Source of the DNA: Bacteroidota bacterium
GTDB lineage: Bacteria; Bacteroidota; Bacteroidia; Chitinophagales; Saprospiraceae
Reading direction: 5' to 3'
Length of the DNA: 64,000 bases
Assembly (NCBI GenBank): GCA_963169455.1
Contig: CAUJDW010000162.1
Coordinates: forward strand, 20,357 to 84,356
Within the stretch, counting starts at the first letter, position 1, and the number at the start of each line of letters is the position of its first letter. Shown in pieces: positions 1 to 64,000 of this stretch. The notes beneath the pieces were generated by a model. It saw only the letters and a list, made by a program, of their open reading frames with translations. It did no database searches and was not told the origin of the DNA. The translations under genes were made by a program, and so were the position numbers.

Positions 1-39
1 GGTTATTTTGATTTGGAAATAAAAAAGGCATTTTCTTTT

Positions 40-582
40 TCATTTCATTCTAATCAAAATCACCCCCGCCGGAATCACCGTCAGCCCCCCGATCGCCGCC
101 ACCGGCCAATTCAATCCCAGGGCATCCGCGATAATGCCGGTGAGCAGGGCGCCGATGGCGTAGCCCAGGCCGCGCCACAGGCGGAACACGCCGATGCTCT
201 CAGCCCGTTGCTGCGGGTGGGTATAGTCGGCAATGGCCGCCAGGAAGGTAGGGTAAACGATGGCTGTGCCCAGGCCGAGCAGGGCGGAAAGGCTGATCAA
301 TTGCCAGTTGGTTGTTGCAGGGATAAATAACAGTAGCGCCAGCCCCCGCATCAGCATACCCCAGAACAGCATTTTATTTTTGTCCAGGTGATCGGCCAGC
401 TTGCCGGTGAGCAACTGCCCCAGTCCCCAGACGATGGGGTAGATGGAAACCTCCATGCCGCCGACAAATGCGTTGATGCATAGGTGCAGAAAGGGCCGCG
501 GCCAGTCACGGGCTGACTCGCCTTGATTTTGCCAGGGTTCAGTCAGCTCGTGACGCGCAACACCACCACCTTCTGCGCACAA
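40..582 (-). pseudogene. 5'-truncated MFS transporter (C-terminal half)
   Basis: The translation matches the second six-helix half of a major facilitator superfamily transporter: a helix with WGLGQLLTGKLAD, then MLFWGMLMRGLALLLF, LSALLGLGTAIVYP and a final helix near the C-terminus. The family is about 400 residues, but only about 140 look homologous. The N-terminal helices are absent, and the first 40 codons of the open frame overlap the end of the upstream DUF364 gene and look non-homologous. The frame opens with TTG; the first ATG lies at 456, inside the domain. I read it as a deletion remnant joined to the neighbouring gene. A functional half-transporter is unlikely but not excluded. Confidence 0.7.
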
Positions 583-1349
583 TACCGGAACAAATGATAC
601 CCCGCCCCGCCTTCAGCGACCACCTGCATCATCTTTTCTCCATCGGTAACGCGGGTGGCGCCAACGATATCCGCCTTCTTCTCGAATAACAAGTCGGGGA
701 TAAAACTGCTGGTAGGGCCGGTGAGTACAACAGTACTGTTTTCCGGTATCAGCTCAAGCAGGCCGTCGAGGCTGCGGTTGGCCATGGTGGAGCCGGTGAT
801 GATCACAATGTCAGATTCCGCCAGTACCCGGCCGGCCTCAGCGGCGGGCACGAAATAATGGCGGTCTTCGGGCGACAGGGCATCGGGGTTCAGTTCCAGC
901 ACCTGAAAAGGGGCGCCGGATTCCTTTAACCTCCGGATGTAGGACCGGAAAGCCCCTACCACCGTTACTTTCCGCTGCCCGGAAATGTCCAGGAAATCAA
1001 AAGGGTCTTTGTTTTCAAAGAGGTGGTAATGTTCCGAAGTCATCACGCTGGAGGAAAGCGCATTCAGGACGGCCACTTTCAGGCTGTCGCGAAACTGGCT
1101 GTGGTTGTCGCCGAAAAACAACTCCCTGACCGTTTGGCCCACAATATTTGCGGGCGTGAACGGCCCGAATTCGCGCCGGCCATACTGCCAGGCGGACGCC
1201 TTATTGGCATGCGTGCTGGCGATGCCGTAGGCCTGGCCGGACAATTTTACACCGGTCAGGAAAGCGCCGATGCGCACGGCTTCTATTTTGATCTTGTCCG
1301 GTTCAAAGCCGAATCGGCGGACGAGGATTTCCAGGGTTTTATCGATCAT
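543..1349 (-). CDS. DUF364/DUF4213 family protein (putative heavy-metal chelation family)
   Basis: About 268 residues. The C-terminal half carries a Rossmann-like pattern with SDIVIITGSTMANRSLDGLL followed by a glycine-rich stretch, typical of the DUF364 domain. The N-terminal part, beginning MIDKTLEILVRRFG, resembles the DUF4213 domain that normally precedes it. Family members have been proposed to bind metals or metallo-ligands, but no reaction is established. I chose the ATG at 1349 because the longer frame to 1382 starts with TTG. The 3' end overlaps the open frame of a truncated MFS gene, which suggests a deletion brought them together. Function beyond family membership is unknown. Confidence 0.7.
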   Translation of the reverse strand: MIDKTLEILVRRFGFEPDKIKIEAVRIGAFLTGVKLSGQAYGIASTHANKASAWQYGRREFGPFTPANIVGQTVRELFFGDNHSQFRDSLKVAVLNALSSSVMTSEHYHLFENKDPFDFLDISGQRKVTVVGAFRSYIRRLKESGAPFQVLELNPDALSPEDRHYFVPAAEAGRVLAESDIVIITGSTMANRSLDGLLELIPENSTVVLTGPTSSFIPDLLFEKKADIVGATRVTDGEKMMQVVAEGGAGYHLFRYCAQKVVVLRVTS

Positions 1350-1408
1350 GCTTCCCGTTTTAAAAAAGCTATCCTGCGACAAGCCGGAAAATTAAAGGGA
1401 AAATTTGT

Positions 1409-1538
1409 AACTATTCAGTTTGGAATGCGGGCCTGTGGCCCGCGAAATGATAATCAGGGAGCCTTTGGATGGGCTTTGCCTGCGGCCCGGGGCGCAGGCC
1501 CGCGTTCCAGATTGCAACAAAGGAGCCCTAAATAGTTT
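1409..1538. repeat. GC-rich inverted-repeat intergenic element, copy 1
   Basis: Arms GGAATGCGGGCCTG (1422-1435) and CAGGCCCGCGTTCC (1495-1508) are inverted copies with one mismatch. They are flanked by AACTATTCAG on the left and CTAAATAGTT on the right, so the whole 130-bp unit has imperfect terminal inverted repeats. A related copy lies at 6721-6840, and fragments lie near 39011 and 63597-63828. It contains no gene. The structure resembles a small non-autonomous mobile element (MITE) or a REP-type repeat; which of these is inference. Confidence 0.7.
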
Positions 1539-1600
1539 CGAAAATTTGTTGTAACTCCCGTATTTTTATAGGCAGCCGAAAAATTTAACACCCATCCCCC

Positions 1601-3211
1601 ATGTGCATTTTACTTTACCTGTCCATGCTTCCCGCATGGTTTTTCGGGGAGCCTGCGCCGGCCGCCGGGCATCCTTCCGGCATCGTGGAGATATGCGACA
1701 ATGGCCTGGATGACGATGCCGACGGCCTGATCGACCTGAATGACCCGGATTGCGGCTGCCCTCTGGTTGAGCCCGTTTCCCTCATTCCCAACCCCTCCTT
1801 TGAAGGCCAGGAATGCTGTCCGTCCAACCGCTCGCAAATGGATTGCGCAGCCGGCTGGATACAGGCCTCCACGCCTACTACCGATTACCTGCACAGCTGT
1901 GGCTGGATGGGCTGGGAAGACCTGCCTGTGCCCCTGCCCCTGCCCGACGGGGAAGGCTGCATGGGTTTTCGCGACGGGCGCGCGGGCGGCGGCTTCGGCC
2001 AGGAACAACCGCAGCCCAACTGGAAGGAATACGCCGGCGCCTGCCTGACGGCTCCGCTGCGGGCCGGCGTGTACTACCGCTTCGAATTTTTCATCGGCTT
2101 CACCCACCGGGAAAATTCTCCGCCCACCATCCTGTCCTTTTTCGGCGCCACCGACTGCGCCGCACTGCCTTTTGGCGAGGGGCGGGCCGATTTCGGCTGC
2201 CCCACCAACGGCCCCGGCTGGATGCAGCTGGGCTCCGTGCCTATTCAGGGCGTCAACCAATGGAAAAAAGAGGAGATCAGCTTCACCCCGCCCGTCGATA
2301 TTTACGCCATCGCCATCGGCCCGAATTGTACCGAGAACCCTGCCGATGTTAGCTACTACTACTTCTTCGACAACCTGGTGCTGGCCGAACAGAAGGAGTT
2401 CGAATTCCAGGTAAGTGCAGTCGATAACCCCTGTTCCGAAACTTTTTCCCTGCGCATTCCCTACAGAGATACGCTTCAGTACCAGTGGTATAAAGACGGC
2501 ATAGCCCTGCCTGGAGAGACGGCCCCCGAACTGGAGGTGGCGGGGCAGCCGGGCAACTACCAGGTGCGGCTTCTGGGGCCCGGCAGTTGCCGCGTCACCA
2601 AAATCTATCAGTACAGGATACCTGTGATCAAATCGGAGGCAAGCGCCAGCGTGTGCTATGGGGAGCCCTATGCTTTCGGCTCCAGGATGCTGAGGGAAAG
2701 CGGGGTGTATTACGACACCCTCAGGACGGCCGAAAACTGCGACAGTATCGTCCGGCTAAGCCTGGAGGTGTTGGAGGAAATAAGGGATACCGTATCTGCC
2801 CGGATATTTGAGGGCGAGCATTTCAGGGTGGGCCCCAACCGCTATTCCAGGCCCGGCAGCTATACGGCCGTGCTGCCCTCCCGTCAGGGCTGCGACAGCC
2901 TGGTGCATCTGATCCTGGACACGTACAAGCTTTACATCCCCAACGCCTTCTCTCCGAACGGCGACGGGCGCAACGACACCTTCGGGCTATTTGGCGGCGA
3001 GGGGCTGCAGGAGGTGCTCCGGCTGCGGGTCTTCGACCGCTGGGGAGGCCTCGTCTTCGAATCGGCCGGCCAGGGCGGGCTGCAGCAGGCCTGGGACGGA
3101 ACGGTGGGCGGGCGGGCCGCCGCGCCGGGCAATTACGCCTATCAGGCCATCATCCTTTTCGATGACGGGAAGGAACGGGAGGTTGCCGGTTCGGTAGCCC
3201 TGCTCAGGTGA
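1601..3211 (+). CDS. secreted protein with gliding-motility-type (T9SS) C-terminal domain
   Basis: A 536-residue protein with an N-terminal hydrophobic leader. A short segment rich in aspartate and asparagine follows (CDNGLDDDADGLIDLNDPDC), common at the start of secreted Bacteroidota proteins. The middle is cysteine- and tryptophan-rich with two repeats containing NCDSIV/GCDSLV. The last 85 residues (YIPNAFSPNGDGRNDTF, VFDRWGGLVFES, then the GNYAYQ strand) match the gliding motility-associated C-terminal domain that directs export by the type IX system. It is therefore expected at the cell surface or in the medium. The region around residues 60-260 looks like a carbohydrate-binding or jelly-roll fold, but I cannot name a family or an enzyme activity. 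Confidence 0.85.
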   Translation: MCILLYLSMLPAWFFGEPAPAAGHPSGIVEICDNGLDDDADGLIDLNDPDCGCPLVEPVSLIPNPSFEGQECCPSNRSQMDCAAGWIQASTPTTDYLHSCGWMGWEDLPVPLPLPDGEGCMGFRDGRAGGGFGQEQPQPNWKEYAGACLTAPLRAGVYYRFEFFIGFTHRENSPPTILSFFGATDCAALPFGEGRADFGCPTNGPGWMQLGSVPIQGVNQWKKEEISFTPPVDIYAIAIGPNCTENPADVSYYYFFDNLVLAEQKEFEFQVSAVDNPCSETFSLRIPYRDTLQYQWYKDGIALPGETAPELEVAGQPGNYQVRLLGPGSCRVTKIYQYRIPVIKSEASASVCYGEPYAFGSRMLRESGVYYDTLRTAENCDSIVRLSLEVLEEIRDTVSARIFEGEHFRVGPNRYSRPGSYTAVLPSRQGCDSLVHLILDTYKLYIPNAFSPNGDGRNDTFGLFGGEGLQEVLRLRVFDRWGGLVFESAGQGGLQQAWDGTVGGRAAAPGNYAYQAIILFDDGKEREVAGSVALLR

Positions 3212-3244
3212 GTTGAGGCTGCCCTGGAAGGGAAAACGGGCTCT

Positions 3245-3622
3245 TTACCGGGCGGACTGTATCTTAAACAACATCAGCCTGGCGATATTCTCTGCCCGGG
3301 TGCGGGCTTCGGCGGCATTTTCCCCTTCAAACAATTCGTCGAGGGTTTCATGGAAAAGCCGGAGCCATTCTGAAAATTCAGCCTCTGTAAGGGGCGTAAT
3401 CCGGCTCAGCTCGATGTGTTTTATCATCGGGTTCCCCTGATAGGATTGCTCCCCCAGCAGAATGCTGCTCCAGAAGGAATACATCCTGGGCAGGTGGTGC
3501 GGCCAGTCAACCTTTGCCACGTCCGTAAAAATATAGCCAAGCGTCAGGTTCCTTTTTACCTTTTCGTAAAAAGTGTCCACCAGGGTTTCCACGTCATCCC
3601 GGCTTTCAATATCTGGTTTCAT
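3245..3622 (-). CDS. group III truncated haemoglobin
   Basis: 125 residues, the normal size for truncated haemoglobins. It begins with a helix containing DVETLVDTFYEKVKRN. It has the tryptophan/tyrosine pocket pattern DWPHHLPRMYSFWSSILLG and a following histidine in NPMIKHIEL that fits the haem-ligand position. These features match the group III (trHbP-type) family, which binds oxygen or nitric oxide in the cytoplasm; physiological roles vary. It lies 43 bp downstream of the sugar mutarotase gene on the same strand, so it could be the last gene of the fucose transcript. Any link to fucose oxidation is only positional. Confidence 0.85.
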   Translation of the reverse strand: MKPDIESRDDVETLVDTFYEKVKRNLTLGYIFTDVAKVDWPHHLPRMYSFWSSILLGEQSYQGNPMIKHIELSRITPLTEAEFSEWLRLFHETLDELFEGENAAEARTRAENIARLMLFKIQSAR

Positions 3623-3665
3623 TAGCCTTTTTTTACCTGATAAACGAATGGCGGCGCCCGGCCGT

Positions 3666-4004
3666 TCAGGGTTCCAACTTAAAAATGCGCTCCATGCGCA
3701 CCCACTTCTCTCCTTCCTTTGCCCAGGGCAGCGCCTGCTGGAAAACGGCCATCAGGCTTTCCCATTCCTGGACTTTGGGGTTGTCCGCGTCCATCCGGGC
3801 CTTTCGTTCGAAGGAAAAGGATTCATCTGCTTCGATGATCATGAACAGGCGGTTGCCCGTCAGGTATATCTCCATGTCGGTGATGCCGGCATCGGTGATG
3901 CTTTTGATGATCTCCGGCCATACATTCCCGGGCGCGTGGTGCGCTTTGTAGGCTTCAATGAGGGCCGGTTCGTCTTTGAGGCCGAGGGCGAGGCAATAGC
4001 GCAT
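3666..4004 (-). CDS. L-rhamnose/L-fucose mutarotase family protein
   Basis: 112 residues, the usual size of the RhaM/fucose mutarotase family (dimeric alpha-beta barrel). The start MRYCLALGLKD, the AHH pair after the first helix, the strand MEIYLTGNRLFMIIEAD and the MERIFKLEP tail are family hallmarks. These enzymes interconvert alpha and beta anomers of 6-deoxyhexoses, supplying the anomer used by the dehydrogenase or isomerase. Its position between the FucP permease gene and the haemoglobin gene, near an SDR dehydrogenase and a lactonase, favours L-fucose over L-rhamnose as substrate. Confidence 0.85.
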   Translation of the reverse strand: MRYCLALGLKDEPALIEAYKAHHAPGNVWPEIIKSITDAGITDMEIYLTGNRLFMIIEADESFSFERKARMDADNPKVQEWESLMAVFQQALPWAKEGEKWVRMERIFKLEP

Positions 4005-4219
4005 CTGTTATTTATTTATTGGTTGCTGTGATTTTGCCGGCTAAAGCGTATGCTAACCATACAGCCATGAGGCTGCCCCGGAAAATCCAGGATGGGAATG
4101 GTGGAATGGCGCTATACGTGCCGGCGCATGAATCGGGATGCATTACCCCATTACTCCACCACTCCATCCCCTGGCAGCGAGGGCTTTCCGGGGCGCCCAA
4201 GCATTTATCCCACCTACCC

Positions 4220-5476
4220 TCACGCAGCCTGCACCCGCAGGCGGCGGGCGGCGAAGCCATAGAACGCCACCACTGCGAAACAGAACAGGGGAACGAAAAA
4301 AGCGTAGTGGATGCTGCCGGTGAGGTCCGACACCTTGCCCTGCAGGCCGGTCAGTACGGCGCCGCCCAGGATAGCCATGATGAGCCCCGAGCCGCCGATC
4401 TTGGTGTCCTGCCCCAGCCCGCGGAGCCCCAAGCCGTAAATGGTAGGGAACATCAGCGACATACATGCGGAAATGGCGACCAGCGCATAGACTGCCGTTT
4501 GCCCCCTGCCGAAGATCACCCCTGCCGTGAAGGCCATGGCCAGCAGCGCCATGGCCAGCAGCAGGCGCCTGGGTTCGATAAACCGCATGAGGAAGGTGCA
4601 GGCGAAACGGGAAGCCAGGAACAGGATCAGGGCAGCAAGGTAGTAGGAAGCAGCCTGATCCTCGTTGAGCTTCAGTTCCTGCATGACATAGCGGATGGTG
4701 AACGACCATACGCCGATCTGCGCCCCGACATAAAAAAACTGCGCCACCACGGCCCATACGTAATGAGGCCGCCGGATAAGCCGCCTGAATGCCGAAATGA
4801 AGTCGATGTTGTCGTCTTCATCCGATGCCTTCGGCATTTTGGTGAAGGCGATGGCCAGCCACAGGGCGAGCAGAAAAAAGGCGACGCCCACATAAGGGCC
4901 CATCACGGCGCCGAGTTCTTCCGCCTGAATGGCCTGCAGCTGTTCCGGGCTCATGGCTGCGCGCTGCGCCGCGTCGGCCTGGTTGAGGTTCGACAGAATG
5001 AAAAACTTGCTGAGCAGCACCCCGATGATGGAGCCGATCGGGTTAAAGGACTGGGCGAAGTTCAGGCGCCGCGTGCCCGTTTCCTCCGGCCCCATGGCGA
5101 TGATGTACGGATTGGCCGTCGTTTCCAGTATGGACAAGCCTCCGGCCAGGATGAACAGGGCCGTCAGGAAATGGCTGTAAACCATGGTCTGGCTGGCCGG
5201 GTAAAACAGCAGCGCCCCCGCGATGAACAAGCCCAGCCCGATCAGTACGCCGGCCTTGTACGTAAACTTTTTGATCAGGATGGCCGCCGGGATGGCCAGG
5301 CAGAAGTAAGCCCCGTAAAAGGCATACTGCACGAAGGCCGTCTGGTAGTCCGTCATGCTCATGATCCGCTTGAAGGCAGCCAGCAGGGTGTCGGTCATGT
5401 TGTTCGCCAGGCCCCACATGAGGAAGAGGCTGGTGATGAGGGCGAAGGGAAGCAGGGGTGTGTGTCTGGGTGTCAT
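4220..5476 (-). CDS. fucP: L-fucose:H+ symporter (MFS, FucP family)
   Basis: About 418 residues with 12 predicted membrane segments. FucP-family features are visible: FLMWGLANNMTDTLL in helix 1, LETTANPYI in the first half, LNFAQSFNPIGSIIG, then FCYVGAQ-like FFYVGAQIGVWSFTIRY in the second half and GLGQDTKIGGS near the end. E. coli FucP carries closely similar segments. It imports L-fucose with a proton across the inner membrane. The frame continues to a GTG at 5506; I prefer the ATG at 5476, eight residues before the first helix motif. It sits in a fucose oxidation cluster, with a repeat-containing gap before the SDR gene. Confidence 0.88.
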   Translation of the reverse strand: MTPRHTPLLPFALITSLFLMWGLANNMTDTLLAAFKRIMSMTDYQTAFVQYAFYGAYFCLAIPAAILIKKFTYKAGVLIGLGLFIAGALLFYPASQTMVYSHFLTALFILAGGLSILETTANPYIIAMGPEETGTRRLNFAQSFNPIGSIIGVLLSKFFILSNLNQADAAQRAAMSPEQLQAIQAEELGAVMGPYVGVAFFLLALWLAIAFTKMPKASDEDDNIDFISAFRRLIRRPHYVWAVVAQFFYVGAQIGVWSFTIRYVMQELKLNEDQAASYYLAALILFLASRFACTFLMRFIEPRRLLLAMALLAMAFTAGVIFGRGQTAVYALVAISACMSLMFPTIYGLGLRGLGQDTKIGGSGLIMAILGGAVLTGLQGKVSDLTGSIHYAFFVPLFCFAVVAFYGFAARRLRVQAA

Positions 5477-5537
5477 ATTGATGTATTGCTGTAAGTTGTT
5501 GGACACATTTATTGTTACTTATACTGCTTCGGAAATG

Positions 5538-5760
5538 CGGCGTCAATAGCATTGTTCCTGGGGCTAGGGGTATATTGTTGGATTGTTATATTGTTGGATT
5601 GTTATATTGTTGGATTGTTATATTGTTGGATTGTTATATTGTTCTGCTAAATATCTCCAGCTACTTATTGCCATTTGCCTTCCGGGTGGGCCGTTCTCTC
5701 CAAGCCATGTTTTCAGCCAGCGATATGACAATATGGCCATATAAGCATACTGAAAGGCAG
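5538..5760. repeat. dispersed repeat, copy A, with four 16-bp core units
   Basis: This 310-bp gap between the SDR and fucP genes contains no credible gene. From 5571 to 5634 the 16-bp unit TATATTGTTGGATTGT is repeated four times without error, followed by a partial unit. The flanks CGGCGTCAATAGCATTGTTC (left) and CTGCTAAAT (right) recur at 17850-17920, where the core is present only once. Around 5725-5745 lies GACAATATGGCCATATAA, related to the array at 17935-18016. The core behaves like a variable-number repeat within a dispersed element. Confidence 0.8.
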
Positions 5761-5817
5761 AGGCTCAGGGCGCGGCGCCTGGCCGGCCGGGAGCAGCGCA
5801 GCGCCTTTGCTCCGCCC

Positions 5818-6618
<801 letters not shown>

Positions 6619-6720
6619 TTAAAGGCGGCAGGGGGAGCCCTGCCTGCCATAAAAATCAGGAAAAGCGGCCGAATCCTGCTCAATACGGCCGTCTTTTTTT
6701 AAATTTTGGGAAAATTCCGG

Positions 6721-6840
6721 GGAATGCGGGCCTGCTGCCCTCGAGATGATAATCAAAGCGCCTTTGGAGAGGTATTACCGGCGTCGCGGGCCACAGGCCC
6801 GCGTTCCAAATAATGCAGCCAGGGAATCCTGGAATAGTTT
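6721..6840. repeat. GC-rich inverted-repeat intergenic element, copy 2
   Basis: It lies in the 264-bp divergent gap between the SDR and lactonase genes. Arms GGAATGCGGGCCTG (6721-6734) and CAGGCCCGCGTTCC (6794-6807) face each other across about 60 bp, and GGAATAGTTT closes the right end. The internal segment GATAATCA...GCGCCTTTGGA also aligns with the copy at 1409-1538. It must sit in or between the two divergent promoters, so it could affect expression. No other feature is visible in the gap. Confidence 0.7.
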
Positions 6841-6864
6841 CCATTTTTTTTAAAACCCCAACTC

Positions 6865-7692
6865 ATGATCATCGACGCGCATCAGCATTTCTGGAAATAC
6901 AACCCCCGACAGCACGCCTGGATCAGCGATGAAATGGCCGTGCTGAAGCAGGACTTTCTGCCTGTGCAGCTGAAATCGGTTTACCGGCAGTATGGCATCG
7001 GCGGCTGCGTGGCCGTGCAGGCCGATCAGTCGGAAGCGGAAACGGCATTCCTGCTCGGCCTGGCGGAACAGCATGATTTCATCAAAGGGGTGGTGGGCTG
7101 GGTGGACCTGCGGGCCGCCGATGTCGAAGAACGGCTGCAGTATTTCAGGGGCTTCACAAAGCTGAAGGGCTTCCGGCACATCGTTCAGGATGAGCCCGCC
7201 CCGGACTTTATGCTCCGGCCGGATTTCCAGCGGGGCCTGGCTTTGCTGCATCCGTACGGTTTCACCTATGACATCCTCATTTACCCCAGCCAGCTCGAAG
7301 CCGCGCTGAGGGTAGTAGAGCGTTTCCCGGGCCACCATTTCGTGATCGACCATATTGCAAAACCCGACATCCGGACGGGACAGATGGGAACCTGGGCGGA
7401 ATACATGAAGGCCATTGCCGCCAACCCCCGGGTTTTCTGCAAGATATCAGGCCTGGTTACCGAAGCCGACTGGCGCCACTGGACGGTGGAAAGCTTTTTC
7501 CCCTATCTGGATATCGTTTTTGAAGCCTTCGGAACCGAGCGGCTGATGTTCGGCTCCGACTGGCCGGTATGCCTGCTGGCCGCCGATTACGGGCAGGTGA
7601 AGGGCATCCTGGAACGATATGCAGAACCACTCTCGGGCTGGGAAAAGGCGGGGATATGGGGTGGAAACGCAGCAGCTTTTTACGGGCTGTAA
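6865..7692 (+). CDS. amidohydrolase-family lactonase, probable L-fuconolactonase
   Basis: 275 residues of the amidohydrolase-2 (TIM-barrel) family. Visible motifs are IIDAHQHFW at the N-terminus, GFRHIVQDEP, HHFVIDHIAKPDI and LMFGSDWPVCLL, which supply the metal/catalytic His and Asp residues. This family includes L-rhamnono- and L-fuconolactonases that open the sugar-acid lactone. Its divergent position from an SDR dehydrogenase next to FucP and a mutarotase makes L-fucono-1,5-lactone the likely substrate. The following fuconate dehydratase and later enzymes are not in this window. Confidence 0.85.
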   Translation: MIIDAHQHFWKYNPRQHAWISDEMAVLKQDFLPVQLKSVYRQYGIGGCVAVQADQSEAETAFLLGLAEQHDFIKGVVGWVDLRAADVEERLQYFRGFTKLKGFRHIVQDEPAPDFMLRPDFQRGLALLHPYGFTYDILIYPSQLEAALRVVERFPGHHFVIDHIAKPDIRTGQMGTWAEYMKAIAANPRVFCKISGLVTEADWRHWTVESFFPYLDIVFEAFGTERLMFGSDWPVCLLAADYGQVKGILERYAEPLSGWEKAGIWGGNAAAFYGL

Positions 7693-7760
7693 TTCCATGC
7701 CGGGCGCTGACGGGCGTCATTGCATTTGCCCCGGCTGCATCCGTATATTGATAATAAAAA

Positions 7761-8261
7761 ATGCGGTTCTCCAACCTCTTGTTGTTTGCAGCCATGCTTA
7801 TGCTCACCCCAAAACAGGACGCCATGAAACTATCAAGTGATGTTTTTGTCAACAACGGGGCTATCCCGAAAAAGTACACCTGCGACGGGCTCAACGTCAA
7901 TCCCCCGCTCCGGATCGAGCACGTGCCCGACAAAGCCCGTAGCCTGGCCCTCGTGGTCGACGACCCCGACGCTCCGATGGGGACCTGGGATCACTGGGAA
8001 GTGTGGAATATCATGCCCAAAACTACCACCATCGCTGAAAATTCCGTGCCCGGAACGGAGGGGAAGAACAGCTGGGGGCAACGCGCCTATGGCGGCCCCT
8101 GCCCGCCCCGGGGCACGCATCGCTATTTCTTCAAACTCTACGCCCTCGACACGGAGCTGAAACTGGCCGCCAGCACTGACAAAAAAACCCTGGAAAGAGC
8201 CATGGAAGGCCACATCCTGGCCAAAGCGGAACTGATCGGGCTGTACCAGCGCAGCCGTTGA
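7761..8261 (+). CDS. YbhB/YbcL-family Raf-kinase-inhibitor-like (PEBP) protein
   Basis: 166 residues with the bacterial phosphatidylethanolamine-binding protein pattern: IPKKYTCDGLNVNPPLRI, LVVDDPDAPMGTWDHWEVWNI, YGGPCPPRGTHRYFFKLYALD. An N-terminal hydrophobic stretch of about 20 residues suggests export. Bacterial members are structurally defined but mostly without an assigned ligand. It stands alone between the lactonase and the convergent GH3-fusion gene, 68 bp downstream of the lactonase. Family assignment is firm; role is unknown. Confidence 0.88.
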   Translation: MRFSNLLLFAAMLMLTPKQDAMKLSSDVFVNNGAIPKKYTCDGLNVNPPLRIEHVPDKARSLALVVDDPDAPMGTWDHWEVWNIMPKTTTIAENSVPGTEGKNSWGQRAYGGPCPPRGTHRYFFKLYALDTELKLAASTDKKTLERAMEGHILAKAELIGLYQRSR

Positions 8262-8296
8262 GTTTTGTAAAAAAAGGCAAGCACAGGCCGGGCGCT

Positions 8297-11284
8297 TTAA
8301 CGCATCACCAATCCATCGGGCGCTGCTTCCTCGCCGAATCCGGGGAAATTATCCAGGGCGTCATAGATGGTGCTCAGGATGCGGCGGCGCGTTTTCATTT
8401 TATTCAGCCTGTAGTTGTTCATGGAGGGGTAGGTGCGGTTGGCGAGGAAAACGAATACCAGTTGTTTGTCGGGGTCTGCCCAGGCGCAGGTGCCGGTGAA
8501 GCCGGTATGGCCGAAGGTGTTTTCTGAGGCTTCGGGCGGCAGGTTTATCCATTTATCCGGGTCGAGTTGAGGCATGTCGAAACCGAGCCCCCGGCGCGTT
8601 TCCCCCGGGTGGCGGGCGGTAAATTCCCGGATGGTGGCGGGCTGAAGAAACTGCTGCCCGCCGTATTGCCCTTCGTTGAGCAGCATCTGCATGATCACGC
8701 CCACGTCGTAGGCCGTGGCGAAGAGCCCCGCGTGGCCGCTGACGCCGCCCAGCATGGCGGCGCCCATATCGTGGACATAGCCGTGCACCGTTTGAAGGCG
8801 GAAGTAGTTATCCCGTTCGGTAGGCGGGATGCGGGTAAGAGGGAAATATTTCCAGGGGTTGTAGGTGATCGTTTTCAGGCCCAGGGGCCGGTAGAAGTGG
8901 GTGGCCAGGTACTCGTCCAGAGGCTGCCCGCTGAGGTGTTGCACCATGCGGGCGATGAGGTAAAATCCCAGGTCGCTGTATTCGTAATTCCGCCTGCTGC
9001 TCAATCTCGAATCGTATATCTGCCGCCAGATATTTTTCTGAAAGTCATCCCTTAGGAAGAGGTGGTTGGCCACCGGCACTGAATAGCCGGGTTCCGGGCT
9101 TTGGCGGTAATATTCCGGCCTTTGCCGCACTTTTCTGCGGCGCGTCGTCATGGTCTGTTTGTAAAAAGGTATCCAGCCTTCCAGGCCTGCGCGGTGGGCC
9201 AGGATGTCGCGCAGCACCAGCGTTGCCTTATTGGAGCCCTCCAGCTCGGGCAAATAGCGAACGATAGGCGTATCGAGGCTGAGCAGGCCCTGCTCATAGA
9301 GCTTCATCACCGCCAGGGCAGCCCCGGTGATCTTGGTGAGGGAGGCGAGGTCGTAGAGGTCATCGGTGCGCACGGGCTGAAGCTGGCGGTAGGTGTGGTA
9401 GCCGAAGGCTTTCTCATAAATGACGTGGCCATCCTTTGCGACGAGCACTACACAGCCGGGCGTCGCCCTGGCCGCGATGGCGCCGGCGGCGATCTCATCG
9501 ATGCGGGCCAGTGTGCTGCTGTCGAGCCCACCGAAAGCCGGCGGCGCAAAGCCGAAGCGGGAAACCTGGCGGGTGAATACCCCCGTCTCGAAGCTGCTGC
9601 GCGGCGAGGCCGTCACCGGCAGCCGCCCCTTCAGGGCAATGGCTCCGAAGAGGGCCTGGGCGGCGAGGTCCTGGGTGACGGGGTCTTCGTCATAGGCTTC
9701 CAGCACCCACTCCATATCGTCAAAATTGCGGAGGCTGTAAGGGTTGCCGAATACGACGAGTACAACCCGCGTTTCGCGCTGAAGGGCGCGCAGGAAACTG
9801 AGGGTTCCGGGGGTAATGCCCCAGTTGTCGCTCGCCTTGCTCCCCATGTCGTGCAGGCTGACGATCACGGCATCCTTATTTTTCAGCTTTTGGATCAGCT
9901 CCTGGCTCCTGGCGGAAGATATGTCGCGCCCAACCTGCAGAACCGGCATTTGCTGGTAGGCCAGCAGGCGCTCCTGGAAGGGCGTTTGCCTGGAGGCTCC
10001 GATGCTCAGGGAAGCCAGTTGCAGGGTGTCGAGCTTCCGGAAGGGAATGAGCCCTTCGCGGTTGCGCACCAAAGTGAGGGCGTTGGCTATGAGTTCGCGC
10101 TTGAGCGCGACGGCCTGCGGCGCGTTGAGCGCCTGGCGCAGGCTGTCGGGCGGAGGGAGGGGTACATAATGGGTGAGCCCCAGCCGGTATTTGGCCCACA
10201 GTATCTTCTTCACGCTGTGTTCGATCCGTTCCCAACTGATCCGGCCCTCGCTGATGTATTTTCTGATCTCGGACACTGAGGCTTCCAGGTCCTCCGGCAG
10301 CAGTAGTATGTCGTTGCCGGCGAGCAGAGCTTCGGCCTCCACCTGGCCGCTGCGGAAGTGTTTGGTGACGCCTTTCATCTCCAGGGCATCGGTGAAGATG
10401 AGCCCTTCAAAACCGATTTCCTCCTTCAGCAATTTCGTGATGGCCTTGTCGGACAGGGTCGTGGGGCGGTTTTCGCGATCGTCGAGCGCGGGCACGTTCA
10501 GGTGGGCGACCATCATGCTGCCGATGCCGTACTGCGACAGGAGCCGGAAGGGGAAGAGTTCGATGCTGTCGAGCCGCTCCCGGCTGTGGGTGATGACGGG
10601 CAGGTCGAGGTGGGAGTCCACATCGGTGTCGCCATGGCCGGGAAAATGTTTGGCGCAGGCGAGTATGCCGTTGTCTTCCATGCCCTTGGCGTACATATAG
10701 CTCTTCACGGCCACATTATACCGCCCTTCCCCGAAGGAACGAGTATTAATGACGGGGTTGGCGGGGTTGTTGTTGACATCGGCTACGGGCGCGAAGTTGA
10801 TGTGCACGCCCACCAGGCGCATCTGCCGGGCAATTTCCCTGCCCATGTCGTACAGCAGGCGGTTGTCCTGTATGGCGCCCAGCATCAGTTGGCGGGGAAA
10901 GCTGATGGTGCTGTTTTTCATGCGCATGCCCAGGCCCCATTCTCCATCGATGCCGACCAGAAGGGGCGCCGGCTGGGCCAGCATCTGGTACTGGTTGGCC
11001 AATTCAACCTGCTTTTCCGGCGTGCCCTGGAAAAAGCACAGCCCGCCCACATGGTATTTTTCGATCTGCGACATCACCTTGTCGACGTGCTCCTGCCCCA
11101 GGTCGGAGTGGGCCCGGATCATGAATAACTGCCCCAGGCGCTGCGCCTCCGTCATGGCGTTGTACACCGAATCCACCCACTGCTGCCCGGAGGGCGGGCT
11201 GCCCTGCCCGGCAGCGGCAAAGGAAGAAAAAACAAGGGCTATGCCTGCGGTCAGAACCGGAAAAAAAGGCCGTCTCTCTTTCAT
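8297..11284 (-). CDS. GH3 glycosidase fused to a serine beta-lactamase-type domain
   Basis: About 995 residues. After a signal peptide (MKERRPFFPVLTAGIALVFS) comes a GH3 N-terminal barrel with the NagZ-type motif KHFPGHGDTDVDSH near residue 212 and the catalytic-aspartate segment FTDALEMKG near 298. A GH3 C-terminal region follows, then from about residue 590 a beta-lactamase/transpeptidase-like domain with SLTK (SxxK, ~646), YSDLGF and HTG (~926). The combination suggests periplasmic peptidoglycan turnover (N-acetylhexosaminidase plus peptidase or esterase), by inference. The frame stays open to 11659 only because it runs through 16-bp repeats; 11284 is the start in front of the signal peptide (an ATG at 11320 is also possible). 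Confidence 0.85.
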   Translation of the reverse strand: MKERRPFFPVLTAGIALVFSSFAAAGQGSPPSGQQWVDSVYNAMTEAQRLGQLFMIRAHSDLGQEHVDKVMSQIEKYHVGGLCFFQGTPEKQVELANQYQMLAQPAPLLVGIDGEWGLGMRMKNSTISFPRQLMLGAIQDNRLLYDMGREIARQMRLVGVHINFAPVADVNNNPANPVINTRSFGEGRYNVAVKSYMYAKGMEDNGILACAKHFPGHGDTDVDSHLDLPVITHSRERLDSIELFPFRLLSQYGIGSMMVAHLNVPALDDRENRPTTLSDKAITKLLKEEIGFEGLIFTDALEMKGVTKHFRSGQVEAEALLAGNDILLLPEDLEASVSEIRKYISEGRISWERIEHSVKKILWAKYRLGLTHYVPLPPPDSLRQALNAPQAVALKRELIANALTLVRNREGLIPFRKLDTLQLASLSIGASRQTPFQERLLAYQQMPVLQVGRDISSARSQELIQKLKNKDAVIVSLHDMGSKASDNWGITPGTLSFLRALQRETRVVLVVFGNPYSLRNFDDMEWVLEAYDEDPVTQDLAAQALFGAIALKGRLPVTASPRSSFETGVFTRQVSRFGFAPPAFGGLDSSTLARIDEIAAGAIAARATPGCVVLVAKDGHVIYEKAFGYHTYRQLQPVRTDDLYDLASLTKITGAALAVMKLYEQGLLSLDTPIVRYLPELEGSNKATLVLRDILAHRAGLEGWIPFYKQTMTTRRRKVRQRPEYYRQSPEPGYSVPVANHLFLRDDFQKNIWRQIYDSRLSSRRNYEYSDLGFYLIARMVQHLSGQPLDEYLATHFYRPLGLKTITYNPWKYFPLTRIPPTERDNYFRLQTVHGYVHDMGAAMLGGVSGHAGLFATAYDVGVIMQMLLNEGQYGGQQFLQPATIREFTARHPGETRRGLGFDMPQLDPDKWINLPPEASENTFGHTGFTGTCAWADPDKQLVFVFLANRTYPSMNNYRLNKMKTRRRILSTIYDALDNFPGFGEEAAPDGLVMR

Positions 11285-11325
11285 GTACTTTGGTATTGAA
11301 TGTTCAGTTTTTGGCTCCATCGGTT

Positions 11326-11556
11326 GTGGCCCAGGGGTGTAGAGGCTGCGGCTGTATAGGCCCACTACTGCGTAGGCCCGCGACTGCGTAGGCCCAGGGC
11401 CGTGTAGGCCCACGACTGTGTAGGCCCAGGACCGTGTAGGCCCGCGGCTGCGTAGGCCCAGGGCTGTATAGGCCCACGACTGTTTTGGCCCAGGGCTGTA
11501 TAGGCCCAGGGCTGTGTAGGCCCAGGGCTGTGTAGACCCACGACTGAAGTCGTGGG
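11326..11556. repeat. 16-bp tandem array ending in a perfect hairpin
   Basis: About 14 head-to-tail units of consensus TAGGCCCAGGGCTGTG lie here; 12 full-length units run from 11357 to 11548. Variants alternate, with AGGGCTGTG, CGCGACTGCG and CACGACTGTG endings. The array ends in CCCACGACTGAAGTCGTGGG (11537-11556), a perfect hairpin immediately downstream of the TPR-gene stop codon on the minus strand. It fills the junction between two co-directional genes. The hairpin may stop or stabilise the upstream transcript; the array has no coding role despite open frames through it. Confidence 0.85.
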
Positions 11557-13566
11557 TTATTGGGGGTATTTGGGGTCCAGTTGGGCGGCTTTGCGGCGGT
11601 ACTCTTCGGCCAGGCCGGTATTGCCGAGCTGGGAGTGGGCCAGATGGAGGTTCCACCATGCCTCCGCATTATCCGGCGCCTGCTGGCTGGCCAGGGTGAA
11701 AAACTCCACTGCAAGCGCCGGGTTTTGGTTGATGCCATGTGCTACGCCCAGCAGGCGTAACACGTCGTAATCCTTCGGCAGCAGTTCGTATGCTTTTGTG
11801 AGGTATGTAAGCGCCAGGCTCAGGTCGTTTTTTGATTCGCCGTAATATCGCCCCGCATCGCGGTAGGTGATGCCCAGGTTGCGCCGGGCGTCGGCATAAT
11901 TGGGGTCGATGGCAAGAGCCTTGTTGTAGGCGTCGATCGATTTTTCGTATTCCTGCAGGTAGTTGTGAGCGTTACCCAGCAGCAGGTAGGCATTCTTGTA
12001 ATTGGGGTGGATGGCCAGCGCCTGTTCGAGGTGTCCGATGGCCTCCCGCAGCATGGCCGGGCGCCGGGCCTCGTTTTCCGGTTTGACCGACTGGGTGATG
12101 AGTTCACCTCCCACCGCATTTCTGAGTTTGGCGCTGTTGGGCGAGTTGGCGATGTCGGTAGTGAAGAGGGTGTAGTTGTCCTTCCAGGCCATATTGCGCA
12201 CGATGGTGCGGGCGGAAAAGGCAAGGGTAACGGCTGCAAGCACCGCCAGCACTACAGTGAAGTGGCGGAAAGCCAGCGGCTGTCCCTCCCCTGCCTGCCG
12301 GGCGGCCCAGCGGCACCCCAGGATGGCGAGCGCCAGGCAGAAGCCCGCCGAGGGCATGAACATCAGGCGTTCGGCCATGTGCGTTCCAATGGGAAACAGA
12401 AGGTTGGAAACGATGGACAAGGTGGCCAGGTAGTAGAGGATGGCAAAACTCAGGGGATCCTTCTTCGGCAGGCGGAACACGGCGTAACCCAGCATGGCCA
12501 GATAAACCAGCAAGCTCAGCAGCACCCCCCCGTCGCCGAAGTCCATAACCCCGACCTGCCGGGGGTAGTAGTCGTGTGTGAGCACCAGAGGCAGGAACAG
12601 CAATTGTACGTATTTGCCCAGCGTAAAGAGCACGGTAGCCAGGCGCTCGCCCGGTGTGAAGTCCACATACTGGTTGCCCACCAGCTTGATGAAGGGGTTG
12701 TTCATCATTTCCCGGACCGGCTCGCCGATGCCCCAGCCCATCACCGAGTAGCGGATGATGAGGAAAAGGGCCGCCGCCACCGCCAGCGGGAGGCTCTGCC
12801 GGACGATCTGCCCTGCACTGGCTTTGGTGAAGAAGTAGTAGGCCAGGGGCGCCACCGCCAGGAAAGTAATGGCATTTTCCTTGGACATCAGCCCCAGGAA
12901 AAAGGCGATGCCCGCCAGCACATTCAGCAGGGGTTTATTCTCCCGGTATGCCCTCAGGGAAAAAAAGAGGGCGGCCAGGCTGCCCAGCAGCGCCACCATC
13001 TCATCGGCCCCCTTGATGTTGGCCGCCACTTCCGTATGGATGGGGTGGGCGGCAAACAGCAGGCTGGCGGCAAAGGCGATGAAGTAAGCCCGCGCCTGCC
13101 CCTGCGCCGGGCGGAACAACTGGAGCAGCAGGAGGTAAAACACCATCACCGTCAGGCCGTACAGCAAGCCGTTGACGAGGTGCCCTACAAAAGGGGATTT
13201 GCCGAATAGCTGGTGCTCCAGGGCAAACAGCACCAGCGTCAGGGGGCGATAGCGGCCGCCGGCCACCAGGTTTGCTTTGCCTTCTTCCTTGAAGAAACCG
13301 TAAAAAGTGTCCTTCGACAGGATGCCGGGAATCCCCTTCAGGCCGTCCTGCACGAACATATTGTCGTAAATGACGATGGCGTCGTCGAGGGTGTAGTCGT
13401 GTAAAAGGGTATTGGCGTACAGCAGGAAGCTGAAAGCGAAAAGCGCCCACTTCATCAAACGGGTATTGCTGGACCAGGCGGGAAAGCCCTTCAGCCCTTC
13501 CGCCGCCCTGGCCGGGGCCGGTGGCATTGCCTGCTGCTGCCTTGAATTCTTCTTCTGTTTCGACAT
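11557..13566 (-). CDS. multi-pass membrane protein with C-terminal TPRs (TMTC/GT-C-like)
   Basis: About 669 residues. After a basic N-terminus come roughly 10-11 membrane helices (for example WALFAFSFLLYANTLL and VMVFYLLLLQLF). An acidic pair in the first loop, YTLDDAIVIYDN, resembles the catalytic DD of GT-C glycosyltransferases, and a DUF1736-like central part follows. Five or so tetratricopeptide repeats fill the last 200 residues (AYLLLGNAHNYLQEYEKSID, YADARRNLGITYRDAGRYY). This layout resembles TMTC O-mannosyltransferases, so transfer of sugar to exported proteins is a plausible role. The start at 13566 (MSKQKKN) is chosen because the longer open frame runs through the opposite-strand thioesterase gene. 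Confidence 0.75.
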   Translation of the reverse strand: MSKQKKNSRQQQAMPPAPARAAEGLKGFPAWSSNTRLMKWALFAFSFLLYANTLLHDYTLDDAIVIYDNMFVQDGLKGIPGILSKDTFYGFFKEEGKANLVAGGRYRPLTLVLFALEHQLFGKSPFVGHLVNGLLYGLTVMVFYLLLLQLFRPAQGQARAYFIAFAASLLFAAHPIHTEVAANIKGADEMVALLGSLAALFFSLRAYRENKPLLNVLAGIAFFLGLMSKENAITFLAVAPLAYYFFTKASAGQIVRQSLPLAVAAALFLIIRYSVMGWGIGEPVREMMNNPFIKLVGNQYVDFTPGERLATVLFTLGKYVQLLFLPLVLTHDYYPRQVGVMDFGDGGVLLSLLVYLAMLGYAVFRLPKKDPLSFAILYYLATLSIVSNLLFPIGTHMAERLMFMPSAGFCLALAILGCRWAARQAGEGQPLAFRHFTVVLAVLAAVTLAFSARTIVRNMAWKDNYTLFTTDIANSPNSAKLRNAVGGELITQSVKPENEARRPAMLREAIGHLEQALAIHPNYKNAYLLLGNAHNYLQEYEKSIDAYNKALAIDPNYADARRNLGITYRDAGRYYGESKNDLSLALTYLTKAYELLPKDYDVLRLLGVAHGINQNPALAVEFFTLASQQAPDNAEAWWNLHLAHSQLGNTGLAEEYRRKAAQLDPKYPQ

Positions 13567-13662
13567 GGCCCTGAAGGTGCGCTTTGGTACGGATGACCGA
13601 AAATATTGATTTTTTTGAATCCACGGTAAGAGGCTGTTGGAAAAATGCATTTCTTTATCCTT

Positions 13663-14526
13663 ATGAAAAGCATCAAGGAACTGCTCGGCCTGCTGGAACT
13701 GGAGGCCATCGAAGAGAACTTTTTCCGCGGGCAAAGCCGCAGTGTGGGCAGCCGCCGCGTTTTCGGGGGGCAGGTGCTTGCCCAGGCCCTGCAGGCAGCT
13801 ATCCGCACCGTGCCGGAAGGCCGCCAGGCGCATTCCCTGCACGCCTATTTCATCCTGGCCGGCGACATCGAACTGCCCATCATCTTCGAAGTGGACCGCA
13901 TCCGCGACGGCGGCAGTTTTAACACCCGCCGCGTAAAGGCCATTCAGCGGGGGCAGGCCATTTTCAATATGTCGGCTTCTTTTCAGAAATTGGAAGAGAG
14001 CTTCGAGCATCAGATCAGCATGCCCAATGTGGCGCCTCCCGAGGGGCTGTTGAACTGGGACCAGCTCGTGGAGGACTTCGGCGACAAATTGCCGGAGAGC
14101 CTCCGGCGCTTCCTGGAGATCGACCACCCTATCGAGTTCCGGCCCGTCGAGCGCATCTCTCCAAGCATGTTGTCCGGCAGGCAACAGCCGCTGCGCCATG
14201 TCTGGATGCGCTCCAAGGGGGCCATGCCCGACGAGCCCGGCGCCCATCAGGCCGTGCTGGCCTATGCTTCCGACTATAACCTGCTGACTACGGCCCTGCT
14301 GCCCCACGGCGGCCAGGCCGCCTTCGGCAGCGTCCAGTTGGCCAGCCTCGACCATGCCATGTGGTTCCACCGCAGCTTCCGGGCCGACGAATGGCTGCTC
14401 TACGCCATCGACAGCCCCAGCGCTTCCGGGGGCCGCGGCTTTACCCGCGGCAGCATCTTCGACCAGGAAGGACGGCTCGTGGCCTCCGTTGCCCAGGAAG
14501 GGCTGATCAGGGCGGTGAAGCGGTAG
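13663..14526 (+). CDS. tesB: acyl-CoA thioesterase II (TesB family)
   Basis: 287 residues, the standard TesB length, made of two hot-dog folds. Recognisable segments are LFRGQS-like FFRGQSRSVGSRRVFGG, GQVLAQALQAA, HSLHAYFILAGD, RDGGSFNTRRVKAIQ and, in the second half, DYNLLTTALLPHG, SLDHAMWFHRSFRADEWLLY and GRGFTRGSIFDQEGRLVASVAQEG. These include the conserved Asp, Thr and Gln of the active site. It hydrolyses acyl-CoA to free acid and CoA in the cytoplasm. The ATG at 13663 matches the family N-terminus better than the ATG six codons upstream. Confidence 0.92.
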   Translation: MKSIKELLGLLELEAIEENFFRGQSRSVGSRRVFGGQVLAQALQAAIRTVPEGRQAHSLHAYFILAGDIELPIIFEVDRIRDGGSFNTRRVKAIQRGQAIFNMSASFQKLEESFEHQISMPNVAPPEGLLNWDQLVEDFGDKLPESLRRFLEIDHPIEFRPVERISPSMLSGRQQPLRHVWMRSKGAMPDEPGAHQAVLAYASDYNLLTTALLPHGGQAAFGSVQLASLDHAMWFHRSFRADEWLLYAIDSPSASGGRGFTRGSIFDQEGRLVASVAQEGLIRAVKR

Positions 14527-14602
14527 TTCAGTAGTCAGTGCGCAGTATGCCCGTGCGCAGGGCTGCCTCTGTTACCGGGCCGACGAAAGGCGCCTTGGAA
14601 GT

Positions 14603-16147
14603 TTAGTTCAGGCTTTTCATATACGCAATCACCAGGTCGCGGATGTCATTCCGGACGGTTTGCCCCTTCACGCTGAGCTGATCGCGTTTTTCGTATTTGA
14701 AATCCTTCAGAAAGCCCAGGTTGGCTTCCTTGCCGCTGGCTACGAACTCGGGCAGGACGAGGCTGTACTGTTTTCCCACACTGACCGCCTGTCCGTTGAC
14801 ATGCCACTTGCCGTTGATGTTCTCCACGTTTTTGATCTGGAAATACCCTCCTTCCGTGCGGTTGGTGATCAGGCCAATTTCCAGGGCCTTTTCCAGGACG
14901 TTGCCGGGCAGTTCCATGCGGCTGATGGGGCCGCCGAAGGGGAAAGTGCGCAGCACGTCGTACTGGGTGACGGCGCCCGTGATGTCGTCGTCCATGCGCA
15001 TGGAGCCGCTGTTGATGAGGTAGATGTCGGCGCCGGGCCAGGCGGCTTCGAAGGCGTCGACGGTGATGCGGCCGTAGTTGGTGGGGTGGCTGCGGACGTC
15101 CACCTCCTTGCATTCGAGGGGTTCCTTGGCGAAGAACACCTGTTCGTCGGGTATATAACCCATGCCGCGCATGATCTTGTCCACATCGCCCTGCCATTTG
15201 TCCACCACGGCCTGGGTGGCGGGGTCGTCGGGTATGCTGTCGTCGATCTTCATCAGGCTGGTGCGTACGCGGGAGAAGCCGGAAGCAGGATTGTAGGCCA
15301 CCCGGTGGATGTAGGCCGTTTTGGCGTTGGCGTCGGCCTTGGTGATGATGGTGTTTTCCACGTAGTGGTTCATATTGGTGTGGTCGTGGCCGCCGAGGAA
15401 GAGCAGCACGCCGGGCACTTCTGCGGCCAGCGCCTGGTCGTCGGCCACTGCCAGGTGGGTCAGGGCGATGACGATGTCGGCCTGGGGTTTTACTTTCTCA
15501 TAGGTTTCCCGGAAGGTTTCCACCACTGGTTTGTAGTGCACGTATTCCTTCTGGTTGAAGGGCAAAACCACGCCGATAATGCCCACCCGGAGCACGCCGC
15601 CCTGCGGGTTGCGGAACTCGCGGATGATGTATTCCGGGATGGGCCTGTCCTGGCCCTTCACCATTTGCCTGAAGGGGCGGAGCTGGCCGCCGTCGGCGCG
15701 TTGGGCGTTGCACACGGTGAACTCAAAGGTGCTCTGGTTGATGCGCTTCTGCAGCAAATCTGCGTCGCTGAGGTCGAACTCGTGGTTGCCGAAGGTGGCG
15801 TAGTCCAGGCCCATGGCGTTGAGGACTTCCACCATCTGCAGCCCGGCGATGCGCTCGCCGCTTTCCTGTTTGAGGGTGCCGATAAGGGAGGGGCTCAGGA
15901 AGTCGCCGGCAATGACGGCGATGGTGTTGGGGTTTTCGCTCAGCAATTCCTTCTTCAAGGTGGCCACGCGGGCCAGCCCCCCGGCCTTGCCCCCTTCCAG
16001 GGGCGAAATTTCATACACGTCGTTGATCTGGAGGATGGTGAACTCGATGTTGCCCGCTGCGGGAGCGACTACTGTTTTTTGCGTGCTGGTGCAGGCTCCC
16101 GACAACAGGAGCAGGGCCAACAGCCAGAAGGTGGAACGGAAACGCAT
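14603..16147 (-). CDS. lipoprotein 5'-nucleotidase / UDP-sugar hydrolase family
   Basis: About 514 residues. The N-terminus MRFRSTFWLLALLLLSGACTS is a lipoprotein signal with the lipobox cysteine. Then comes a metallophosphoesterase domain: LQINDVYE (a DxH variant), IAGDFLSPS, FGNHEFDLS, LTHLAVADDQALA and GGHDHT. The C-terminal 5'-nucleotidase domain starts near SHPTNYGRITVDAF and carries YLINSGSMRMDD and DVLRTFPFGG. Such enzymes dephosphorylate nucleotides or UDP-sugars in the periplasm. The first metal motif reads NDVYE where many members have NDFHG, as in a recognised subgroup. A good TTG-N20-TAnnTTTA promoter precedes it. Confidence 0.85.
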   Translation of the reverse strand: MRFRSTFWLLALLLLSGACTSTQKTVVAPAAGNIEFTILQINDVYEISPLEGGKAGGLARVATLKKELLSENPNTIAVIAGDFLSPSLIGTLKQESGERIAGLQMVEVLNAMGLDYATFGNHEFDLSDADLLQKRINQSTFEFTVCNAQRADGGQLRPFRQMVKGQDRPIPEYIIREFRNPQGGVLRVGIIGVVLPFNQKEYVHYKPVVETFRETYEKVKPQADIVIALTHLAVADDQALAAEVPGVLLFLGGHDHTNMNHYVENTIITKADANAKTAYIHRVAYNPASGFSRVRTSLMKIDDSIPDDPATQAVVDKWQGDVDKIMRGMGYIPDEQVFFAKEPLECKEVDVRSHPTNYGRITVDAFEAAWPGADIYLINSGSMRMDDDITGAVTQYDVLRTFPFGGPISRMELPGNVLEKALEIGLITNRTEGGYFQIKNVENINGKWHVNGQAVSVGKQYSLVLPEFVASGKEANLGFLKDFKYEKRDQLSVKGQTVRNDIRDLVIAYMKSLN

Positions 16148-16161
16148 GGCTTGTTTTTGCC

Positions 16162-16192
16162 TAAAAGTAAGCATTGCGTTGAGCTGTTGCAA
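16162..16192 (-). promoter_or_regulatory. Bacteroidota-type promoter of the 5'-nucleotidase gene
   Basis: On the minus strand TTG (16192-16190) is followed after exactly 20 bases by TACTTTTA (16169-16162), a one-base variant of the TAnnTTTG -7 element of Bacteroidota promoters. The implied start is about 10-15 bases upstream of the ATG at 16147. Confidence 0.55.
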
Positions 16193-16236
16193 GCCAAAAT
16201 CCGGCGCCATTTTTTTATATTGCACAAAAACGAGGC

Positions 16237-16692
16237 ATGACCTACCAGTTCCAACTCCTGCAAACCACCCGAGAGAACATGTCCACACTGCTCGAAGGCC
16301 TGAGCCTGCGGCAGTTGAACCACATCCCGGAGGGCTTCGGCAACAACCTGCTCTGGAATGCCGGCCACGTGCTGGCCACCCAGCAGTTGCTGCTCTACGG
16401 CCTGTGCGGGCAGGAGATGCTGCTGCCCGACACCTTCATCGAGGCATTCCGCAAGGGAACCCGCCCGGAGGAGCCCTGCGATGCGGAAATGGCCGCTTTC
16501 ATCAAAAGCAGGCTGATGCCCACCGCCCAGCAGCTCGCCATGGATTACGAGCGGGGGCTGTTCCAAACCTTCACGCCATACCAGGCGAGCTACGGCATCG
16601 AACTGAAGGATTTCGGGCAGGCGCTGCAGTTCGTCAACGTGCACGAAGGGCTGCACCTGGGGTACATGATGGCCATGAAGAAGCGGATTTAG
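16237..16692 (+). CDS. DinB-family protein
   Basis: 151 residues forming a four-helix DinB-like domain. Histidines that can bind a metal appear in LLWNAGHVLATQQLL and VNVHEGLHLGYMMAMKK, at the positions expected for the metal triad. Family members include thiol-dependent S-transferases and proteins of unknown role. It is divergent from the 5'-nucleotidase and 75 bp before the DnaJ-type gene. The family is clear; substrate unknown. Confidence 0.85.
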   Translation: MTYQFQLLQTTRENMSTLLEGLSLRQLNHIPEGFGNNLLWNAGHVLATQQLLLYGLCGQEMLLPDTFIEAFRKGTRPEEPCDAEMAAFIKSRLMPTAQQLAMDYERGLFQTFTPYQASYGIELKDFGQALQFVNVHEGLHLGYMMAMKKRI

Positions 16693-16767
16693 CAATCAAC
16701 ACAAAGCGGGGAGTGCGCGTTATTTTTATGACGCGGCGCATTGCCGTTAACCGAATTGCGGACTGCC

Positions 16768-17733
16768 ATGCAATACAAAGACTATTACGAGATACTCGGG
16801 CTGGATAAAAAAGCCTCTGAAAAGGACATCAAGAAGGCTTACCGGAAGCTGGCCAACCAGTACCATCCGGACAAGAACCCCGGCAACAAGGCCGCTGAGG
16901 AAAAATTCAAGGAAATAACGGAGGCCTACGAAGTGCTGAGCGACGCGGATAAACGCAGGAAATACGACGCCCTTGGCGCCAACTGGCAGGCCTATCAGCA
17001 GGGCGGTTTCGACTGGCCCCAATTTGCCGGGCAGGGCGGCCCCCATGGCGCACGCACCTTCCGCTTCGAAGGCGATCCGTCCGAATTTTTCGGCCGCAGC
17101 GGGCGGGGCGGATTTTCCGATTTCTTCAATATGTTCTTCGGCGGCGAAGCGGAGGATCCCTTCAGCCGCTTCCGCGGCGGCGGCCACCGCCGCATGGCGC
17201 ACCAGGGCCGCGACCTGCAGGCCGAGCTGCACATCGGGCTGATAGACGCCTATCAGGGCGGCAGCCGGACTTTCGAGCTGCAGGGCGAGAAACTGCGCAT
17301 CCACATCAAGCCGGGCGCCTTCGACGGGCAGAAGCTCCGCATCAAAGGCAAGGGTTCCTCCGGCCTCAACGGCGGCCCGGCGGGCGACCTCTACCTCATC
17401 CTGCGCATCTTTCCCGACGCCCGCTTTCAGCGGGAAGGGGATAACCTGATTTATGAGGCCGCCATTGATTTATACACCGCAGTGCTGGGCGGCAGCATCG
17501 AAGCGCCCACCTTGTCGGGCAATGTCAAAATTACCATCCCCCAGGGCGCCGAGCCGGGCCAGACGCTCCGCCTGAAAGGCAAGGGCATGCCCCGCTACGA
17601 AAAACCCGGCCAGTACGGCGACCTGCTGGTGAAACTGAATATCCAAATGCCCAAATACCTGAGCGAAGAGGAAAAACGCCTGTTCGAACGCCTCCGGGAA
17701 CTGGCCCGGCAAAAGCGGGGGAGCTTTGTATAA
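16768..17733 (+). CDS. cbpA: CbpA-type DnaJ co-chaperone
   Basis: 321 residues. The J domain occupies residues 1-70 ([20 protein letters not shown], then the essential HPD in [10 protein letters not shown]). A Gly/Phe-rich linker follows (about 85-150), then the two-lobed C-terminal substrate-binding domain from [10 protein letters not shown] onward. There is no zinc-finger CxxCxGxG cluster, so this is the CbpA class (type II) rather than DnaJ proper. It would stimulate DnaK ATPase activity in the cytoplasm. I start at ATG 16768; the ORF track extends to an upstream TTG without homology. Confidence 0.9.
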
Positions 17734-17805
17734 GCAGGGGGCGCTGAATGGCTAAATGCTTGGATGGCTGGCAGCGCGTTACCCTAATAGACACCCAGCC
17801 ATATT

Positions 17806-18016
17806 GCCATGAGGGCTCTCCGGAAAGTCCGGGAGGGGAGCACGGGAATACGGCGTCATTAGCATTGTTCCTGGGCCTAGGGCCATATTGTTGGATTGTT
17901 ATATTGTTCTGCTAAATGTGTCCAACCACTTACCAATATAACCATATAACAAACAACAATATAGCCATATAACAATATAACAATATAACAATATAGCCAT
18001 ATAACAATATAGCACC
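17806..18016. repeat. dispersed repeat, copy B, plus AT-rich 8-bp-type array
   Basis: 17850-17920 repeats the flanks and core of the element at 5538 (CATTGTTCCTGGGCCTAGGG, one 16-bp core unit, CTGCTAAATGTGTCC). From 17934 to 18014 a run of ATAACAAT/ATAGCCAT units fills the space directly up to the ATG at 18017. The two parts are inverted relative to each other (ATATTGTT versus AACAATAT), so long hairpins can form. The segment 17806-17845 resembles 4067-4112, so the element may be larger. Nothing else is visible in this 283-bp gap. Confidence 0.75.
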
Positions 18017-18373
18017 ATGAATGACATCATCCTCTACGAACCCGAATACGAATCCTTCGAATCCATTGAAAATTTCCTGGATGGCTTCCACAGCGCGCAG
18101 ATGCCCTATCTGGCCAGCAGCCTGCTGGACAAAGGGTTGTCGCCTCGCGAGATCGTGGGCGCCGTGCGCCGGGCCGTCAACGCCTGCCGAACCGCCGGCC
18201 ATGACCCGAGGCGCCATTTCTACCCCGTTTATACTCAATACCGGGGGCAACTGGTGCGCGACTGCAAACTTTCCACCTTTGGCTATGGGCTGGTGCTGCT
18301 CAACGGGCCGGAAAACCAGCCGATTGTGGCGGAATTTCAGACGCGGCTGGTGGAAGGGTTTATAGGGGGATGA
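18017..18373 (+). CDS. conserved-looking hypothetical protein, 118 aa
   Basis: A short soluble protein with no signal peptide. It starts MNDIILYEPEYESFESIENF and has an amphipathic helical region with the pair LLDKGLSPREIVGAVRRAVNACR, followed by beta-like strands. Codon use resembles the neighbours, and the reading frame begins exactly where an AT-rich repeat array ends. I do not recognise the family. It might be translated from a transcript running through the repeats, because no separate promoter motif stands out. Confidence 0.6.
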   Translation: MNDIILYEPEYESFESIENFLDGFHSAQMPYLASSLLDKGLSPREIVGAVRRAVNACRTAGHDPRRHFYPVYTQYRGQLVRDCKLSTFGYGLVLLNGPENQPIVAEFQTRLVEGFIGG

Positions 18374-18505
18374 ATGGGAGAAGTAGAAAAAGGCTTGGAT
18401 AAGGCCAAAGTCCTGCAGGTAATTTTTTGCTAAAAGGGAGGGAAGTCGCAGGACTGAATTCCATTACTTCTTTTTCTTTCATGGTGCGCTCAATGCCAAA
18501 GAGGC

Positions 18506-19683
18506 TTAGGGGCCGGGAATGCCAATCAAATAGGTGATTTTGTTTGAGGTTCCCTTAACCTCAATTTGTCCGATGTCCCATCGATAGTTTTCAGCTCCTG
18601 TAGCCAGGGCCATTCCTTCTAACTCTTCAACAGTATATGTCCGCCAATGTGACACCCATCCGTCCCAGAGATAAATCATCGGGATAACGGGGAGGACATA
18701 GGTCCAGAAAATCCTGCCTCTGCTTTTGGGCCTGAGCTTGGGGGTTATCTGATAGGCCAACCGCGGAGATTTCCACATCCCTTTGAGCCGCTCGCGCGTT
18801 CTCTCCGTGAATTCAAAAATGGCAATAGGACATTGCTTATCCACCGCATCCTGCAAAACCTGTTGTGCATCTTCTGGCCTGAAATGATGAAATGCAGTGA
18901 AGAGCGTCCGGAAGCCTTTCTGGCCCGCAGGCACTTCCCGCGCATCCAGAAATTTGGGGTAATAGCCGATGGATGGGCTATCGGAAAACAGGGATCGGTA
19001 TTGCTCCGGATATTTGTCGCTGAGGTGGAGCCGAAGTTGGGTTGTACCCCCCAGCTGCAACAAGCCCTGCACAGCCGTACGAACCTCCCGATCCTCCGTA
19101 TCGGCAGGATTGGACAGCATCAATTCCAATTCGACTTCATTTACCTGGAAATCTGAATTGAGCGCCCAGGGCCTGGGCGTTCCCAAAGTGATGCCGATAC
19201 TTTCAAGATGGAATCGGGTTAAATCTACTTCAATCACCAGAGACCGGAAAGCAATTTGATTGCCCAGGTCCATCCCCGGAGGAAGGAAGGAGCCGAGGTC
19301 CTGCCCGTTTCCAAACCGGTTGCTCAGGTTGACAAGGGAATTGAGGCTGGCCCCACTGACACCAGGCCGAATTGGCATAATCCAGTGAAGGCCGGGGTGA
19401 AATCGGGATTCACCCGGGTAAAAACCATGTAGGCCTCCTTCTTTACAGGATCGATGATCTCCCCAACCCATTTTGTGGAAGACTTTGCGTTCAGCGCACG
19501 TTTAATGCCGGCTAAAATGTGGTTGGCAAGAGCAGAAGGAATCCCCATGCAACCAAAGATGTGAGGGTCTTTCACCAGTACCGTATCGGCGATGAGGTCA
19601 AAAATAGCGCCTCCGCTATCTTTGATTTTTTCCTGGCCCAGTTGTTCCAGGTTCCAGGAAACGAAGGTGAGGTTTTTCATCAA
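18506..19683 (-). pseudogene. decayed locus: nuclease N-terminus joined to methyltransferase-like C-terminus
   Basis: Two overlapping minus-strand frames are present. Frame 19683-19324 starts MMKNLTFVSWNLEQLG, the opening of an endonuclease/exonuclease/phosphatase-type enzyme, and continues to KKEAYMVFTRVNPDF before losing homology. Frame 19471-18506 is different. Its last 150 residues (GFRTLFTAFHHFRPEDAQQ, IAIFEFTER, WTYVLPVIPMIYLWDGW, ITYLIGIP) resemble the C-terminus of a class I methyltransferase-like family lacking its SAM-binding N-terminus. I interpret the locus as frameshifted and deleted, but a genuine unusual fusion cannot be excluded. Confidence 0.55.
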
Positions 19684-19983
19684 GTGGGCCTTAGGTGTAA
19701 GAAATTAAGAGCTTAGAAAGCACTTGATAACTACGTCCCTTTAAGTTCGAAATATGAAATTGCTCCTACAGAGCAGGATAAAATTTTAAATACTTGGCGT
19801 AATATACAATAATAGCATTGTGGATATACATTTTACCCATTTATTTTTTTGTAGACGTTTGTGCAATTACTTTAGGATTTTCAAGGGTAAGTATAAAATT
19901 CTTACCTGCTTCCCTTCTCGGCCCACCTGCTCGCCTTTTCCGAAATAATTCCATCAAGAAAATAAAACAGCCAGGATTAACAA

Positions 19984-20048
19984 TTTGCAAATACCAGTAT
20001 TAATATTTATGTTTGTGTTGTTAAATTAAAAAGTTAGCTTATTCTAAC
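19984..20048 (+). promoter_or_regulatory. promoter and palindromic operator of the DtxR-feo operon
   Basis: This lies in an AT-rich 377-bp gap (19684-20060) that holds no convincing gene. TTTG (19984-19987) is separated by 20 bases from TATGTTTG (20008-20015), a full Bacteroidota -33/-7 pair. The perfect palindrome GTTAG-N6-CTAAC at 20033-20048 lies just downstream of the predicted start site and 12 bp before the DtxR-family ATG. The arms resemble the TTAG...CTAA core of DtxR/IdeR iron boxes, so autoregulation by iron is a reasonable inference. Confidence 0.6.
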
Positions 20049-20060
20049 ATTTGTGTTTTG

Positions 20061-20723
20061 ATGGAACTCACAAAAACTGAAGAAGACTACCTGAAAGCCC
20101 TCTTCCACCTCACCGAGGAAAGCGAGGCTGACAAAGCCGGGACCAACCAACTGGCGGAATACCTGGGCATTTCCCCGGCTTCGGCCAACAACATGCTGAA
20201 AAAGCTGAAAGGCAAGGCGCTGGTCGCTTATGAAAAGTACGGCAAGCTGGAGCTGACGGGCCAGGGCAAGGCCGTTGCCGTTCGCCTCATACGCAAGCAC
20301 CGGCTGTGGGAAACTTTTTTACACCAGCACATGAACTTCAGCTGGGACGAAGTGCATGGGGTTGCCGAACAACTGGAGCATATTCAGTCGCCCAAGCTGA
20401 TCGCCGAACTGGACAGGTTCCTGGGCTTTCCCCGGCGCGACCCGCACGGGGCGGTCATCCCGGGGGCCGACGGGGAATACGACACCCCGCCGAAGGCCAC
20501 ATTATCCTCGCTGCAGGCCGGTGATGCCTGCCGGCTGGTGGCCGTGGATGACAGTTCGGAGGCCCTGCTGCGCTATGTGTCCCGCATCGGGCTGGCGCTG
20601 AACAGCAGGATACAGGTCGAGGAAATACACGAGTTCGACGGCTCTCTGTCCATTCTGGTGGAGGGGGTATTGACGATGGTGTCAAAGCAGTTTGCAGACC
20701 GCGTTTTCGTAGAAAAACTATAA
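20061..20723 (+). CDS. DtxR/MntR-family metal-dependent regulator
   Basis: 220 residues. The winged helix is residues 1-65 (KTEEDYLKALFHL, ISPASANNMLKKLKGKALV), followed by the metal-binding dimerisation domain (LIRKHRLWETFLHQHMNFSWDEVHGVAEQLEHI, with His and Glu ligands). From about residue 150 there is an SH3-like FeoA-type domain (LSSLQAGDACRLVAVDDSSE). This is the standard three-domain DtxR layout; it binds operators when loaded with Fe2+ or Mn2+. Being first in the feo operon behind a palindrome, it probably controls its own iron-uptake genes. I use ATG 20061; the track's 20058 start is a TTG. Confidence 0.88.
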   Translation: MELTKTEEDYLKALFHLTEESEADKAGTNQLAEYLGISPASANNMLKKLKGKALVAYEKYGKLELTGQGKAVAVRLIRKHRLWETFLHQHMNFSWDEVHGVAEQLEHIQSPKLIAELDRFLGFPRRDPHGAVIPGADGEYDTPPKATLSSLQAGDACRLVAVDDSSEALLRYVSRIGLALNSRIQVEEIHEFDGSLSILVEGVLTMVSKQFADRVFVEKL

Positions 20724-20726
20724 GTT

Positions 20727-21764
20727 ATGCTGATGACAGCACATCCAGGAATAACCTTATTGATCGGAATTTCGGGCCTTTTGGCGCTGGCAGCGGCTTT
20801 TTGGCCCCAAAAAGGGTTGCTGGCCCGGATCGCCAGGGGGCGTTTAAACACGCAGCGCGTGCTGCTTGAAGACGCCCTGAAGTTCTTTTTCGATTGCGAA
20901 TACAAGAACATAAGTTGCCGGCTGAACAGCATAGCAGGAAGCCTGCACATCTCTGCCGACAGTGCAACCCGCCTCCTGAGCCGGCTCCGTTCCATGGGGC
21001 TGATCCAGTTGCAGGAAGACAGCTTCCGGCTTACTGACGCCGGGCGATCTTATGCCTTGCGCATCATCCGCGTGCACCGCATCTGGGAGCGCTACCTGGC
21101 GGATGAAACCAGCATCGGGCAGATGGAATGGCACGGCGAAGCCGATCTCAAGGAACACCATTTGTCGCTGGAGGCCGCCGACCAACTGGCCGCCCAGATG
21201 GGCAACCCCGTGTTCGACCCCCACGGCGACCCCATTCCTTCCGCCCGGGGCGAGCTGCCTGCCTACACCGGCCAACCCCTGAGCGCCCTGAAGGAAGGCG
21301 ACATCGCCCGCATCATCCACATCGAAGACGAACCCAGGGCAATCTATGCCCAGATCGTGGCCCTGGGCCTGTACCCCGGCATGCAGGTGTACGTCATGGA
21401 CATCACCGAGGAGCGGATACAATTCGCCGCCAACGGGGAAGAATGCGTACTGGCGCCCTTCTTCGCAGCAAACATCACCGTAGAGAAGCTTTCGGCCCGC
21501 GAGCCGATACAGCAAAAAGCGGAGCTGCTGTCCTCGCTGAAGGCCGGAGAAAGCGCAACCATCAAAGGCCTCTCCGCCAATTGCCGGGGCCAGCAGCGCC
21601 GCCGCCTGATGGACCTCGGCATCGTGCCCGGCGCCCAAATAACGGCCTCCTTCCGGAGCGCGTCCGGCGACCCCGTCGCCTATCGCGTGCTCGGAACCAC
21701 CATCGCCATCCGGAAGAGCCAGGCCGACAACATTTTTATTGAACGTTCAGACGCAAAGCCATGA
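20727..21764 (+). CDS. membrane-anchored DtxR-like protein with tandem FeoA domains
   Basis: 345 residues. One N-terminal membrane segment (ITLLIGISGLLALAAAF) precedes a winged-helix-like region (IAGSLHISADSATRLLSRLR). A DtxR dimerisation-type stretch (VHRIWERYLADETSIGQMEWHGEADLKEHHL) follows, then two FeoA/SH3-like domains (LSALKEGDIARIIHIEDEP near 190 and LSSLKAGESATIKGLSANCRGQQRRRLMDLGIVPGA near 265). The last looks like a true FeoA, which assists FeoB. The gene starts three bases after the DtxR stop and overlaps feoB by four bases. It seems to fuse an iron sensor with the FeoA function at the membrane. Confidence 0.8.
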   Translation: MLMTAHPGITLLIGISGLLALAAAFWPQKGLLARIARGRLNTQRVLLEDALKFFFDCEYKNISCRLNSIAGSLHISADSATRLLSRLRSMGLIQLQEDSFRLTDAGRSYALRIIRVHRIWERYLADETSIGQMEWHGEADLKEHHLSLEAADQLAAQMGNPVFDPHGDPIPSARGELPAYTGQPLSALKEGDIARIIHIEDEPRAIYAQIVALGLYPGMQVYVMDITEERIQFAANGEECVLAPFFAANITVEKLSAREPIQQKAELLSSLKAGESATIKGLSANCRGQQRRRLMDLGIVPGAQITASFRSASGDPVAYRVLGTTIAIRKSQADNIFIERSDAKP

Positions 21765-22555
21765 GAGATACACACCCTTGCGAAAACTGCCCGGTGCACC
21801 ATACCGAGAACCTTATCCGGCTCGGCATCGCCATGGACCGGGTGGACTATGTCGTAGCCCTGGCCGGCAACCCGAATACCGGCAAGAGCACCGTTTTCAA
21901 CAACCTGACCGGCCTGAGGCAACACACCGGCAACTGGCCGGGAAAAACCGTGGTGCGCGCCGAAGGCGGCTTTTCCTTCAACGACAAGCGCTACAAGGTC
22001 GTCGACCTGCCCGGTACTTACTCGCTGCTCTCCACGAGTACGGACGAAGAGGTGGCCCGCGATTTCATCCTCTTCGGCCGGCCCGATGTCACGGTCATCG
22101 TGGTGGACGCCACCCGCCTGGAGCGCAACCTCAACCTGGCGCTGCAGATACTGGAAATCACGGACCGGGCGGTGCTTTGCCTCAACCTGATAGACGAGGC
22201 CCGGCGGCACGAGATCGAGGTCGACGAACGGGCCCTGTCGCGGGAACTGGGCATCCCGGTAGTTCCTGCCGAGGCGCGGCAGAAGATCGGCATGGAGCAG
22301 CTCATCGCCAAAATCGAAGAGGTGGCTTCCGGGAAGTACATCTGCAGGCCCCACCGGGTGCGCAACCGCTCCGCCAGGCTGAACCACGCCATCGAACAGT
22401 TGTCGAAAAGGCTTTCCGAACAGTTTCCCGGCCTGCCCAACCTCAACTGGGTGGCCCTGCGGCTGCTGGAAGGGGATCAGCGCATCATCGATGCGGTGCA
22501 GTCGGGCGAGCTGGGCAAGCTGGGAGCAGGGCTGCTGGCGGCGCCAACCCGGTAA
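21761..22555 (+). CDS. feoB: FeoB GTPase domain (split FeoB, N-terminal part)
   Basis: 264 residues holding only the cytoplasmic G domain and start of the helical domain: GNPNTGKST (P-loop, ~37), HTGNWPGKTV (switch I region), DLPGTYSL (G3) and NLID (G4, NxxD). A Cys/His-rich start (CENCPVHH) precedes it. Full FeoB is about 700 residues; here a stop follows the helical domain and the membrane part is a separate gene. It would gate Fe2+ import by FeoB-C. The start codon overlaps the upstream FeoA-fusion stop (ATGA), indicating translational coupling. Confidence 0.88.
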   Translation: MRDTHPCENCPVHHTENLIRLGIAMDRVDYVVALAGNPNTGKSTVFNNLTGLRQHTGNWPGKTVVRAEGGFSFNDKRYKVVDLPGTYSLLSTSTDEEVARDFILFGRPDVTVIVVDATRLERNLNLALQILEITDRAVLCLNLIDEARRHEIEVDERALSRELGIPVVPAEARQKIGMEQLIAKIEEVASGKYICRPHRVRNRSARLNHAIEQLSKRLSEQFPGLPNLNWVALRLLEGDQRIIDAVQSGELGKLGAGLLAAPTR

Positions 22556-22611
22556 AAATGTAAAACCGCAGCATTCCTAATGTAAAATGTAAAAGTGGCT
22601 TAGAGAAAACC

Positions 22612-24042
22612 ATGGAACAACAGCACGATAAAAACAGCGAAAACATTCTCTCCCTCGCCAACAACCTGCGGTGGGATTTAGGAGTAAACCTCCACGACGC
22701 GGTGGTCGAATCCATCTACGAGGATGCCTCCCGCATTGCCCGGAAAACGGTTTCTTCGAAAGGAAACAAGGCCGCCTACAACCTGGAAAGGAAGATCGAC
22801 CAGTTGGTGACGAGCCGCTGGCTGGGCTTCCCCATCATGCTTTTAATGCTGGCGCTGGTGTTCTGGCTGACGATAGCCGGGGCCAACGTGCCTTCCGGTT
22901 TGCTGGCCGCTCTGCTGCTCGACACCGTCCACCCGGCGCTGAAGAGTTTTGCCGCCGCCGCCGGGCTGCCCTGGTGGCTGGATGGGGTTTTGATCGACGG
23001 CGCCTACCTGGCAATGGCCTGGGTGGTGGCGGTGATGCTGCCGCCGATGGCGATTTTCTTTCCGCTCTTCACCCTGCTGGAAGACCTGGGCTATCTGCCC
23101 CGCGTCGCTTTCAACATGGACAGCCTGTACCGCAAGGCCGGGGCGCACGGCAAGCAGGCGCTGACCATGAGCATGGGCTTCGGCTGCAACGCCGCCGGCG
23201 TCATTGCCGCCCGGGTGATCGACAGCCCCCGCGAGCGGCTGATCGCCATCATCACCAACAACTTTTCGCTGTGCAACGGCCGCTGGCCTACGCAGATACT
23301 GATCGCCACCATCTTTATCGGCGGCGCAGCGCCGGCCCATTGGGCGGGCCTGGTGTCGGCCGGGGCGGTTGTGGGCATCGCCGTGCTGGGCATCGGCTTC
23401 AGCCTGGCCGTCTCCTGGGCGCTGAGCCGCTCGGTGCTGAAAGGAGAAGCCTCCGCCTTCAGCCTGGAGCTGCCGCCTTACCGGCCGCCGCGCATCTGGC
23501 AGACTTTGTACACCTCCCTCATCGACCGCACCATTTTCGTGTTGTGGCGGGCCATCGTGTTCGCCATTCCCGCCGGGGTAGTGATCTGGCTGGTAGCCAA
23601 CGTCCACATCGGCGGGCAGAGCCTGGCCGAATATTTCATCCGTTGGGCAGACCCCATAGCCCTGCTGTTCGGGCTGAACGGGGTGATTTTCCTGGCCTAC
23701 ATCATCGCCATCCCCGCCAACGAGATCGTCATTCCCACGGTGCTGATGCTGACCGTCGTGAGCGCCGGGCTTTCTGGGGTAGGCGCAGGCGCAGGCGTGA
23801 TGTTCGAACTGGATTCCATCGGCGCGACCGAGGAGGTTCTGCGCGCCGGCGGCTGGACGCTGCTGACCGGCGTCAACCTGATGCTGTTCAGCCTGCTGCA
23901 CAACCCCTGCTCGACGACCATCTATACCATCTATAAGGAGACGAATAGCCTGAAGTGGACGCTGGTGTCCACCTTCCTGCCCATCGTGCTTGGATTGGCC
24001 ATTTGCTTTTTTGTGACGCAGTTGTGGTTGCTGACGGCATAG
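22612..24042 (+). CDS. feoB: FeoB membrane permease domain (split FeoB, C-terminal part)
   Basis: 476 residues. The N-terminal 50 residues continue the helical linker (VVESIYEDASRIARKTV), and from WLGFPIMLLMLALVFW onward there are FeoB Gate and core helices. Conserved segments are LEDLGYLPRVAFNMD, MSMGFGCNAAGVIAARVI, FSLCNGRWPTQILIA and IIAIPANEIVIPTVLM, with LLHNPCSTTIYTIYKE near the end. It forms the ferrous iron pathway through the inner membrane. It starts 56 bases after the G-domain gene, in a different frame with in-frame stops between, so the split is real in this sequence. The gap carries short ATGTAAAA repeats. Confidence 0.88.
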   Translation: MEQQHDKNSENILSLANNLRWDLGVNLHDAVVESIYEDASRIARKTVSSKGNKAAYNLERKIDQLVTSRWLGFPIMLLMLALVFWLTIAGANVPSGLLAALLLDTVHPALKSFAAAAGLPWWLDGVLIDGAYLAMAWVVAVMLPPMAIFFPLFTLLEDLGYLPRVAFNMDSLYRKAGAHGKQALTMSMGFGCNAAGVIAARVIDSPRERLIAIITNNFSLCNGRWPTQILIATIFIGGAAPAHWAGLVSAGAVVGIAVLGIGFSLAVSWALSRSVLKGEASAFSLELPPYRPPRIWQTLYTSLIDRTIFVLWRAIVFAIPAGVVIWLVANVHIGGQSLAEYFIRWADPIALLFGLNGVIFLAYIIAIPANEIVIPTVLMLTVVSAGLSGVGAGAGVMFELDSIGATEEVLRAGGWTLLTGVNLMLFSLLHNPCSTTIYTIYKETNSLKWTLVSTFLPIVLGLAICFFVTQLWLLTA

Positions 24043-24091
24043 CATGCAACAGCACATGCCGGCTCATTTACGCGGCTTGCCGTTGCAGCAT

Positions 24092-24913
24092 CTAGCCCAG
24101 CTCCTCCAGCAGCCCCGTCACGATCTGCCGCATCTTCGGCTCCGCGCTTTGGGCCACGGCGATTACCTCCTCCACCGTTGTTTCCCGTATCTCTTCGATG
24201 GGGTAACACTTGTTGGTGGCCACCGACAGGGCCAGCACCGGCAGGCCCATGTGCCGGGCTACGAGCACTTCCGGAACGGTGGACATGCCCACGAGGTCGG
24301 CGCCGATGATGTGGAAGTAGCGGTACTCGGCCGGGGTTTCCAGGTTGGGGCCCTGCAGGGCCAGGTAAACGCCCTCATGGGCACGGATGCCGTGCCGGCG
24401 GGCGATCTCCAGGCCTCTGGCGTTCAGCGCCCGGTCGTAGGCGTGCAGCATATCCGGGAAGCGGGGGCCGAGGCGCTCGTCGTTGGGGCCGCGCAGCGGG
24501 TTGTCGGGCTGGGTGTTGATATGGTCGCGGATGAAGACGATGTCGCCGGCCTCGATGTCCGGATTGGTGCTGCCGGCGGCATTGGAGATGAAAAGGCGCT
24601 CGATGCCCAGAAACTTCAATACACGGACAGGGAAGGTAATTTCTTTTGCGGTATAGCCTTCATAGTAGTGAAAGCGCCCGGCCATAGCCACCACCGGCTG
24701 CCCGGCCAGCATGCCGAAGACGAGATTGCCCTTGTGGCTTTGCACGGTGGAAACGGGAAAGTGGGGAACGTCCCTGTAATCGATAGCTGCTACTGCTTCG
24801 ATTTCTGCCGCCAGGCCGCTGAGGCCGGTGCCGAGGATGATGCCGTAGCGGGGCTGGAAATCGGTGCGCGTCTGGATGTATTGGAGCGCTTCCTGGATAT
24901 GGCCGAATAGCAT
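24092..24913 (-). CDS. purine-nucleoside phosphorylase
   Basis: 273 residues, as expected for the trimeric low-molecular-mass PNP family. Motifs are YGIILGTGLSGLAAE (phosphate loop), SHKGNLVFG, AMAGRFHYYEGYT, SNAAGSTNPDIEAGD and GVYLALQGPNLETPAEYR, plus ATNKC near the end where the base-recognition Asn lies. It splits inosine or guanosine with phosphate to free base and ribose 1-phosphate in purine salvage. It converges on feoB-C with a 49-bp gap. A TACTTTTG -7-like element lies on the minus strand at 24938-24931, without a clear -33. Confidence 0.92.
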   Translation of the reverse strand: MLFGHIQEALQYIQTRTDFQPRYGIILGTGLSGLAAEIEAVAAIDYRDVPHFPVSTVQSHKGNLVFGMLAGQPVVAMAGRFHYYEGYTAKEITFPVRVLKFLGIERLFISNAAGSTNPDIEAGDIVFIRDHINTQPDNPLRGPNDERLGPRFPDMLHAYDRALNARGLEIARRHGIRAHEGVYLALQGPNLETPAEYRYFHIIGADLVGMSTVPEVLVARHMGLPVLALSVATNKCYPIEEIRETTVEEVIAVAQSAEPKMRQIVTGLLEELG

Positions 24914-24960
24914 AGTGGAAGTGTTTTGAACAAAAGTAGGAAAATTGGGGCTTGGTGTAT

Positions 24961-25593
24961 CTAAAACCTTACTGGCTGAATAGCCCGGTTGGCAGGCAAA
25001 TTCAGTATCTCTTCCAGCGCCATACCCGGTTGGTAGCCCTCAGGCGCTTCGTCAAAAACCAATTCATAAGGGATTGCCCCTAATGAGTCGTAGGTGAAAA
25101 AACAGAGGTTGCCGCCAAAGGCGATGGCGGTCATTTTTGCCATGCAGAATGCAAAAGCCTTTTCATCTTCATTCCAATATCTGGCGCCCAGGCCGCTGAT
25201 CATGAAATAGCTCTCCCGAAAGGAGACTTTCAAGCCCCCTGGCAGGCTGAACTTTTCGAAGTCGGCGTTCATGACGACAGGCTCCTTGTGCCACACGGGT
25301 TTCCCTTTTTCGGTAAGGTCGTAATCACCTAAATGCAACACGTGGCTATTGGCCTGCCAAGCAGGTATTTCATCAAGGAAAGCAGGATTGCCCCCTATTC
25401 GGTGCTGAACGCCGTTCTCATCGATAATGAGGCCTTCCAGAAAAAAGCGAAGCGCTCTTTCATTTTTTTCACCGTGTTCGATGAAATGGCGAACATTCCG
25501 AAAGGACAGCTTTTGGTTGAATTGATCCAGGACGTTGAAAAGCGTCGTGGGCTGCTTCCGGTAATTACCAATAAAGATGGGGTCTGCGCCCAT
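24961..25593 (-). CDS. hypothetical protein, 210 aa
   Basis: A soluble protein of 210 residues starting MGADPIFIGNYRKQPTTLFN, without signal peptide or membrane segments. The middle holds SHVLHLGDYDLTEKGKPVWH and the end GMALEEILNLPANRAIQPVRF. Its base composition is more AT-rich than the flanking genes. I do not recognise the family. It ends 47 bp before the PNP start on the same strand, and it lies downstream of mqnC with a 15-bp gap, so it may be co-transcribed with mqnC. Confidence 0.65.
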   Translation of the reverse strand: MGADPIFIGNYRKQPTTLFNVLDQFNQKLSFRNVRHFIEHGEKNERALRFFLEGLIIDENGVQHRIGGNPAFLDEIPAWQANSHVLHLGDYDLTEKGKPVWHKEPVVMNADFEKFSLPGGLKVSFRESYFMISGLGARYWNEDEKAFAFCMAKMTAIAFGGNLCFFTYDSLGAIPYELVFDEAPEGYQPGMALEEILNLPANRAIQPVRF

Positions 25594-25608
25594 GACTAGC
25601 CTGTTTTT

Positions 25609-26757
25609 CTAATCCACTATCATTTTCTCCCGGTCCAGCTGCTGCTGCAGGATGTTCTCCGGCAATTCGCGGTATTCGTACTGCTGGTTCCGAAGCTGGG
25701 GTGTGAAGCCGGCTTCGCGGATGGCGTCCTGAATGCCCTGAGCGGTGAAGCGGAAGCGGGCGCCGGCGGCGGAGACGACATTTTCCTCGATCATGATGGA
25801 GCCGAAGTCATTGGCTCCGGCGTGCAGGCAGAGTTGGGCCACCTGTTTGCCCACCGTCAGCCAGGAGGCCTGTATATTGGGAATATTGGGCAGCATGATG
25901 CGGCTCATGGCAATCATGCGCACGTACTCGTCGCCGGTGACGGTATTGCGGGCGCGTTTGAGGCGCTTCAGGATGGTGTCCTCATCCTGGAACGGCCAGG
26001 GTATGAAGGCGATGAAGCCTTTGGCGCCTTCGGGTTTTTCGGACTGCACCTGCCGCATAGCCACAAGGTGCTCCATGCGCTCGAGGTTGGTTTCGATATG
26101 CCCGAACATCATGGTGGCGGAAGTCGTCAGCCCGGTCTGGTGGGCGGCGCGCATGACGTCGAGCCACTCCTGGCCGCCACACTTGCCCTTGGAGATCAGT
26201 CGCCGCACCCGGTCGCTGAGTATCTCGGCGCCGGCCCCCGGCAGGGAATCCAGCCCGGCATCTTTCAGGGCGCGCAGCACCTCGATATGGGTGGATTTTT
26301 CCAGCTTGGTGATGTGGGCGATCTCGGGGGGCCCGAGGGCGTGCAGCTTGAGGCTGGGGTACAGCGCCTTGAGCTGCCGGAAGAGGTTGACGTAGAAATC
26401 GAGCCCCAGCTTGGGGTGGTGGCCGCCCTGCAGCAGCAACTGCTCGCCGCCGAAGGCGAAGAGCTCGTCGATCTTCTGTTTGTACTCCTCTATGGTGGTA
26501 ATGTAGGATTCTTCGTGGCCCGGCCGCCGGTAGAAGTTGCAGAACTTGCAGTTGGCGATACAGACGTTGGTCGTATTGGAGTTGCGGTCGATGATCCAGG
26601 TCACTACCCGGCCGGGCGCGTGGTGCTGGCGCAGGCTGTTGCCCACATACATCAGCTCGGCCGTTGAAGCCTGCTCGAAAAGGAAGACGCCTTCTTCGGC
26701 GGAGAGAAATTCCAGGTTCAGGGCCCGGTGCAGCAAGTCATCAACTGTCAGTTCCAT
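25609..26757 (-). CDS. mqnC: cyclic dehypoxanthinyl futalosine synthase
   Basis: 382 residues with the radical-SAM cluster CIANCKFCNFYR (CxxxCxxC). MqnC-family segments include LLQGGHHPKLGLDFYVNLF, HALGPPEI, DSLPGAGAEIL, TTSATMMFGHIE and GFIAFIPWPFQ. MqnC cyclises dehypoxanthine futalosine in the futalosine route to menaquinone, in the cytoplasm. The ORF track extends upstream, but the ATG at 26757 begins the homologous region (MELTVDDLLHRAL) and has a well-placed promoter 27-57 bp upstream. Confidence 0.93.
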   Translation of the reverse strand: MELTVDDLLHRALNLEFLSAEEGVFLFEQASTAELMYVGNSLRQHHAPGRVVTWIIDRNSNTTNVCIANCKFCNFYRRPGHEESYITTIEEYKQKIDELFAFGGEQLLLQGGHHPKLGLDFYVNLFRQLKALYPSLKLHALGPPEIAHITKLEKSTHIEVLRALKDAGLDSLPGAGAEILSDRVRRLISKGKCGGQEWLDVMRAAHQTGLTTSATMMFGHIETNLERMEHLVAMRQVQSEKPEGAKGFIAFIPWPFQDEDTILKRLKRARNTVTGDEYVRMIAMSRIMLPNIPNIQASWLTVGKQVAQLCLHAGANDFGSIMIEENVVSAAGARFRFTAQGIQDAIREAGFTPQLRNQQYEYRELPENILQQQLDREKMIVD

Positions 26758-26783
26758 CGGCTTTTTCTTTGTTTTAAGAGGAA

Positions 26784-26814
26784 CAAAGATAATCAAGGCT
26801 GGTTCAGCATTCAA
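26784..26814 (-). promoter_or_regulatory. promoter of mqnC
   Basis: Minus-strand TTG (26814-26812) and TATCTTTG (26791-26784) are exactly 20 bases apart, fitting the Bacteroidota -33/-7 consensus. The leader to the ATG at 26757 would be about 20 bases. Confidence 0.7.
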
Positions 26815-26882
26815 CGATCGACCTTCCAAAAGATATTGAAAGTACAAAATCCCGGCAAAAAGCCAGCTTTCGGCGCCCGCAC

Positions 26883-26913
26883 TTGCACAATCCCGGAAAA
26901 AGGCCTATATTTG
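26883..26913 (+). promoter_or_regulatory. promoter of rimP-nusA
   Basis: TTG (26883-26885) and TATATTTG (26906-26913) are 20 bases apart, a full match to the Bacteroidota consensus. The predicted transcript would start at about 26919-26921, at or next to the ATG of a 14-codon reading frame. Confidence 0.7.
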
Positions 26914-26920
26914 CAGCAAC

Positions 26921-26965
26921 ATGAAAAAATCTCGAAAGAGGGAACCCGCGGTTCCCTCTTTTTAA
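26921..26965 (+). CDS. possible leader peptide of 14 aa upstream of rimP
   Basis: ATG AAA AAA ... TAA encodes MKKSRKREPAVPSF. It begins essentially at the predicted transcript start, so it could be translated as a leaderless mRNA. Codons 5-14 coincide exactly with both arms of a 12-bp hairpin. Translation would melt that hairpin, the arrangement expected of attenuation. No independent evidence of translation exists, so it could be a chance frame. Confidence 0.35.
   Translation: MKKSRKREPAVPSF
26935..26963 (+). terminator. terminator-like hairpin in the rimP leader
   Basis: Arms AAAGAGGGAACC (26935-26946) and GGTTCCCTCTTT (26950-26961) pair perfectly over 12 bp with a CGC loop, followed by TT AATT. 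It lies between the promoter and rimP, so it looks like an attenuator or a leader structure rather than the end of a gene. The U-run is short (about five, part of which is in the stem). Confidence 0.7.
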
Positions 26966-26978
26966 TTGTACTAAGCAG

Positions 26979-27452
26979 GTGATAGAAGCTAAGATCGGAT
27001 CCCTACTGGATGAGAAGTTTCAGGAAGAAGGTTTTACGGATTGTTTCCTCCTTGAAGTAAAGTTACACGCCAACCGCAAGCTCGACGTATTTATCGACAG
27101 CGACACCGGAGTCACCTTCGAAAAATGCCAAAGCATAAGCCGGCATCTTGAAAAACACCTCGACGAAGAAGGCTGGCTGGGCGATTCCTACGTACTGGAA
27201 GTTTCGTCGCCGGGCGTGAGCCGCCCGCTGCAGCTACTCCGCCAATACCCCCGCAACATCGGCCGCGTGCTGGAGGTCAGCCTCAAATCGGGCGGCAGCC
27301 AGAAGGGGGCACTGGTAGCTGTGGGGCCGCAAAGCATAACCCTGGAGGAAAAAATCCGCGTCAAGGAGGGCAAGAAAAAAACCACTCAGGTGGTGAGGTC
27401 GGACATTCCATTTGAGGACATAAAAAAAGCAGTAGTCAAAATTTCATTCTAA
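26979..27452 (+). CDS. rimP: ribosome maturation factor RimP
   Basis: 157 residues. The N-terminal alpha-beta domain contains LLEVKLHANRKLDVFIDSD and GVTFEKCQSISRHLE. The hallmark LEVSSPGVSRPL marks its end, and an SH3-like C-terminal domain follows. RimP assists 30S subunit maturation. A GTG start at 26979 fits the family N-terminus. It heads the rimP-nusA operon (14-bp gap to nusA), as in many bacteria. Confidence 0.92.
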   Translation: MIEAKIGSLLDEKFQEEGFTDCFLLEVKLHANRKLDVFIDSDTGVTFEKCQSISRHLEKHLDEEGWLGDSYVLEVSSPGVSRPLQLLRQYPRNIGRVLEVSLKSGGSQKGALVAVGPQSITLEEKIRVKEGKKKTTQVVRSDIPFEDIKKAVVKISF

Positions 27453-27466
27453 AAATCAGTTAAGCA

Positions 27467-28717
27467 ATGGTAAACCTGGTGGATACCTTCTCGGAATTTA
27501 AAGCCGGGAAAAATATAGACCGCCCGACCATGGTGCGGGTGCTGGAGGATGTGTTCCGCACCCTCATCCGCAAGAAGTTCGGGTCAGATGAAAACTTCGA
27601 TGTGATCGTCAACACGACCAAGGGCGACCTCGAACTGTGGCGCGTGCGCGAGATTGTGCCCGACGGGGAAGTCACCGATGACCGCAGCCAGATTTCCATC
27701 TCCGAAGCCCTGGCCATCGATGAAGACTACGAGATCGGCGAGGAGTGCTACGAGCAGCTCCACCTGGAAGACTTCGGCCGCCGCGCCATCATGGCCGCCC
27801 GCCAGACGCTCATCTCCAGGATCATGGAGCTGGAAAAGGACGAGATCTACCGCCGCTACAACGAAAGGGTGGGCGACCTCATCGTGGGCGAGGTGCACCA
27901 GATACTCAAGCGCGAACTGCTCATCCTGGACGATGCCACGGGCAACGAACTGGTGCTGCCCCGCAACGAGATGATCAAGGGCGATTTCTTCCGCAAGGGC
28001 GATATGGTGCGCGGCGTCATCAAAAAGGTGGAAATGCGCAACAACACCCCGGCGGTCATCATGTCCCGCACCGACAGCCTCTTCCTGGAAAAACTCCTGG
28101 AACAGGAAGTCCCGGAAATCGAAGACGGGCTGATCACCGTCAAAAAGATCGTCCGCATCCCCGGCGACCGCGCCAAGGTGGCCGTGGAATCCTACGACGA
28201 CCGCATCGACCCGGTAGGCGCCTGCGTGGGCATGAAAGGCTCGCGCATCCACGGCATCGTCCGCGAACTGCGCAACGAGAACATCGACATCGTCAACTAT
28301 ACGAACAACCCCAGCCTGTTCATCCAGCGCGCCCTGACGCCGGCCAAGGTCACCTCCATCGAACTGCTGATGGAAGACCCCGAGCAACCCCGCGCCAATG
28401 TCTATCTGGAGCCCGAGCAGGTTTCCCTGGCCATCGGCAAAGGCGGCACCAATATCAAGCTGGCCAGCAAACTGACCGGCTTCGAGATCGACGTCTACCG
28501 CAACGCACAGGATGAGATCGAAATCGACGACGTCGACCTCGATGAATTCAAGGACGAGATCGATGAATGGGTCATCGACCAACTGAAATCCATCGGTTGC
28601 GATACCGCCCGCAGCGTGCTCAACCTCAGCAAGCCCGAACTGCTGCGCCGCACCGACCTGGAAGAAGAGACCGTAGACGAACTGCTCAATATCCTCGCAG
28701 CTGAGTTTGAAGACTGA
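27467..28717 (+). CDS. nusA: transcription elongation/termination factor NusA
   Basis: 416 residues. The N-terminal RNA-polymerase-binding domain comprises residues 1-130, followed by the S1 domain (VGDLIVGEVHQILKRELLILDD), then KH1 (VGACVGMKGSRIHGIVREL) and KH2 (LAIGKGGTNIKLASKLTG). The C-terminus ends after a short acidic helical segment. It controls pausing, termination and antitermination during transcription. It follows rimP in the same operon and is closed by a hairpin at 28785. Confidence 0.95.
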   Translation: MVNLVDTFSEFKAGKNIDRPTMVRVLEDVFRTLIRKKFGSDENFDVIVNTTKGDLELWRVREIVPDGEVTDDRSQISISEALAIDEDYEIGEECYEQLHLEDFGRRAIMAARQTLISRIMELEKDEIYRRYNERVGDLIVGEVHQILKRELLILDDATGNELVLPRNEMIKGDFFRKGDMVRGVIKKVEMRNNTPAVIMSRTDSLFLEKLLEQEVPEIEDGLITVKKIVRIPGDRAKVAVESYDDRIDPVGACVGMKGSRIHGIVRELRNENIDIVNYTNNPSLFIQRALTPAKVTSIELLMEDPEQPRANVYLEPEQVSLAIGKGGTNIKLASKLTGFEIDVYRNAQDEIEIDDVDLDEFKDEIDEWVIDQLKSIGCDTARSVLNLSKPELLRRTDLEEETVDELLNILAAEFED

Positions 28718-28778
28718 GGGGAAGCGGGCCCGGCTGTCCGGGGAACTCTTTTCGGCTGCCCGTTGTTCGTTTGGGTGT

Positions 28779-28806
28779 GAAAAAGGGCCAAAAAGCCCGT
28801 TTTTCT
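28779..28806 (+). terminator. terminator after nusA
   Basis: GGGC (28785-28788) pairs with GCCC (28795-28798) across a CAAAAA loop, preceded by an A-run and followed by G and a T-run. The stem is short, but the flanking A and T runs support an intrinsic terminator, separating rimP-nusA from infB. Confidence 0.6.
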
Positions 28807-28823
28807 TATTTTGCAAAGCATAG

Positions 28824-29051
28824 TTGCTGAATAGACAGCAAGATAGCTTATCTTTGCAGTGTTGTTCCGGACGCTGGGGCCAGCATAAGACGGAACTTTT
28901 CTGAAAAATTTGAATCTCGGTGGGCAAAAGCTCTCTGCAATCGCCTTTTTATTTTATTCATCCACAAAAGATAATAGAATATGTAAGGACTATTTCGCTA
29001 AAAGAAGCTTTTGCCTGTCTGCAAGCGTTGCTTAAGTACTAAAACTTCATA
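28824..29051 (+). promoter_or_regulatory. infB promoter and structured 5' leader
   Basis: This is the second part of the 334-bp nusA-infB gap. TATCTTTG at 28849-28856 matches the -7 element; the nearest TTG (28824-28826) is 22 bases upstream, two more than elsewhere in the window. The implied leader is about 190 bases. It contains GTTCCG/CGGAAC arms (28864-28869, 28891-28896) enclosing GCTG/CAGC, and a long-range pair GGCAAAAGCT (28923-28932) with AGCTTTTGCC (29006-29015). The structures suggest a regulated leader; the regulator is unknown. Confidence 0.5.
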
Positions 29052-31976
29052 ATGGAGAAACGTTTAGTTAAGATAGCAAAAGAGTTAAATGTGGGGACAA
29101 CCACTATTGTTGAGCACCTCCTCAAGAGTGGTTTCGAGATTGAGAACAAGCCGACCGCGAAAGTCACCGATGAAATGTACGCGGAGCTGCTCAAGGAGTT
29201 CCAGAAGTCCATTGCTATCAAAGAACAGGCCGACCAATTGATCATCGGCAGCCGCCCCGCCACTGTTGCAACTCCGGCAAAAAAGGAAAAGCAGGATATC
29301 TTTTCTTCCTCCCGCTCCGAGGAACTCGCCCGGCACAAGGTGGAGAAGCCCGCTCCGCGGCCGGAAAGCAAGGAAGCGGAACCGCACGGCAATGGCAAGG
29401 AAGCCGTCGAAGAAGAAAGCCACCGGCCTCAGCACCGGCTCAAAGTACTGGGTAAGATCGACCTGGAAAGCCGCCTGAAGCCGAAAAAAGACGGGCAACC
29501 TGCCGAAGTGGAAGCGCCTGCTCCCAAGCCGGAGCCCAAAGCGGAAGCACCCGCAGCCAAGCCGGAACCCAAAGCGGAAAAACCTGCGCAACCCGCCGGG
29601 GAAGCGAAGCCCGAGATGCCGCCTGCCAAAGAAACGGCTCCGGTAAAAGAAGAAGCGCCCGCCGAAGAAAAAATACCGGCGCCCGCCGCAGAGAAACCTA
29701 AAGAAGAACAACCTAAGGAGGATACCCTGGTCCGCGCCGAAGCCCCCGAACTCCGGGGCCTGAAAATCCTCGGCAAAATCGATACCGATAAGCTGGAGCG
29801 CCCAAAGCGCAAGAAGAAAAAGGAAAAGGACAAAAAAGAAGCCAAACCGGCTGCCGAAGAAAAGCCGAAAAAGCCGAAAGTAGCCGGCGAGGCGCCCCCG
29901 GCAAAGCCGGAAACCGATGAAGAGGGCTTGCGCAAAAAGCGCAAGCGCAAGCGCAAAAAGGTCGCCGCCACATCCGATGGAGCAGGCAGGGCAGGCGCAG
30001 CAGTTGGCAGAAACCGCAGCGCAGGCGGGGAAGATGCAGAAAAAGAGGTTTCCCAAAGAGAGATCGAAGAAAAGATCAGGGCCACCATGGCCCGCCTGTC
30101 GGGCGGCGGTAAAAAGAAACGCCAGAAAATGCGCCGCGACAACCGCGAACGCCTGCGCGAACGCCAGGAACTGCGCGAGCAGGAAATGCATTCCGACAAA
30201 ATACAGGTGACGGAATTCATCTCGGTGCAGGAACTGGCCAACCTGATGAGCGTTCCGGTTGCCGACGTCATCACCACCTGCCTCAACCTGGGCGTCATCG
30301 TCTCCATCAACCAGCGCCTCGATGCCGAAATCATCGAACTGCTGGTCGAAGAATTCGGCCACGAAGTGGAATTCATCAGCGTCGGCGAAGAAGCCGAAGA
30401 AGAGGAAGAAATCATCGACGCCCCGGAAGACCTCGAAGCCCGCGCGCCCATCGTCACCGTCATGGGCCACGTCGACCACGGTAAAACGTCTCTGCTGGAC
30501 TATATCCGCAAAGCCAACGTCGTATCCGGTGAGGCCGGGGGCATCACCCAGCACATCGGCGCCTACGAAGTGGTGATGGACAAGGCTAAGGATTACAAAA
30601 AGATCACCTTCCTCGACACCCCCGGCCACGAGGCCTTCACCGCTATGCGCGCCCGCGGCGCCAAGGTGACGGACATCGCCGTGATCATCGTCGCTGCCGA
30701 CGACAACATCATGCCGCAAACCAAAGAGGCCATCAGCCACGCGCAGGCCGCCGGCGTGCCCATCGTATTCGCCATCAACAAAATCGACAAACCGGGCGCG
30801 GCGCCCGAACGGATCAAACAGGAACTGGCCTCCATGAACTTCCTCGTCGAAGAATGGGGCGGCAAATACCAGTCGCAGGATATCTCCGCAAAAACGGGGG
30901 TGGGCATCGACGAACTGCTGGAAAAAATCCTGCTCGAAGCCGAAATCCTCGAACTGAAGGCCAACCCGAAACGCAACGCCCTGGGCACCGTCATCGAAGC
31001 CTCCCTCGACAAGGGCCGTGGTTATGTGGCCAAAATGCTGGTGCAAACCGGCACCCTGAAAATCGGCGACCCCGTAGTGGCCGGTGAACATTCTGGCAAG
31101 GTCAAGGCCATGTTCAACGAACGCGGCAAACGCGTCAAGGAGGCCGGGCCGTCCACGCCGGTGCTGGTGCTCGGCCTGAGCGGCGCTCCCCAGGCCGGCG
31201 AACGCTTCAAAGTAGAAGAAAACGAGCAGGACGCCCGCCAGATCGCCTCCAAACGCGCCCAGATACTGCGCGAACAGGCCAACCGCGCCACCAAGCGCAT
31301 CAGCCTCGACGAAATCGGGCGCCGCCTCGCGCTGGGCAACTTCCAGGAACTCAACCTCATCGTCAAGGGCGACGTGGACGGCTCCGTGGAGGCCCTGTCC
31401 GACTCCCTGATCAAACAATCGATCGAATCCGTACAGGTAAACGTCATCCATAAGGCTGTCGGCCAGATCATCGAATCCGACGTCCTGCTCGCCTCAGCTT
31501 CCGACGCCATCATCATCGGCTTCCAGGTGCGCCCCTCCCTCGCCGCCCGCAAACTGGCGGAGCGCGAAGGGGTGCAGATCAAAATGTATTCGATCATCTA
31601 CGAAGCGATCGAAGAAATCCGGGCCGCTATCGAAGGCATGCTCGAACCGACCAAAGAGGAGAAGATCGTCGGACAAATGGAAGTCCGCGAAGTGTACAAG
31701 ATCAGCAAAGTGGGCACCGTTGCCGGCTGCTACATGCAGGAAGGCAGGATTGCCCGCAACACCAATATCCGCCTGATCCGCGACGGCATCGTCATCTTCC
31801 CCACCCGCGAAGGGCAAATGGCGGAAATCGCCTCGCTCAAACGCTTCAAAGAGGATGTGCGCGAAGTGAAGGCCGGCCTGGAATGCGGCCTGTCCATCAA
31901 AAACTTCAACGACATCAAAGTCGGTGACGTGATCGAAGGCTACGAAATCATCGAGATAAAACGGAAACTCGATTAA
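29052..31976 (+). CDS. infB: translation initiation factor IF-2
   Basis: 974 residues. An IF2-N domain (residues 1-55) precedes a long Lys/Pro/Ala/Glu-rich linker (about 65-330), then a second IF2-N segment ([14 protein letters not shown]). The G domain has GHVDHGKT near 471, DTPGHEAF and NKIDKPG, followed by the beta-barrel and C-terminal domains ([10 protein letters not shown] end). It delivers initiator tRNA to the 30S subunit and promotes subunit joining. The linker is low-complexity, typical of Bacteroidota IF-2. It has its own promoter and leader. Confidence 0.96.
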
Positions 31977-32058
31977 ACGACGGGAAACAGGCCGGGGTGT
32001 CCCGGAAGATGAAGCCTGAAAACTATAGGCTTGCGAAGGAGCTTCGTTCTCCGCTGCG

Positions 32059-32508
32059 CTAGTTCCGCCCACCACGCCCTGCACGTGCACCGGACGGGCT
32101 GAGGATACGGCTCTGGGTGCGCAGCATCTGGCCGCTGCCTTGTCCTTTACCGGGTGCGTATCCTTTCTGCGAACCTTGCCCGTTTTTAAAACCTTGTCCC
32201 TGCCCCTGCCCTTCTGCTTTCCGGGTGGCGCCTTTCTTACCGTTGTAAGCCTTTTGGTTCTTTTTTATCTTGCGGCACTCATTTTTCGAGAGCTGGCCGT
32301 CGCCATTGCCGTCAAACCGGGCGAAGTTGCCGTTTCGGCATTCGCTTTGGGAGATTACCCCGCCACCATTCTGATCGCATTGGGCAAAGCGTGGGCCTTT
32401 GCCGGATTGCTGGCCATTCTGGGCATTTGCAGCGCCTGCCGAGAAAAAGAGCGCAAACCCCAGAACCAGTAAGAAGCCGTTCCATTTCATATTGATTGCC
32501 GATTTCAT
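32059..32508 (-). CDS. small secreted EF-hand protein
   Basis: 149 residues. After a signal peptide (FLLVLGFALFFSAGAANA) come two 12-residue EF-hand-type loops. The second, DGNGDGQLSKNE, is canonical; the first, DQNGGGVISQSE, lacks the usual acidic residue at position five. The rest is a basic Lys/Gly/Gln-rich tail. It probably binds calcium outside the cytoplasm. The promoter, GTGAAA-N17-CGTAGTAAGGG, is shared with the divergent DUF2202 gene, which links it to the nearby ECF sigma factor. Confidence 0.75.
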   Translation of the reverse strand: MKSAINMKWNGFLLVLGFALFFSAGAANAQNGQQSGKGPRFAQCDQNGGGVISQSECRNGNFARFDGNGDGQLSKNECRKIKKNQKAYNGKKGATRKAEGQGQGQGFKNGQGSQKGYAPGKGQGSGQMLRTQSRILSPSGARAGRGGRN

Positions 32509-32552
32509 GATCCTGGTTTTTTAATAGTTTTGAATCTGTTGTCACCCCTTAC

Positions 32553-32579
32553 TACGCAGGGCCGGAAATTTTCTTTCAC
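32553..32579 (-). promoter_or_regulatory. candidate ECF-sigma promoter of the EF-hand gene
   Basis: On the minus strand GTGAAA (32579-32574) is followed after 17 bases by CGTA (32556-32553), continuing GTAAGGG. The same two boxes with identical spacing precede the divergent DUF2202 gene. The lengths and CGTA box fit the general form of ECF promoters. Confidence 0.6.
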
Positions 32580-32624
32580 CCTGAAAAAAATGCTCATTTA
32601 AACCTCATACGCCGTCCTGGAAAT

Positions 32625-32674
32625 GTCACGGGGTGGCTGAACTATGACAAGATCAAAGCGAGCCACCCCGTGAC
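32625..32674. repeat. isolated copy of the GTCACGGGGTGGCT hairpin
   Basis: GTCACGGGGTGGCT (32625-32638) and AGCCACCCCGTGAC (32661-32674) are perfect 14-bp inverted arms around 22 bases. The same arms build the seven-unit array at 60721-61140. It lies between the two divergent ECF-type promoters; apart from these promoters, the 384-bp gap 32509-32892 shows nothing else. Confidence 0.85.
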
Positions 32675-32822
32675 TTCCTTTCAAGCCTGGCGAGAAAGCC
32701 AGTACACAATTAGAACTTCTGGGAAATCACCCTGGCTGGAACCTGAAAAGCACGATACCCTCAACACTCTGATAATCAACCCGTTGCTGCTTCGTCTTTT
32801 TTTAGTAAAAAAATCCGGGGAA

Positions 32823-32849
32823 GTGAAAGAAAAATCAAAGGGCCGCGTA
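32823..32849 (+). promoter_or_regulatory. candidate ECF-sigma promoter of the DUF2202-sigma operon
   Basis: GTGAAA (32823-32828), 17 bases, then CGTA (32846-32849) continuing GTAAGGG. The sequence matches the promoter of the divergent EF-hand gene over both boxes, including a following TGA and A-rich -35 extension. It would place the sigma factor under its own control. Confidence 0.6.
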
Positions 32850-32892
32850 GTAAGGGTGAACAGACAATCATTCTTCACTAAAAGTTATAGTC

Positions 32893-33918
32893 ATGAAAAG
32901 TCAAATGATAAGATGGTTCGGCAGCATCACTTTACTGGCCGTTTTCGCTCTTCTTTTTGCACAATGCGAAAAAGCGGAAAGCCAGGCTATGGATGATGGC
33001 CCCGGCGCGGCAGTGATTTCGGAACGCAGCCTTGCAGCCGGCCCGGTAGATATATGCAGTTGCCTGACGGCCAATTTCGGCATTCAGGAATTGTCAGATG
33101 CAGAAGAAGCCGCCCTTTTGTTCATGCGGGAAGAGGAGAAACTCGCCCGGGACGCCCATTCCGCTTTGTATGAGCAGTGGCAGTCGCCGGCCTTTGCCAA
33201 TATCGGGCGTTCCGAACAACGGCACATGGACGCCATGCTCTGCCTGATCAATAAATATGAACTGGATGACCCGGTGGGCGAAAATGGCAAAGGCGTATTC
33301 CAGAATGCTACTTTGCAGGAAATGTACAATACCCTGACGGCCCAGGGCGCTCAAAGCCTCAAGGACGCCCTCGCTGTAGGCGCCACCATAGAGGACGCTG
33401 ATATCTCTGGCCTGGAAGCGTACCTGGATGACCCCGCCATCGACAATGAAGATATCCAGGCTGCGTTCCGGGAACTGGCCAGGGGCTCCCGCAATCACCT
33501 GCGGGCCTTTTTCCGCCAGCTCGACAGGCTGGGCGAATCCTACGAACCGCAGTATCTCAGCCCGGAAGATTTCGAATACATCATCAGCACCGCACAGGAA
33601 AAAGGCAACGCCATCTGCGGAACCTGCCCCGGCGGCGGGCAGGGCAATGGGAACGGACAGGGCAATGGCACAGGCATCTGTGACGGCAGCGGCCCCCATG
33701 GCAACGGCGGGCAGGGTAATGGCCAGGGCGGCAATGGCAACTGTGATGGTACGGGCCCCCATGGTAATGGCAATAATGGAGGCAATGGTAATGGTAACGG
33801 TAATGGCAATAATGGAGGCAATGGAAATGGCAACAATAACGGCGGAGGCAACGGCAATGGAAATGGAGGCAATAACGGAGGCAATGGCAACGGCGGAGGC
33901 AACGGCAGAGGCAACTAG
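32893..33918 (+). CDS. DUF2202 lipoprotein with Gly/Asn-rich tail
   Basis: 341 residues. The N-terminus ends in LLFAQCEKAES, a lipobox-type cysteine. Residues 60-240 form a DUF2202 ferritin-like helical domain: EEAALLFMREEEKLARDAH, IGRSEQRHMDAMLCLI and SRNHLRAFFRQLDRL carry the Glu/His residues typical of the fold. From about 245 to the end is a Gly/Asn/Asp repeat tail (NGNGQGNGTGICDGSGPHG and on) with CDG(S/T)GPHGNG repeats. Family members are often annotated as uncharacterised, possibly metal-binding. It is first in an operon with a sigma factor. Confidence 0.82.
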   Translation: MKSQMIRWFGSITLLAVFALLFAQCEKAESQAMDDGPGAAVISERSLAAGPVDICSCLTANFGIQELSDAEEAALLFMREEEKLARDAHSALYEQWQSPAFANIGRSEQRHMDAMLCLINKYELDDPVGENGKGVFQNATLQEMYNTLTAQGAQSLKDALAVGATIEDADISGLEAYLDDPAIDNEDIQAAFRELARGSRNHLRAFFRQLDRLGESYEPQYLSPEDFEYIISTAQEKGNAICGTCPGGGQGNGNGQGNGTGICDGSGPHGNGGQGNGQGGNGNCDGTGPHGNGNNGGNGNGNGNGNNGGNGNGNNNGGGNGNGNGGNNGGNGNGGGNGRGN

Positions 33919-33961
33919 TGCGGTTTTATAATTACTTTACCCCGTCCGATGCAGAAGAACC

Positions 33962-34543
33962 ATGCACTTCACCAAAGATTTATGCCGGCAATTGAGCGAC
34001 CTGGAGATCATCCGCAAGTCGCTGGAAGAGGTGGATTTCTTTTCGTGCCTCTACGAACGGTATGAAGCCAGCCTGCTGCGTTATGTGAAGCGCCTGGGTG
34101 TCACAGAGGAAGAAGCGCAGGATGTGCTGCAGGAAGCCTTCATCAATATCTGGAAAAACCTGCATGCCTTCGACCAAAGCCTCAAATTGTCGAGCTGGCT
34201 GTACCGCATCGTGCACAACCAGGCGATCTCCTGCCTGCGCAGGAAAAAATCATTTGGCAAGGATCAGAGAGCAGCATTCGACGAAGGCCTGCTGGTTCAT
34301 ATCTCCGACAGCGATCAGGATGAGGACAGCCCGGAGGCCCTGGAAGAAAAGGATCAACACGCCCGCGAGTTACTCGATCAGCTGCCGCTGCCCTACAAGG
34401 AAGTAATGGTGCTGAAGTTTCTGGAAGAGATGAGCTACGAAGAGATATCCGACGTCCTGAAAATCCCCGAAGGCACGGTGGCCGCCCGCATCAACCGCGC
34501 CAAAAAGGCCCTGCGGAAGCTTTCCCCCCGGCCTAATTTTTAA
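33962..34543 (+). CDS. ECF-type RNA polymerase sigma factor
   Basis: 193 residues with sigma region 2 (YERYEASLLRYVKRLGVTEEEAQDVLQEAFINIWKNLHAF, WLYRIVHNQAI) and region 4 (LPLPYKEVMVLKFLEEMSYEEISDVLKIPEGTVAARINRAKKALRKL). There is no sigma region 1.1 or 3. It would direct RNA polymerase to an alternative promoter set, probably the paired GTGAAA...CGTA boxes nearby. It lies 43 bp after the DUF2202 gene and 13 bp before a membrane protein likely to be its regulator. Confidence 0.92.
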   Translation: MHFTKDLCRQLSDLEIIRKSLEEVDFFSCLYERYEASLLRYVKRLGVTEEEAQDVLQEAFINIWKNLHAFDQSLKLSSWLYRIVHNQAISCLRRKKSFGKDQRAAFDEGLLVHISDSDQDEDSPEALEEKDQHARELLDQLPLPYKEVMVLKFLEEMSYEEISDVLKIPEGTVAARINRAKKALRKLSPRPNF

Positions 34544-34556
34544 AACATCGGCAATT

Positions 34557-35276
34557 ATGAAACCTTCGGACAAACTGATACAAACGATCCGGGAGCAACA
34601 GATACAGCCTGTTCCCCGCTGGCGGTTCACCCTCAGGAACCTGTTGCTCTGGAGCGCCTTTGCGGCTGCCGCCCTGCTGGGCGCCCTGGCTTTTTCAGTG
34701 GTCCTTTTCGCCATTCAGCAAACGGACTTCCAGGTCATCAGCCACCTGTCGCACTCCCGCCTGGAGCTGTTCCTGGGCCTGCTGCCGTTTTTCTGGATCA
34801 TCCTGCTTATCGTCTTTCTCATCATTGCCATATACAGTATTCAGTATGCCCCCAAAGGATACAAACTCACCCTGGCCCGCCTGGTGGGCTACAGCGCAGC
34901 CCTGAGCATCCTGCTGGGCGCCCTTTTCTTCATCGGCGGCGGCGCTCAGCGCCTGGAACAGGCCTTCGCGGTCAATGTCGGCCTGTACGAAAGCATTCAG
35001 GAGAAAAAAGTCAAACTCTGGTCGATGCCGGAACAAGGTTATCTCTCCGGACAGATCGAGCAAACGAGCGCGGGGGCCTTCCAGTTGAAAGATTTTGAAG
35101 GGAAGGAGTGGACGGTCGGGCACGAAGGGGCCTTCATTCCCCCCGTGGTTTTGCTGGAAAGAGGGGAAAAGGTGAAACTGATCGGCAAAATGGACGGCCC
35201 GGGCCGCTTCACAGCTGCCGAAGTCCGCCCCTGGGGCGGCATGGAGCGCAACGGGCGGAGGGGGCGCGGGGAATAG
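34557..35276 (+). CDS. membrane protein, candidate anti-sigma factor
   Basis: 239 residues: a short cytoplasmic N-terminus (MKPSDKLIQTIREQQ), three membrane segments (LLLWSAFAAAALLGALAFSVVLF, FFWIILLIVFLIIAIYSI, LVGYSAALSILLGALFFIGGG) and a C-terminal soluble domain of about 90 residues rich in Gly and charged residues. It follows the sigma gene directly, the usual place for an anti-sigma protein. I see no zinc-binding HxxxCxxC motif, so it is not a ZAS-type anti-sigma. Assignment is from position and topology. Confidence 0.55.
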   Translation: MKPSDKLIQTIREQQIQPVPRWRFTLRNLLLWSAFAAAALLGALAFSVVLFAIQQTDFQVISHLSHSRLELFLGLLPFFWIILLIVFLIIAIYSIQYAPKGYKLTLARLVGYSAALSILLGALFFIGGGAQRLEQAFAVNVGLYESIQEKKVKLWSMPEQGYLSGQIEQTSAGAFQLKDFEGKEWTVGHEGAFIPPVVLLERGEKVKLIGKMDGPGRFTAAEVRPWGGMERNGRRGRGE

Positions 35277-35335
35277 GGTTTTATATGGTTTTATGGCTAT
35301 ATTGCTATATTGTTGGCCGGGGTGAGCCCACTTGA
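35277..35335. repeat. partial copy of the ATATTGTT-type repeat
   Basis: Just after the membrane-protein stop, GGTTTTATGGCTATATTGCT and TATTGTTGGCC recall the arrays at 5571 and 17934. The unit is not tandemly repeated here. It occupies half of the short gap before the glycosidase-like gene. Confidence 0.45.
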
Positions 35336-35389
35336 GGGGGTAACACCGCTGTAATTGTCATCCCAACTTTAAACCTTAAACCTGCAACC

Positions 35390-36454
35390 TTGAACAAGCT
35401 GTTGATTTATCCCGCTCTACTCCTGGCATCATTCGCCTTCGGCCAGACAACTGAGACTCCCACCATCATCCACGGCATATATGGCAGCCCCACCCCCTTC
35501 TGGGACAAAGGCTACCGCCTCGACGAACTGGGCGTCAACGCCATTTTCGTCCGCGGCAGTTCCATCAGCCAGCCGATGATCGACAGGGCGCGGGCCGAAG
35601 GGCTGAATGTATACGTCGAATTTCCCACCCTGAACGGTAAGGGCTACGTGGAGGGACACCCGGAAGCCTGGGCCATCAATGAAAAAGGAGCGAAAGTGGA
35701 AGCGGCGGGCTGGTTCATGGGCGTATGCCCTACCGAGCCGGGCTTCCGGTCGCACCGGCAGGAGCAGCTTCGGGAAATGCTGCGAAAGTACGCAGTGGAC
35801 GGCATCTGGCTGGACTATGTGCACTGGCATGCGCAGTTCGAAGAACCGGAACCCATACTGCCCGAAACCTGCTTCTGCGAGCACTGCCTGGCGGCTTTCC
35901 AGTCCGCCTCGGGCATTGAAATACCCACAGGCGCTACTTCAGAAAAAGCCGAATGGGTACTCAGCAAGCATGATTCCCTCTGGCGGGACTGGCGCTGCGC
36001 CGTGATCGCCGACTGGGCCAAGGATTTGAAAACGCTCCTGAAACAGGAGCGCCCGGATGCCTTGCTGGGCCTGTACCACTGCCCCTGGGCCGATGCCGAT
36101 TTCGAGGGCGCCCGCCGCCGCATTCTGGGGCTCGATTATGAGCTTCTGAAAGAGGTAGTTGATGTATTCTCGCCGATGGTGTACCACGAAAGGATGGGGC
36201 GCCCCGCCGGCTGGGTGGAAGAAAACATCCGGTGGTTCGGCGAAAAGCTGGAAGTGCATCCGGGGGATCAGCTAAAAATATGGCCCATCGTGCAGGCCTA
36301 CCGGGTGCTGCCCGAGGAATTCGGGCTGGTTTTGAAAGCCGGGCTTTCCGAAGCTTCCTCCGGTGTGATGATGTTCACCGGAGATGCAGTGGCGGAGGAT
36401 GAGGCGAAGGTTAAGGTGATGAAAAAGGTTTATGGTGCTTTGGATGGAAAGTGA
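35390..36454 (+). CDS. secreted TIM-barrel glycoside-hydrolase-like protein
   Basis: 354 residues. A signal peptide (LLIYPALLLASFAFGQ) is followed by a barrel with strand/loop motifs GVNAIFVRGSSIS, VDGIWLDYVHWHAQFEE and VVDVFSPMVYHERM. The Cys pair CFCEHC after the DYVHW segment resembles uncharacterised GHL10-like proteins. An acidic residue at LDY could be catalytic. The substrate is unknown. The start is a TTG at 35390; no better in-frame ATG precedes the signal peptide. Confidence 0.7.
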   Translation: MNKLLIYPALLLASFAFGQTTETPTIIHGIYGSPTPFWDKGYRLDELGVNAIFVRGSSISQPMIDRARAEGLNVYVEFPTLNGKGYVEGHPEAWAINEKGAKVEAAGWFMGVCPTEPGFRSHRQEQLREMLRKYAVDGIWLDYVHWHAQFEEPEPILPETCFCEHCLAAFQSASGIEIPTGATSEKAEWVLSKHDSLWRDWRCAVIADWAKDLKTLLKQERPDALLGLYHCPWADADFEGARRRILGLDYELLKEVVDVFSPMVYHERMGRPAGWVEENIRWFGEKLEVHPGDQLKIWPIVQAYRVLPEEFGLVLKAGLSEASSGVMMFTGDAVAEDEAKVKVMKKVYGALDGK

Positions 36455-36525
36455 TACGGCGCTTCATCGCAATCTGGAACCTGTTTCCCACCAGTAGTTG
36501 GCAAACCGCTGTTGCTTCATCAGGT

Positions 36526-38061
36526 TCAGGATGGCCTGCCGCTTAGGGATACGGCCAACTCTTCCCCCAACTCCCGAATATATGCGGGAAAGCCGTCAAT
36601 ATCCCCGGTAGTCGTCCGGAAATTCACGATGCACATGCGCAGGGCGAACTTCCCGCCGATGATGGCTTTGGAAATAAAGTAGTCCCCGCCCGCCTCTATG
36701 CGGTTCAGGATGGCCTCGTTCAATTGGTTAAGCCTGGCCTGAACGGCCTCCTCACCCAGCCGGGGCCTCCATGCCGGCGGCACATAGCGGAAGGTGGCGA
36801 TGCTCAGGTGTCGGGTGAAGGTTTCAAAATCCTCCTGCCCGCTGAACAGTTCAAAAGCGTACTGGGCCAGGCGGATATCTTCCCTGATCAGTTCACGCTG
36901 CCCTTCCTCTCCCAGGTGATGGGCCGAAAGCCACACCTTGAGCGCCCGGAAGCCGCGGGAGTTCTGCGGGCCGTAGTCCACGTAGTTCAGTTCCTGCTGT
37001 TCGAAGTTGTAATAGGGCGGGTGAAAGGAAAATGCCTGCGTCAGATGCCGGGGGTCCTTCACCAGCGTACAGCCCGCTTCCAGGGGAGCGTACAGCCATT
37101 TGTGGGGGTCGACGGCGATGGAGTCTGCGGCGTTCAGCCCTTCGAACAGCTCCTGAAATTCCGGCAAACCTACGGCGAAACCGCCGTAGGCGCCGTCGAC
37201 ATGAAACCACAGGTTGAATTGATTGCATATTTCCGCTATGTCCGCCATGGGGTCAACTGCCCCGGTGCTGACCGTGCCGGCTGTGCCGACAACCAGAAAA
37301 GGCTGCCGGCCGGCCTGTATGTCTTCCTCTATGCTTTCCTTCAGTTTGCCGGGCCTCATCCTGCCTTCCGCGTCGGTTTCCACCCAGCGGATGCTGCTCA
37401 GGCCCAGGCCGTACAGGGCGGCGGCCTTTTGTATCCAGGTGTGTGTTTCCCGGGAACAATACAGGCAGAGTGCTTTTCCGAGGTTTTGCAGGCCTTTTTC
37501 CTGGAGCTGGGGGCCGGCTTTTTCGCGCATCGCGGCCAGAAAGCCGATCTGGTTGGCCATGTTGCCGCCGCTCACCATCAGCCCGCCGCCGGCGGGGTAG
37601 CCCATGAAGCGGGCGATCCATTCCACCGCCTGTTTTTCGATTTCCGTAGCGACGGGCGAAAGCGCCCAGGCGCTGACATTGGCGTTGACGGCTGAGGCCA
37701 GGAAGTCGCCGAGCACCCCCAGGGGCGCCGGAGAAGAGGTGATATACCCCCAGAACTTCGGGTGCCCGTTGAACAGGGAGTACTCGAACAGCAAAGAGGC
37801 GGTGCGCTCCAGCAGTTCGCCGGCATCCTGGCCGCCGGGGCCGGAAGCGGTGATCTCTTCGAGCATCTGCCTGATCTCTTCGCTGCCGGCCGGTTTTTTT
37901 ACCGGCAAATGGGGAATCTCCTGAAAGTGCCGGGCGATCCTGTCGGCCAGGAAATATCCCAGCTCCCGGAAGGTTTCAGCGCCGGGTTCAATTTTCCCAA
38001 ACCTGGCGGATGGGGTTGTGGTCGGTATGGCCATATTCATGGGATTGTGCGTTTTCATCAA
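36526..38061 (-). CDS. pyridoxal-phosphate-dependent decarboxylase (group II)
   Basis: About 511 residues, similar in length to aromatic-amino-acid/glutamate decarboxylases. Motifs are GHPKFWGYI near the N-terminus, HVDGAYGGFAVG with the cofactor-binding Asp, and SIAVDPHKWLYAPLEAGC with the PLP lysine. The substrate cannot be told from sequence alone. The ORF start at 38061 overlaps the upstream PIG-L gene by 74 bases; starts at 38040 or 38034 (MAIPTTTPSARF) are equally likely. Confidence 0.85.
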   Translation of the reverse strand: MMKTHNPMNMAIPTTTPSARFGKIEPGAETFRELGYFLADRIARHFQEIPHLPVKKPAGSEEIRQMLEEITASGPGGQDAGELLERTASLLFEYSLFNGHPKFWGYITSSPAPLGVLGDFLASAVNANVSAWALSPVATEIEKQAVEWIARFMGYPAGGGLMVSGGNMANQIGFLAAMREKAGPQLQEKGLQNLGKALCLYCSRETHTWIQKAAALYGLGLSSIRWVETDAEGRMRPGKLKESIEEDIQAGRQPFLVVGTAGTVSTGAVDPMADIAEICNQFNLWFHVDGAYGGFAVGLPEFQELFEGLNAADSIAVDPHKWLYAPLEAGCTLVKDPRHLTQAFSFHPPYYNFEQQELNYVDYGPQNSRGFRALKVWLSAHHLGEEGQRELIREDIRLAQYAFELFSGQEDFETFTRHLSIATFRYVPPAWRPRLGEEAVQARLNQLNEAILNRIEAGGDYFISKAIIGGKFALRMCIVNFRTTTGDIDGFPAYIRELGEELAVSLSGRPS

Positions 38062-38866
38062 TGCCTTCGAAGAGGCAGCTTTCCACCTGCCGCCCGCCGT
38101 TTACCAGGCTGAAGGCCCGGTAGTACTCCTGCTGCCCCCACAGAGTGAGGTGCTGGGCTTCCGTCAGCTGTTCGAGTTTGCCGTATATGGCCATCTGGGT
38201 TTTGTGGCGCCGGATGGCCTCCCAGGCGGTTCGCCAGTGCCGGGAGGTATCGATGCGGGTGGTGATGGCCCAGTCGGGGTAGGGCGCTGCCACGCGCCTT
38301 ATGCCGTCCACATTCGAGGCCAGTTCTTTGAAGGCCGCCTGAAACACCTCCCATTTGGCGGAGGGCCAGGCCATGTAATAAAGTTTGGAGACGCTGTGCG
38401 GCAAAAGCCCAAGGGTTTCGAAAAAGGGGTCGGCCGCTTTGACGACGGCTGCGGTGGTGAACTGGGAGATGGCGATGTGGTCGGGGTGCCCATAGCCGCC
38501 TTCGGGGCCGAAAGTGATGACCACCTGTGGCCTTACCCTCCTGATGCTCCGGCTGATCCTGGCGATGATCTCCGCAGGCCGGGCCTGGTCCAGCATCCCG
38601 TCGATGTAGCCCAGGAAGTTTACCTCCGTTAGCCGCAGGATTGCTGCCGCATCCAGCAGCTCGCGGGCCCGCGCCTGGCCGACGACGGCCATGCCGGGTG
38701 ATTCTTTGGCTGTCCCGAACCGCCCCCTTTCGCCTTTGGTGGCCATGAGCAGGTGCGTTTCCACGCCTTCGGCGGCGTATCGGGCCAATGTGCCGCCCAT
38801 ACCCAATGATTCATCATCGGGATGGGCGACAACACACATAAGCCGCTTGTTAATAAATGGTTTCAT
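37988..38866 (-). CDS. PIG-L/LmbE-family deacetylase
   Basis: 292 residues. The family motif AHPDDESLGMGGTLARYA (residues 14-31) supplies the zinc-binding His and Asp, and HPDH (in GGYGHPDHIAIS) the remaining ligand. These enzymes remove N-acetyl groups from GlcNAc-type or related substrates. It precedes the PLP decarboxylase with overlap, suggesting co-transcription, but a joint pathway is not apparent. No signal peptide is seen. Confidence 0.88.
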   Translation of the reverse strand: MKPFINKRLMCVVAHPDDESLGMGGTLARYAAEGVETHLLMATKGERGRFGTAKESPGMAVVGQARARELLDAAAILRLTEVNFLGYIDGMLDQARPAEIIARISRSIRRVRPQVVITFGPEGGYGHPDHIAISQFTTAAVVKAADPFFETLGLLPHSVSKLYYMAWPSAKWEVFQAAFKELASNVDGIRRVAAPYPDWAITTRIDTSRHWRTAWEAIRRHKTQMAIYGKLEQLTEAQHLTLWGQQEYYRAFSLVNGGRQVESCLFEGIDENAQSHEYGHTDHNPIRQVWEN

Positions 38867-39159
38867 TTGATTGCCCAGGTTTCAGGTGTTTTAAAAATGC
38901 CGGGTGATTTCTTTGATGCAAAACTAAGGGGAAAACCCTTCCGGGCCAAACGCAGATGATTCATCGGGCTGTCCGGCCTAGCCGTTGGAGGTTTTTTTGA
39001 GTTTGGGAGTAACTATTTGGAACGCGGGCCTCCCTAATTAAGCGGCGCCGCTCACTCAACCAGAGGTACTCCTGAATAAAGGCAGGTTCAAGCTTTAAAC
39101 CGAAAGCTGCAATTTTGAACCATCCAAGCAAAACCTATTAATCCACTCAATTTCGGCCC
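38867..39159. other. intergenic gap with a fragment of the GC-rich element
   Basis: This 293-bp divergent gap between the PIG-L and cyclase genes has no credible ORF. AACTATTTGGAACGCGGGCC (39011-39030) matches the end and arm of the elements at 1409 and 6721, so it is probably a truncated copy. No clear promoter is visible for the cyclase. Confidence 0.55.
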
Positions 39160-40458
39160 ATGTCACCACACCTTACCCTACCCGAAGCCGACACGCTCCA
39201 TCACCTCGAGCATCTGCAGGCCATCACCCACTGCACCAACGACGCCATTATCTCCTCCGACGAGCAGGGCTGCATCCTGTCGTGGAACCCTGCCGCAGAA
39301 AAGCTCTTCGGTTATCCGGAAGAGGAGGCCATTGGGCGCCCCATTTCCATCATTATCCCCGAGCAGTTCAGGGAGCAACACGAGGAGGGCATCCGCCGGG
39401 CGGCCAGAGGCGGCCCGCGCCGCGTCATCGGGAGCACGGCAGAACTGCTGGGGCTGCACCGCGACGGCGGGATTTTCCCCATCGAACTCTCCCTCTCCAC
39501 CTGGCGGTCGGAGGGGCGCTCCTGCTTCGTAGGCATCATCCGCGATATCTCCAGCCGCAAGGAGGCGGAGGCGGAATTGCTCAGAAGCCAGGAACGGCTG
39601 AAAAAACAGGCCCGCAAACTCAGGGCCGCCAACAAGGAGGTGCGCGAAAAAAACGAACAACTGGAAGCCCTGTCCAACAAACTCGCCAAATACCTGTCAC
39701 GGCAGGTCTATGACTCCATCTTCCAGGGCAAGCGGGACGTCAAAATCGAGTCGTACCGCAAAAAACTGACCGTCTTTTTCTCCGACATCCATGATTTTTC
39801 CGGCATGGCCGACCGGGTGGAGCCCGAAGTGCTGACCCTGCTGCTGAACAAATACCTCGACGAGATGTCCAAAATCGCCCTGGAATACGGCGGCACCATT
39901 GACAAATACATCGGCGACGCCATCATGATCTTTTTCGGCGACCCGGAAAGCCGCGGGGAAAAGGAGGACGCCGTCGCCTGTGTCAAAATGGCGCTGGCCA
40001 TGAAGCACCGGATGGCCTGCCTGCAAAAGGAATGGGAAGTGCTCGGTATCGGGCGGCCCTTTCAGGTGCGCATGGGCATCAATTCCGGCTACTGCACAGT
40101 CGGCAATTTCGGCTCGGAAGAAAGGCTCGACTACACCATAGTGGGCGGCGAGGTCAACCTCGCCAGCCGCCTGGAAAACGCTGCGGAAGTGGGCCAGATA
40201 CTCATCTCGCGCCACACCTACGGGCTGGTCAAGGATGAAATCTCCTGCCGCAAAAACGGGGAGCTCAAGCTGAAAGGCATCACCTACCCCGTGCAGGCCT
40301 ACGAAGTGCTGGGGCTGCCGGGCGAGATGGAAGAGGAGCAGCCGCTCCTGAAAAGGGAACTGGAAGGCTTTCAGCTCCTGATCGATTTCCAGAAGCTTTC
40401 CGGCCCCGACAAACTGGCGGCCAGAGATTTGCTGGAGCAGGCGATCGCCCGCCTTTAA
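39160..40458 (+). CDS. PAS-domain class III adenylate cyclase
   Basis: 432 residues, cytoplasmic. A PAS domain lies at 14-135 (TNDAIISSDEQGCILSWNPA, FGYPEEEAIGRPI), then a coiled coil (about 135-185), then a class III cyclase domain: VFFSDIHDFSGMAD (metal Asp), GGTIDKYIGDAIMIFFGDP (Lys and second Asp), RMGINSGYCTVGNFGSEERLDYTIVGGEVNLASRLE (Asp, Asn and Arg). The Lys/Asp pair favours ATP, so cAMP is the likely product. The ligand of the PAS domain is unknown. It converges on the LytTR gene with a four-base overlap. Confidence 0.88.
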   Translation: MSPHLTLPEADTLHHLEHLQAITHCTNDAIISSDEQGCILSWNPAAEKLFGYPEEEAIGRPISIIIPEQFREQHEEGIRRAARGGPRRVIGSTAELLGLHRDGGIFPIELSLSTWRSEGRSCFVGIIRDISSRKEAEAELLRSQERLKKQARKLRAANKEVREKNEQLEALSNKLAKYLSRQVYDSIFQGKRDVKIESYRKKLTVFFSDIHDFSGMADRVEPEVLTLLLNKYLDEMSKIALEYGGTIDKYIGDAIMIFFGDPESRGEKEDAVACVKMALAMKHRMACLQKEWEVLGIGRPFQVRMGINSGYCTVGNFGSEERLDYTIVGGEVNLASRLENAAEVGQILISRHTYGLVKDEISCRKNGELKLKGITYPVQAYEVLGLPGEMEEEQPLLKRELEGFQLLIDFQKLSGPDKLAARDLLEQAIARL

Positions 40459-41195
40459 TGGTCGGCCTTGATCATCTTCAGGAGTTCGTCCTTCCGGTTT
40501 CTGGCTACCGGGAGGGTCATTTTGTTGGACAGCAACAGGTAGCCGCCGTCAGCCCGCACGTATTCCCTGATGTGTTGCAGGTTGACGAGGTGTGAGTGGT
40601 GCGCCCGGAAGAAATTGAAAGGCGCCAGCCATTCCTCCACGTCCTTGAGCGTTTTGGAGATCAGCTTTTTGCGGCCGTTCGTCAGGTGGATCATCGTGTA
40701 GTTGCTGTCCGAAGAGCAAAGAATGATATCTTCCGGAGCGACGAACTCGATGCTCTCCTTGGTGGCCAGGGCGATCCTGTCGGGCATGGGGGGGCTGTCT
40801 TTCTGGTTGCTGAAAAGCACCTGCATAGGCTTTCCGGCTTTGCGTTTGTACTTTTCGATGGCCTCTTTCAGTTCCTGGTTCTGGACCGGTTTGAGCAGAT
40901 AGTCCAGCGCATTGGCTTTGACAGCCCGGATGCCGAACTCGTCATAGGCCGTAGTGAAAATGACCTCGAAGGGGGGCTGCCCGCCGAATTCCTCCAGGAT
41001 TTCAAAACCGTTCAGCCGGGGCATTTCGATATCCAGGAAAACCAAGCCCGGCGGGTTTTCCCGCAGGTACTCCAGCGCCTCATGGGAGTCGGTGAACTGG
41101 GCCGCCACCTCTACTTCGGGGCAAAATTTTTCGAGCTTCCAGGCCAGGGTGGCCAGGGAGTGTTTTTCGTCATCAACTAAAACGGCTTTTATCAT
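40455..41195 (-). CDS. LytTR-family response regulator
   Basis: 246 residues. The receiver domain has VLVDDEKHSL, LVFLDIEMPRLNG (phospho-acceptor Asp), TTAYDEFGIRAVKANALDYLLKP. From about 135 a LytTR DNA-binding domain follows (IALATKESIEFVAPEDIIL, FFRAHHSHLVNLQHI, ARNRKDELLKM). It is 12 bp downstream of the sensor kinase gene and is its evident partner. The two form a standard Bacteroidota two-component system. Confidence 0.92.
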   Translation of the reverse strand: MIKAVLVDDEKHSLATLAWKLEKFCPEVEVAAQFTDSHEALEYLRENPPGLVFLDIEMPRLNGFEILEEFGGQPPFEVIFTTAYDEFGIRAVKANALDYLLKPVQNQELKEAIEKYKRKAGKPMQVLFSNQKDSPPMPDRIALATKESIEFVAPEDIILCSSDSNYTMIHLTNGRKKLISKTLKDVEEWLAPFNFFRAHHSHLVNLQHIREYVRADGGYLLLSNKMTLPVARNRKDELLKMIKADH

Positions 41196-41207
41196 GGCGT
41201 GAGGTTT

Positions 41208-44200
41208 TTAGAGCGGAATGAGCAGTTCGACCCTCGTGCCCGCCGCTTCTCCGCTTTTGGTTTTCAGGTCGTAGATATGCACCGAAGCATTGGCCTTTGA
41301 AATTTTGTTCAGCAGGGAAAGGCGGTCGCTGGTGATCTTCATTCCGAAAGATTTCCGCAGGGCGCCCGACTTCGACCTGATCTGGCTGGCAGCTTCCCGC
41401 CCGATGCCGTTGTCTTCGATGATGCAAAGCAGATGGCCGTTATCGCGCCTGATGGAGAGGTCCAGTTTTCCCTTTTCTCCTTTTTTCTGCATCAGCCCAT
41501 GCCAGATGGCGTTTTCGACATAGGGCTGCATCAGCATGGGCGGCAGCAGGACGCTTTCCATATCCAGGCCCGTTTCTATTTTCACTTCGTAGTCGAAGAG
41601 ATTGTCGAAGCGCATGCTTTCCATTTCGATGTAGAGCCGCAGTGCTTCGAGCTCGTCTTTCAGGGGCACGGTGGTGCTTTTGGAGTTCTGCAGGATCAGC
41701 CGGATGAGCCGGGAAAAACGGTTCAGGTAATCGGTTGCTTTTTCCTGTTCGTTATGGATGATGTAGTACTCAATGGAATTGAGGCTGTTGAAGATGAAAT
41801 GCGGGTTCATCTGCGCCCGGAGTGCGCTCAGCTCCACATCCGCCAGTTTTCGCTCGTATTCCGACTTGAGGCGTTCCTCCTTTCTCACCTGCCCGATCTT
41901 GTAGCGGTAGGCCAGCCAGGCCAGGCTCAGCAGGGCGAAGCCAGCCAGCGACCAGAACCACCAGGTTTTCCACCACACCGTCGAAATGTGGATGAACATA
42001 CTGAAGGGTTGCCCGTATGACAGGCCCTCACTGTTGATGGCCCTGATTTTAAAAACGTAATCACCCCCCGGAACGTTGGTGTAGGCGGCGAACTTCCGCC
42101 CGGCGCCATCCTGCCACTCATCGTCGAAACCTTCCAGTTTGTAGAAATACTGGATGTCGGAGGGCATGTTGTAGGCGATGGAGGAAAATTCAAAGGAAAA
42201 AAAGTTTTGCCGGTGGCTCAGGAACACGCTGTCGGGCCGGTAAAAATCGCTTTTCAGGGGCCAGGCTTTGTCGAAGACCCTGAAGACAGTGATGTAGGCT
42301 TTGGGAAGTTCCTGGTTGATGAGGAGTTTTTCCGGGTAAAAGAAGGCCAGGGATTTTCGTTTGCCGACGGCCAGGGCGCCCGACGCCAGTTGGGTGCAGG
42401 CGTCGTCATAGCTGCCCAGCCCGTAGTCCAGGTCGAAGTGTTCCTCGAATTTCCGGGTGAGGGTATTAAAGCGCTGAATGGCCTCGTCGGTAAATACCAG
42501 GAGCTGGCTGCCCAGCAGTTTCACCATCCACACTTCTTTCCCGATCAGGCCGTCGGCGCGGGTGTAGTGGCGGATTATCCCGAGGGCTGCGCTGTCGGCG
42601 TGGGCCTGCCCGAGGCTGTTGTGGTTGGTGGCCACCCAGATTTCGCCCGTCGGGCTGGCCTCCAGATGGCCCATGCCCCGATAAGCCCTCGTGCTGCCAG
42701 ACTGGTAGGGGACGTAGAGGAATTCGTTTTTAGCCCGCATATATACCAGCAGCCCGTTGTTCTCCCGCATCCAGATATTCCCGTTTTTGTCCTCTTCGAT
42801 ATGGTCGGCGCCCATGCGCCCCGCCCAGGCTCGTTTCAGTTCTTCGTCGAATGTGTAAATGGCCTGCCGCCGCAGGTCGATCCGCTGGATGGGCCATCCG
42901 TAACCGCTGGCCCAAATAAAACCCAGATGGTCTTTCTGCACCTTGCGCAGGCGGGCGTTCGGTTTGGGCGTTTGCAGGTGAAAACGCTGGAGGCGCGCCG
43001 CTCCCGGCCGGTACATAAAAAAGCCACGGTCTTCCACGAGGAACAGGCTGCCGTCGTCCAGAAATGTCATGTCCCAGCCCTGAAAAACAGTGTCTTCCCG
43101 GGTGAAGAACCCCTCCGGCGGCGGAATAACCGACCACTTACCGCTGGGCTGGTCGAGTATGTAAAGCCCTCTGCCACCCTGCGGCAGGGCGTAGAGTTTT
43201 TTGCCCAGGGTGTCTTCCAGTATCTTTCGGGTAATGCAAAGCAGATTGGCGGATTCCTTTTCGTAATAAGAGGTTTGGAACTGTTGCACCAGCGGGTTAT
43301 ACACAAACACCCCCAGGCCCCTTGAAGCGCTCCATATCCGCTGGGCCTCGTCAATGTAATCGACGCTGTACCACTTGCCCTCCCTGGGGCTGTTTTTCCA
43401 GATTTTGGTGACGCACTTGCGCCGGGAATCGTACAATTGCAGCCCCTTCTGGGAGCTGATCCAGAATTCGTAGTCGGACTTAGGGTGGAAGTTGTTGACG
43501 ATGTCCCTTCTGAAAGTATAGCCTTCGGGCACGCAGCCGGGCTCGAAGTGAGAAACGGCGCCGCTTTCGGGGTCGATCACAAACACGCCTTCGTACCAGA
43601 CGCCGTAGTATGTTTTGCCGTCGGTATGGGGGTAAATGCAGCGGACGCTGTTTGCAAATTCCTGGGTTCTATGATCGGGGTGTTTATACACGAACTGCCG
43701 GCTTTCGCCGGTTATCCGGTTGAAGCGGTAGGCGCCTTTCGACCCCAGCCAGAGGATGCTGTCGTTGCGCGGGTCGGCCTGGATGTCATAGATGGACTGG
43801 CAGGCGGGGTCGTCTTTGCTGAGTATGGCGGGGGGGCAGAAAGCGTGGATAAAATCGTCGGTTTCCGGCCGGTAGCGGTACAACCCGCTTTCGCGGTAAC
43901 CTATCCACAACTGGCCGTCCTTATCTTTGAAAAGGCAGTAAGGATGATTGTCCGGAGGGCCGTTGGCCCGGCCGGGCTGGGGGATGTAGTTTTTGAATGA
44001 TCCCCGTTCGGGGTCGTAGGCCGACAGGTGCGTGGTGGTGGCTACCCATATTTTCCCCATGGCGCTGTCCGGCAGAACATCCATGATGATCTCGTTGGAA
44101 ATCGAGGTGGTATCGCCTTCGTGGGGCAGGAAAACCTGTATCACCGAACCGTCGAAGCGGCACAGGCCCTTGTTTGTGCCGATCCAGATAAACCCCTGGT

Positions 44201-44357
44201 GGTCCTTGGCCACTTCGCTGATGCCGGAGGAGGGCAGCCCGTTGGTTTCGTTAAGCACCTGTGGAGACTGAAAAAGGGCCTGGGCCAGGCAGGCGGCGGG
44301 CCAGCCTGCGCTGCCGAATAGGAAAAACAGAAACCAGTTTTTTTTCCGGCCAAACAT
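41208..44357 (-). CDS. two-component sensor with propeller, Y_Y_Y and His-kinase domains
   Basis: About 1049 residues. After a signal segment (FLFFLFGSAGWPAACLAQ) a long periplasmic region of regulator propeller repeats follows (GFIWIGTNKGLCRFDG and others). A Y_Y_Y domain (YVFKIRAINSEGLSYGQPFSMFIHI) comes next, then one membrane helix (TWWFWSLAGFALLSLAWLAY). The cytoplasmic part has the LytS-type kinase motif LRAQMNPHFIFNSLNSIEYYI and a HATPase domain (LMQPYVENAIWHGL, EDNGIGRE). It senses an extracytoplasmic signal, often a sugar polymer in this class. The start 44357 is the ATG before the signal sequence; the longer frame is an overlap with a small ORF. Confidence 0.9.
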   Translation of the reverse strand: MFGRKKNWFLFFLFGSAGWPAACLAQALFQSPQVLNETNGLPSSGISEVAKDHQGFIWIGTNKGLCRFDGSVIQVFLPHEGDTTSISNEIIMDVLPDSAMGKIWVATTTHLSAYDPERGSFKNYIPQPGRANGPPDNHPYCLFKDKDGQLWIGYRESGLYRYRPETDDFIHAFCPPAILSKDDPACQSIYDIQADPRNDSILWLGSKGAYRFNRITGESRQFVYKHPDHRTQEFANSVRCIYPHTDGKTYYGVWYEGVFVIDPESGAVSHFEPGCVPEGYTFRRDIVNNFHPKSDYEFWISSQKGLQLYDSRRKCVTKIWKNSPREGKWYSVDYIDEAQRIWSASRGLGVFVYNPLVQQFQTSYYEKESANLLCITRKILEDTLGKKLYALPQGGRGLYILDQPSGKWSVIPPPEGFFTREDTVFQGWDMTFLDDGSLFLVEDRGFFMYRPGAARLQRFHLQTPKPNARLRKVQKDHLGFIWASGYGWPIQRIDLRRQAIYTFDEELKRAWAGRMGADHIEEDKNGNIWMRENNGLLVYMRAKNEFLYVPYQSGSTRAYRGMGHLEASPTGEIWVATNHNSLGQAHADSAALGIIRHYTRADGLIGKEVWMVKLLGSQLLVFTDEAIQRFNTLTRKFEEHFDLDYGLGSYDDACTQLASGALAVGKRKSLAFFYPEKLLINQELPKAYITVFRVFDKAWPLKSDFYRPDSVFLSHRQNFFSFEFSSIAYNMPSDIQYFYKLEGFDDEWQDGAGRKFAAYTNVPGGDYVFKIRAINSEGLSYGQPFSMFIHISTVWWKTWWFWSLAGFALLSLAWLAYRYKIGQVRKEERLKSEYERKLADVELSALRAQMNPHFIFNSLNSIEYYIIHNEQEKATDYLNRFSRLIRLILQNSKSTTVPLKDELEALRLYIEMESMRFDNLFDYEVKIETGLDMESVLLPPMLMQPYVENAIWHGLMQKKGEKGKLDLSIRRDNGHLLCIIEDNGIGREAASQIRSKSGALRKSFGMKITSDRLSLLNKISKANASVHIYDLKTKSGEAAGTRVELLIPL

Positions 44358-44451
44358 GCGCTGCGCGATTTTCCTGTACAGGTACGCTTCCCTCTGGCGG
44401 CAAGGGCGGCCAAATTCCAGGGAAAACCCGGAATCCGGCCGCGTTTTTCTG

Positions 44452-44565
44452 CTATTGAAGCAGGTATCCACCCAATGCAAGGAAAGCAAGGCCCTTCAGC
44501 ATACACCAGCAAAGATAAGCGATGAGGGCCACCTTGCCATGCTTTTTTATTGCGTTCTTGATCAT
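44452..44565 (-). CDS. small putative membrane protein, 37 aa
   Basis: This ORF is too short for the track. It reads MIKNAIKKHGKVALIAYLCW then CMLKGLAFLALGGYLLQ and stops. A basic N-terminus precedes one hydrophobic helix ending in a small motif, which is the pattern of a genuine tiny membrane protein rather than chance. It lies upstream of the sensor-kinase gene on the same strand, with a 94-bp gap. The rest of the surrounding 319-bp gap (44358-44676) carries only a hairpin at 44604-44620 (GTGGGCC-GGC-GGCCCAC). Function is unknown. Confidence 0.5.
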   Translation of the reverse strand: MIKNAIKKHGKVALIAYLCWCMLKGLAFLALGGYLLQ

Positions 44566-44676
44566 AATCGTTTGATTTTGAATGCCCATTCAGGCAGGTG
44601 GGGGTGGGCCGGCGGCCCACGAAACCCCGATTGAAACAGCTTTGAAGAGGGGGCAGCACATCCCGCCCCTGCGCTG

Positions 44677-45477
44677 CTACTTGCTCTCCGCGCCGCCTTC
44701 ATCCCGTATGCCCTGCATAATGGTCAGGTAAGACAATTGCTTTTCCTTTTTCCTGAACAGGGCGGGAAAAAGCATCGGCACGATCTGCCGGTAGCGGCGG
44801 TATTGTTCGCCAAACTGATGGATCAGGTCCTTCTCCTCCAGGCGGATGGCGGTAAGGATGTAGGCCGTCAGGCCGCCGGCAAAAAGCAGGTGTGTCGCCG
44901 TCATAACCGGCGCCGACCAGAAGGCCAGCAGGAAGCCCAGATACAGCGGATGGCGCACGTGCTTGTAGAACATCGGCGTGCGGAAGGGCATGTGGGTGTA
45001 GGGCCGGCCCTGGAAATAGAGCCACACCTGCCGCAGGCCGAACAGGTCGAAATGGTTGATCAGGAAAGTGCTGACCAGTACGATCGTCCAGCCCAAACCG
45101 AAGGTGGCGTACAAGGCCCCCTTCAGGAAAGCGCTCTTGACTTCCCACACCGTCCCCCCCAGGGGCTGCCAGAATGCAAAGAGGCATATCAGGCATGCGC
45201 TGGTGAACAGCACGAAGGTGCTCCGCTCAATGGGTTTGGGGACGAACTTCGTCCACCAGCGCTTAAAGGCCGGGCGGGCCATGACGCTGTGCTGCACGCC
45301 AAAGAGGGCAATGAGCAGGAGGTTGACGAGGGCGGCCGTGGCCCGGGAACCCTCCAGCGGCCCGTCGAGGCTCTTGGGTACGAGCAGGTTGCCGGTGAAG
45401 CCGATCAGGTACAGGAATGTGGCGAAGAAGATGAGGTAGGCTACTACCCCATACAAAAGCACTGCAATTCGTTTCAT
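44677..45477 (-). CDS. mddA: methanethiol S-methyltransferase-like membrane protein (MddA family)
   Basis: 266 residues with about five membrane segments. Features of MddA and related NnrU/isoprenylcysteine-methyltransferase-fold proteins are LLIALFGVQHSVMARPAFKRWWTKFVPKPIERS, HFDLFGLRQVWLYFQGRPYT and YKHVRHPLYLGFLLAFWS. MddA methylates methanethiol to dimethyl sulfide with SAM. The match over the conserved loops is good, but substrate is inferred. It is alone, with an unassigned 462-bp gap upstream. Confidence 0.75.
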   Translation of the reverse strand: MKRIAVLLYGVVAYLIFFATFLYLIGFTGNLLVPKSLDGPLEGSRATAALVNLLLIALFGVQHSVMARPAFKRWWTKFVPKPIERSTFVLFTSACLICLFAFWQPLGGTVWEVKSAFLKGALYATFGLGWTIVLVSTFLINHFDLFGLRQVWLYFQGRPYTHMPFRTPMFYKHVRHPLYLGFLLAFWSAPVMTATHLLFAGGLTAYILTAIRLEEKDLIHQFGEQYRRYRQIVPMLFPALFRKKEKQLSYLTIMQGIRDEGGAESK

Positions 45478-45939
45478 TAGTCGGTGATTTTTAAATTAGG
45501 TAATCAGGTGTTTTCTCATCAAAGCGGCTCGGATGAAAACAGCCGGGTGATTCCGTTTGACGATACAATATTAAAGGCAGCCGGGAATTTTGCCGCGGCT
45601 CCTTTATTGGATGGCAGGTTTATTGAGTGGGAAGCGCCTGTTGGTTAGTGGCAACCTATTGCTTTGGCATGATACAGGGGAATACTGGAATGCCGGAATA
45701 GTGGCGTCTATTGAGGTGAAAATCTAACAACTCCTGAATGCCGTTTTGGCGGCTCCTGTTAAATCGGCAGGCCCGGGAGTGCAGCATGGGATTTCCCCTC
45801 TGCCGGGGATTGCCATTTCAGAGCATAGCCTGAGTACATGCTTTAACCAGGCGGGGAGACGAGCTGGCCTGGTGAGGAGGAGACGAGGTGAGCTCCAGCC
45901 TAACCTGTAACCCTGTAACCCTGCAACCAGCCCCCCGGC
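45478..45939. other. intergenic gap without a recognised feature
   Basis: This 462-bp gap separates mddA and the TonB-receptor gene, both on the minus strand. It contains short CCTGTAACC-type repeats near 45903 and a 38-codon frame on the plus strand (45611-45727) with no supporting feature. I see no clear promoter, terminator or palindrome. Confidence 0.5.
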
Positions 45940-48375
45940 CTACTCCCCGCCGCCTATCCGTCCCGCTTCCTCTTCCAGTCCGGTATTCCGGCGGCGGGTT
46001 TTCACGTTTTCGTTGCCGAAGCGGTAGCTGAGGCTGAGGCTGGCGCGGCGGCTGTCCCAGGCGCCGTTGCCGGAGGACACCAGCCCGTTGAATTCGGAGG
46101 AGCCCGACCAGCCCGTTTCGTAGAAGATATCGTTGACGCTGAAGCGGACGTTCAGCTTGTCGCCCAGGAATTTGCGCTGCAGGCCCATGTCGAGGCTCCA
46201 GTTGGGGCCGTATTTGAACACGCCGCCCCAGATGCCGGGCCCGGAATAGTAGCCCGACACTTCCGCCTGAAATCCAGCCGGCAGGTTGAAGGTGTGTTGC
46301 TGGTAGATGTTGTAGGTGAAGGCCTGCACATCCACGACGGCCCCATTGCCGTAATCGGCCTGGTTGTCGAGGTGGGAAGCGCTGAAGTTGAAGTAGGCGT
46401 TCCAGATTTTCAGTATCTGTACGGGAGCGCTGAAGTTGAAGCTGAAAACGGTTTGTTCGGCCAGGTTGGCCCAGGTGATGAAGCCGGCCCTGGGGTCTTC
46501 CTCATCGGGGCCGATCAGGCGGGTGATCTGGCCGGTGGTGCGGCTGTAGGCCAGTTTGAAGTGATAGCGCGAAGCCAGGGTATAACCCAGCTCCAGGTTG
46601 TTGACGATCTCGGGGCTCAGAAATGGGTTGCCCTTTTCATACGACAACTGGCTGATCTGGTTGTTGAATGGGTTCAGCACGTTGTAGTCCGGCCGGTTGA
46701 TGCGGCGGCCGTAGTTGAGCGCCAGGGTGTGTTGCTGGCTCAGCTGCCAGCTCAGGCCCGCATTGGGGAACCAGCTCAGGTAATTGAACTCGACGGGCGG
46801 TTCCTGCAGTTCCGGCAGGAATGCCAGCAGCATGCCGGTGGCGTCGGTCTGTTCGGCGCGCAGCCCGGCGGAGATGTTCAGCTTCTCTCCAAGAGGGCGG
46901 GCGTAGTTCAGATAGCCGGCGTACACGTTTTCTTCGTATTCGAAGCGGTTCGACCGCCTGTTGTTTTGTACGGCGCTGCCGTTGTTCACGTCAAAAAACA
47001 AAAAGGTATTGTCCGATATCACCCGGCTCAGTTTGGAGCCCGCGCCCAGCTTGCCGCCCCATAGCTCTTCCTCGTAATCCAGTTTGAAAGTGTAGATATC
47101 GATGTCGGTGGGGGTGTCGAAGCTGTTGATGACCTCCGTCAGCAACACTTCTTCCTTCGCGTCGTAATAGCGGTTGGGCTGGTAGCGTTCGCTGTCGTTG
47201 CGGTAGGCGCCGTAGTCGAGGTCTATATTCAGGCTGCGCCCTTTTTTATTGTCGAAGCGGTAGTTGAGGTTGAAAGTGTTTTCACTCCGTTGGTAATCGC
47301 CCGAATTATAGGCTGCCAGCACGCTGTCGATCAGCGCCGGCGTACTTTGGTTCGCGATGGAGATGCGGTTGAACGAACGGTGGTTTCGGCCCCCGTATCG
47401 GCCGCCCGCGATGAAGCCCAGGGTGTGTTTCTCCCCGAGGGAAAAATCCGAGCCCAGGCGGTAGTCGTAGAATTCCCAGCTATTGCGGTGGTTGTTGATC
47501 TCGTCGAGCACCAGCCCGTTCTGGTAACTGAGGAAGTTCATTTTCATAAAGCCGCCGCCGTCGCCGATGCCGCCGCTGGCGAAGGCGTTCATGAAGCCGT
47601 TGCGGTAATTGCCGCTCGCGTTGAGGTTGGAGCGGTGATACTGCCCCTGGCTGAAGGTGGTGTTTACCGTGCCGTTGGCGCCCAGGCGGTTGTCCTTTTT
47701 CAGCCGGATGTCGATGATGCCGGCATTGCCCTCGGCCTCGTAGCGCGCCCCGGGGTTGGTGATGATGTCGATGCGGTCGATCTGTTCGGCAGGCAGGTTC
47801 TGCAGGTAGTTGCTCAGGTCCTGCCCGGCCAGCGGCAGGCGCTTGCCGTCGATGTAAAGCAGCACGCCGGAACGGCCCAGCACGTTGATATTGTCGTTGT
47901 TGTCGACCGTAACGCCGGGGGCCTTGCGCAGCAGCGACAGCCCGTCGGCCCCCACGCTGTTGACGGTGCCCTCGACGTTGAACACTGTGCGGTCGGGCTT
48001 GATCTCCACCATGACCCTGGAGGCGGTAACAGTGGCTTCCGTCAGTTCCAGGACGGCCGCCTGGAAACTGAGCACGCCCAGGTCGAGCTGCCGGCCGTTC
48101 TCCAGCCTGATGCCCGGGCGCTTGAGGTCGTCAGAGCCGACGTGGGTGGCGACGAGGTAGTATTCGCCGGGCGGCATGCCTTTGAACACGAAAATGCCGG
48201 CCTCGTCGCTGGCTTCCACTTTGGCCAGGCTGCTGTCGGCTGAATGGTACAGCGCAACATTGGCGAAAACTATGGCTGATTTGTCTGCATCCTGGAGTTG
48301 GCCGCGGACGCTGGCGGACTGGGCCTGTGCGCCCAGCACCAGCAGGGCGAAGGAAAGGGTAAGCGTGAATCTCAT
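45940..48375 (-). CDS. TonB-dependent-receptor-like outer-membrane protein
   Basis: 811 residues. Signal peptide (LTLSFALLVLGAQA), then a carboxypeptidase-regulatory-type domain (VRGQLQDADKSAIVFANVAL, YYLVATHVG). A plug-like region follows (LRKAPGVTVDNNDNINVLGRSGVLLYIDGKR, QIDRIDIITNPGARYEAEGNAGIIDI). The rest is a long beta-barrel of the OMP_b-brl_3 type with alternating aromatic strands and a C-terminal strand region. It resembles SusC-like but smaller receptors that import unknown ligands with TonB energy. No SusD partner is adjacent. Confidence 0.85.
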   Translation of the reverse strand: MRFTLTLSFALLVLGAQAQSASVRGQLQDADKSAIVFANVALYHSADSSLAKVEASDEAGIFVFKGMPPGEYYLVATHVGSDDLKRPGIRLENGRQLDLGVLSFQAAVLELTEATVTASRVMVEIKPDRTVFNVEGTVNSVGADGLSLLRKAPGVTVDNNDNINVLGRSGVLLYIDGKRLPLAGQDLSNYLQNLPAEQIDRIDIITNPGARYEAEGNAGIIDIRLKKDNRLGANGTVNTTFSQGQYHRSNLNASGNYRNGFMNAFASGGIGDGGGFMKMNFLSYQNGLVLDEINNHRNSWEFYDYRLGSDFSLGEKHTLGFIAGGRYGGRNHRSFNRISIANQSTPALIDSVLAAYNSGDYQRSENTFNLNYRFDNKKGRSLNIDLDYGAYRNDSERYQPNRYYDAKEEVLLTEVINSFDTPTDIDIYTFKLDYEEELWGGKLGAGSKLSRVISDNTFLFFDVNNGSAVQNNRRSNRFEYEENVYAGYLNYARPLGEKLNISAGLRAEQTDATGMLLAFLPELQEPPVEFNYLSWFPNAGLSWQLSQQHTLALNYGRRINRPDYNVLNPFNNQISQLSYEKGNPFLSPEIVNNLELGYTLASRYHFKLAYSRTTGQITRLIGPDEEDPRAGFITWANLAEQTVFSFNFSAPVQILKIWNAYFNFSASHLDNQADYGNGAVVDVQAFTYNIYQQHTFNLPAGFQAEVSGYYSGPGIWGGVFKYGPNWSLDMGLQRKFLGDKLNVRFSVNDIFYETGWSGSSEFNGLVSSGNGAWDSRRASLSLSYRFGNENVKTRRRNTGLEEEAGRIGGGE

Positions 48376-48466
48376 ATTGTCAGTCGGGTGTTAATCTTGT
48401 TGCAAAGACAAGGATTTTTTGGGAAAGTTGCAAACCGGGCTGGATTTATTGCATCCGGCCGGCAGC

Positions 48467-50329
48467 TTAACTTTTTTGAATGATGGCTTTCTCCACCTGC
48501 CAGCGTTTTCCGTCGAAAACCCTGATGAAATATACCCCCGGAAGAAGCCACGACAGGTCAAGCAGGCCATCTGCCGGGCCGGAGCCCTGGAAAAGAATCT
48601 GGCCGGTAAGGCTTTGAACCTGAACGGCCTTTGAGCGGGCAGGGTCTTCGTACGAGAGGTGAAACAAGCCGCTGCCGGGGTTGGGCCAAATTTTCAGGCC
48701 ACTTGCCGGCGGTGGGCCATGCACGGAGTTGATGCCGCAGGCATCGATGTGATCCAGCAGCGCCCGGTACTTGGGGGCATTGTCCACCGTATGAGGCGCC
48801 TGGATGTCAAACTGGTGGGTGAGCAGCCCGAAGCTGCCCCAGCGCGCATCCTCGGGCGAATCGCCCAGAGGGGCGATAAACGAGAAATGCATAAACAACA
48901 TCTCCTCATTGGATATGCGGGAGAGGGTGTCCAGCAGTTCCTGGTAAAGGCCGCGTATTTCAGGGATAGCCTGGGCTTCCAGCAGGGCGAGGTTGTAGGG
49001 CTGTACCGTTCCCCAGGGTTCGGGCGTGAAATGCTGGCCGCCTTCGTAAAACAACAACTTTTTCCCCCTGGCTGCCGCCAGCGCGGCATGGCCCCGCCAT
49101 CCCTGCATGGGGTATTCGCCTTCATCGAATGAAAAAGCGCGGGCGCTGCTAACGATATCCTGCCCGGTAGCCGCTGCGCCGAGCAGGGCTACTGATTCGG
49201 CATCATACCCCATATACCCCGCCGGGGAGATGGCGTCGATCAGATGGCCACGGCCTGATGATTCAATCTGGGCATAGATTCGCGTGCCAATGTCGAGCCA
49301 GCCGTGCTGGGCGCCCATCACCCGTACCAGGCGGCTGGTATCCGCTCCGAATACATCCGTCCAGATCTGCATCACATCGGCAATGCGGGGGCCCAGGCGT
49401 TCCGGCCAGGGCATAAACTGGTCCAATGCCTCGTTACCGTAATGAGCCTGTTCAAAAATCCAGTTCCACAACTCGTTGGAGTATTCCACATATACCTTTA
49501 GCCCCGGGGCCAGTTCATCCCGGAAAAGGGCGGCCATTTGCTCAACGTAATCGTCAGTGGCCAGATGAGGGACACACACCCAGGCGTCGGCCTGAATGCG
49601 GTTGCACAAGTCGATCCAGTATTCATAAGGCACCCCGCTAAGGGTGTAGGTATAATCATCAGTCAAAGGCCTTTGCGCCCAGTTGTTCAGGATGGAATTG
49701 TTGGTCAGTCCCCAGTCCATAAAACGCAGGGCCTTGAAGGGCGCTACCTTTTCCAGAAAGCCCGCGTTCCAGGGGTTATCCTGATAGGTAACCTCTGTAC
49801 CCGGCATCAGGAAGCGAATGTTACGAATCGGGTTGTCGGGGTTGGAGCGCATGATCTGCAGCGCCATAATGTTGTCGTTGGGGGTAACGGCCACCTCCAT
49901 CCGGCCGGGAGACTGGCTGATGATCCCGGCGTCGAACCGGAAGGCGATTTCGCCCTCGCCCTCGTAAAGCAAAACGTAAGTGCCCGCCGGCAGAGCGCTG
50001 GTGTTGGCCCATACCGTTCGGATGACCTGTTCGGTGTCCGCATTGGGGTGATTGATGTCAAGGGGAACTTCCAGGGGATAGCCTTGATCGTCAAATTCAA
50101 AGTAATCGATGAGTTCCGTATTCCATAGGTTCTGGCCGCCGCCGACCCAGGTGGCGTTGGTGGTTTCCCAGGCGCGGCAGTAGCGCATGATGTCCACAAA
50201 AGGCCATTCGGCGTTATAATCGGTTGGGCCGGCCAGGTTGACGCCGATTTTGAGGTTGCAGGGCGCATCGGCCTGCGGAAGGCCTTGTGTGCACAGCAGA
50301 AGAGCCGCAATAGAAAAAATCAGGCGCAT
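48467..50329 (-). CDS. secreted protein with Por-type T9SS sorting domain
   Basis: About 620 residues. Signal peptide MRLIFSIAALLLCTQG, then a long region with a glycosidase-like barrel look. Segments such as YVEYSNELWNWIFEQAHYGN and a Trp-rich N-terminal part recall planctomycete-type secreted cellulose-related proteins. The last 75 residues (LKIWPNPGSGLFHLSYE, LDLSWLLPGVYFIRV, ending in basic KAIIQKS) form the Por secretion system C-terminal sorting domain. Start 50329 is the ATG before the signal peptide. Enzyme class is not assigned. Confidence 0.75.
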   Translation of the reverse strand: MRLIFSIAALLLCTQGLPQADAPCNLKIGVNLAGPTDYNAEWPFVDIMRYCRAWETTNATWVGGGQNLWNTELIDYFEFDDQGYPLEVPLDINHPNADTEQVIRTVWANTSALPAGTYVLLYEGEGEIAFRFDAGIISQSPGRMEVAVTPNDNIMALQIMRSNPDNPIRNIRFLMPGTEVTYQDNPWNAGFLEKVAPFKALRFMDWGLTNNSILNNWAQRPLTDDYTYTLSGVPYEYWIDLCNRIQADAWVCVPHLATDDYVEQMAALFRDELAPGLKVYVEYSNELWNWIFEQAHYGNEALDQFMPWPERLGPRIADVMQIWTDVFGADTSRLVRVMGAQHGWLDIGTRIYAQIESSGRGHLIDAISPAGYMGYDAESVALLGAAATGQDIVSSARAFSFDEGEYPMQGWRGHAALAAARGKKLLFYEGGQHFTPEPWGTVQPYNLALLEAQAIPEIRGLYQELLDTLSRISNEEMLFMHFSFIAPLGDSPEDARWGSFGLLTHQFDIQAPHTVDNAPKYRALLDHIDACGINSVHGPPPASGLKIWPNPGSGLFHLSYEDPARSKAVQVQSLTGQILFQGSGPADGLLDLSWLLPGVYFIRVFDGKRWQVEKAIIQKS

Positions 50330-50397
50330 GCTGGAGTTGTATTGATGTGGAGGAAAAAATACGGATAATTTTTTCACTAACGGCGCTCCAAAATGGG

Positions 50398-51501
50398 TTA
50401 AAGGCTTGTCACATTATACTCCACCTCTTTCACATAAAATTTTCCGTATGCGAACTTCCCGTCCGGATAATGCCACACGCCCTCCCCGTAGGAAGTGAGC
50501 CGGTGGCTGCCGTAGGCCTGATACTCCCCGGCCGGGGTGGAGAACCTCAGCTTTTCCATCCCGGCAGGCGTCAGGGCGGAGCGGTCATCGGAGACGAAAT
50601 CGACGAGTTCCCCCTTTTCGTTGAAGTACAGAACGGCGGATATGCTGACGCCTTTATTGGTAAAGGTGGCTTTGGCGGATGTATCGTCCATGGCCTCCCA
50701 TTGTATCCTTTCGTCGGTAAGGGCAGCCGGCGCGAAGAGGCACAGGTCGTTAAACAGCGTGACCGTTTCGGTTCGGAACATTTCTGCCTCCTGCCTGTCC
50801 ACTACCGGAAAAAGAGAGAACAATTTGATCAGCATACCCGCGCTGGCGCCCCTGTAACGGTGATAACCCACCGTGGGCAGGCCTTTAATGCGGGCTTTCA
50901 TAAAGAACAGCCGGGTGGGTTCCTCGTCAAAGAAATTGTACTGTTCGGAAGTAAAAGCAAACCAGTCCTTGCCTTTTTCCCGCATCTGCCCCTCAAAAAC
51001 GATCCGGACATTTTTCACTTTTGGCCGGCCCACCGCCCCCGTGTAACGGATATACCGCTGCACCGGAGCAGGCAGGGGCCGCAGGCCGCTTTCCGTCAAA
51101 AGGCCGGGCGCCCCGGCTGCATTGGTGCGGGCCAGCGCTTCCCGCACATCATTCCGGAAACTGCCCTCGAACCGCCAACTACCATAAGCGGCAATACCCG
51201 CCAGCAGGATGATGAGGTTGGCAATTGTGCCGAACCTGGCATCCTGCCAGGCCGTAAAGATCAGCACCTGCGAAAGGGCGACGGCTGCGAAAGCCGGAAT
51301 GGGCCAGTAGCCCTTGCCGCCGAAAAAAAGCCCCGCCGCGGCCAGAAAAAGGGCGGTAGCGGCAAGCCACAACAAACCCAGGGGCCTTGAAATGGGCAGG
51401 TTGAGCTGGCTCACTTCGCCGATGTGGAAGGCTTTCAGAAAACCAAGCAGGTGGATGAGGCCGTGGATGATCAGGAGAAACAGGAAAATGTATCGCAGCA
51501 T
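50398..51501 (-). CDS. membrane protein of the DUF6544-like type
   Basis: About 367 residues. The N-terminal 120 residues contain four hydrophobic segments (FLFLLIIHGLIHLLGFL, LGLLWLAATALFLAAAGLFF and two more). A soluble C-terminal half follows with RPLPAPVQRYIRYTGAVGRP and FEGQMREKGKDWFAF, which resembles DUF6544-annotated proteins. Its role is unknown. It lies between the T9SS protein and the flavin oxidoreductase genes on the same strand, with gaps of 68 and 107 bp. Confidence 0.6.
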   Translation of the reverse strand: MLRYIFLFLLIIHGLIHLLGFLKAFHIGEVSQLNLPISRPLGLLWLAATALFLAAAGLFFGGKGYWPIPAFAAVALSQVLIFTAWQDARFGTIANLIILLAGIAAYGSWRFEGSFRNDVREALARTNAAGAPGLLTESGLRPLPAPVQRYIRYTGAVGRPKVKNVRIVFEGQMREKGKDWFAFTSEQYNFFDEEPTRLFFMKARIKGLPTVGYHRYRGASAGMLIKLFSLFPVVDRQEAEMFRTETVTLFNDLCLFAPAALTDERIQWEAMDDTSAKATFTNKGVSISAVLYFNEKGELVDFVSDDRSALTPAGMEKLRFSTPAGEYQAYGSHRLTSYGEGVWHYPDGKFAYGKFYVKEVEYNVTSL

Positions 51502-51608
51502 GAGGATGGGGTTGTACGGTAAAAAAACTGCCGGAAGTTTATTTAAATCTTCCGGCAAACGAAATGACAAGCATCATTTTCTCCCCTGATCATTGTCAAA
51601 GGAGTTCT

Positions 51609-53666
51609 CTAAACCGCCACCGCCAGCCTGGCGCCTTCCGCTATGGCCTTCTGTATGGAGGGCAGCCCGTCGCCGTTGGCGTCGCCGATCCGGTACACTT
51701 CGGGCGCTACGGCCTGAAGTTCCTTCAGGAGGGCATCATTGGCTTCGTAGCGGCAAACCTCCATGACGTTTTTGGCTTCCAGCCGTATCCGTTCCCCATC
51801 CCGGCTGTCGAATTCGACGCCTGTGCCGGTTATTTCGATGGCTTTGGCGCCCGTGAAAATCTCCACCTTGTGGGCTGCGAGCCAGGGCAGCAACCGGGCC
51901 AGCCAGGCTACGGGCATGCCGTTGCCCACCTGTTCATCCGGGCAGACGATGGTGACGGCCCGGCCTCTTTTGACCAGGAATTCCGCTGCTTCCAGGGCCG
52001 GGTAGTTTCCGCCCAGCACGATCACCGATTTGCCGATGGGGAGGTACACCTTGCTGAGCTGGGCCATGGCGCGGGAGCCGAGGAGGTGCAGGTATCTGCC
52101 CGCGTGGCGCTTCAGGCTTTCCGTACTCGTGACGAAGTGTTGCTCGACGCCCTCCATGCAGGGCAAATCCGCCTTGCCTCCGGTGGCCAGCACCACCACG
52201 TCGGGCTCATGCATCTTCACCAGTTCCACATCGGCCTGTTTGCCCAGATGGACGGGCACGTTCAGCCGGTTCAGTTCCTGGCGGTAATACTGGATGGCCT
52301 TCATCAGGTTGTCGGCCAGCCCCACGCCTTTGATAAAAGCGGCCATGGGCATCATGCCGCCCAGGTCGTGCGAGCGGTCATACACCTCGACGTGGTGCCC
52401 GCGCAGGGCCATGACCCTGGCGGCTTCCAGCCCTGCCGGGCCGGCGCCGATGACCAGCACGTTTTTGGGGCGCACGGCCGGTTCGATCTTCATTTCCGTT
52501 TCATGGCCGAGGAAGGCGTTCATGCGGCACTGCACCGGCAGGCCCAGCAGGATGTTGCTCAGGCAGGTGTTGCAGCGCAGGCAGGGCCGGACGGTTTCGG
52601 GCTGCTCGCCCTTCAGCTTGTTGGGAAGCTGGGGGTCCACCAGCAGGGGCCGGCCCAGGCATATCATGTCGACCCGGCCCTGGCCAAGGGCGTCTTCGGC
52701 AGCTCCGGGTTCTATATAGCCGACTCCCGAAACAGGTATGCCTACCTGGTTCCGGATGTACGCCGCATCTTCGATCAGCACGCCATTGGGAATGGACTCA
52801 TAGAAGTTTTTGACTTCGGGCGTCACTTCCGGGTAGCCGATCAGGTCGGGCAGGGCGCAAAGGGCAAAGGGGCCGTATCCGTAGGCGGAAACCTGCAGGT
52901 ACTGGGCGCCGGCCTCCCTGAACATGCGGGCGAAGGCCGCAGCCTCTTCCCGTGTGGCGCCCAGCTCATGCCCCCATTCCCGGCCGTTCATCCGCACCCC
53001 CAGCACAAAGCCGGGGCCGCAGCGTTCGCGGGCCCTTTGCAGGGTTTCAACCGAGAAGCGGGCGCGGTTTTCCAGGCTGCCGCCGCCGTATTCATCCGTG
53101 CGTTTGTTCTGGATGCGGGAGAGGAAAGCATTGATGAGGGCATAGTGGGCCATGTGGATCTCGGCGCCGTCGAAGCCCGCCTTTTTCACCCGCAGGGCCG
53201 CCTGGGCGAATTTTTCGATGAGGGCTTTGATTTCCGAAACGGACAGTTCTTTTGCTACCGCGAAAACGGGTTCCACCGGCGGGTCGAGCCGCGATGGCGC
53301 CACCGGCTGCGAGCCGTCGAAAGGCGCGTGGGCAGGGCCGGCATGGGTGATCTGTACGATGGCGGGAACGCCGTGTTTGTGGATGGCGTCCGCCAGTTTT
53401 TTCAGGCCGGGAATGAAGCGGTCTTCATCGAGGCGCAGGTGCCCCTTATTGCTGGCGCCCAGGGGATAATCGCAGACGCTTTCCTCTACGGTAACCAGGC
53501 CTACTCCGCCGGCGGCCAGCTTGTCGTAGAAACCGATGAGGCGATCGGTGACTTCCCCTTCGGGGCTGGCGAACACCGTCCACTGGGCGGCTTTCACCAG
53601 GCGGTTGGGCAGGGACAAGCCATTGATTTTGAAAGGGCTGAACAGATGTTGGTAGGTGGTATTCAT
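51609..53666 (-). CDS. NADH:flavin oxidoreductase / 2,4-dienoyl-CoA-reductase-type enzyme
   Basis: 685 residues. An N-terminal old-yellow-enzyme barrel (FSPFKINGLSLPNRLVKAAQ, HAGPAH, HMAHYALINAFLS, GVGYI) precedes an iron-sulfur-type CLRCNTCLSNILLGLPVQC motif. FAD/NAD domains with VLVIGAGPAGLEAARVMALRG and VIVLGGNYPALEAAEFLVKRG follow. This is the FadH-like layout (FMN, 4Fe-4S, FAD). The substrate is unknown; enals, dienoyl-CoA or similar compounds are possible. I start at 53666 (MNTTYQHLF); the track frame extends further. Confidence 0.82.
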   Translation of the reverse strand: MNTTYQHLFSPFKINGLSLPNRLVKAAQWTVFASPEGEVTDRLIGFYDKLAAGGVGLVTVEESVCDYPLGASNKGHLRLDEDRFIPGLKKLADAIHKHGVPAIVQITHAGPAHAPFDGSQPVAPSRLDPPVEPVFAVAKELSVSEIKALIEKFAQAALRVKKAGFDGAEIHMAHYALINAFLSRIQNKRTDEYGGGSLENRARFSVETLQRARERCGPGFVLGVRMNGREWGHELGATREEAAAFARMFREAGAQYLQVSAYGYGPFALCALPDLIGYPEVTPEVKNFYESIPNGVLIEDAAYIRNQVGIPVSGVGYIEPGAAEDALGQGRVDMICLGRPLLVDPQLPNKLKGEQPETVRPCLRCNTCLSNILLGLPVQCRMNAFLGHETEMKIEPAVRPKNVLVIGAGPAGLEAARVMALRGHHVEVYDRSHDLGGMMPMAAFIKGVGLADNLMKAIQYYRQELNRLNVPVHLGKQADVELVKMHEPDVVVLATGGKADLPCMEGVEQHFVTSTESLKRHAGRYLHLLGSRAMAQLSKVYLPIGKSVIVLGGNYPALEAAEFLVKRGRAVTIVCPDEQVGNGMPVAWLARLLPWLAAHKVEIFTGAKAIEITGTGVEFDSRDGERIRLEAKNVMEVCRYEANDALLKELQAVAPEVYRIGDANGDGLPSIQKAIAEGARLAVAV

Positions 53667-53768
53667 GGCAAATGAATTAATGGATTTCACCGGGAGGAGG
53701 CGCGGAAGTGGGGCGCAAAAAATCAGGCCTCTGGCGCTGCGTGGAAGGTTAGAAGGGTATGGGGAAAG

Positions 53769-53875
53769 GCTTAGAGCATGTTTGGAGGCCAGCCCCGTCT
53801 ATGCAGCCGGGCAAGCTTTGAGCTAAAAAAGGCCACTTTTCGCTTTCAAATCCGGCCTCCAAACATGCTCTAAGC
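53769..53875. repeat. 22-bp perfect inverted repeat, 63-base loop
   Basis: GCTTAGAGCATGTTTGGAGG (plus CC) at 53769-53790 is a perfect inverse of the 22 bases at 53854-53875. The loop has no ORF. It lies in the 495-bp gap between the flavin enzyme and the DUF4143 gene. It could be a strong hairpin or the ends of a small mobile element. The rest of the gap up to 54116 shows nothing. Confidence 0.85.
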
Positions 53876-54116
53876 TTTTTATGTCAAATCAATGGCCTTT
53901 TGGATTGCGTATAACAAGGGGTTTTTACTGCTTTCGCGAAATGATTTTTGTCATCGGGAGGGCTTGATTATTGTCAACCTGGAGTAGCGTTTAGCGAGAA
54001 CATTCAGATAGTCTGATTTCCGGCATATCCTTAGTGAAAAGGCCGTAACTTTACTACCGGGTATCGGGAGAGGCGGAGTGAAACACCGGCTTCATTAATC
54101 AGGAGTTTTGTGGTTA

Positions 54117-54161
54117 TTTTGACGACAAATTTAAAAACAATTTTTAAATTTGTCGTCAAAA
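54117..54161 (+). promoter_or_regulatory. 21-bp stem palindrome touching the DUF4143 start codon
   Basis: Arms beginning TTTTGACGACAAATTT (54117-54137) and ending AAATTTGTCGTCAAAA (54141-54161) are perfect inverses with a CAA loop. The right arm ends at the base just before the ATG at 54162. A transcript through here would fold a very stable hairpin at the start codon; in DNA it could also be an operator or recombination-type site. Confidence 0.85.
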
Positions 54162-55319
54162 ATGAAGCTATACCCTCGTTATATTGAAAACACACTCCTT
54201 AAGCGGCTACAAGCTTTTCCGGTTGTTGGGATAACAGGCCCCAGACAGGCTGGAAAAACCACACTGGCAAAATCTATTGTTAAAGAAATCCCCAAAGAGG
54301 CGGTATACCTTGACCTTGAGCTGCCATCCGACCTAAACCGATTGCGTAACGCCGAGTTATTCCTCAAGGAAAATGAGGGGAATCTCGTGGTGATTGACGA
54401 AGTGCAGCGCATACCGGAATTGTTCCCCTTATTGAGGTCACTGGTTGATATGCGGAGGGAGCCGGCCCGTTTTCTTATCCTGGGTTCCGCGTCTCCCGAA
54501 TTGCTGAAGCAAAGTTCGGAGACTCTTGCCGGGCGCATCTCCTATCTGGAACTCACCCCTTTCCATTACCGCGAACTACCTGATATCGATTTCAAAAAAC
54601 ACTGGTTAAGGGGAGGTTTCCCGCCCTCATTGTTTGCTACTGATGAATATCTATCCTTTCAATGGCTGGAAGATTTTGTCACCACATTCATAGAAAGAGA
54701 TTTACCACAATTTGGCCTGAATGCACCGTCTCAGACGCTAAGAAATCTATTGTTAATGCTGACAGGCGCCCATGGGAACCTGCTCAACCAAAGTGCGTTG
54801 GCCAATTCTCTTGGCCTGACTATGCCTACGGTAAAGCGGTATCTATCCTATTTGGAAAATGCCTACTTTATAAGGTTTCTTTCCCCCTGGTTTGCCAATG
54901 TCAGCAAGCGATTGGTGAAAACGCCCAAAATTTATTTTCGGGACAGCGGGGTATTGAACTACCTTGCAGGCATCTCTGAAATGAATCAGTTATTAGGTAG
55001 TCTATTAGCCGGAGCATCCTGGGAGGGATATGTTTTGCAGCAGATCATCGCCAACTTGCCTTCTAACGTTTTGCCCTATTTTTACAGGACCAAAGACGGT
55101 TCCGAGTTAGACCTTGTCCTTGTCAAAGGAGCCCGTCCTATCCTGGCAATTGAAATGAAGATATCAAGCCGGCCTTCTTTAAACCGGGGAAATCGTTTTG
55201 CCCTTGCAGACTTAGGCAACCCACCTGCGATTATTATATCCCCTGCTTCGGGAGATTATCCTCTGGAGAAAAATGTCAGGGTATGCCACTTGGAACATTT
55301 TTGGGATTACTTACCTTGA
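54162..55319 (+). CDS. DUF4143-containing AAA ATPase
   Basis: About 385 residues. The AAA N-terminal part has Walker A GPRQAGKTTLAK and Walker B-like NLVVIDEVQRIPELFP, followed by LILGSASPELL. The C-terminal DUF4143 region has FRDSGVLNYLAG, ASWEGYVLQQIIA and the nuclease-like signature DGSELDLVLV...AIEMK. Such proteins are common in Bacteroidota and archaea, with unknown function. It is more AT-rich than most of the window, suggesting transfer. A second, divergent relative lies at 62414. I use ATG 54162, directly after the palindrome. Confidence 0.88.
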   Translation: MKLYPRYIENTLLKRLQAFPVVGITGPRQAGKTTLAKSIVKEIPKEAVYLDLELPSDLNRLRNAELFLKENEGNLVVIDEVQRIPELFPLLRSLVDMRREPARFLILGSASPELLKQSSETLAGRISYLELTPFHYRELPDIDFKKHWLRGGFPPSLFATDEYLSFQWLEDFVTTFIERDLPQFGLNAPSQTLRNLLLMLTGAHGNLLNQSALANSLGLTMPTVKRYLSYLENAYFIRFLSPWFANVSKRLVKTPKIYFRDSGVLNYLAGISEMNQLLGSLLAGASWEGYVLQQIIANLPSNVLPYFYRTKDGSELDLVLVKGARPILAIEMKISSRPSLNRGNRFALADLGNPPAIIISPASGDYPLEKNVRVCHLEHFWDYLP

Positions 55320-55517
55320 ATTTACAAGTGGCGAACGGCCCCGGCAGGCGGTTGGCAAGTTTATTAAAAAATAAGAACGTTCCAGTTTTGCCACGGCTAT
55401 GTGCCGGTTCAAATGAGGGAGGCTTTTATCAAAATCCCAAATGGAGCGCTTACTTTTTAGCGGCTAATCAGTAGTTTCGGGGATATTCAATTCCGAAATA
55501 CATAAAAACAGACACCA

Positions 55518-56411
55518 ATGCCAAAACCTACCATCGTCTGCTTCGGGGAAGTCCTCTGGGATTTGCTGCCCGGCGGAAAAGTTGCCGGCGGGGCGCCCAT
55601 GAATGTAGCCTTCCACGCCAACCAGTTTGGAATGCAGTCAAAAATGATCAGCAGCATCGGGGATGACGATCTGGGTAAGGAGCTCAAGCGTTTTCTCGAA
55701 AACAAAGGCGTATCCACTGATTTTATCCAGACGGATGCCAGCCTTCCCACCGGTGTCGTGAACGTGGTGCTGGACGCCGGCGGCTCGCCCTCCTACGAAA
55801 TCGTCAGCCCCGTAGCCTGGGATAATATTCATCCGGACGACAAGGTGAAAGATATGGCCAGGGAAGCCGATGCGCTGGCCTTCGGCAGCCTGGCCTGCCG
55901 CACGGAGCAAAACAAAAGAACGCTGTTCGAATATCTGGAAGCAGCAAAGGCCCGGGTTTTCGACGTCAACCTGCGCAAGCCTTTCTACTCCCAGCAGCTG
56001 ATCGAATCGCTGCTGGACAAGGCGGATATTGTCAAAATGAATGACGAAGAACTGGCCTTGATCGCCGGCTGGTCAGGCGCAGGCGGGGATGAAAAGGCGC
56101 AACTGGAATTCCTCAAAAACAAGTTCGGGCTCCGCCTGCTCATCCTGACCAGAGGAAAAGACGGAGCCGCCTGCCTGGACGAAACCGGTTTTTATGAACA
56201 CCCGGGCTTCCCGGTAACGGTCAGGGACACCATCGGCAGCGGGGATTCTTTCCTGGCCGCTTTCCTGAGCAAGTACCTGATGGGTAAGGGAATACAGGAA
56301 TGCCTGCTTTTTGCCGGAGCAGTCGGCGCAATGGTCGCCACCAGGGCCGGCGGCACCCCGGAGATTAAGCCGGAGGAAGTTCGGGCGTTTATTGATTCAA
56401 AGTCTGTTTAA
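55518..56411 (+). CDS. PfkB-family carbohydrate kinase, probable fructokinase
   Basis: 297 residues. Features are an N-terminal GEVLWDLLPGGKVAGGAPMNVAFHANQ, the loop FGSLACRTEQNK and the signature DTIGSGDSFLAAFL with the catalytic Asp. These place it in the fructokinase group of PfkB kinases, which phosphorylate fructose to fructose 6-phosphate. It is followed after 26 bp by a GH32 hydrolase, so fructose from fructans or sucrose is the likely substrate. No fructose transporter is adjacent. The 198-bp gap before it shows nothing clear. Confidence 0.85.
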   Translation: MPKPTIVCFGEVLWDLLPGGKVAGGAPMNVAFHANQFGMQSKMISSIGDDDLGKELKRFLENKGVSTDFIQTDASLPTGVVNVVLDAGGSPSYEIVSPVAWDNIHPDDKVKDMAREADALAFGSLACRTEQNKRTLFEYLEAAKARVFDVNLRKPFYSQQLIESLLDKADIVKMNDEELALIAGWSGAGGDEKAQLEFLKNKFGLRLLILTRGKDGAACLDETGFYEHPGFPVTVRDTIGSGDSFLAAFLSKYLMGKGIQECLLFAGAVGAMVATRAGGTPEIKPEEVRAFIDSKSV

Positions 56412-56437
56412 ATAGCTGAAAAACAATTATCCACCAC

Positions 56438-58042
56438 ATGAACAAAACGACTGCCACCCTTGCAATAGCTCTTCTGGGATGCCTGGCCCATTCTTGTACC
56501 CAACCGGCCGAACCGGAAGAAACAAGCGAAAACGCCTATTACCAGGAGCCCCACCGCCCCCAGTTCCACTTCTCCCCCGAGAAAATGTGGATGAACGACC
56601 CCAATGGCATGGTGTACTATGATGGGGAGTACCACCTGTTTTATCAGCACTATCCGGATTCCAACGTCTGGGGCCCCATGCACTGGGGGCATGCCGTGAG
56701 CCGCGATATGGTGCACTGGGAACACCTGCCCATCGCCCTCTATCCGGATTCCCTTGGGTATATCTTCTCCGGCAGCGCCGTGGTGGACTGGAACAACACG
56801 AGCGGCCTGGGCGAAAATGGCCAACCGCCCCTTATTGCTATGTTTACCCACCACGATGCGGAGGGGGAAAAAGCCGGCCGCAACGATTATCAATACCAGA
56901 GTATCGCCTACAGCAACGACCGGGGCCGCAGCTGGACGAAGTACGCGGGCAACCCGGTAGTGCCGAACACGGAAAAGATCAGGGATTTTCGCGACCCGAA
57001 AGTGAGATGGGATGAAAACCTGCAGCAGTGGATACTGGTATTCGCCGTTCAGAACCACGTCAAATTCTGGAGCTCGCCCGACCTGAAAAACTGGACCTAC
57101 CTCAGCGACTTCGGCCGGGAGTGGGGTTCGCACGGCGGCGTATGGGAATGCCCCGACCTGTTTCCGATGCAGGTGGAAGAAAGTGGGGAAACCAAATGGG
57201 TGCTGCTCCTGAGCATCAACCCCGGCTCTCCCAACGGCGGCTCCGGCACCCAGTATTTTGTCGGGGATTTCGATGGAAAGAACTTCACATTGGATCCTTC
57301 CTTTGCCCCTTCGGTAACAGATGAAAAAGGAGTTTGGATCGACTACGGCCGCGACGACTACGCCGGGGTCACCTGGTCCGATATCCCCGAAGAAGACGGC
57401 CGCCGCCTCTTCCTGGGTTGGATGAGCAACTGGGATTACGCTCAGGTCGTGCCCACCACCGCCTGGCGCAGCGCTATGACCCTGCCGAGAGCCCTGTCCC
57501 TGAAAAAAACGGAGCAGGGCTACCGCCTTTTTTCCCAACCCGTACGCGAACTGGAGGCCCTCCGTTCGGGAGCTCATGCAATAGAAAGCGCAGAAATTAC
57601 CGGCCTGTTGGATTTGGCGCCTCAACTTCCTGCTTCCCCGGCTCTGCTGGAACTGGAACTGGAGTTTGAATTGCCGGATGGCGAACCGGCCGACTTCGGG
57701 GTCGAACTATCCAATTCGAAAGGGGAACTGTACCGCATCGGATACAATGCCGCCACCAGGCAGTTTTACAGCGGCCGGACAAAATCCGGAAATCATTCTT
57801 TTTCAGATAAATTCGCCGCAGCCGTCCACACCGCACCCCGGCTTTCATCGGATAAGGCGGTCCGTATGCACCTCTTCTTCGATGTCGCCTCCGCCGAATT
57901 ATTCGCCGACGGGGGCGCGACAGTTATGACGGATATCTTCTTCCCAACGGAGGATTTTAACCAGATAAAGCTCTATGCTGAACAGGGCAGGGTGAAGCTG
58001 CTGAAAGGAGCGGGCTATCCGCTGAAGGGGATTTGGAAGTAG
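56438..58042 (+). CDS. GH32 lipoprotein (levanase/invertase type)
   Basis: 534 residues. The N-terminus has a lipobox (CLAHSCTQPA). The GH32 motifs are FSPEKMWMNDPNG (nucleophile Asp), FRDPKV, and WECPDLFPM (acid-base Glu), with SGSA and an aromatic five-blade propeller pattern; a C-terminal beta-sandwich follows. It cleaves beta-fructosyl linkages (levan, inulin or sucrose) outside the inner membrane. It is in an operon with the fructokinase gene, forming a minimal fructan pair. Confidence 0.92.
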   Translation: MNKTTATLAIALLGCLAHSCTQPAEPEETSENAYYQEPHRPQFHFSPEKMWMNDPNGMVYYDGEYHLFYQHYPDSNVWGPMHWGHAVSRDMVHWEHLPIALYPDSLGYIFSGSAVVDWNNTSGLGENGQPPLIAMFTHHDAEGEKAGRNDYQYQSIAYSNDRGRSWTKYAGNPVVPNTEKIRDFRDPKVRWDENLQQWILVFAVQNHVKFWSSPDLKNWTYLSDFGREWGSHGGVWECPDLFPMQVEESGETKWVLLLSINPGSPNGGSGTQYFVGDFDGKNFTLDPSFAPSVTDEKGVWIDYGRDDYAGVTWSDIPEEDGRRLFLGWMSNWDYAQVVPTTAWRSAMTLPRALSLKKTEQGYRLFSQPVRELEALRSGAHAIESAEITGLLDLAPQLPASPALLELELEFELPDGEPADFGVELSNSKGELYRIGYNAATRQFYSGRTKSGNHSFSDKFAAAVHTAPRLSSDKAVRMHLFFDVASAELFADGGATVMTDIFFPTEDFNQIKLYAEQGRVKLLKGAGYPLKGIWK

Positions 58043-58075
58043 TTTTATATTATCTTGCAAGCCCAAACTGAATAT

Positions 58076-58188
58076 TTAACCGCAAAGGCGCAGAGACGCA
58101 AAGAACGGCGCAAAGGATGGCTTGTGACGTGCTGATGTGTGACTTTCCCGTGAAAAACCTCCGCGCCCTCTGCGTCTCTGCGGTTAAC
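58076..58188. repeat. imperfect palindromic repeat between GH32 and NagD-type genes
   Basis: TTAACCGCAAAGGCGCAGAG (58076 on) and CTCTGCGTCTCTGCGGTTAA (ending 58187) are imperfect inverses with about 50 bases between. Arms of this form, GCAAAG/CTTTGC-rich, are a common dispersed type in Bacteroidota. It is in the only long gap between these two co-directional genes. Confidence 0.65.
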
Positions 58189-58226
58189 CACACGTCTGCT
58201 AAAACCACACCAAAATCAACCGCAAA

Positions 58227-59003
58227 ATGCCCAAAGGATTTCTCATCGACATGGACGGCGTCATCTACAGCGGAAACGAGCTCATTTCCGGCGCCGACAC
58301 CTTTATTACCGAATTAAAAAAACGAGGCGTACCCTTCCTGTTTCTGACCAACAACAGCCAGCGCACCCCGCGCGATGTGGTCAACAAACTGGCCGGCCTG
58401 GGTATCGAGGCGGAAGAAAAAGACGTATTCACCAGCGCTATGGCCACCGGCTGGTTCCTGGCCAGAATGAAGCCGCACGGCGCGGCTTATGTGCTCGGCG
58501 AGGGCGGGCTGCTGACCAGCCTGCACGAGAACGGCTACACCCTCGTCACCCAGGATCCCGACTTCGTCGTCGTGGGCGAAGGGCGCAACTTCACCCTCGA
58601 AATGGTCAACCACGCCGTGGACATGATCCTCGACGGCGCCAAGCTCGTGGCGACCAACCTCGACCCCTCGCCAAAGAAAAAGGGATGGACCAACCTCGGC
58701 ATCAAAGCCGTGGTGTCCATGATCGAGGAGGCCACCGGCATCAAAGCTTTCTCGGTGGGCAAGCCCAGCCCCGTCATGATGCGGGTGGCCCGCAAAAAGC
58801 TGGGCCTGGAGACCGCCGAAACGACCATGATCGGCGACACGATGGATACCGACATCCTGGGCGCCATACAGGTGGGCTACCGCACGGTGCTCACCCTTTC
58901 CGGGGTTTCCAAAAAGGAGAACCTGAAGCACTATGCCTTCAGCCCCGACCTTGTGGTGAATACGGTGGGGGATTTGGATCTGGACAGATGGCTGGAGGGG
59001 TGA
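58227..59003 (+). CDS. HAD-IIA (NagD-type) phosphatase
   Basis: 258 residues. Motif I is FLIDMDGVIYSGNELI (nucleophile Asp), motif II FLTNNS, then VGKPSPVMM and motif IV GDTMDTDILGA. This is the class IIA capped HAD family, which includes NagD nucleotidase and sugar- or pyridoxal-phosphate phosphatases. The substrate is not known. It lies between the fructan pair and the toxin-antitoxin genes. Family assignment is strong. Confidence 0.9.
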   Translation: MPKGFLIDMDGVIYSGNELISGADTFITELKKRGVPFLFLTNNSQRTPRDVVNKLAGLGIEAEEKDVFTSAMATGWFLARMKPHGAAYVLGEGGLLTSLHENGYTLVTQDPDFVVVGEGRNFTLEMVNHAVDMILDGAKLVATNLDPSPKKKGWTNLGIKAVVSMIEEATGIKAFSVGKPSPVMMRVARKKLGLETAETTMIGDTMDTDILGAIQVGYRTVLTLSGVSKKENLKHYAFSPDLVVNTVGDLDLDRWLEG

Positions 59004-59035
59004 GGCAGCCAAAAGTTGAGGGGACAAAAGAACGA

Positions 59036-59070
59036 TAATTCAATTAAAACCGTTAGCTTTAATTGAATTA
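59036..59070 (+). promoter_or_regulatory. 13-bp palindrome upstream of the toxin-antitoxin pair
   Basis: TAATTCAATTAAA (59036-59048) and TTTAATTGAATTA (59058-59070) are perfect inverses with a nine-base loop, 13 bp before the antitoxin start. Type II antitoxins often bind such palindromes to repress their operon; binding here is inferred. Confidence 0.6.
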
Positions 59071-59083
59071 AACTAATTCCGTG

Positions 59084-59326
59084 ATGAGTGTAGCCGAATT
59101 GAAGAATGATCTGCACCGGATGGTGGTCGAAACGAACGATCCGGATATCCTGGCGCAAATAGCTGCTCTTTCTGCCTCGCTGCGCGGCGAAGAAGACTGG
59201 TGGGATGCGCTGTCCGAGGAAGAAAAAGAACAGATAGAGCGTGGCCTGGCCGATGTAGAGGCCGGCCGCACGGTTCCCTACGCTGAGGTTGAGGATAAAT
59301 TACGCTCAGTGCTGGGCAAGCTTTAG
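59084..59326 (+). CDS. antitoxin-like protein of a ParE-type pair
   Basis: 80 residues: MSVAELKNDLHRMVVETNDP, then a helical segment and an acidic region ending in GRTVPYAEVEDKLRSVLGKL. The pattern of an N-terminal DNA-binding or dimerisation half and an acidic toxin-neutralising half is usual for type II antitoxins. It is followed after 14 bp by a RelE/ParE toxin gene. The frame also opens at GTG 59081. I do not name a family with certainty. Confidence 0.7.
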   Translation: MSVAELKNDLHRMVVETNDPDILAQIAALSASLRGEEDWWDALSEEEKEQIERGLADVEAGRTVPYAEVEDKLRSVLGKL

Positions 59327-59340
59327 CGCCGGAAGATTCA

Positions 59341-59625
59341 ATGATCGAAGTGACATTTACGAAAACGGCTGAAGAGGATTATCTGGCCTTGTTGGATGAA
59401 ATCTCCAGGCGTTCTCTTGATGAAGCATTAGAACTCGATAGGAAGATGGATGCTTTGATCGAGAACCTTCAAAAGTACAAGCATCTCTGCCCGCCTTCAA
59501 AAAGCTTTCCCAAATTTCGCCGTTGTGTACTTTCCCGTAATATTTCGCTGGTCTATGAGGCGGGCCAACAATCGATTACGAATATATCAGTATTTGATTC
59601 CCGGTCGAGGAACCCTTTTTCCTAA
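59341..59625 (+). CDS. RelE/ParE-family toxin
   Basis: 94 residues with a ParE/RelE fold pattern: MIEVTFTKTAEEDYLALLDE at the start, then FRRCVLSRNISLVYE and an ending VFDSRSRNPFS that matches the VFDTRQNP type seen in family members. Such toxins act on gyrase (ParE) or on ribosome-bound mRNA (RelE); which is not known here. It forms a two-gene module with the preceding antitoxin. Confidence 0.8.
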   Translation: MIEVTFTKTAEEDYLALLDEISRRSLDEALELDRKMDALIENLQKYKHLCPPSKSFPKFRRCVLSRNISLVYEAGQQSITNISVFDSRSRNPFS

Positions 59626-59651
59626 ATTTGTTGTCAGCCAAACCTGCTCCA

Positions 59652-60719
59652 ATGCATACCCCCATCAAAATCCTCGTCGCCGGATGTGGCAACATGGGCG
59701 CCTCCCACGCCAGAGCTTACCATAAAATGCCGGAATTCGAGATCGTGGGCCTTGTCAGCCGCGGGCCGGAGAGCCGGCAGGCGCTCTCCCGCGAACTGGG
59801 CGGCTACCCGGAATTCGGCAGCTTCGACGAAGCCCTGGCCGCCACCCGCCCCGATGCCGTATCCATCAACACCTACCCGGATACGCATGCCGAATACGTC
59901 AAAAAAGCACTGGCCGCCGGTGCGCACGTTTTTGTAGAGAAACCCCTGGCCACTACGGTCGAAGAATGCCTGGAGATTCAGGAAATGGTGCGGCAAACGG
60001 GCAAAAAGCTGGTGGTGGGTTACATCCTGCGCGTGCACCCCGCCTGGGCGAAGTTCATCGAGATCGCCAAAGGGCTGGGCAAGCCTCTGGTGATGCGCAT
60101 GAACCTCAACCAGCAGAGCCACGGCGCGGCCTGGGAAACGCACAAAAAGCTGATGGACTCCATGTCGCCCATCGTGGACTGCGGCGTGCACTACGTGGAT
60201 GTCATGTGCCTGATGACGGGCGCCCGGCCCGTATCTGTCAGCGCCATCGGCGCGCGCCTGTCGGATGAACTGATACCCGGCATGTACAACTACGGCCAGC
60301 TCCAGGTGCGCTTCGGCGACGGCTCGGTGGGCTGGTACGAAGCGGGCTGGGGGCCGATGATGAGCGAAACGGCTTATTTCGTGAAAGATGTCATCGGGCC
60401 GAAAGGCTGCGTCAGCATCGCGGACAAGCCAGGCCCGGAGGCATCGGATAATGTGGACAGCCATACGGCCACCAACGCCCTGCGGGTTCACTTCAGCGAA
60501 ACAATGGCGGACGGCCGCTTCGCCCGTGCGGATGAATGGGTGAATACCGAGGACGAGCCCGATCACCAGGGGCTCTGCGATCTGGAACAGGCATTTTTCC
60601 TCAACGCTATCCAACATGATGTGGATCTGAGCGCCCACCTGGCCGACGCTATCAACAGCCTCCGCATCGTCCTGGCGGCCGACGAGTCGGTGAAGACGGG
60701 GAAAACAGTGTATCTATAG
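59652..60719 (+). CDS. Gfo/Idh/MocA-family oxidoreductase
   Basis: 355 residues. Rossmann start (IKILVAGCGNMGASHARAYH), the EKPLATTVEE loop (catalytic-type Lys in EKP) and a C-terminal beta-sheet domain including VDCGVHYVDVMCLM with the catalytic-type His. Such enzymes oxidise or reduce sugars and inositols with NAD(P). The substrate is unknown. The track's 59628 start is a TTG; I use ATG 59652. A 60-bp repeat array begins two bases after its stop codon. Confidence 0.88.
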   Translation: MHTPIKILVAGCGNMGASHARAYHKMPEFEIVGLVSRGPESRQALSRELGGYPEFGSFDEALAATRPDAVSINTYPDTHAEYVKKALAAGAHVFVEKPLATTVEECLEIQEMVRQTGKKLVVGYILRVHPAWAKFIEIAKGLGKPLVMRMNLNQQSHGAAWETHKKLMDSMSPIVDCGVHYVDVMCLMTGARPVSVSAIGARLSDELIPGMYNYGQLQVRFGDGSVGWYEAGWGPMMSETAYFVKDVIGPKGCVSIADKPGPEASDNVDSHTATNALRVHFSETMADGRFARADEWVNTEDEPDHQGLCDLEQAFFLNAIQHDVDLSAHLADAINSLRIVLAADESVKTGKTVYL

Positions 60720-60720
60720 C

Positions 60721-61140
60721 TGTCACGGGGTGGCTGATCCGAGTACAACCCGGCAAGCCACCCCGTGACTGGCCAGGGAAAGTCCCGGGGTGGCTGATCC
60801 GAGTACAACCCGGCAAGCCACCCCGTGACTGCCCGGGGAAAGTCCCGGGGTGGCTGATCAGAGTACAACCTGGCAAGCCACCCCGTGACTGCCCGGGGAA
60901 AGTCCCGGGGTGGCTGATCAGAGTATAACCCGGCAAGCCACCCCGGGACTGGCCGGGGAAAGTCACAGGGTAGCTGATCCGAGTACAACCCGGCAAGCCA
61001 CCCCGTGACTGGCCAGGGAAAGTCACAGGGTGGCTGATCAGAGTATAACCCGGCAAGCCACCCCGTGACTGGCCAGGGAAAGTCCCGGGGTGGCTGATCC
61101 GAGTACAACCCGGCAAGCCACCCCGTGACTGGCCGTGACT
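60721..61140. repeat. seven-unit hairpin array with 60-bp period
   Basis: Seven consecutive units start at 60721, 60781, 60841, 60901, 60961, 61021 and 61081, each exactly 60 bp. Every unit has a left arm like GTCACGGGGTGGCT and a right arm like AGCCACCCCGTGAC around GATCCGAGTACAACCCGGCA. Unit 4 has a compensated change (GTCCCGGGG with CCCCGGGAC). The right arm of one unit also pairs with the left arm of the next across about ten bases. The array fills the 455-bp gap between the oxidoreductase stop and the NupG-like start; only about 30 bp before the ATG are non-repeat. Confidence 0.95.
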
Positions 61141-61174
61141 GGCCTGTAGCCGGCAAAAAACAAAACGAAATAAC

Positions 61175-62383
61175 ATGACAAGCGGAACGAGAATCCAACT
61201 TTCCATCATGATGTTCCTCCAGTTCTTCATCTGGGGGGCCTGGTACGTGGTGATGGGCACCTATCTGTTCAGGATAGGTTTTGACGGACTGAACATCGGG
61301 GCGGCCTTCAGCACAGTGAACTGGGGGGCCATCCTCTCCCCCTTCTTCATCGGCGTGATCGCCGACCGCTTTTTCTCCTCCGAAAAAGTGATGGCCGTGT
61401 TGCACATTATCGGCGGAGGGCTGCTCTGGATCGTTTCCGGCATTCTGGAGCCGGGCGCATTCTTCTGGGTTCTGCTGGCTTATGCCGTATTATACATGCC
61501 TACTCTGGGCCTGGCCAACGCCATCAGTTTTTACCAGATGGATCATCCCGGCAGGGAATTCCCCCGCATCCGGGTGCTGGGCACCATAGGCTGGATCGTG
61601 GCCGGGCTGATCATCGGTTTCCTGGAGGTGGAGGACACCAATACCCCCTTCCGGATTGCAGCCGGCGCCTCTCTCCTTTTGGGCATTTACGCTTTTTTCC
61701 TGCCCCACACCCCGCCCAAAGACAAAGGCAAAGCCGTTTCTTTTTCGGACATCATTGGGCTGGATGCGCTGCAACTGATGAAAAACCGCAGCTTCGCCAT
61801 CTTCATCCTCAGCTCCCTGCTGATCTCCATACCCCTGGCTTTTTACTTCAGCTTCACCAACCCCTTCCTGAATGAGATGGGCATGGAGAACACCGCCGCC
61901 AAAATGACCCTGGGCCAGGCCTCGGAGATCATATTCATGCTGCTCATGCCCTTTTTCTTTGTCCGCCTGGGCGTCAAAAAGATGATCCTGATCGGCATGC
62001 TGGCCTGGGCGCTCCGCTATTTCATGTTCGCCTACGGCAACAACGAAGAGCTGGCGGCCATGTTCTACCTGGGCATCATCCTGCACGGCGTCTGTTACGA
62101 CTTCTTCTTCGTGACGGGGCAGATATACGTGGACAATGCTGCGCCCCGCGCCATTCAGGCCAGCGCCCAGGGCTTCATCACCCTGATCACCTACGGCGTC
62201 GGCATGCTGATCGGCTCCTGGACGGCCGGCTGGGTGGTCGAACAGTACACCCTCAGCGACGGCAGCCACCTCTGGACGAGCATCTGGCTGGCGCCGGCAT
62301 TTCTGGCGCTGGGCATCAGTATCCTCTTCGTGATCTTCTTCAGGGAGCCGAAGGGCGTGGAGGCGCCGGAGGGGATGATTTGA
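61175..62383 (+). CDS. nucleoside:H+ symporter (NupG-type MFS)
   Basis: 402 residues with 12 hydrophobic segments. The N-terminus has FLQFFIWGAWYVVMGTYLF and FSTVNWGAILSPFFIGVIADRFF. NupG-family pieces follow: QMDHPGREFPRIRVLGTIGWIVAG and VTGQIYVDNAAPRAIQASAQGF. It imports nucleosides with protons across the inner membrane, or a related small substrate. It follows the oxidoreductase on the same strand behind the 60-bp array, which any shared transcript must cross. Confidence 0.85.
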   Translation: MTSGTRIQLSIMMFLQFFIWGAWYVVMGTYLFRIGFDGLNIGAAFSTVNWGAILSPFFIGVIADRFFSSEKVMAVLHIIGGGLLWIVSGILEPGAFFWVLLAYAVLYMPTLGLANAISFYQMDHPGREFPRIRVLGTIGWIVAGLIIGFLEVEDTNTPFRIAAGASLLLGIYAFFLPHTPPKDKGKAVSFSDIIGLDALQLMKNRSFAIFILSSLLISIPLAFYFSFTNPFLNEMGMENTAAKMTLGQASEIIFMLLMPFFFVRLGVKKMILIGMLAWALRYFMFAYGNNEELAAMFYLGIILHGVCYDFFFVTGQIYVDNAAPRAIQASAQGFITLITYGVGMLIGSWTAGWVVEQYTLSDGSHLWTSIWLAPAFLALGISILFVIFFREPKGVEAPEGMI

Positions 62384-62413
62384 GGAAAAGCTTGTCTGGA
62401 TGGATAAAAGCAA

Positions 62414-63586
62414 TCAGAATCCGAATAAATTGGAAAGCTCATTTATTCCAATTGCATTAACATCTTCAGAGAGCGGGAATCCCGATTCAATCGGGCAAAT
62501 GACGAAATGTTTTTGCGTTTTCAGGTCTTCCCGGGCAATATGAGAACCTCTGGACAGTATGGGGGTGGAGGAGTATTTAATTTCCACCAGGATTTCGGGC
62601 TTACCCCCCCTTGTGATAACCAGGTCGGCTTCTGTTCCCTGATGGGTTCGATAGAAATACAGCTCTGCCCAGTCTGGCAAGATCGCAGCTATTTGCTCAA
62701 TAACATAAGTTTCCCAGGAAGCCCCCAACATAGGATGCCCTGCCAGTTCGAAAAGAGAAGGGATACCGAGTAGCTGATGAAGTATTCCTGTATCACGAAT
62801 ATAAATCTTGGGTGTTTTGACCAACCGCTTTTTCAGGTTAGCGAAAAAAGGCTGAAGCCTTCGAACCAGGTAGGCGGATTCAAAGAAATCCAGATATTTC
62901 CTGACCGTTGTGCCGTGAATACCGAGGGACCCGGAGAGGGCTTCCAGATTGAGCAGGTTGCCACTGAGGTGTGCAACCATTTGCCAAAGCCTTCCAGTGA
63001 GTATAGGGTCAGCATTCAAGCCTAGCAGCGGCAGGTCTCTTTCCAGATAGGTTTTAATGAAGTTTCGCCGCCACAACCCGGCTAATTCGTCATTTGGTGC
63101 GAGCAGAGATGGGGGAAACCCTCCCCTGAACCAATGTGTGCGGTGGCCCGTCAGAGTATGGATCTCATCCCAATAGAACGGCTTCAACTCATGGTAGGCG
63201 ATCCTGCCTGCCAGTGATTCCGAGGTGTCTCCTATTAAATCCGGAGAAGCGCTCCCAAGTAGGATAAAACGCCCAGGTTTTCGGTCACGGTCAATGATTC
63301 CTCTCAACTCAGGGAAGAGTTCCGGTGCTTTTTGTACTTCGTCGAGGATAACCGTTTGACCAGAGAGTGTATCCAGAAACAGGGAAGGATTATTCAATTT
63401 GGCGAGGTCGCCCGGGTTTTCCAAATCTAAATAAACGGACGGCTTGTCCAACTGGGATCGGATGGCTTTCACCAGAGAGGTCTTGCCGGCTTGCCGGGGC
63501 CCCACCACCGCTACCGCAGGAAAATAAGAAATCAGTTTTAAGATTTCGGCTTCGGCTATTCGGGGAATGTAATTATTATTAACCAT
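62414..63586 (-). CDS. DUF4143-containing AAA ATPase, second copy
   Basis: 390 residues. Walker A GPRQAGKTSLVKAI and Walker B TVILDEVQKAPELFP with FILLGSASPDLIG in the AAA part. The C-terminal region has IRDTGILHQLLG, ASWETYVIEQIAA and GTEADLVITRGGKPEILVEIK, the nuclease-like metal motif. It resembles the gene at 54162 in order but differs clearly in sequence, so it is a paralogue or an independent arrival. Convergent with the NupG-type gene. ATG 63586 is the start. Confidence 0.88.
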   Translation of the reverse strand: MVNNNYIPRIAEAEILKLISYFPAVAVVGPRQAGKTSLVKAIRSQLDKPSVYLDLENPGDLAKLNNPSLFLDTLSGQTVILDEVQKAPELFPELRGIIDRDRKPGRFILLGSASPDLIGDTSESLAGRIAYHELKPFYWDEIHTLTGHRTHWFRGGFPPSLLAPNDELAGLWRRNFIKTYLERDLPLLGLNADPILTGRLWQMVAHLSGNLLNLEALSGSLGIHGTTVRKYLDFFESAYLVRRLQPFFANLKKRLVKTPKIYIRDTGILHQLLGIPSLFELAGHPMLGASWETYVIEQIAAILPDWAELYFYRTHQGTEADLVITRGGKPEILVEIKYSSTPILSRGSHIAREDLKTQKHFVICPIESGFPLSEDVNAIGINELSNLFGF

Positions 63587-63596
63587 GAAATATCGT

Positions 63597-63835
63597 AACT
63601 ATTTAGGACTCCTTAGCGGCATTATCTGCGTCGTGGGCCACAGGCCCAGGGCGATCGCACTTAAAGCCGGATCATGAACGGCGGGCGCATCCTGGCTAGT
63701 CGTCTGACGGCTTTGAGCCGTCTGACGACTTAACCCGGCTTCCCAGCAGGATGCGCATACCTGTGTTTGATGCAAAAAAAGTTAAACGCAATTGCCCCGG
63801 CCACAGGCTCGCGTTCCAACCTAAACAGTTACTTA
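63597..63835. repeat. interrupted copy of the GC-rich inverted-repeat element
   Basis: AACTATTTAGGACTCCTTAG (63597 on) and the GTGGGCCACAGGCCCAGG segment match one end of the elements at 1409 and 6721. CCACAGGCTCGCGTTCCAAC (63801-63820) and TAAACAGTTA match the other. The interior holds an unrelated hairpin (63685-63756), as though a second sequence were inserted. It lies upstream of the DUF4143 gene start. Confidence 0.6.
63685..63756. repeat. nested inverted repeat inside the element copy
   Basis: Outer arms GCGCATCCTG (63685-63694) and CAGGATGCGC (63747-63756) are perfect. Inner arms AGTCGTCTGACGGC (63698-63711) and GCCGTCTGACGACT (63717-63730) pair with one mismatch across a five-base loop. 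It could form a forked hairpin. Confidence 0.8.
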
Positions 63836-63889
63836 TTTATTAATAAAGCCTCCAGTTGACAAACATGAGTCATCCCGAATTATGGAAAT

Positions 63890-64000
63890 GACCTCGGAGA
63901 GGTCAACCGTTTGTAGATGAATAATTTAAAGCGTGAGACGGCCTCGGAGAGGTCGAACCTTAAATGCTTCATTGCCGGAATCTTGCCCTTGTGCGACCTC
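63890..64000. repeat. start of a GACCTC-GGA-GAGGTC short-palindrome series
   Basis: GACCTCGGAGAGGTC (63890-63904), GGCCTCGGAGAGGTC (63940-63954) and GACCTC at 63995-64000 repeat with 50- and 55-base spacing. Each full unit is a small hairpin. The window ends inside the third, so the extent and nature of the series are unknown. With the preceding element this covers the 414-bp end gap; no gene is visible. Confidence 0.75.

Follow-up and report, generated by a model that had tools for sequence, protein, structure and literature searches.

The seven-unit tandem array that lies between an oxidoreductase gene and a permease gene in this Saprospiraceae genome is best explained as the head-to-tail expansion of a REP-like mobile element associated with a RAYT (REP-associated tyrosine transposase, HUH family), a reading to which we assign a probability of roughly 0.9. 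Single copies of the same element are scattered through the genome and flank a RAYT gene, and we therefore regard the element as primarily a REP-like mobile element. The initial annotation of the window (the whole stretch of 64,000 nucleotides that was analyzed) had offered a recombination hotspot, a protein-binding array or an RNA structure between two operon genes; its lead toward single copies and a transposase was the right one, whereas nothing found here demonstrates a dedicated regulatory-RNA or protein-binding function. Several observations stand against the preferred explanation, among them the near-absence of a GT[AG]G foot, the hairpin loop of about 20 nt, RAYT scores under the curated cut-offs and the carriage of most inverted pairs by a separate MITE.

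The array occupies positions 60722–61141 of the window on the plus strand, in a single orientation and with a 60-bp period, and the covariance model described below returns seven plus-strand matches there, of 58.0–68.1 bits. Tandem Repeats Finder delimits it as 60722–61134 (period 60, 6.9 copies, 93% matches, score 700), and a repeat search of the window gives seven copies spaced by exactly 60 bp, a count that comes from a draft assembly of 162 contigs, many of which end in this repeat, and that may differ from the true number; the seven hairpins with 14-bp arms read earlier from the letters are thus borne out. Each unit consists of GTCACGGGGTGGCT, 20 nt, AGCCACCCCGTGAC and 12 nt. In unit 1 (60722–60769, plus strand) the two arms, of 14 nt each (60722–60735 and 60756–60769), are 100% complementary across a 20-nt loop and are followed by the foot TGGCC and then AGGGAAA. 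Unit 4 (60902–60949, plus strand) is free of internal mismatches and carries the compensated base change that had been noticed in one unit, an A-T to C-G exchange at stem position 4 that yields GTCCC/GGGAC; the left-arm C of this pair also occurs in units 2, 3 and 7, where it is unpaired. At the end of the array (61116–61141, plus strand) the right arm of unit 7 is followed by a short duplication, GTGACTGGCC GTGACTGGCC, in place of the linker. Units inside the array are 93% alike, compared with an average of 71% to other genomic copies, which indicates that the array grew in place by local amplification.

As had been claimed, the array begins two bases beyond a stop codon and ends shortly before a co-directional gene. 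The stop codon (TAG, 60717–60719) belongs to a gene for a Gfo/Idh/MocA-family oxidoreductase (59628–60719, plus strand; PF01408, E 1.9e-29), and the ATG of a nucleoside:H+ symporter-type MFS permease gene (61175–62383, plus strand; PF03825, E 8.8e-127) lies at 61175, 33–40 bp beyond the array end rather than about 30 bp. Both genes are given as context only. The sugar-utilization cluster to which they belong, with a pfkB kinase, GH32 and HAD in addition to the oxidoreductase and the permease, is bracketed by two ORFs that look alike (389 aa, 54150–55319, plus strand; 390 aa, 62414–63586, minus strand); both have a GPRQAGKT nucleotide-binding motif and by eye are AAA+-type ATPases. Elsewhere, the window holds a tandem array of 12 copies in 16-, 32- and 64-bp units (CTGTGTAGGCCCACGA) at 11352–11546, and two AT-rich short-period tandem arrays at 5571–5643 (TATATTGTTGGATTGT) and 17934–18011 (CAATATAA).

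The same arms can also pair between neighboring units, as for 60756–60770 and 60781–60795, which lie 10 nt apart and are 93% complementary. Arm mismatches inside units 1 to 7 number 0, 1, 1, 0, 2, 1 and 1, and those between successive units 1, 1, 1, 3, 1 and 1; hairpin energies range from −21 to −34 kcal/mol within units compared with −14 to −27 kcal/mol between them, the within-unit hairpin being usually, not always, the stronger. The RNA fold of 60700–61180 has a z-score of −11.4 against 100 shuffles, none of which was equally stable, and is therefore not a product of chance. Two mutually exclusive folds had been proposed: both pairings are real, the one between units having the shorter loop, but when the transcript is folded as a whole, the structure of lowest energy matches neither simple form and is instead a long nested pairing over several units. 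Pairing between units is the automatic result of placing palindromes in tandem and calls for no special explanation. No match was found in plasmid records.

Single-unit forms, whose presence across the genome the initial annotation had proposed as a check, are abundant. A query with one unit gave 69 matches in the 6.77-Mb genome; when copies were fetched, aligned and made into a covariance model, at least 146 matches were obtained at E ≤ 0.01, and those listed comprise at least 144 non-overlapping elements in 103 clusters. Singletons make up 79 of these 103 listed clusters and plus/minus pairs another 12, while the rest include direct arrays, which occur on contigs C162 (the window), C72, C18, C93, C47, C111/C52, C6 and C112. 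Two single copies lie within the window itself, at 501–554 (minus strand; 66.7 bits, E 8e-14) and 32625–32678 (plus strand; 65.9 bits, E 1e-13). With genes called by codon usage, 90 of the 103 listed clusters (87%) fall between genes, although the coding fraction is 0.83 (P ~ 3e-54). The element is thus a REP in being a short imperfect palindrome, high in copy number and mainly extragenic; the prevailing single copies, the seven direct copies of the array and the enclosure of most plus/minus pairs in a MITE (see below) do not conform to a REPIN.

This distribution bears on the reading of the array as a functional RNA, transcribed with the upstream gene and protecting the mRNA or tuning permease expression through its alternative folds, which we consider unlikely. 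The array is intergenic, on the same strand as the two co-directional genes that flank it, its fold is very stable, and single-orientation elements between co-directional genes are sense in 27 cases and antisense in 12. However, the element is found before and behind unrelated genes in every arrangement (45 codirectional, 15 convergent and 12 divergent), the array has no match in Rfam, and at 12 homologous permease loci examined in relatives both the element and the upstream oxidoreductase gene are missing; this last result fits a lineage-specific insertion and gives no date for it. Transcription of a hairpin array behind a stop codon could have incidental consequences for the mRNA, and any effect on the neighboring transcript would be secondary.

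Somewhat less probable again is an array kept for protein binding or recombination, with the units serving gyrase, IHF or a nucleoid protein as BIME-like sites. REPs are reported to be bound by IHF, Pol I and gyrase (PMC6006769), and arrays do occur at several loci in this genome; against this, neither a dedicated site nor a conserved position turned up, and among 398 genomes of the same family (Saprospiraceae), 389 lack a match to the covariance model.

The boundaries of the mobile unit can be read from the copies themselves. When 82 copies whose flanks are unrelated are compared in an information profile, conservation runs from position −6 (GG[AG]NAA) to TGGCC and then ends, defining a unit of about 59–62 nt that comprises GG(A/G)NAA, a hairpin with 14–15-bp arms, and TGGCC. 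The linkers of direct arrays measure 8 bp on C162, C72 and C18 and 9 bp on C47 and C111/C52, five independent loci at which such a junction equals one complete element plus 1–2 nt; arrays other than that of the window have periods of 62 and 80 bp, and copies of 52–54 nt occur. Of 142 elements, none has GT[AG]G at the 5′ foot and two have it at the 3′ foot, and the CGTC tag is absent from the commonest feet. What is retained at the foot is AG/CT (3′ CT in 131 of 142), and the form in this genome is xxAG/CTGG around a hairpin with a loop of about 20 nt. Nearly devoid of the GT[AG]G tag, the family is classed as a REP-like variant and not as a canonical GTAG REP. No target-site duplication was found at 82 independent stand-alone copies, which fits HUH and not DDE transposition.

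Covariation among genomic copies, the absence of which had been named as an argument against a structural role, was detected. In the alignment of copies, 94.5% of stem cells are paired, and double-sided changes (G-C to A-T, C-G to G-C) affect three stem pairs in 11 cells; none of 500 shuffles was as high in cells, score or percentage. Part of this covariation is inherited by copies of composite repeats, and the changes therefore do not represent that many independent events.

The neighboring REP-associated transposase that was to be sought in the genome was found on contig C64, where the minus strand encodes a RAYT 189 aa long that contains the HFH and Tyr motifs (386–955 of locus L039). The RAYT of a related locus, searched against the window's own genome with tblastn, matched C64:443–955 at E 2.4e-40 with 47% identity. 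Elements of the family lie on both sides of the gene (61–348 and 988–1113; at least six copies, in alternating orientation), which is the arrangement of a REPtron, and the protein keeps PNHFH and YIHENP, the HUH motif and the catalytic tyrosine. Its match to NF047646 (E 4e-11, 42.9 bits) falls under the cut-off of 80, as does that to PF01797 (E 0.005, 17.4 bits) under the cut-off of 23, and the gene escaped a search with the Pfam Y1_Tnp model at E 0.001. The PF01797 search returned four other Y1 genes in this genome, none flanked by the window element, and had suggested an orphan family; the tblastn match at C64 overturned that view. The C64 RAYT has no internal hairpin.

Other Y1 genes are accompanied by repeats of different kinds. 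Another RAYT, on contig C104 (L249:1252–1956), has an apparent in-frame internal hairpin of the GGGATTCCATCGC / GCGATGGAATCCC type, read from repeated DSIA/DGIP residues, and a hairpin of this type also occurs at L048:1936–1974, near another Y1 gene. Tandem repeats of about 50 bp (GCCAACGATCCCAACGGGATCGAACATCTATAGCAAAGCC) lie beside a different Y1 transposase gene (L046:1–435 and 1860–2130; L048:1200–1500; contigs C151 and C3), and a third RAYT is flanked by AACCCGCGAGGTTT palindromes (L049:1270–1336 and 1977–2031; C113).

Relatives extend the association between hairpin and transposase. The closest RAYT homologues in related Bacteroidota have cognate GTCACGGGGTGACT-type hairpins at or inside the gene, with examples at the best homologues of the C64 RAYT including TAGTCACGGGGTGACTTTAAGTCACCCCGTGACTA, TACTCACGGGGTGGCTCAAAGCCACCCCGTGAGTA and GTAGTGTCGGGGTGACTGACAGTCACCCCGACACTAC; these cognate hairpins mostly have 3-nt loops, compared with about 20 nt here. 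Related hairpins were seen beside or inside the RAYT gene in seven genomes (G423, G424, G428, G422, G412, G268 and G144), and the locus in G412 shows GTAG...CTAC double feet. In a scan of 84,980 species the exact-arm pattern was confined to 11 contigs, all from Bacteroidota; the Saprospiraceae contigs among them coincide with the relatives G412, G159 and G268, and in two of the 11 contigs a RAYT adjoins the hairpin, one having a second hairpin inside the gene. In a tree, the C64 RAYT joins the RAYTs with cognate hairpins (support 89/86), and the three other RAYTs of this genome, together with RAYTs that have unrelated hairpins, fall outside that group. Two members of the group depart from the pattern: in G159_C352 no such hairpin was seen in the vicinity of the gene, and the hairpin of G019_C69, GTGGCCAGGCGACT, is a more distant one. 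The GTGAAGGGGTGACT hairpins of G157 and G227, a related-looking family, have no cognate RAYT beside them at the loci examined. On contig C13 of G227 (L294), about five tandem GCGACGC-type hairpins of about 69 bp lie within some 350 bp upstream of a different kind of RAYT, so that direct arrays of hairpins close to a gene of this type are seen a second time.

A further possibility is that the hairpins are the terminal inverted repeats of a MITE derived from a DDE transposon, which we judge very improbable for the family as a whole. A 222-bp (202–277) MITE with the ends GTACCTATTTAGG...CTAAACAGTTAC does enclose an inverted pair of the element (L042, L157, L162, L163, L173, L178 and L180, on contigs C70, C3, C142, C37, C122, C8 and C110), with perfect 8-bp target duplications at 7 of 10 copies. 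Duplications of 8 bp are the length known for IS66-type elements. The ends GTACCTATTTAGG / CTAAACAGTTAC are the MITE's own, however, and enclose the hairpins from outside. Neither these ends nor target-site duplications occur at the stand-alone copies or the array, and a MITE origin of the stand-alone copies is rejected on the strength of the 82 independent copies described above. Most of the 12 plus/minus pairs lie inside this MITE, so part of the element's spread was not driven by the RAYT. One composite repeat that surrounds the element also exists in versions free of it, as would fit the gain of a unit of about 69 bp.

A coding repeat, suggested by a period divisible by three and by two reverse-strand frames that run through the array without a stop (280 and 202 aa, with 20-residue repeats), can be dismissed, since periods of 62 and 80 bp and copies of 52–54 nt elsewhere break any frame, no gene is called there by codon usage, and the variable sites have no clear codon-position pattern. 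An integron attC array and a CRISPR were rejected on anatomy, the former for want of attC core sites and the latter because all unit columns are conserved and there are no spacers.

For the RAYT-associated element, we suggest the following course. The C64 RAYT, as an HUH/Y1 transposase, would spread copies through single-stranded DNA, recognizing the hairpin with its AG/CT foot, cutting and rejoining; in other REPtrons this part of the foot is associated with cleavage at CT (PMC8266576). One copy probably landed just behind the oxidoreductase stop codon and would then have been amplified locally to seven by replication slippage, unequal recombination or head-to-tail joining defined by the element ends. 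Because the 8–9-bp junctions at five loci amount to one element plus 1–2 nt, it is possible that the transposase system is what builds the arrays, the RAYT joining new copies precisely end to end as opposed to random duplication, a proposal that we hold only tentatively. Such joining might proceed by insertion at an element end or by integration of a head-to-tail intermediate.

No description of REPs in Saprospiraceae was found in the literature searched. The present genome brings together a family of REPs and the candidate RAYT for it, a transposase that standard Pfam thresholds miss. The family has drifted from the GTAG guide, is still abundant and forms precise head-to-tail arrays, so that a single system allows both the dependence on the guide and the formation of arrays to be tested.

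E. coli BIMEs are mosaic clusters of palindromes in alternating orientation; the copies around the C64 RAYT alternate likewise, whereas the window array has one orientation. TnpAY1 subclass 2.4, abundant in Bacteroidetes, is described as having double feet and hairpins both next to the transposase gene and within it (PMC6006769). The resemblance to that description lies in the single-domain HUH/Tyr transposase, in REPs on both sides of its gene and, in close relatives, in REPs in frame inside the gene between the HUH and Tyr motifs; internal or double-foot REPs of this kind occur in G412, G422, G423, G424 and G428 and not at the C64 RAYT. Relative to the same description, the foot here is xxAG/CTGG and not GT[AG]G, and the loop is about 20 nt long. 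With the GTAG- and CGTC-tagged REP superfamilies (PMC3733652) the family shares extragenic palindromes, dimers and a location mostly between codirectional or convergent genes, but it has neither tag and its hairpin is longer than their 20–40 bp range. A parallel to the array comes from Pseudomonas fluorescens SBW25, in which ordered tandem arrays of near-identical REPs/REPINs, including their flanks, have been ascribed to a second mechanism (PMC3116915). Both are tandem runs of near-identical REPs, but SBW25 alternates GI and GIII REPs at 72/112 bp, whereas single elements are joined head to tail here by 8–9-bp linkers. Tandem REP arrays are thus already known from Pseudomonas, and the array in the window is mobile DNA of a known kind in an unusual local form.
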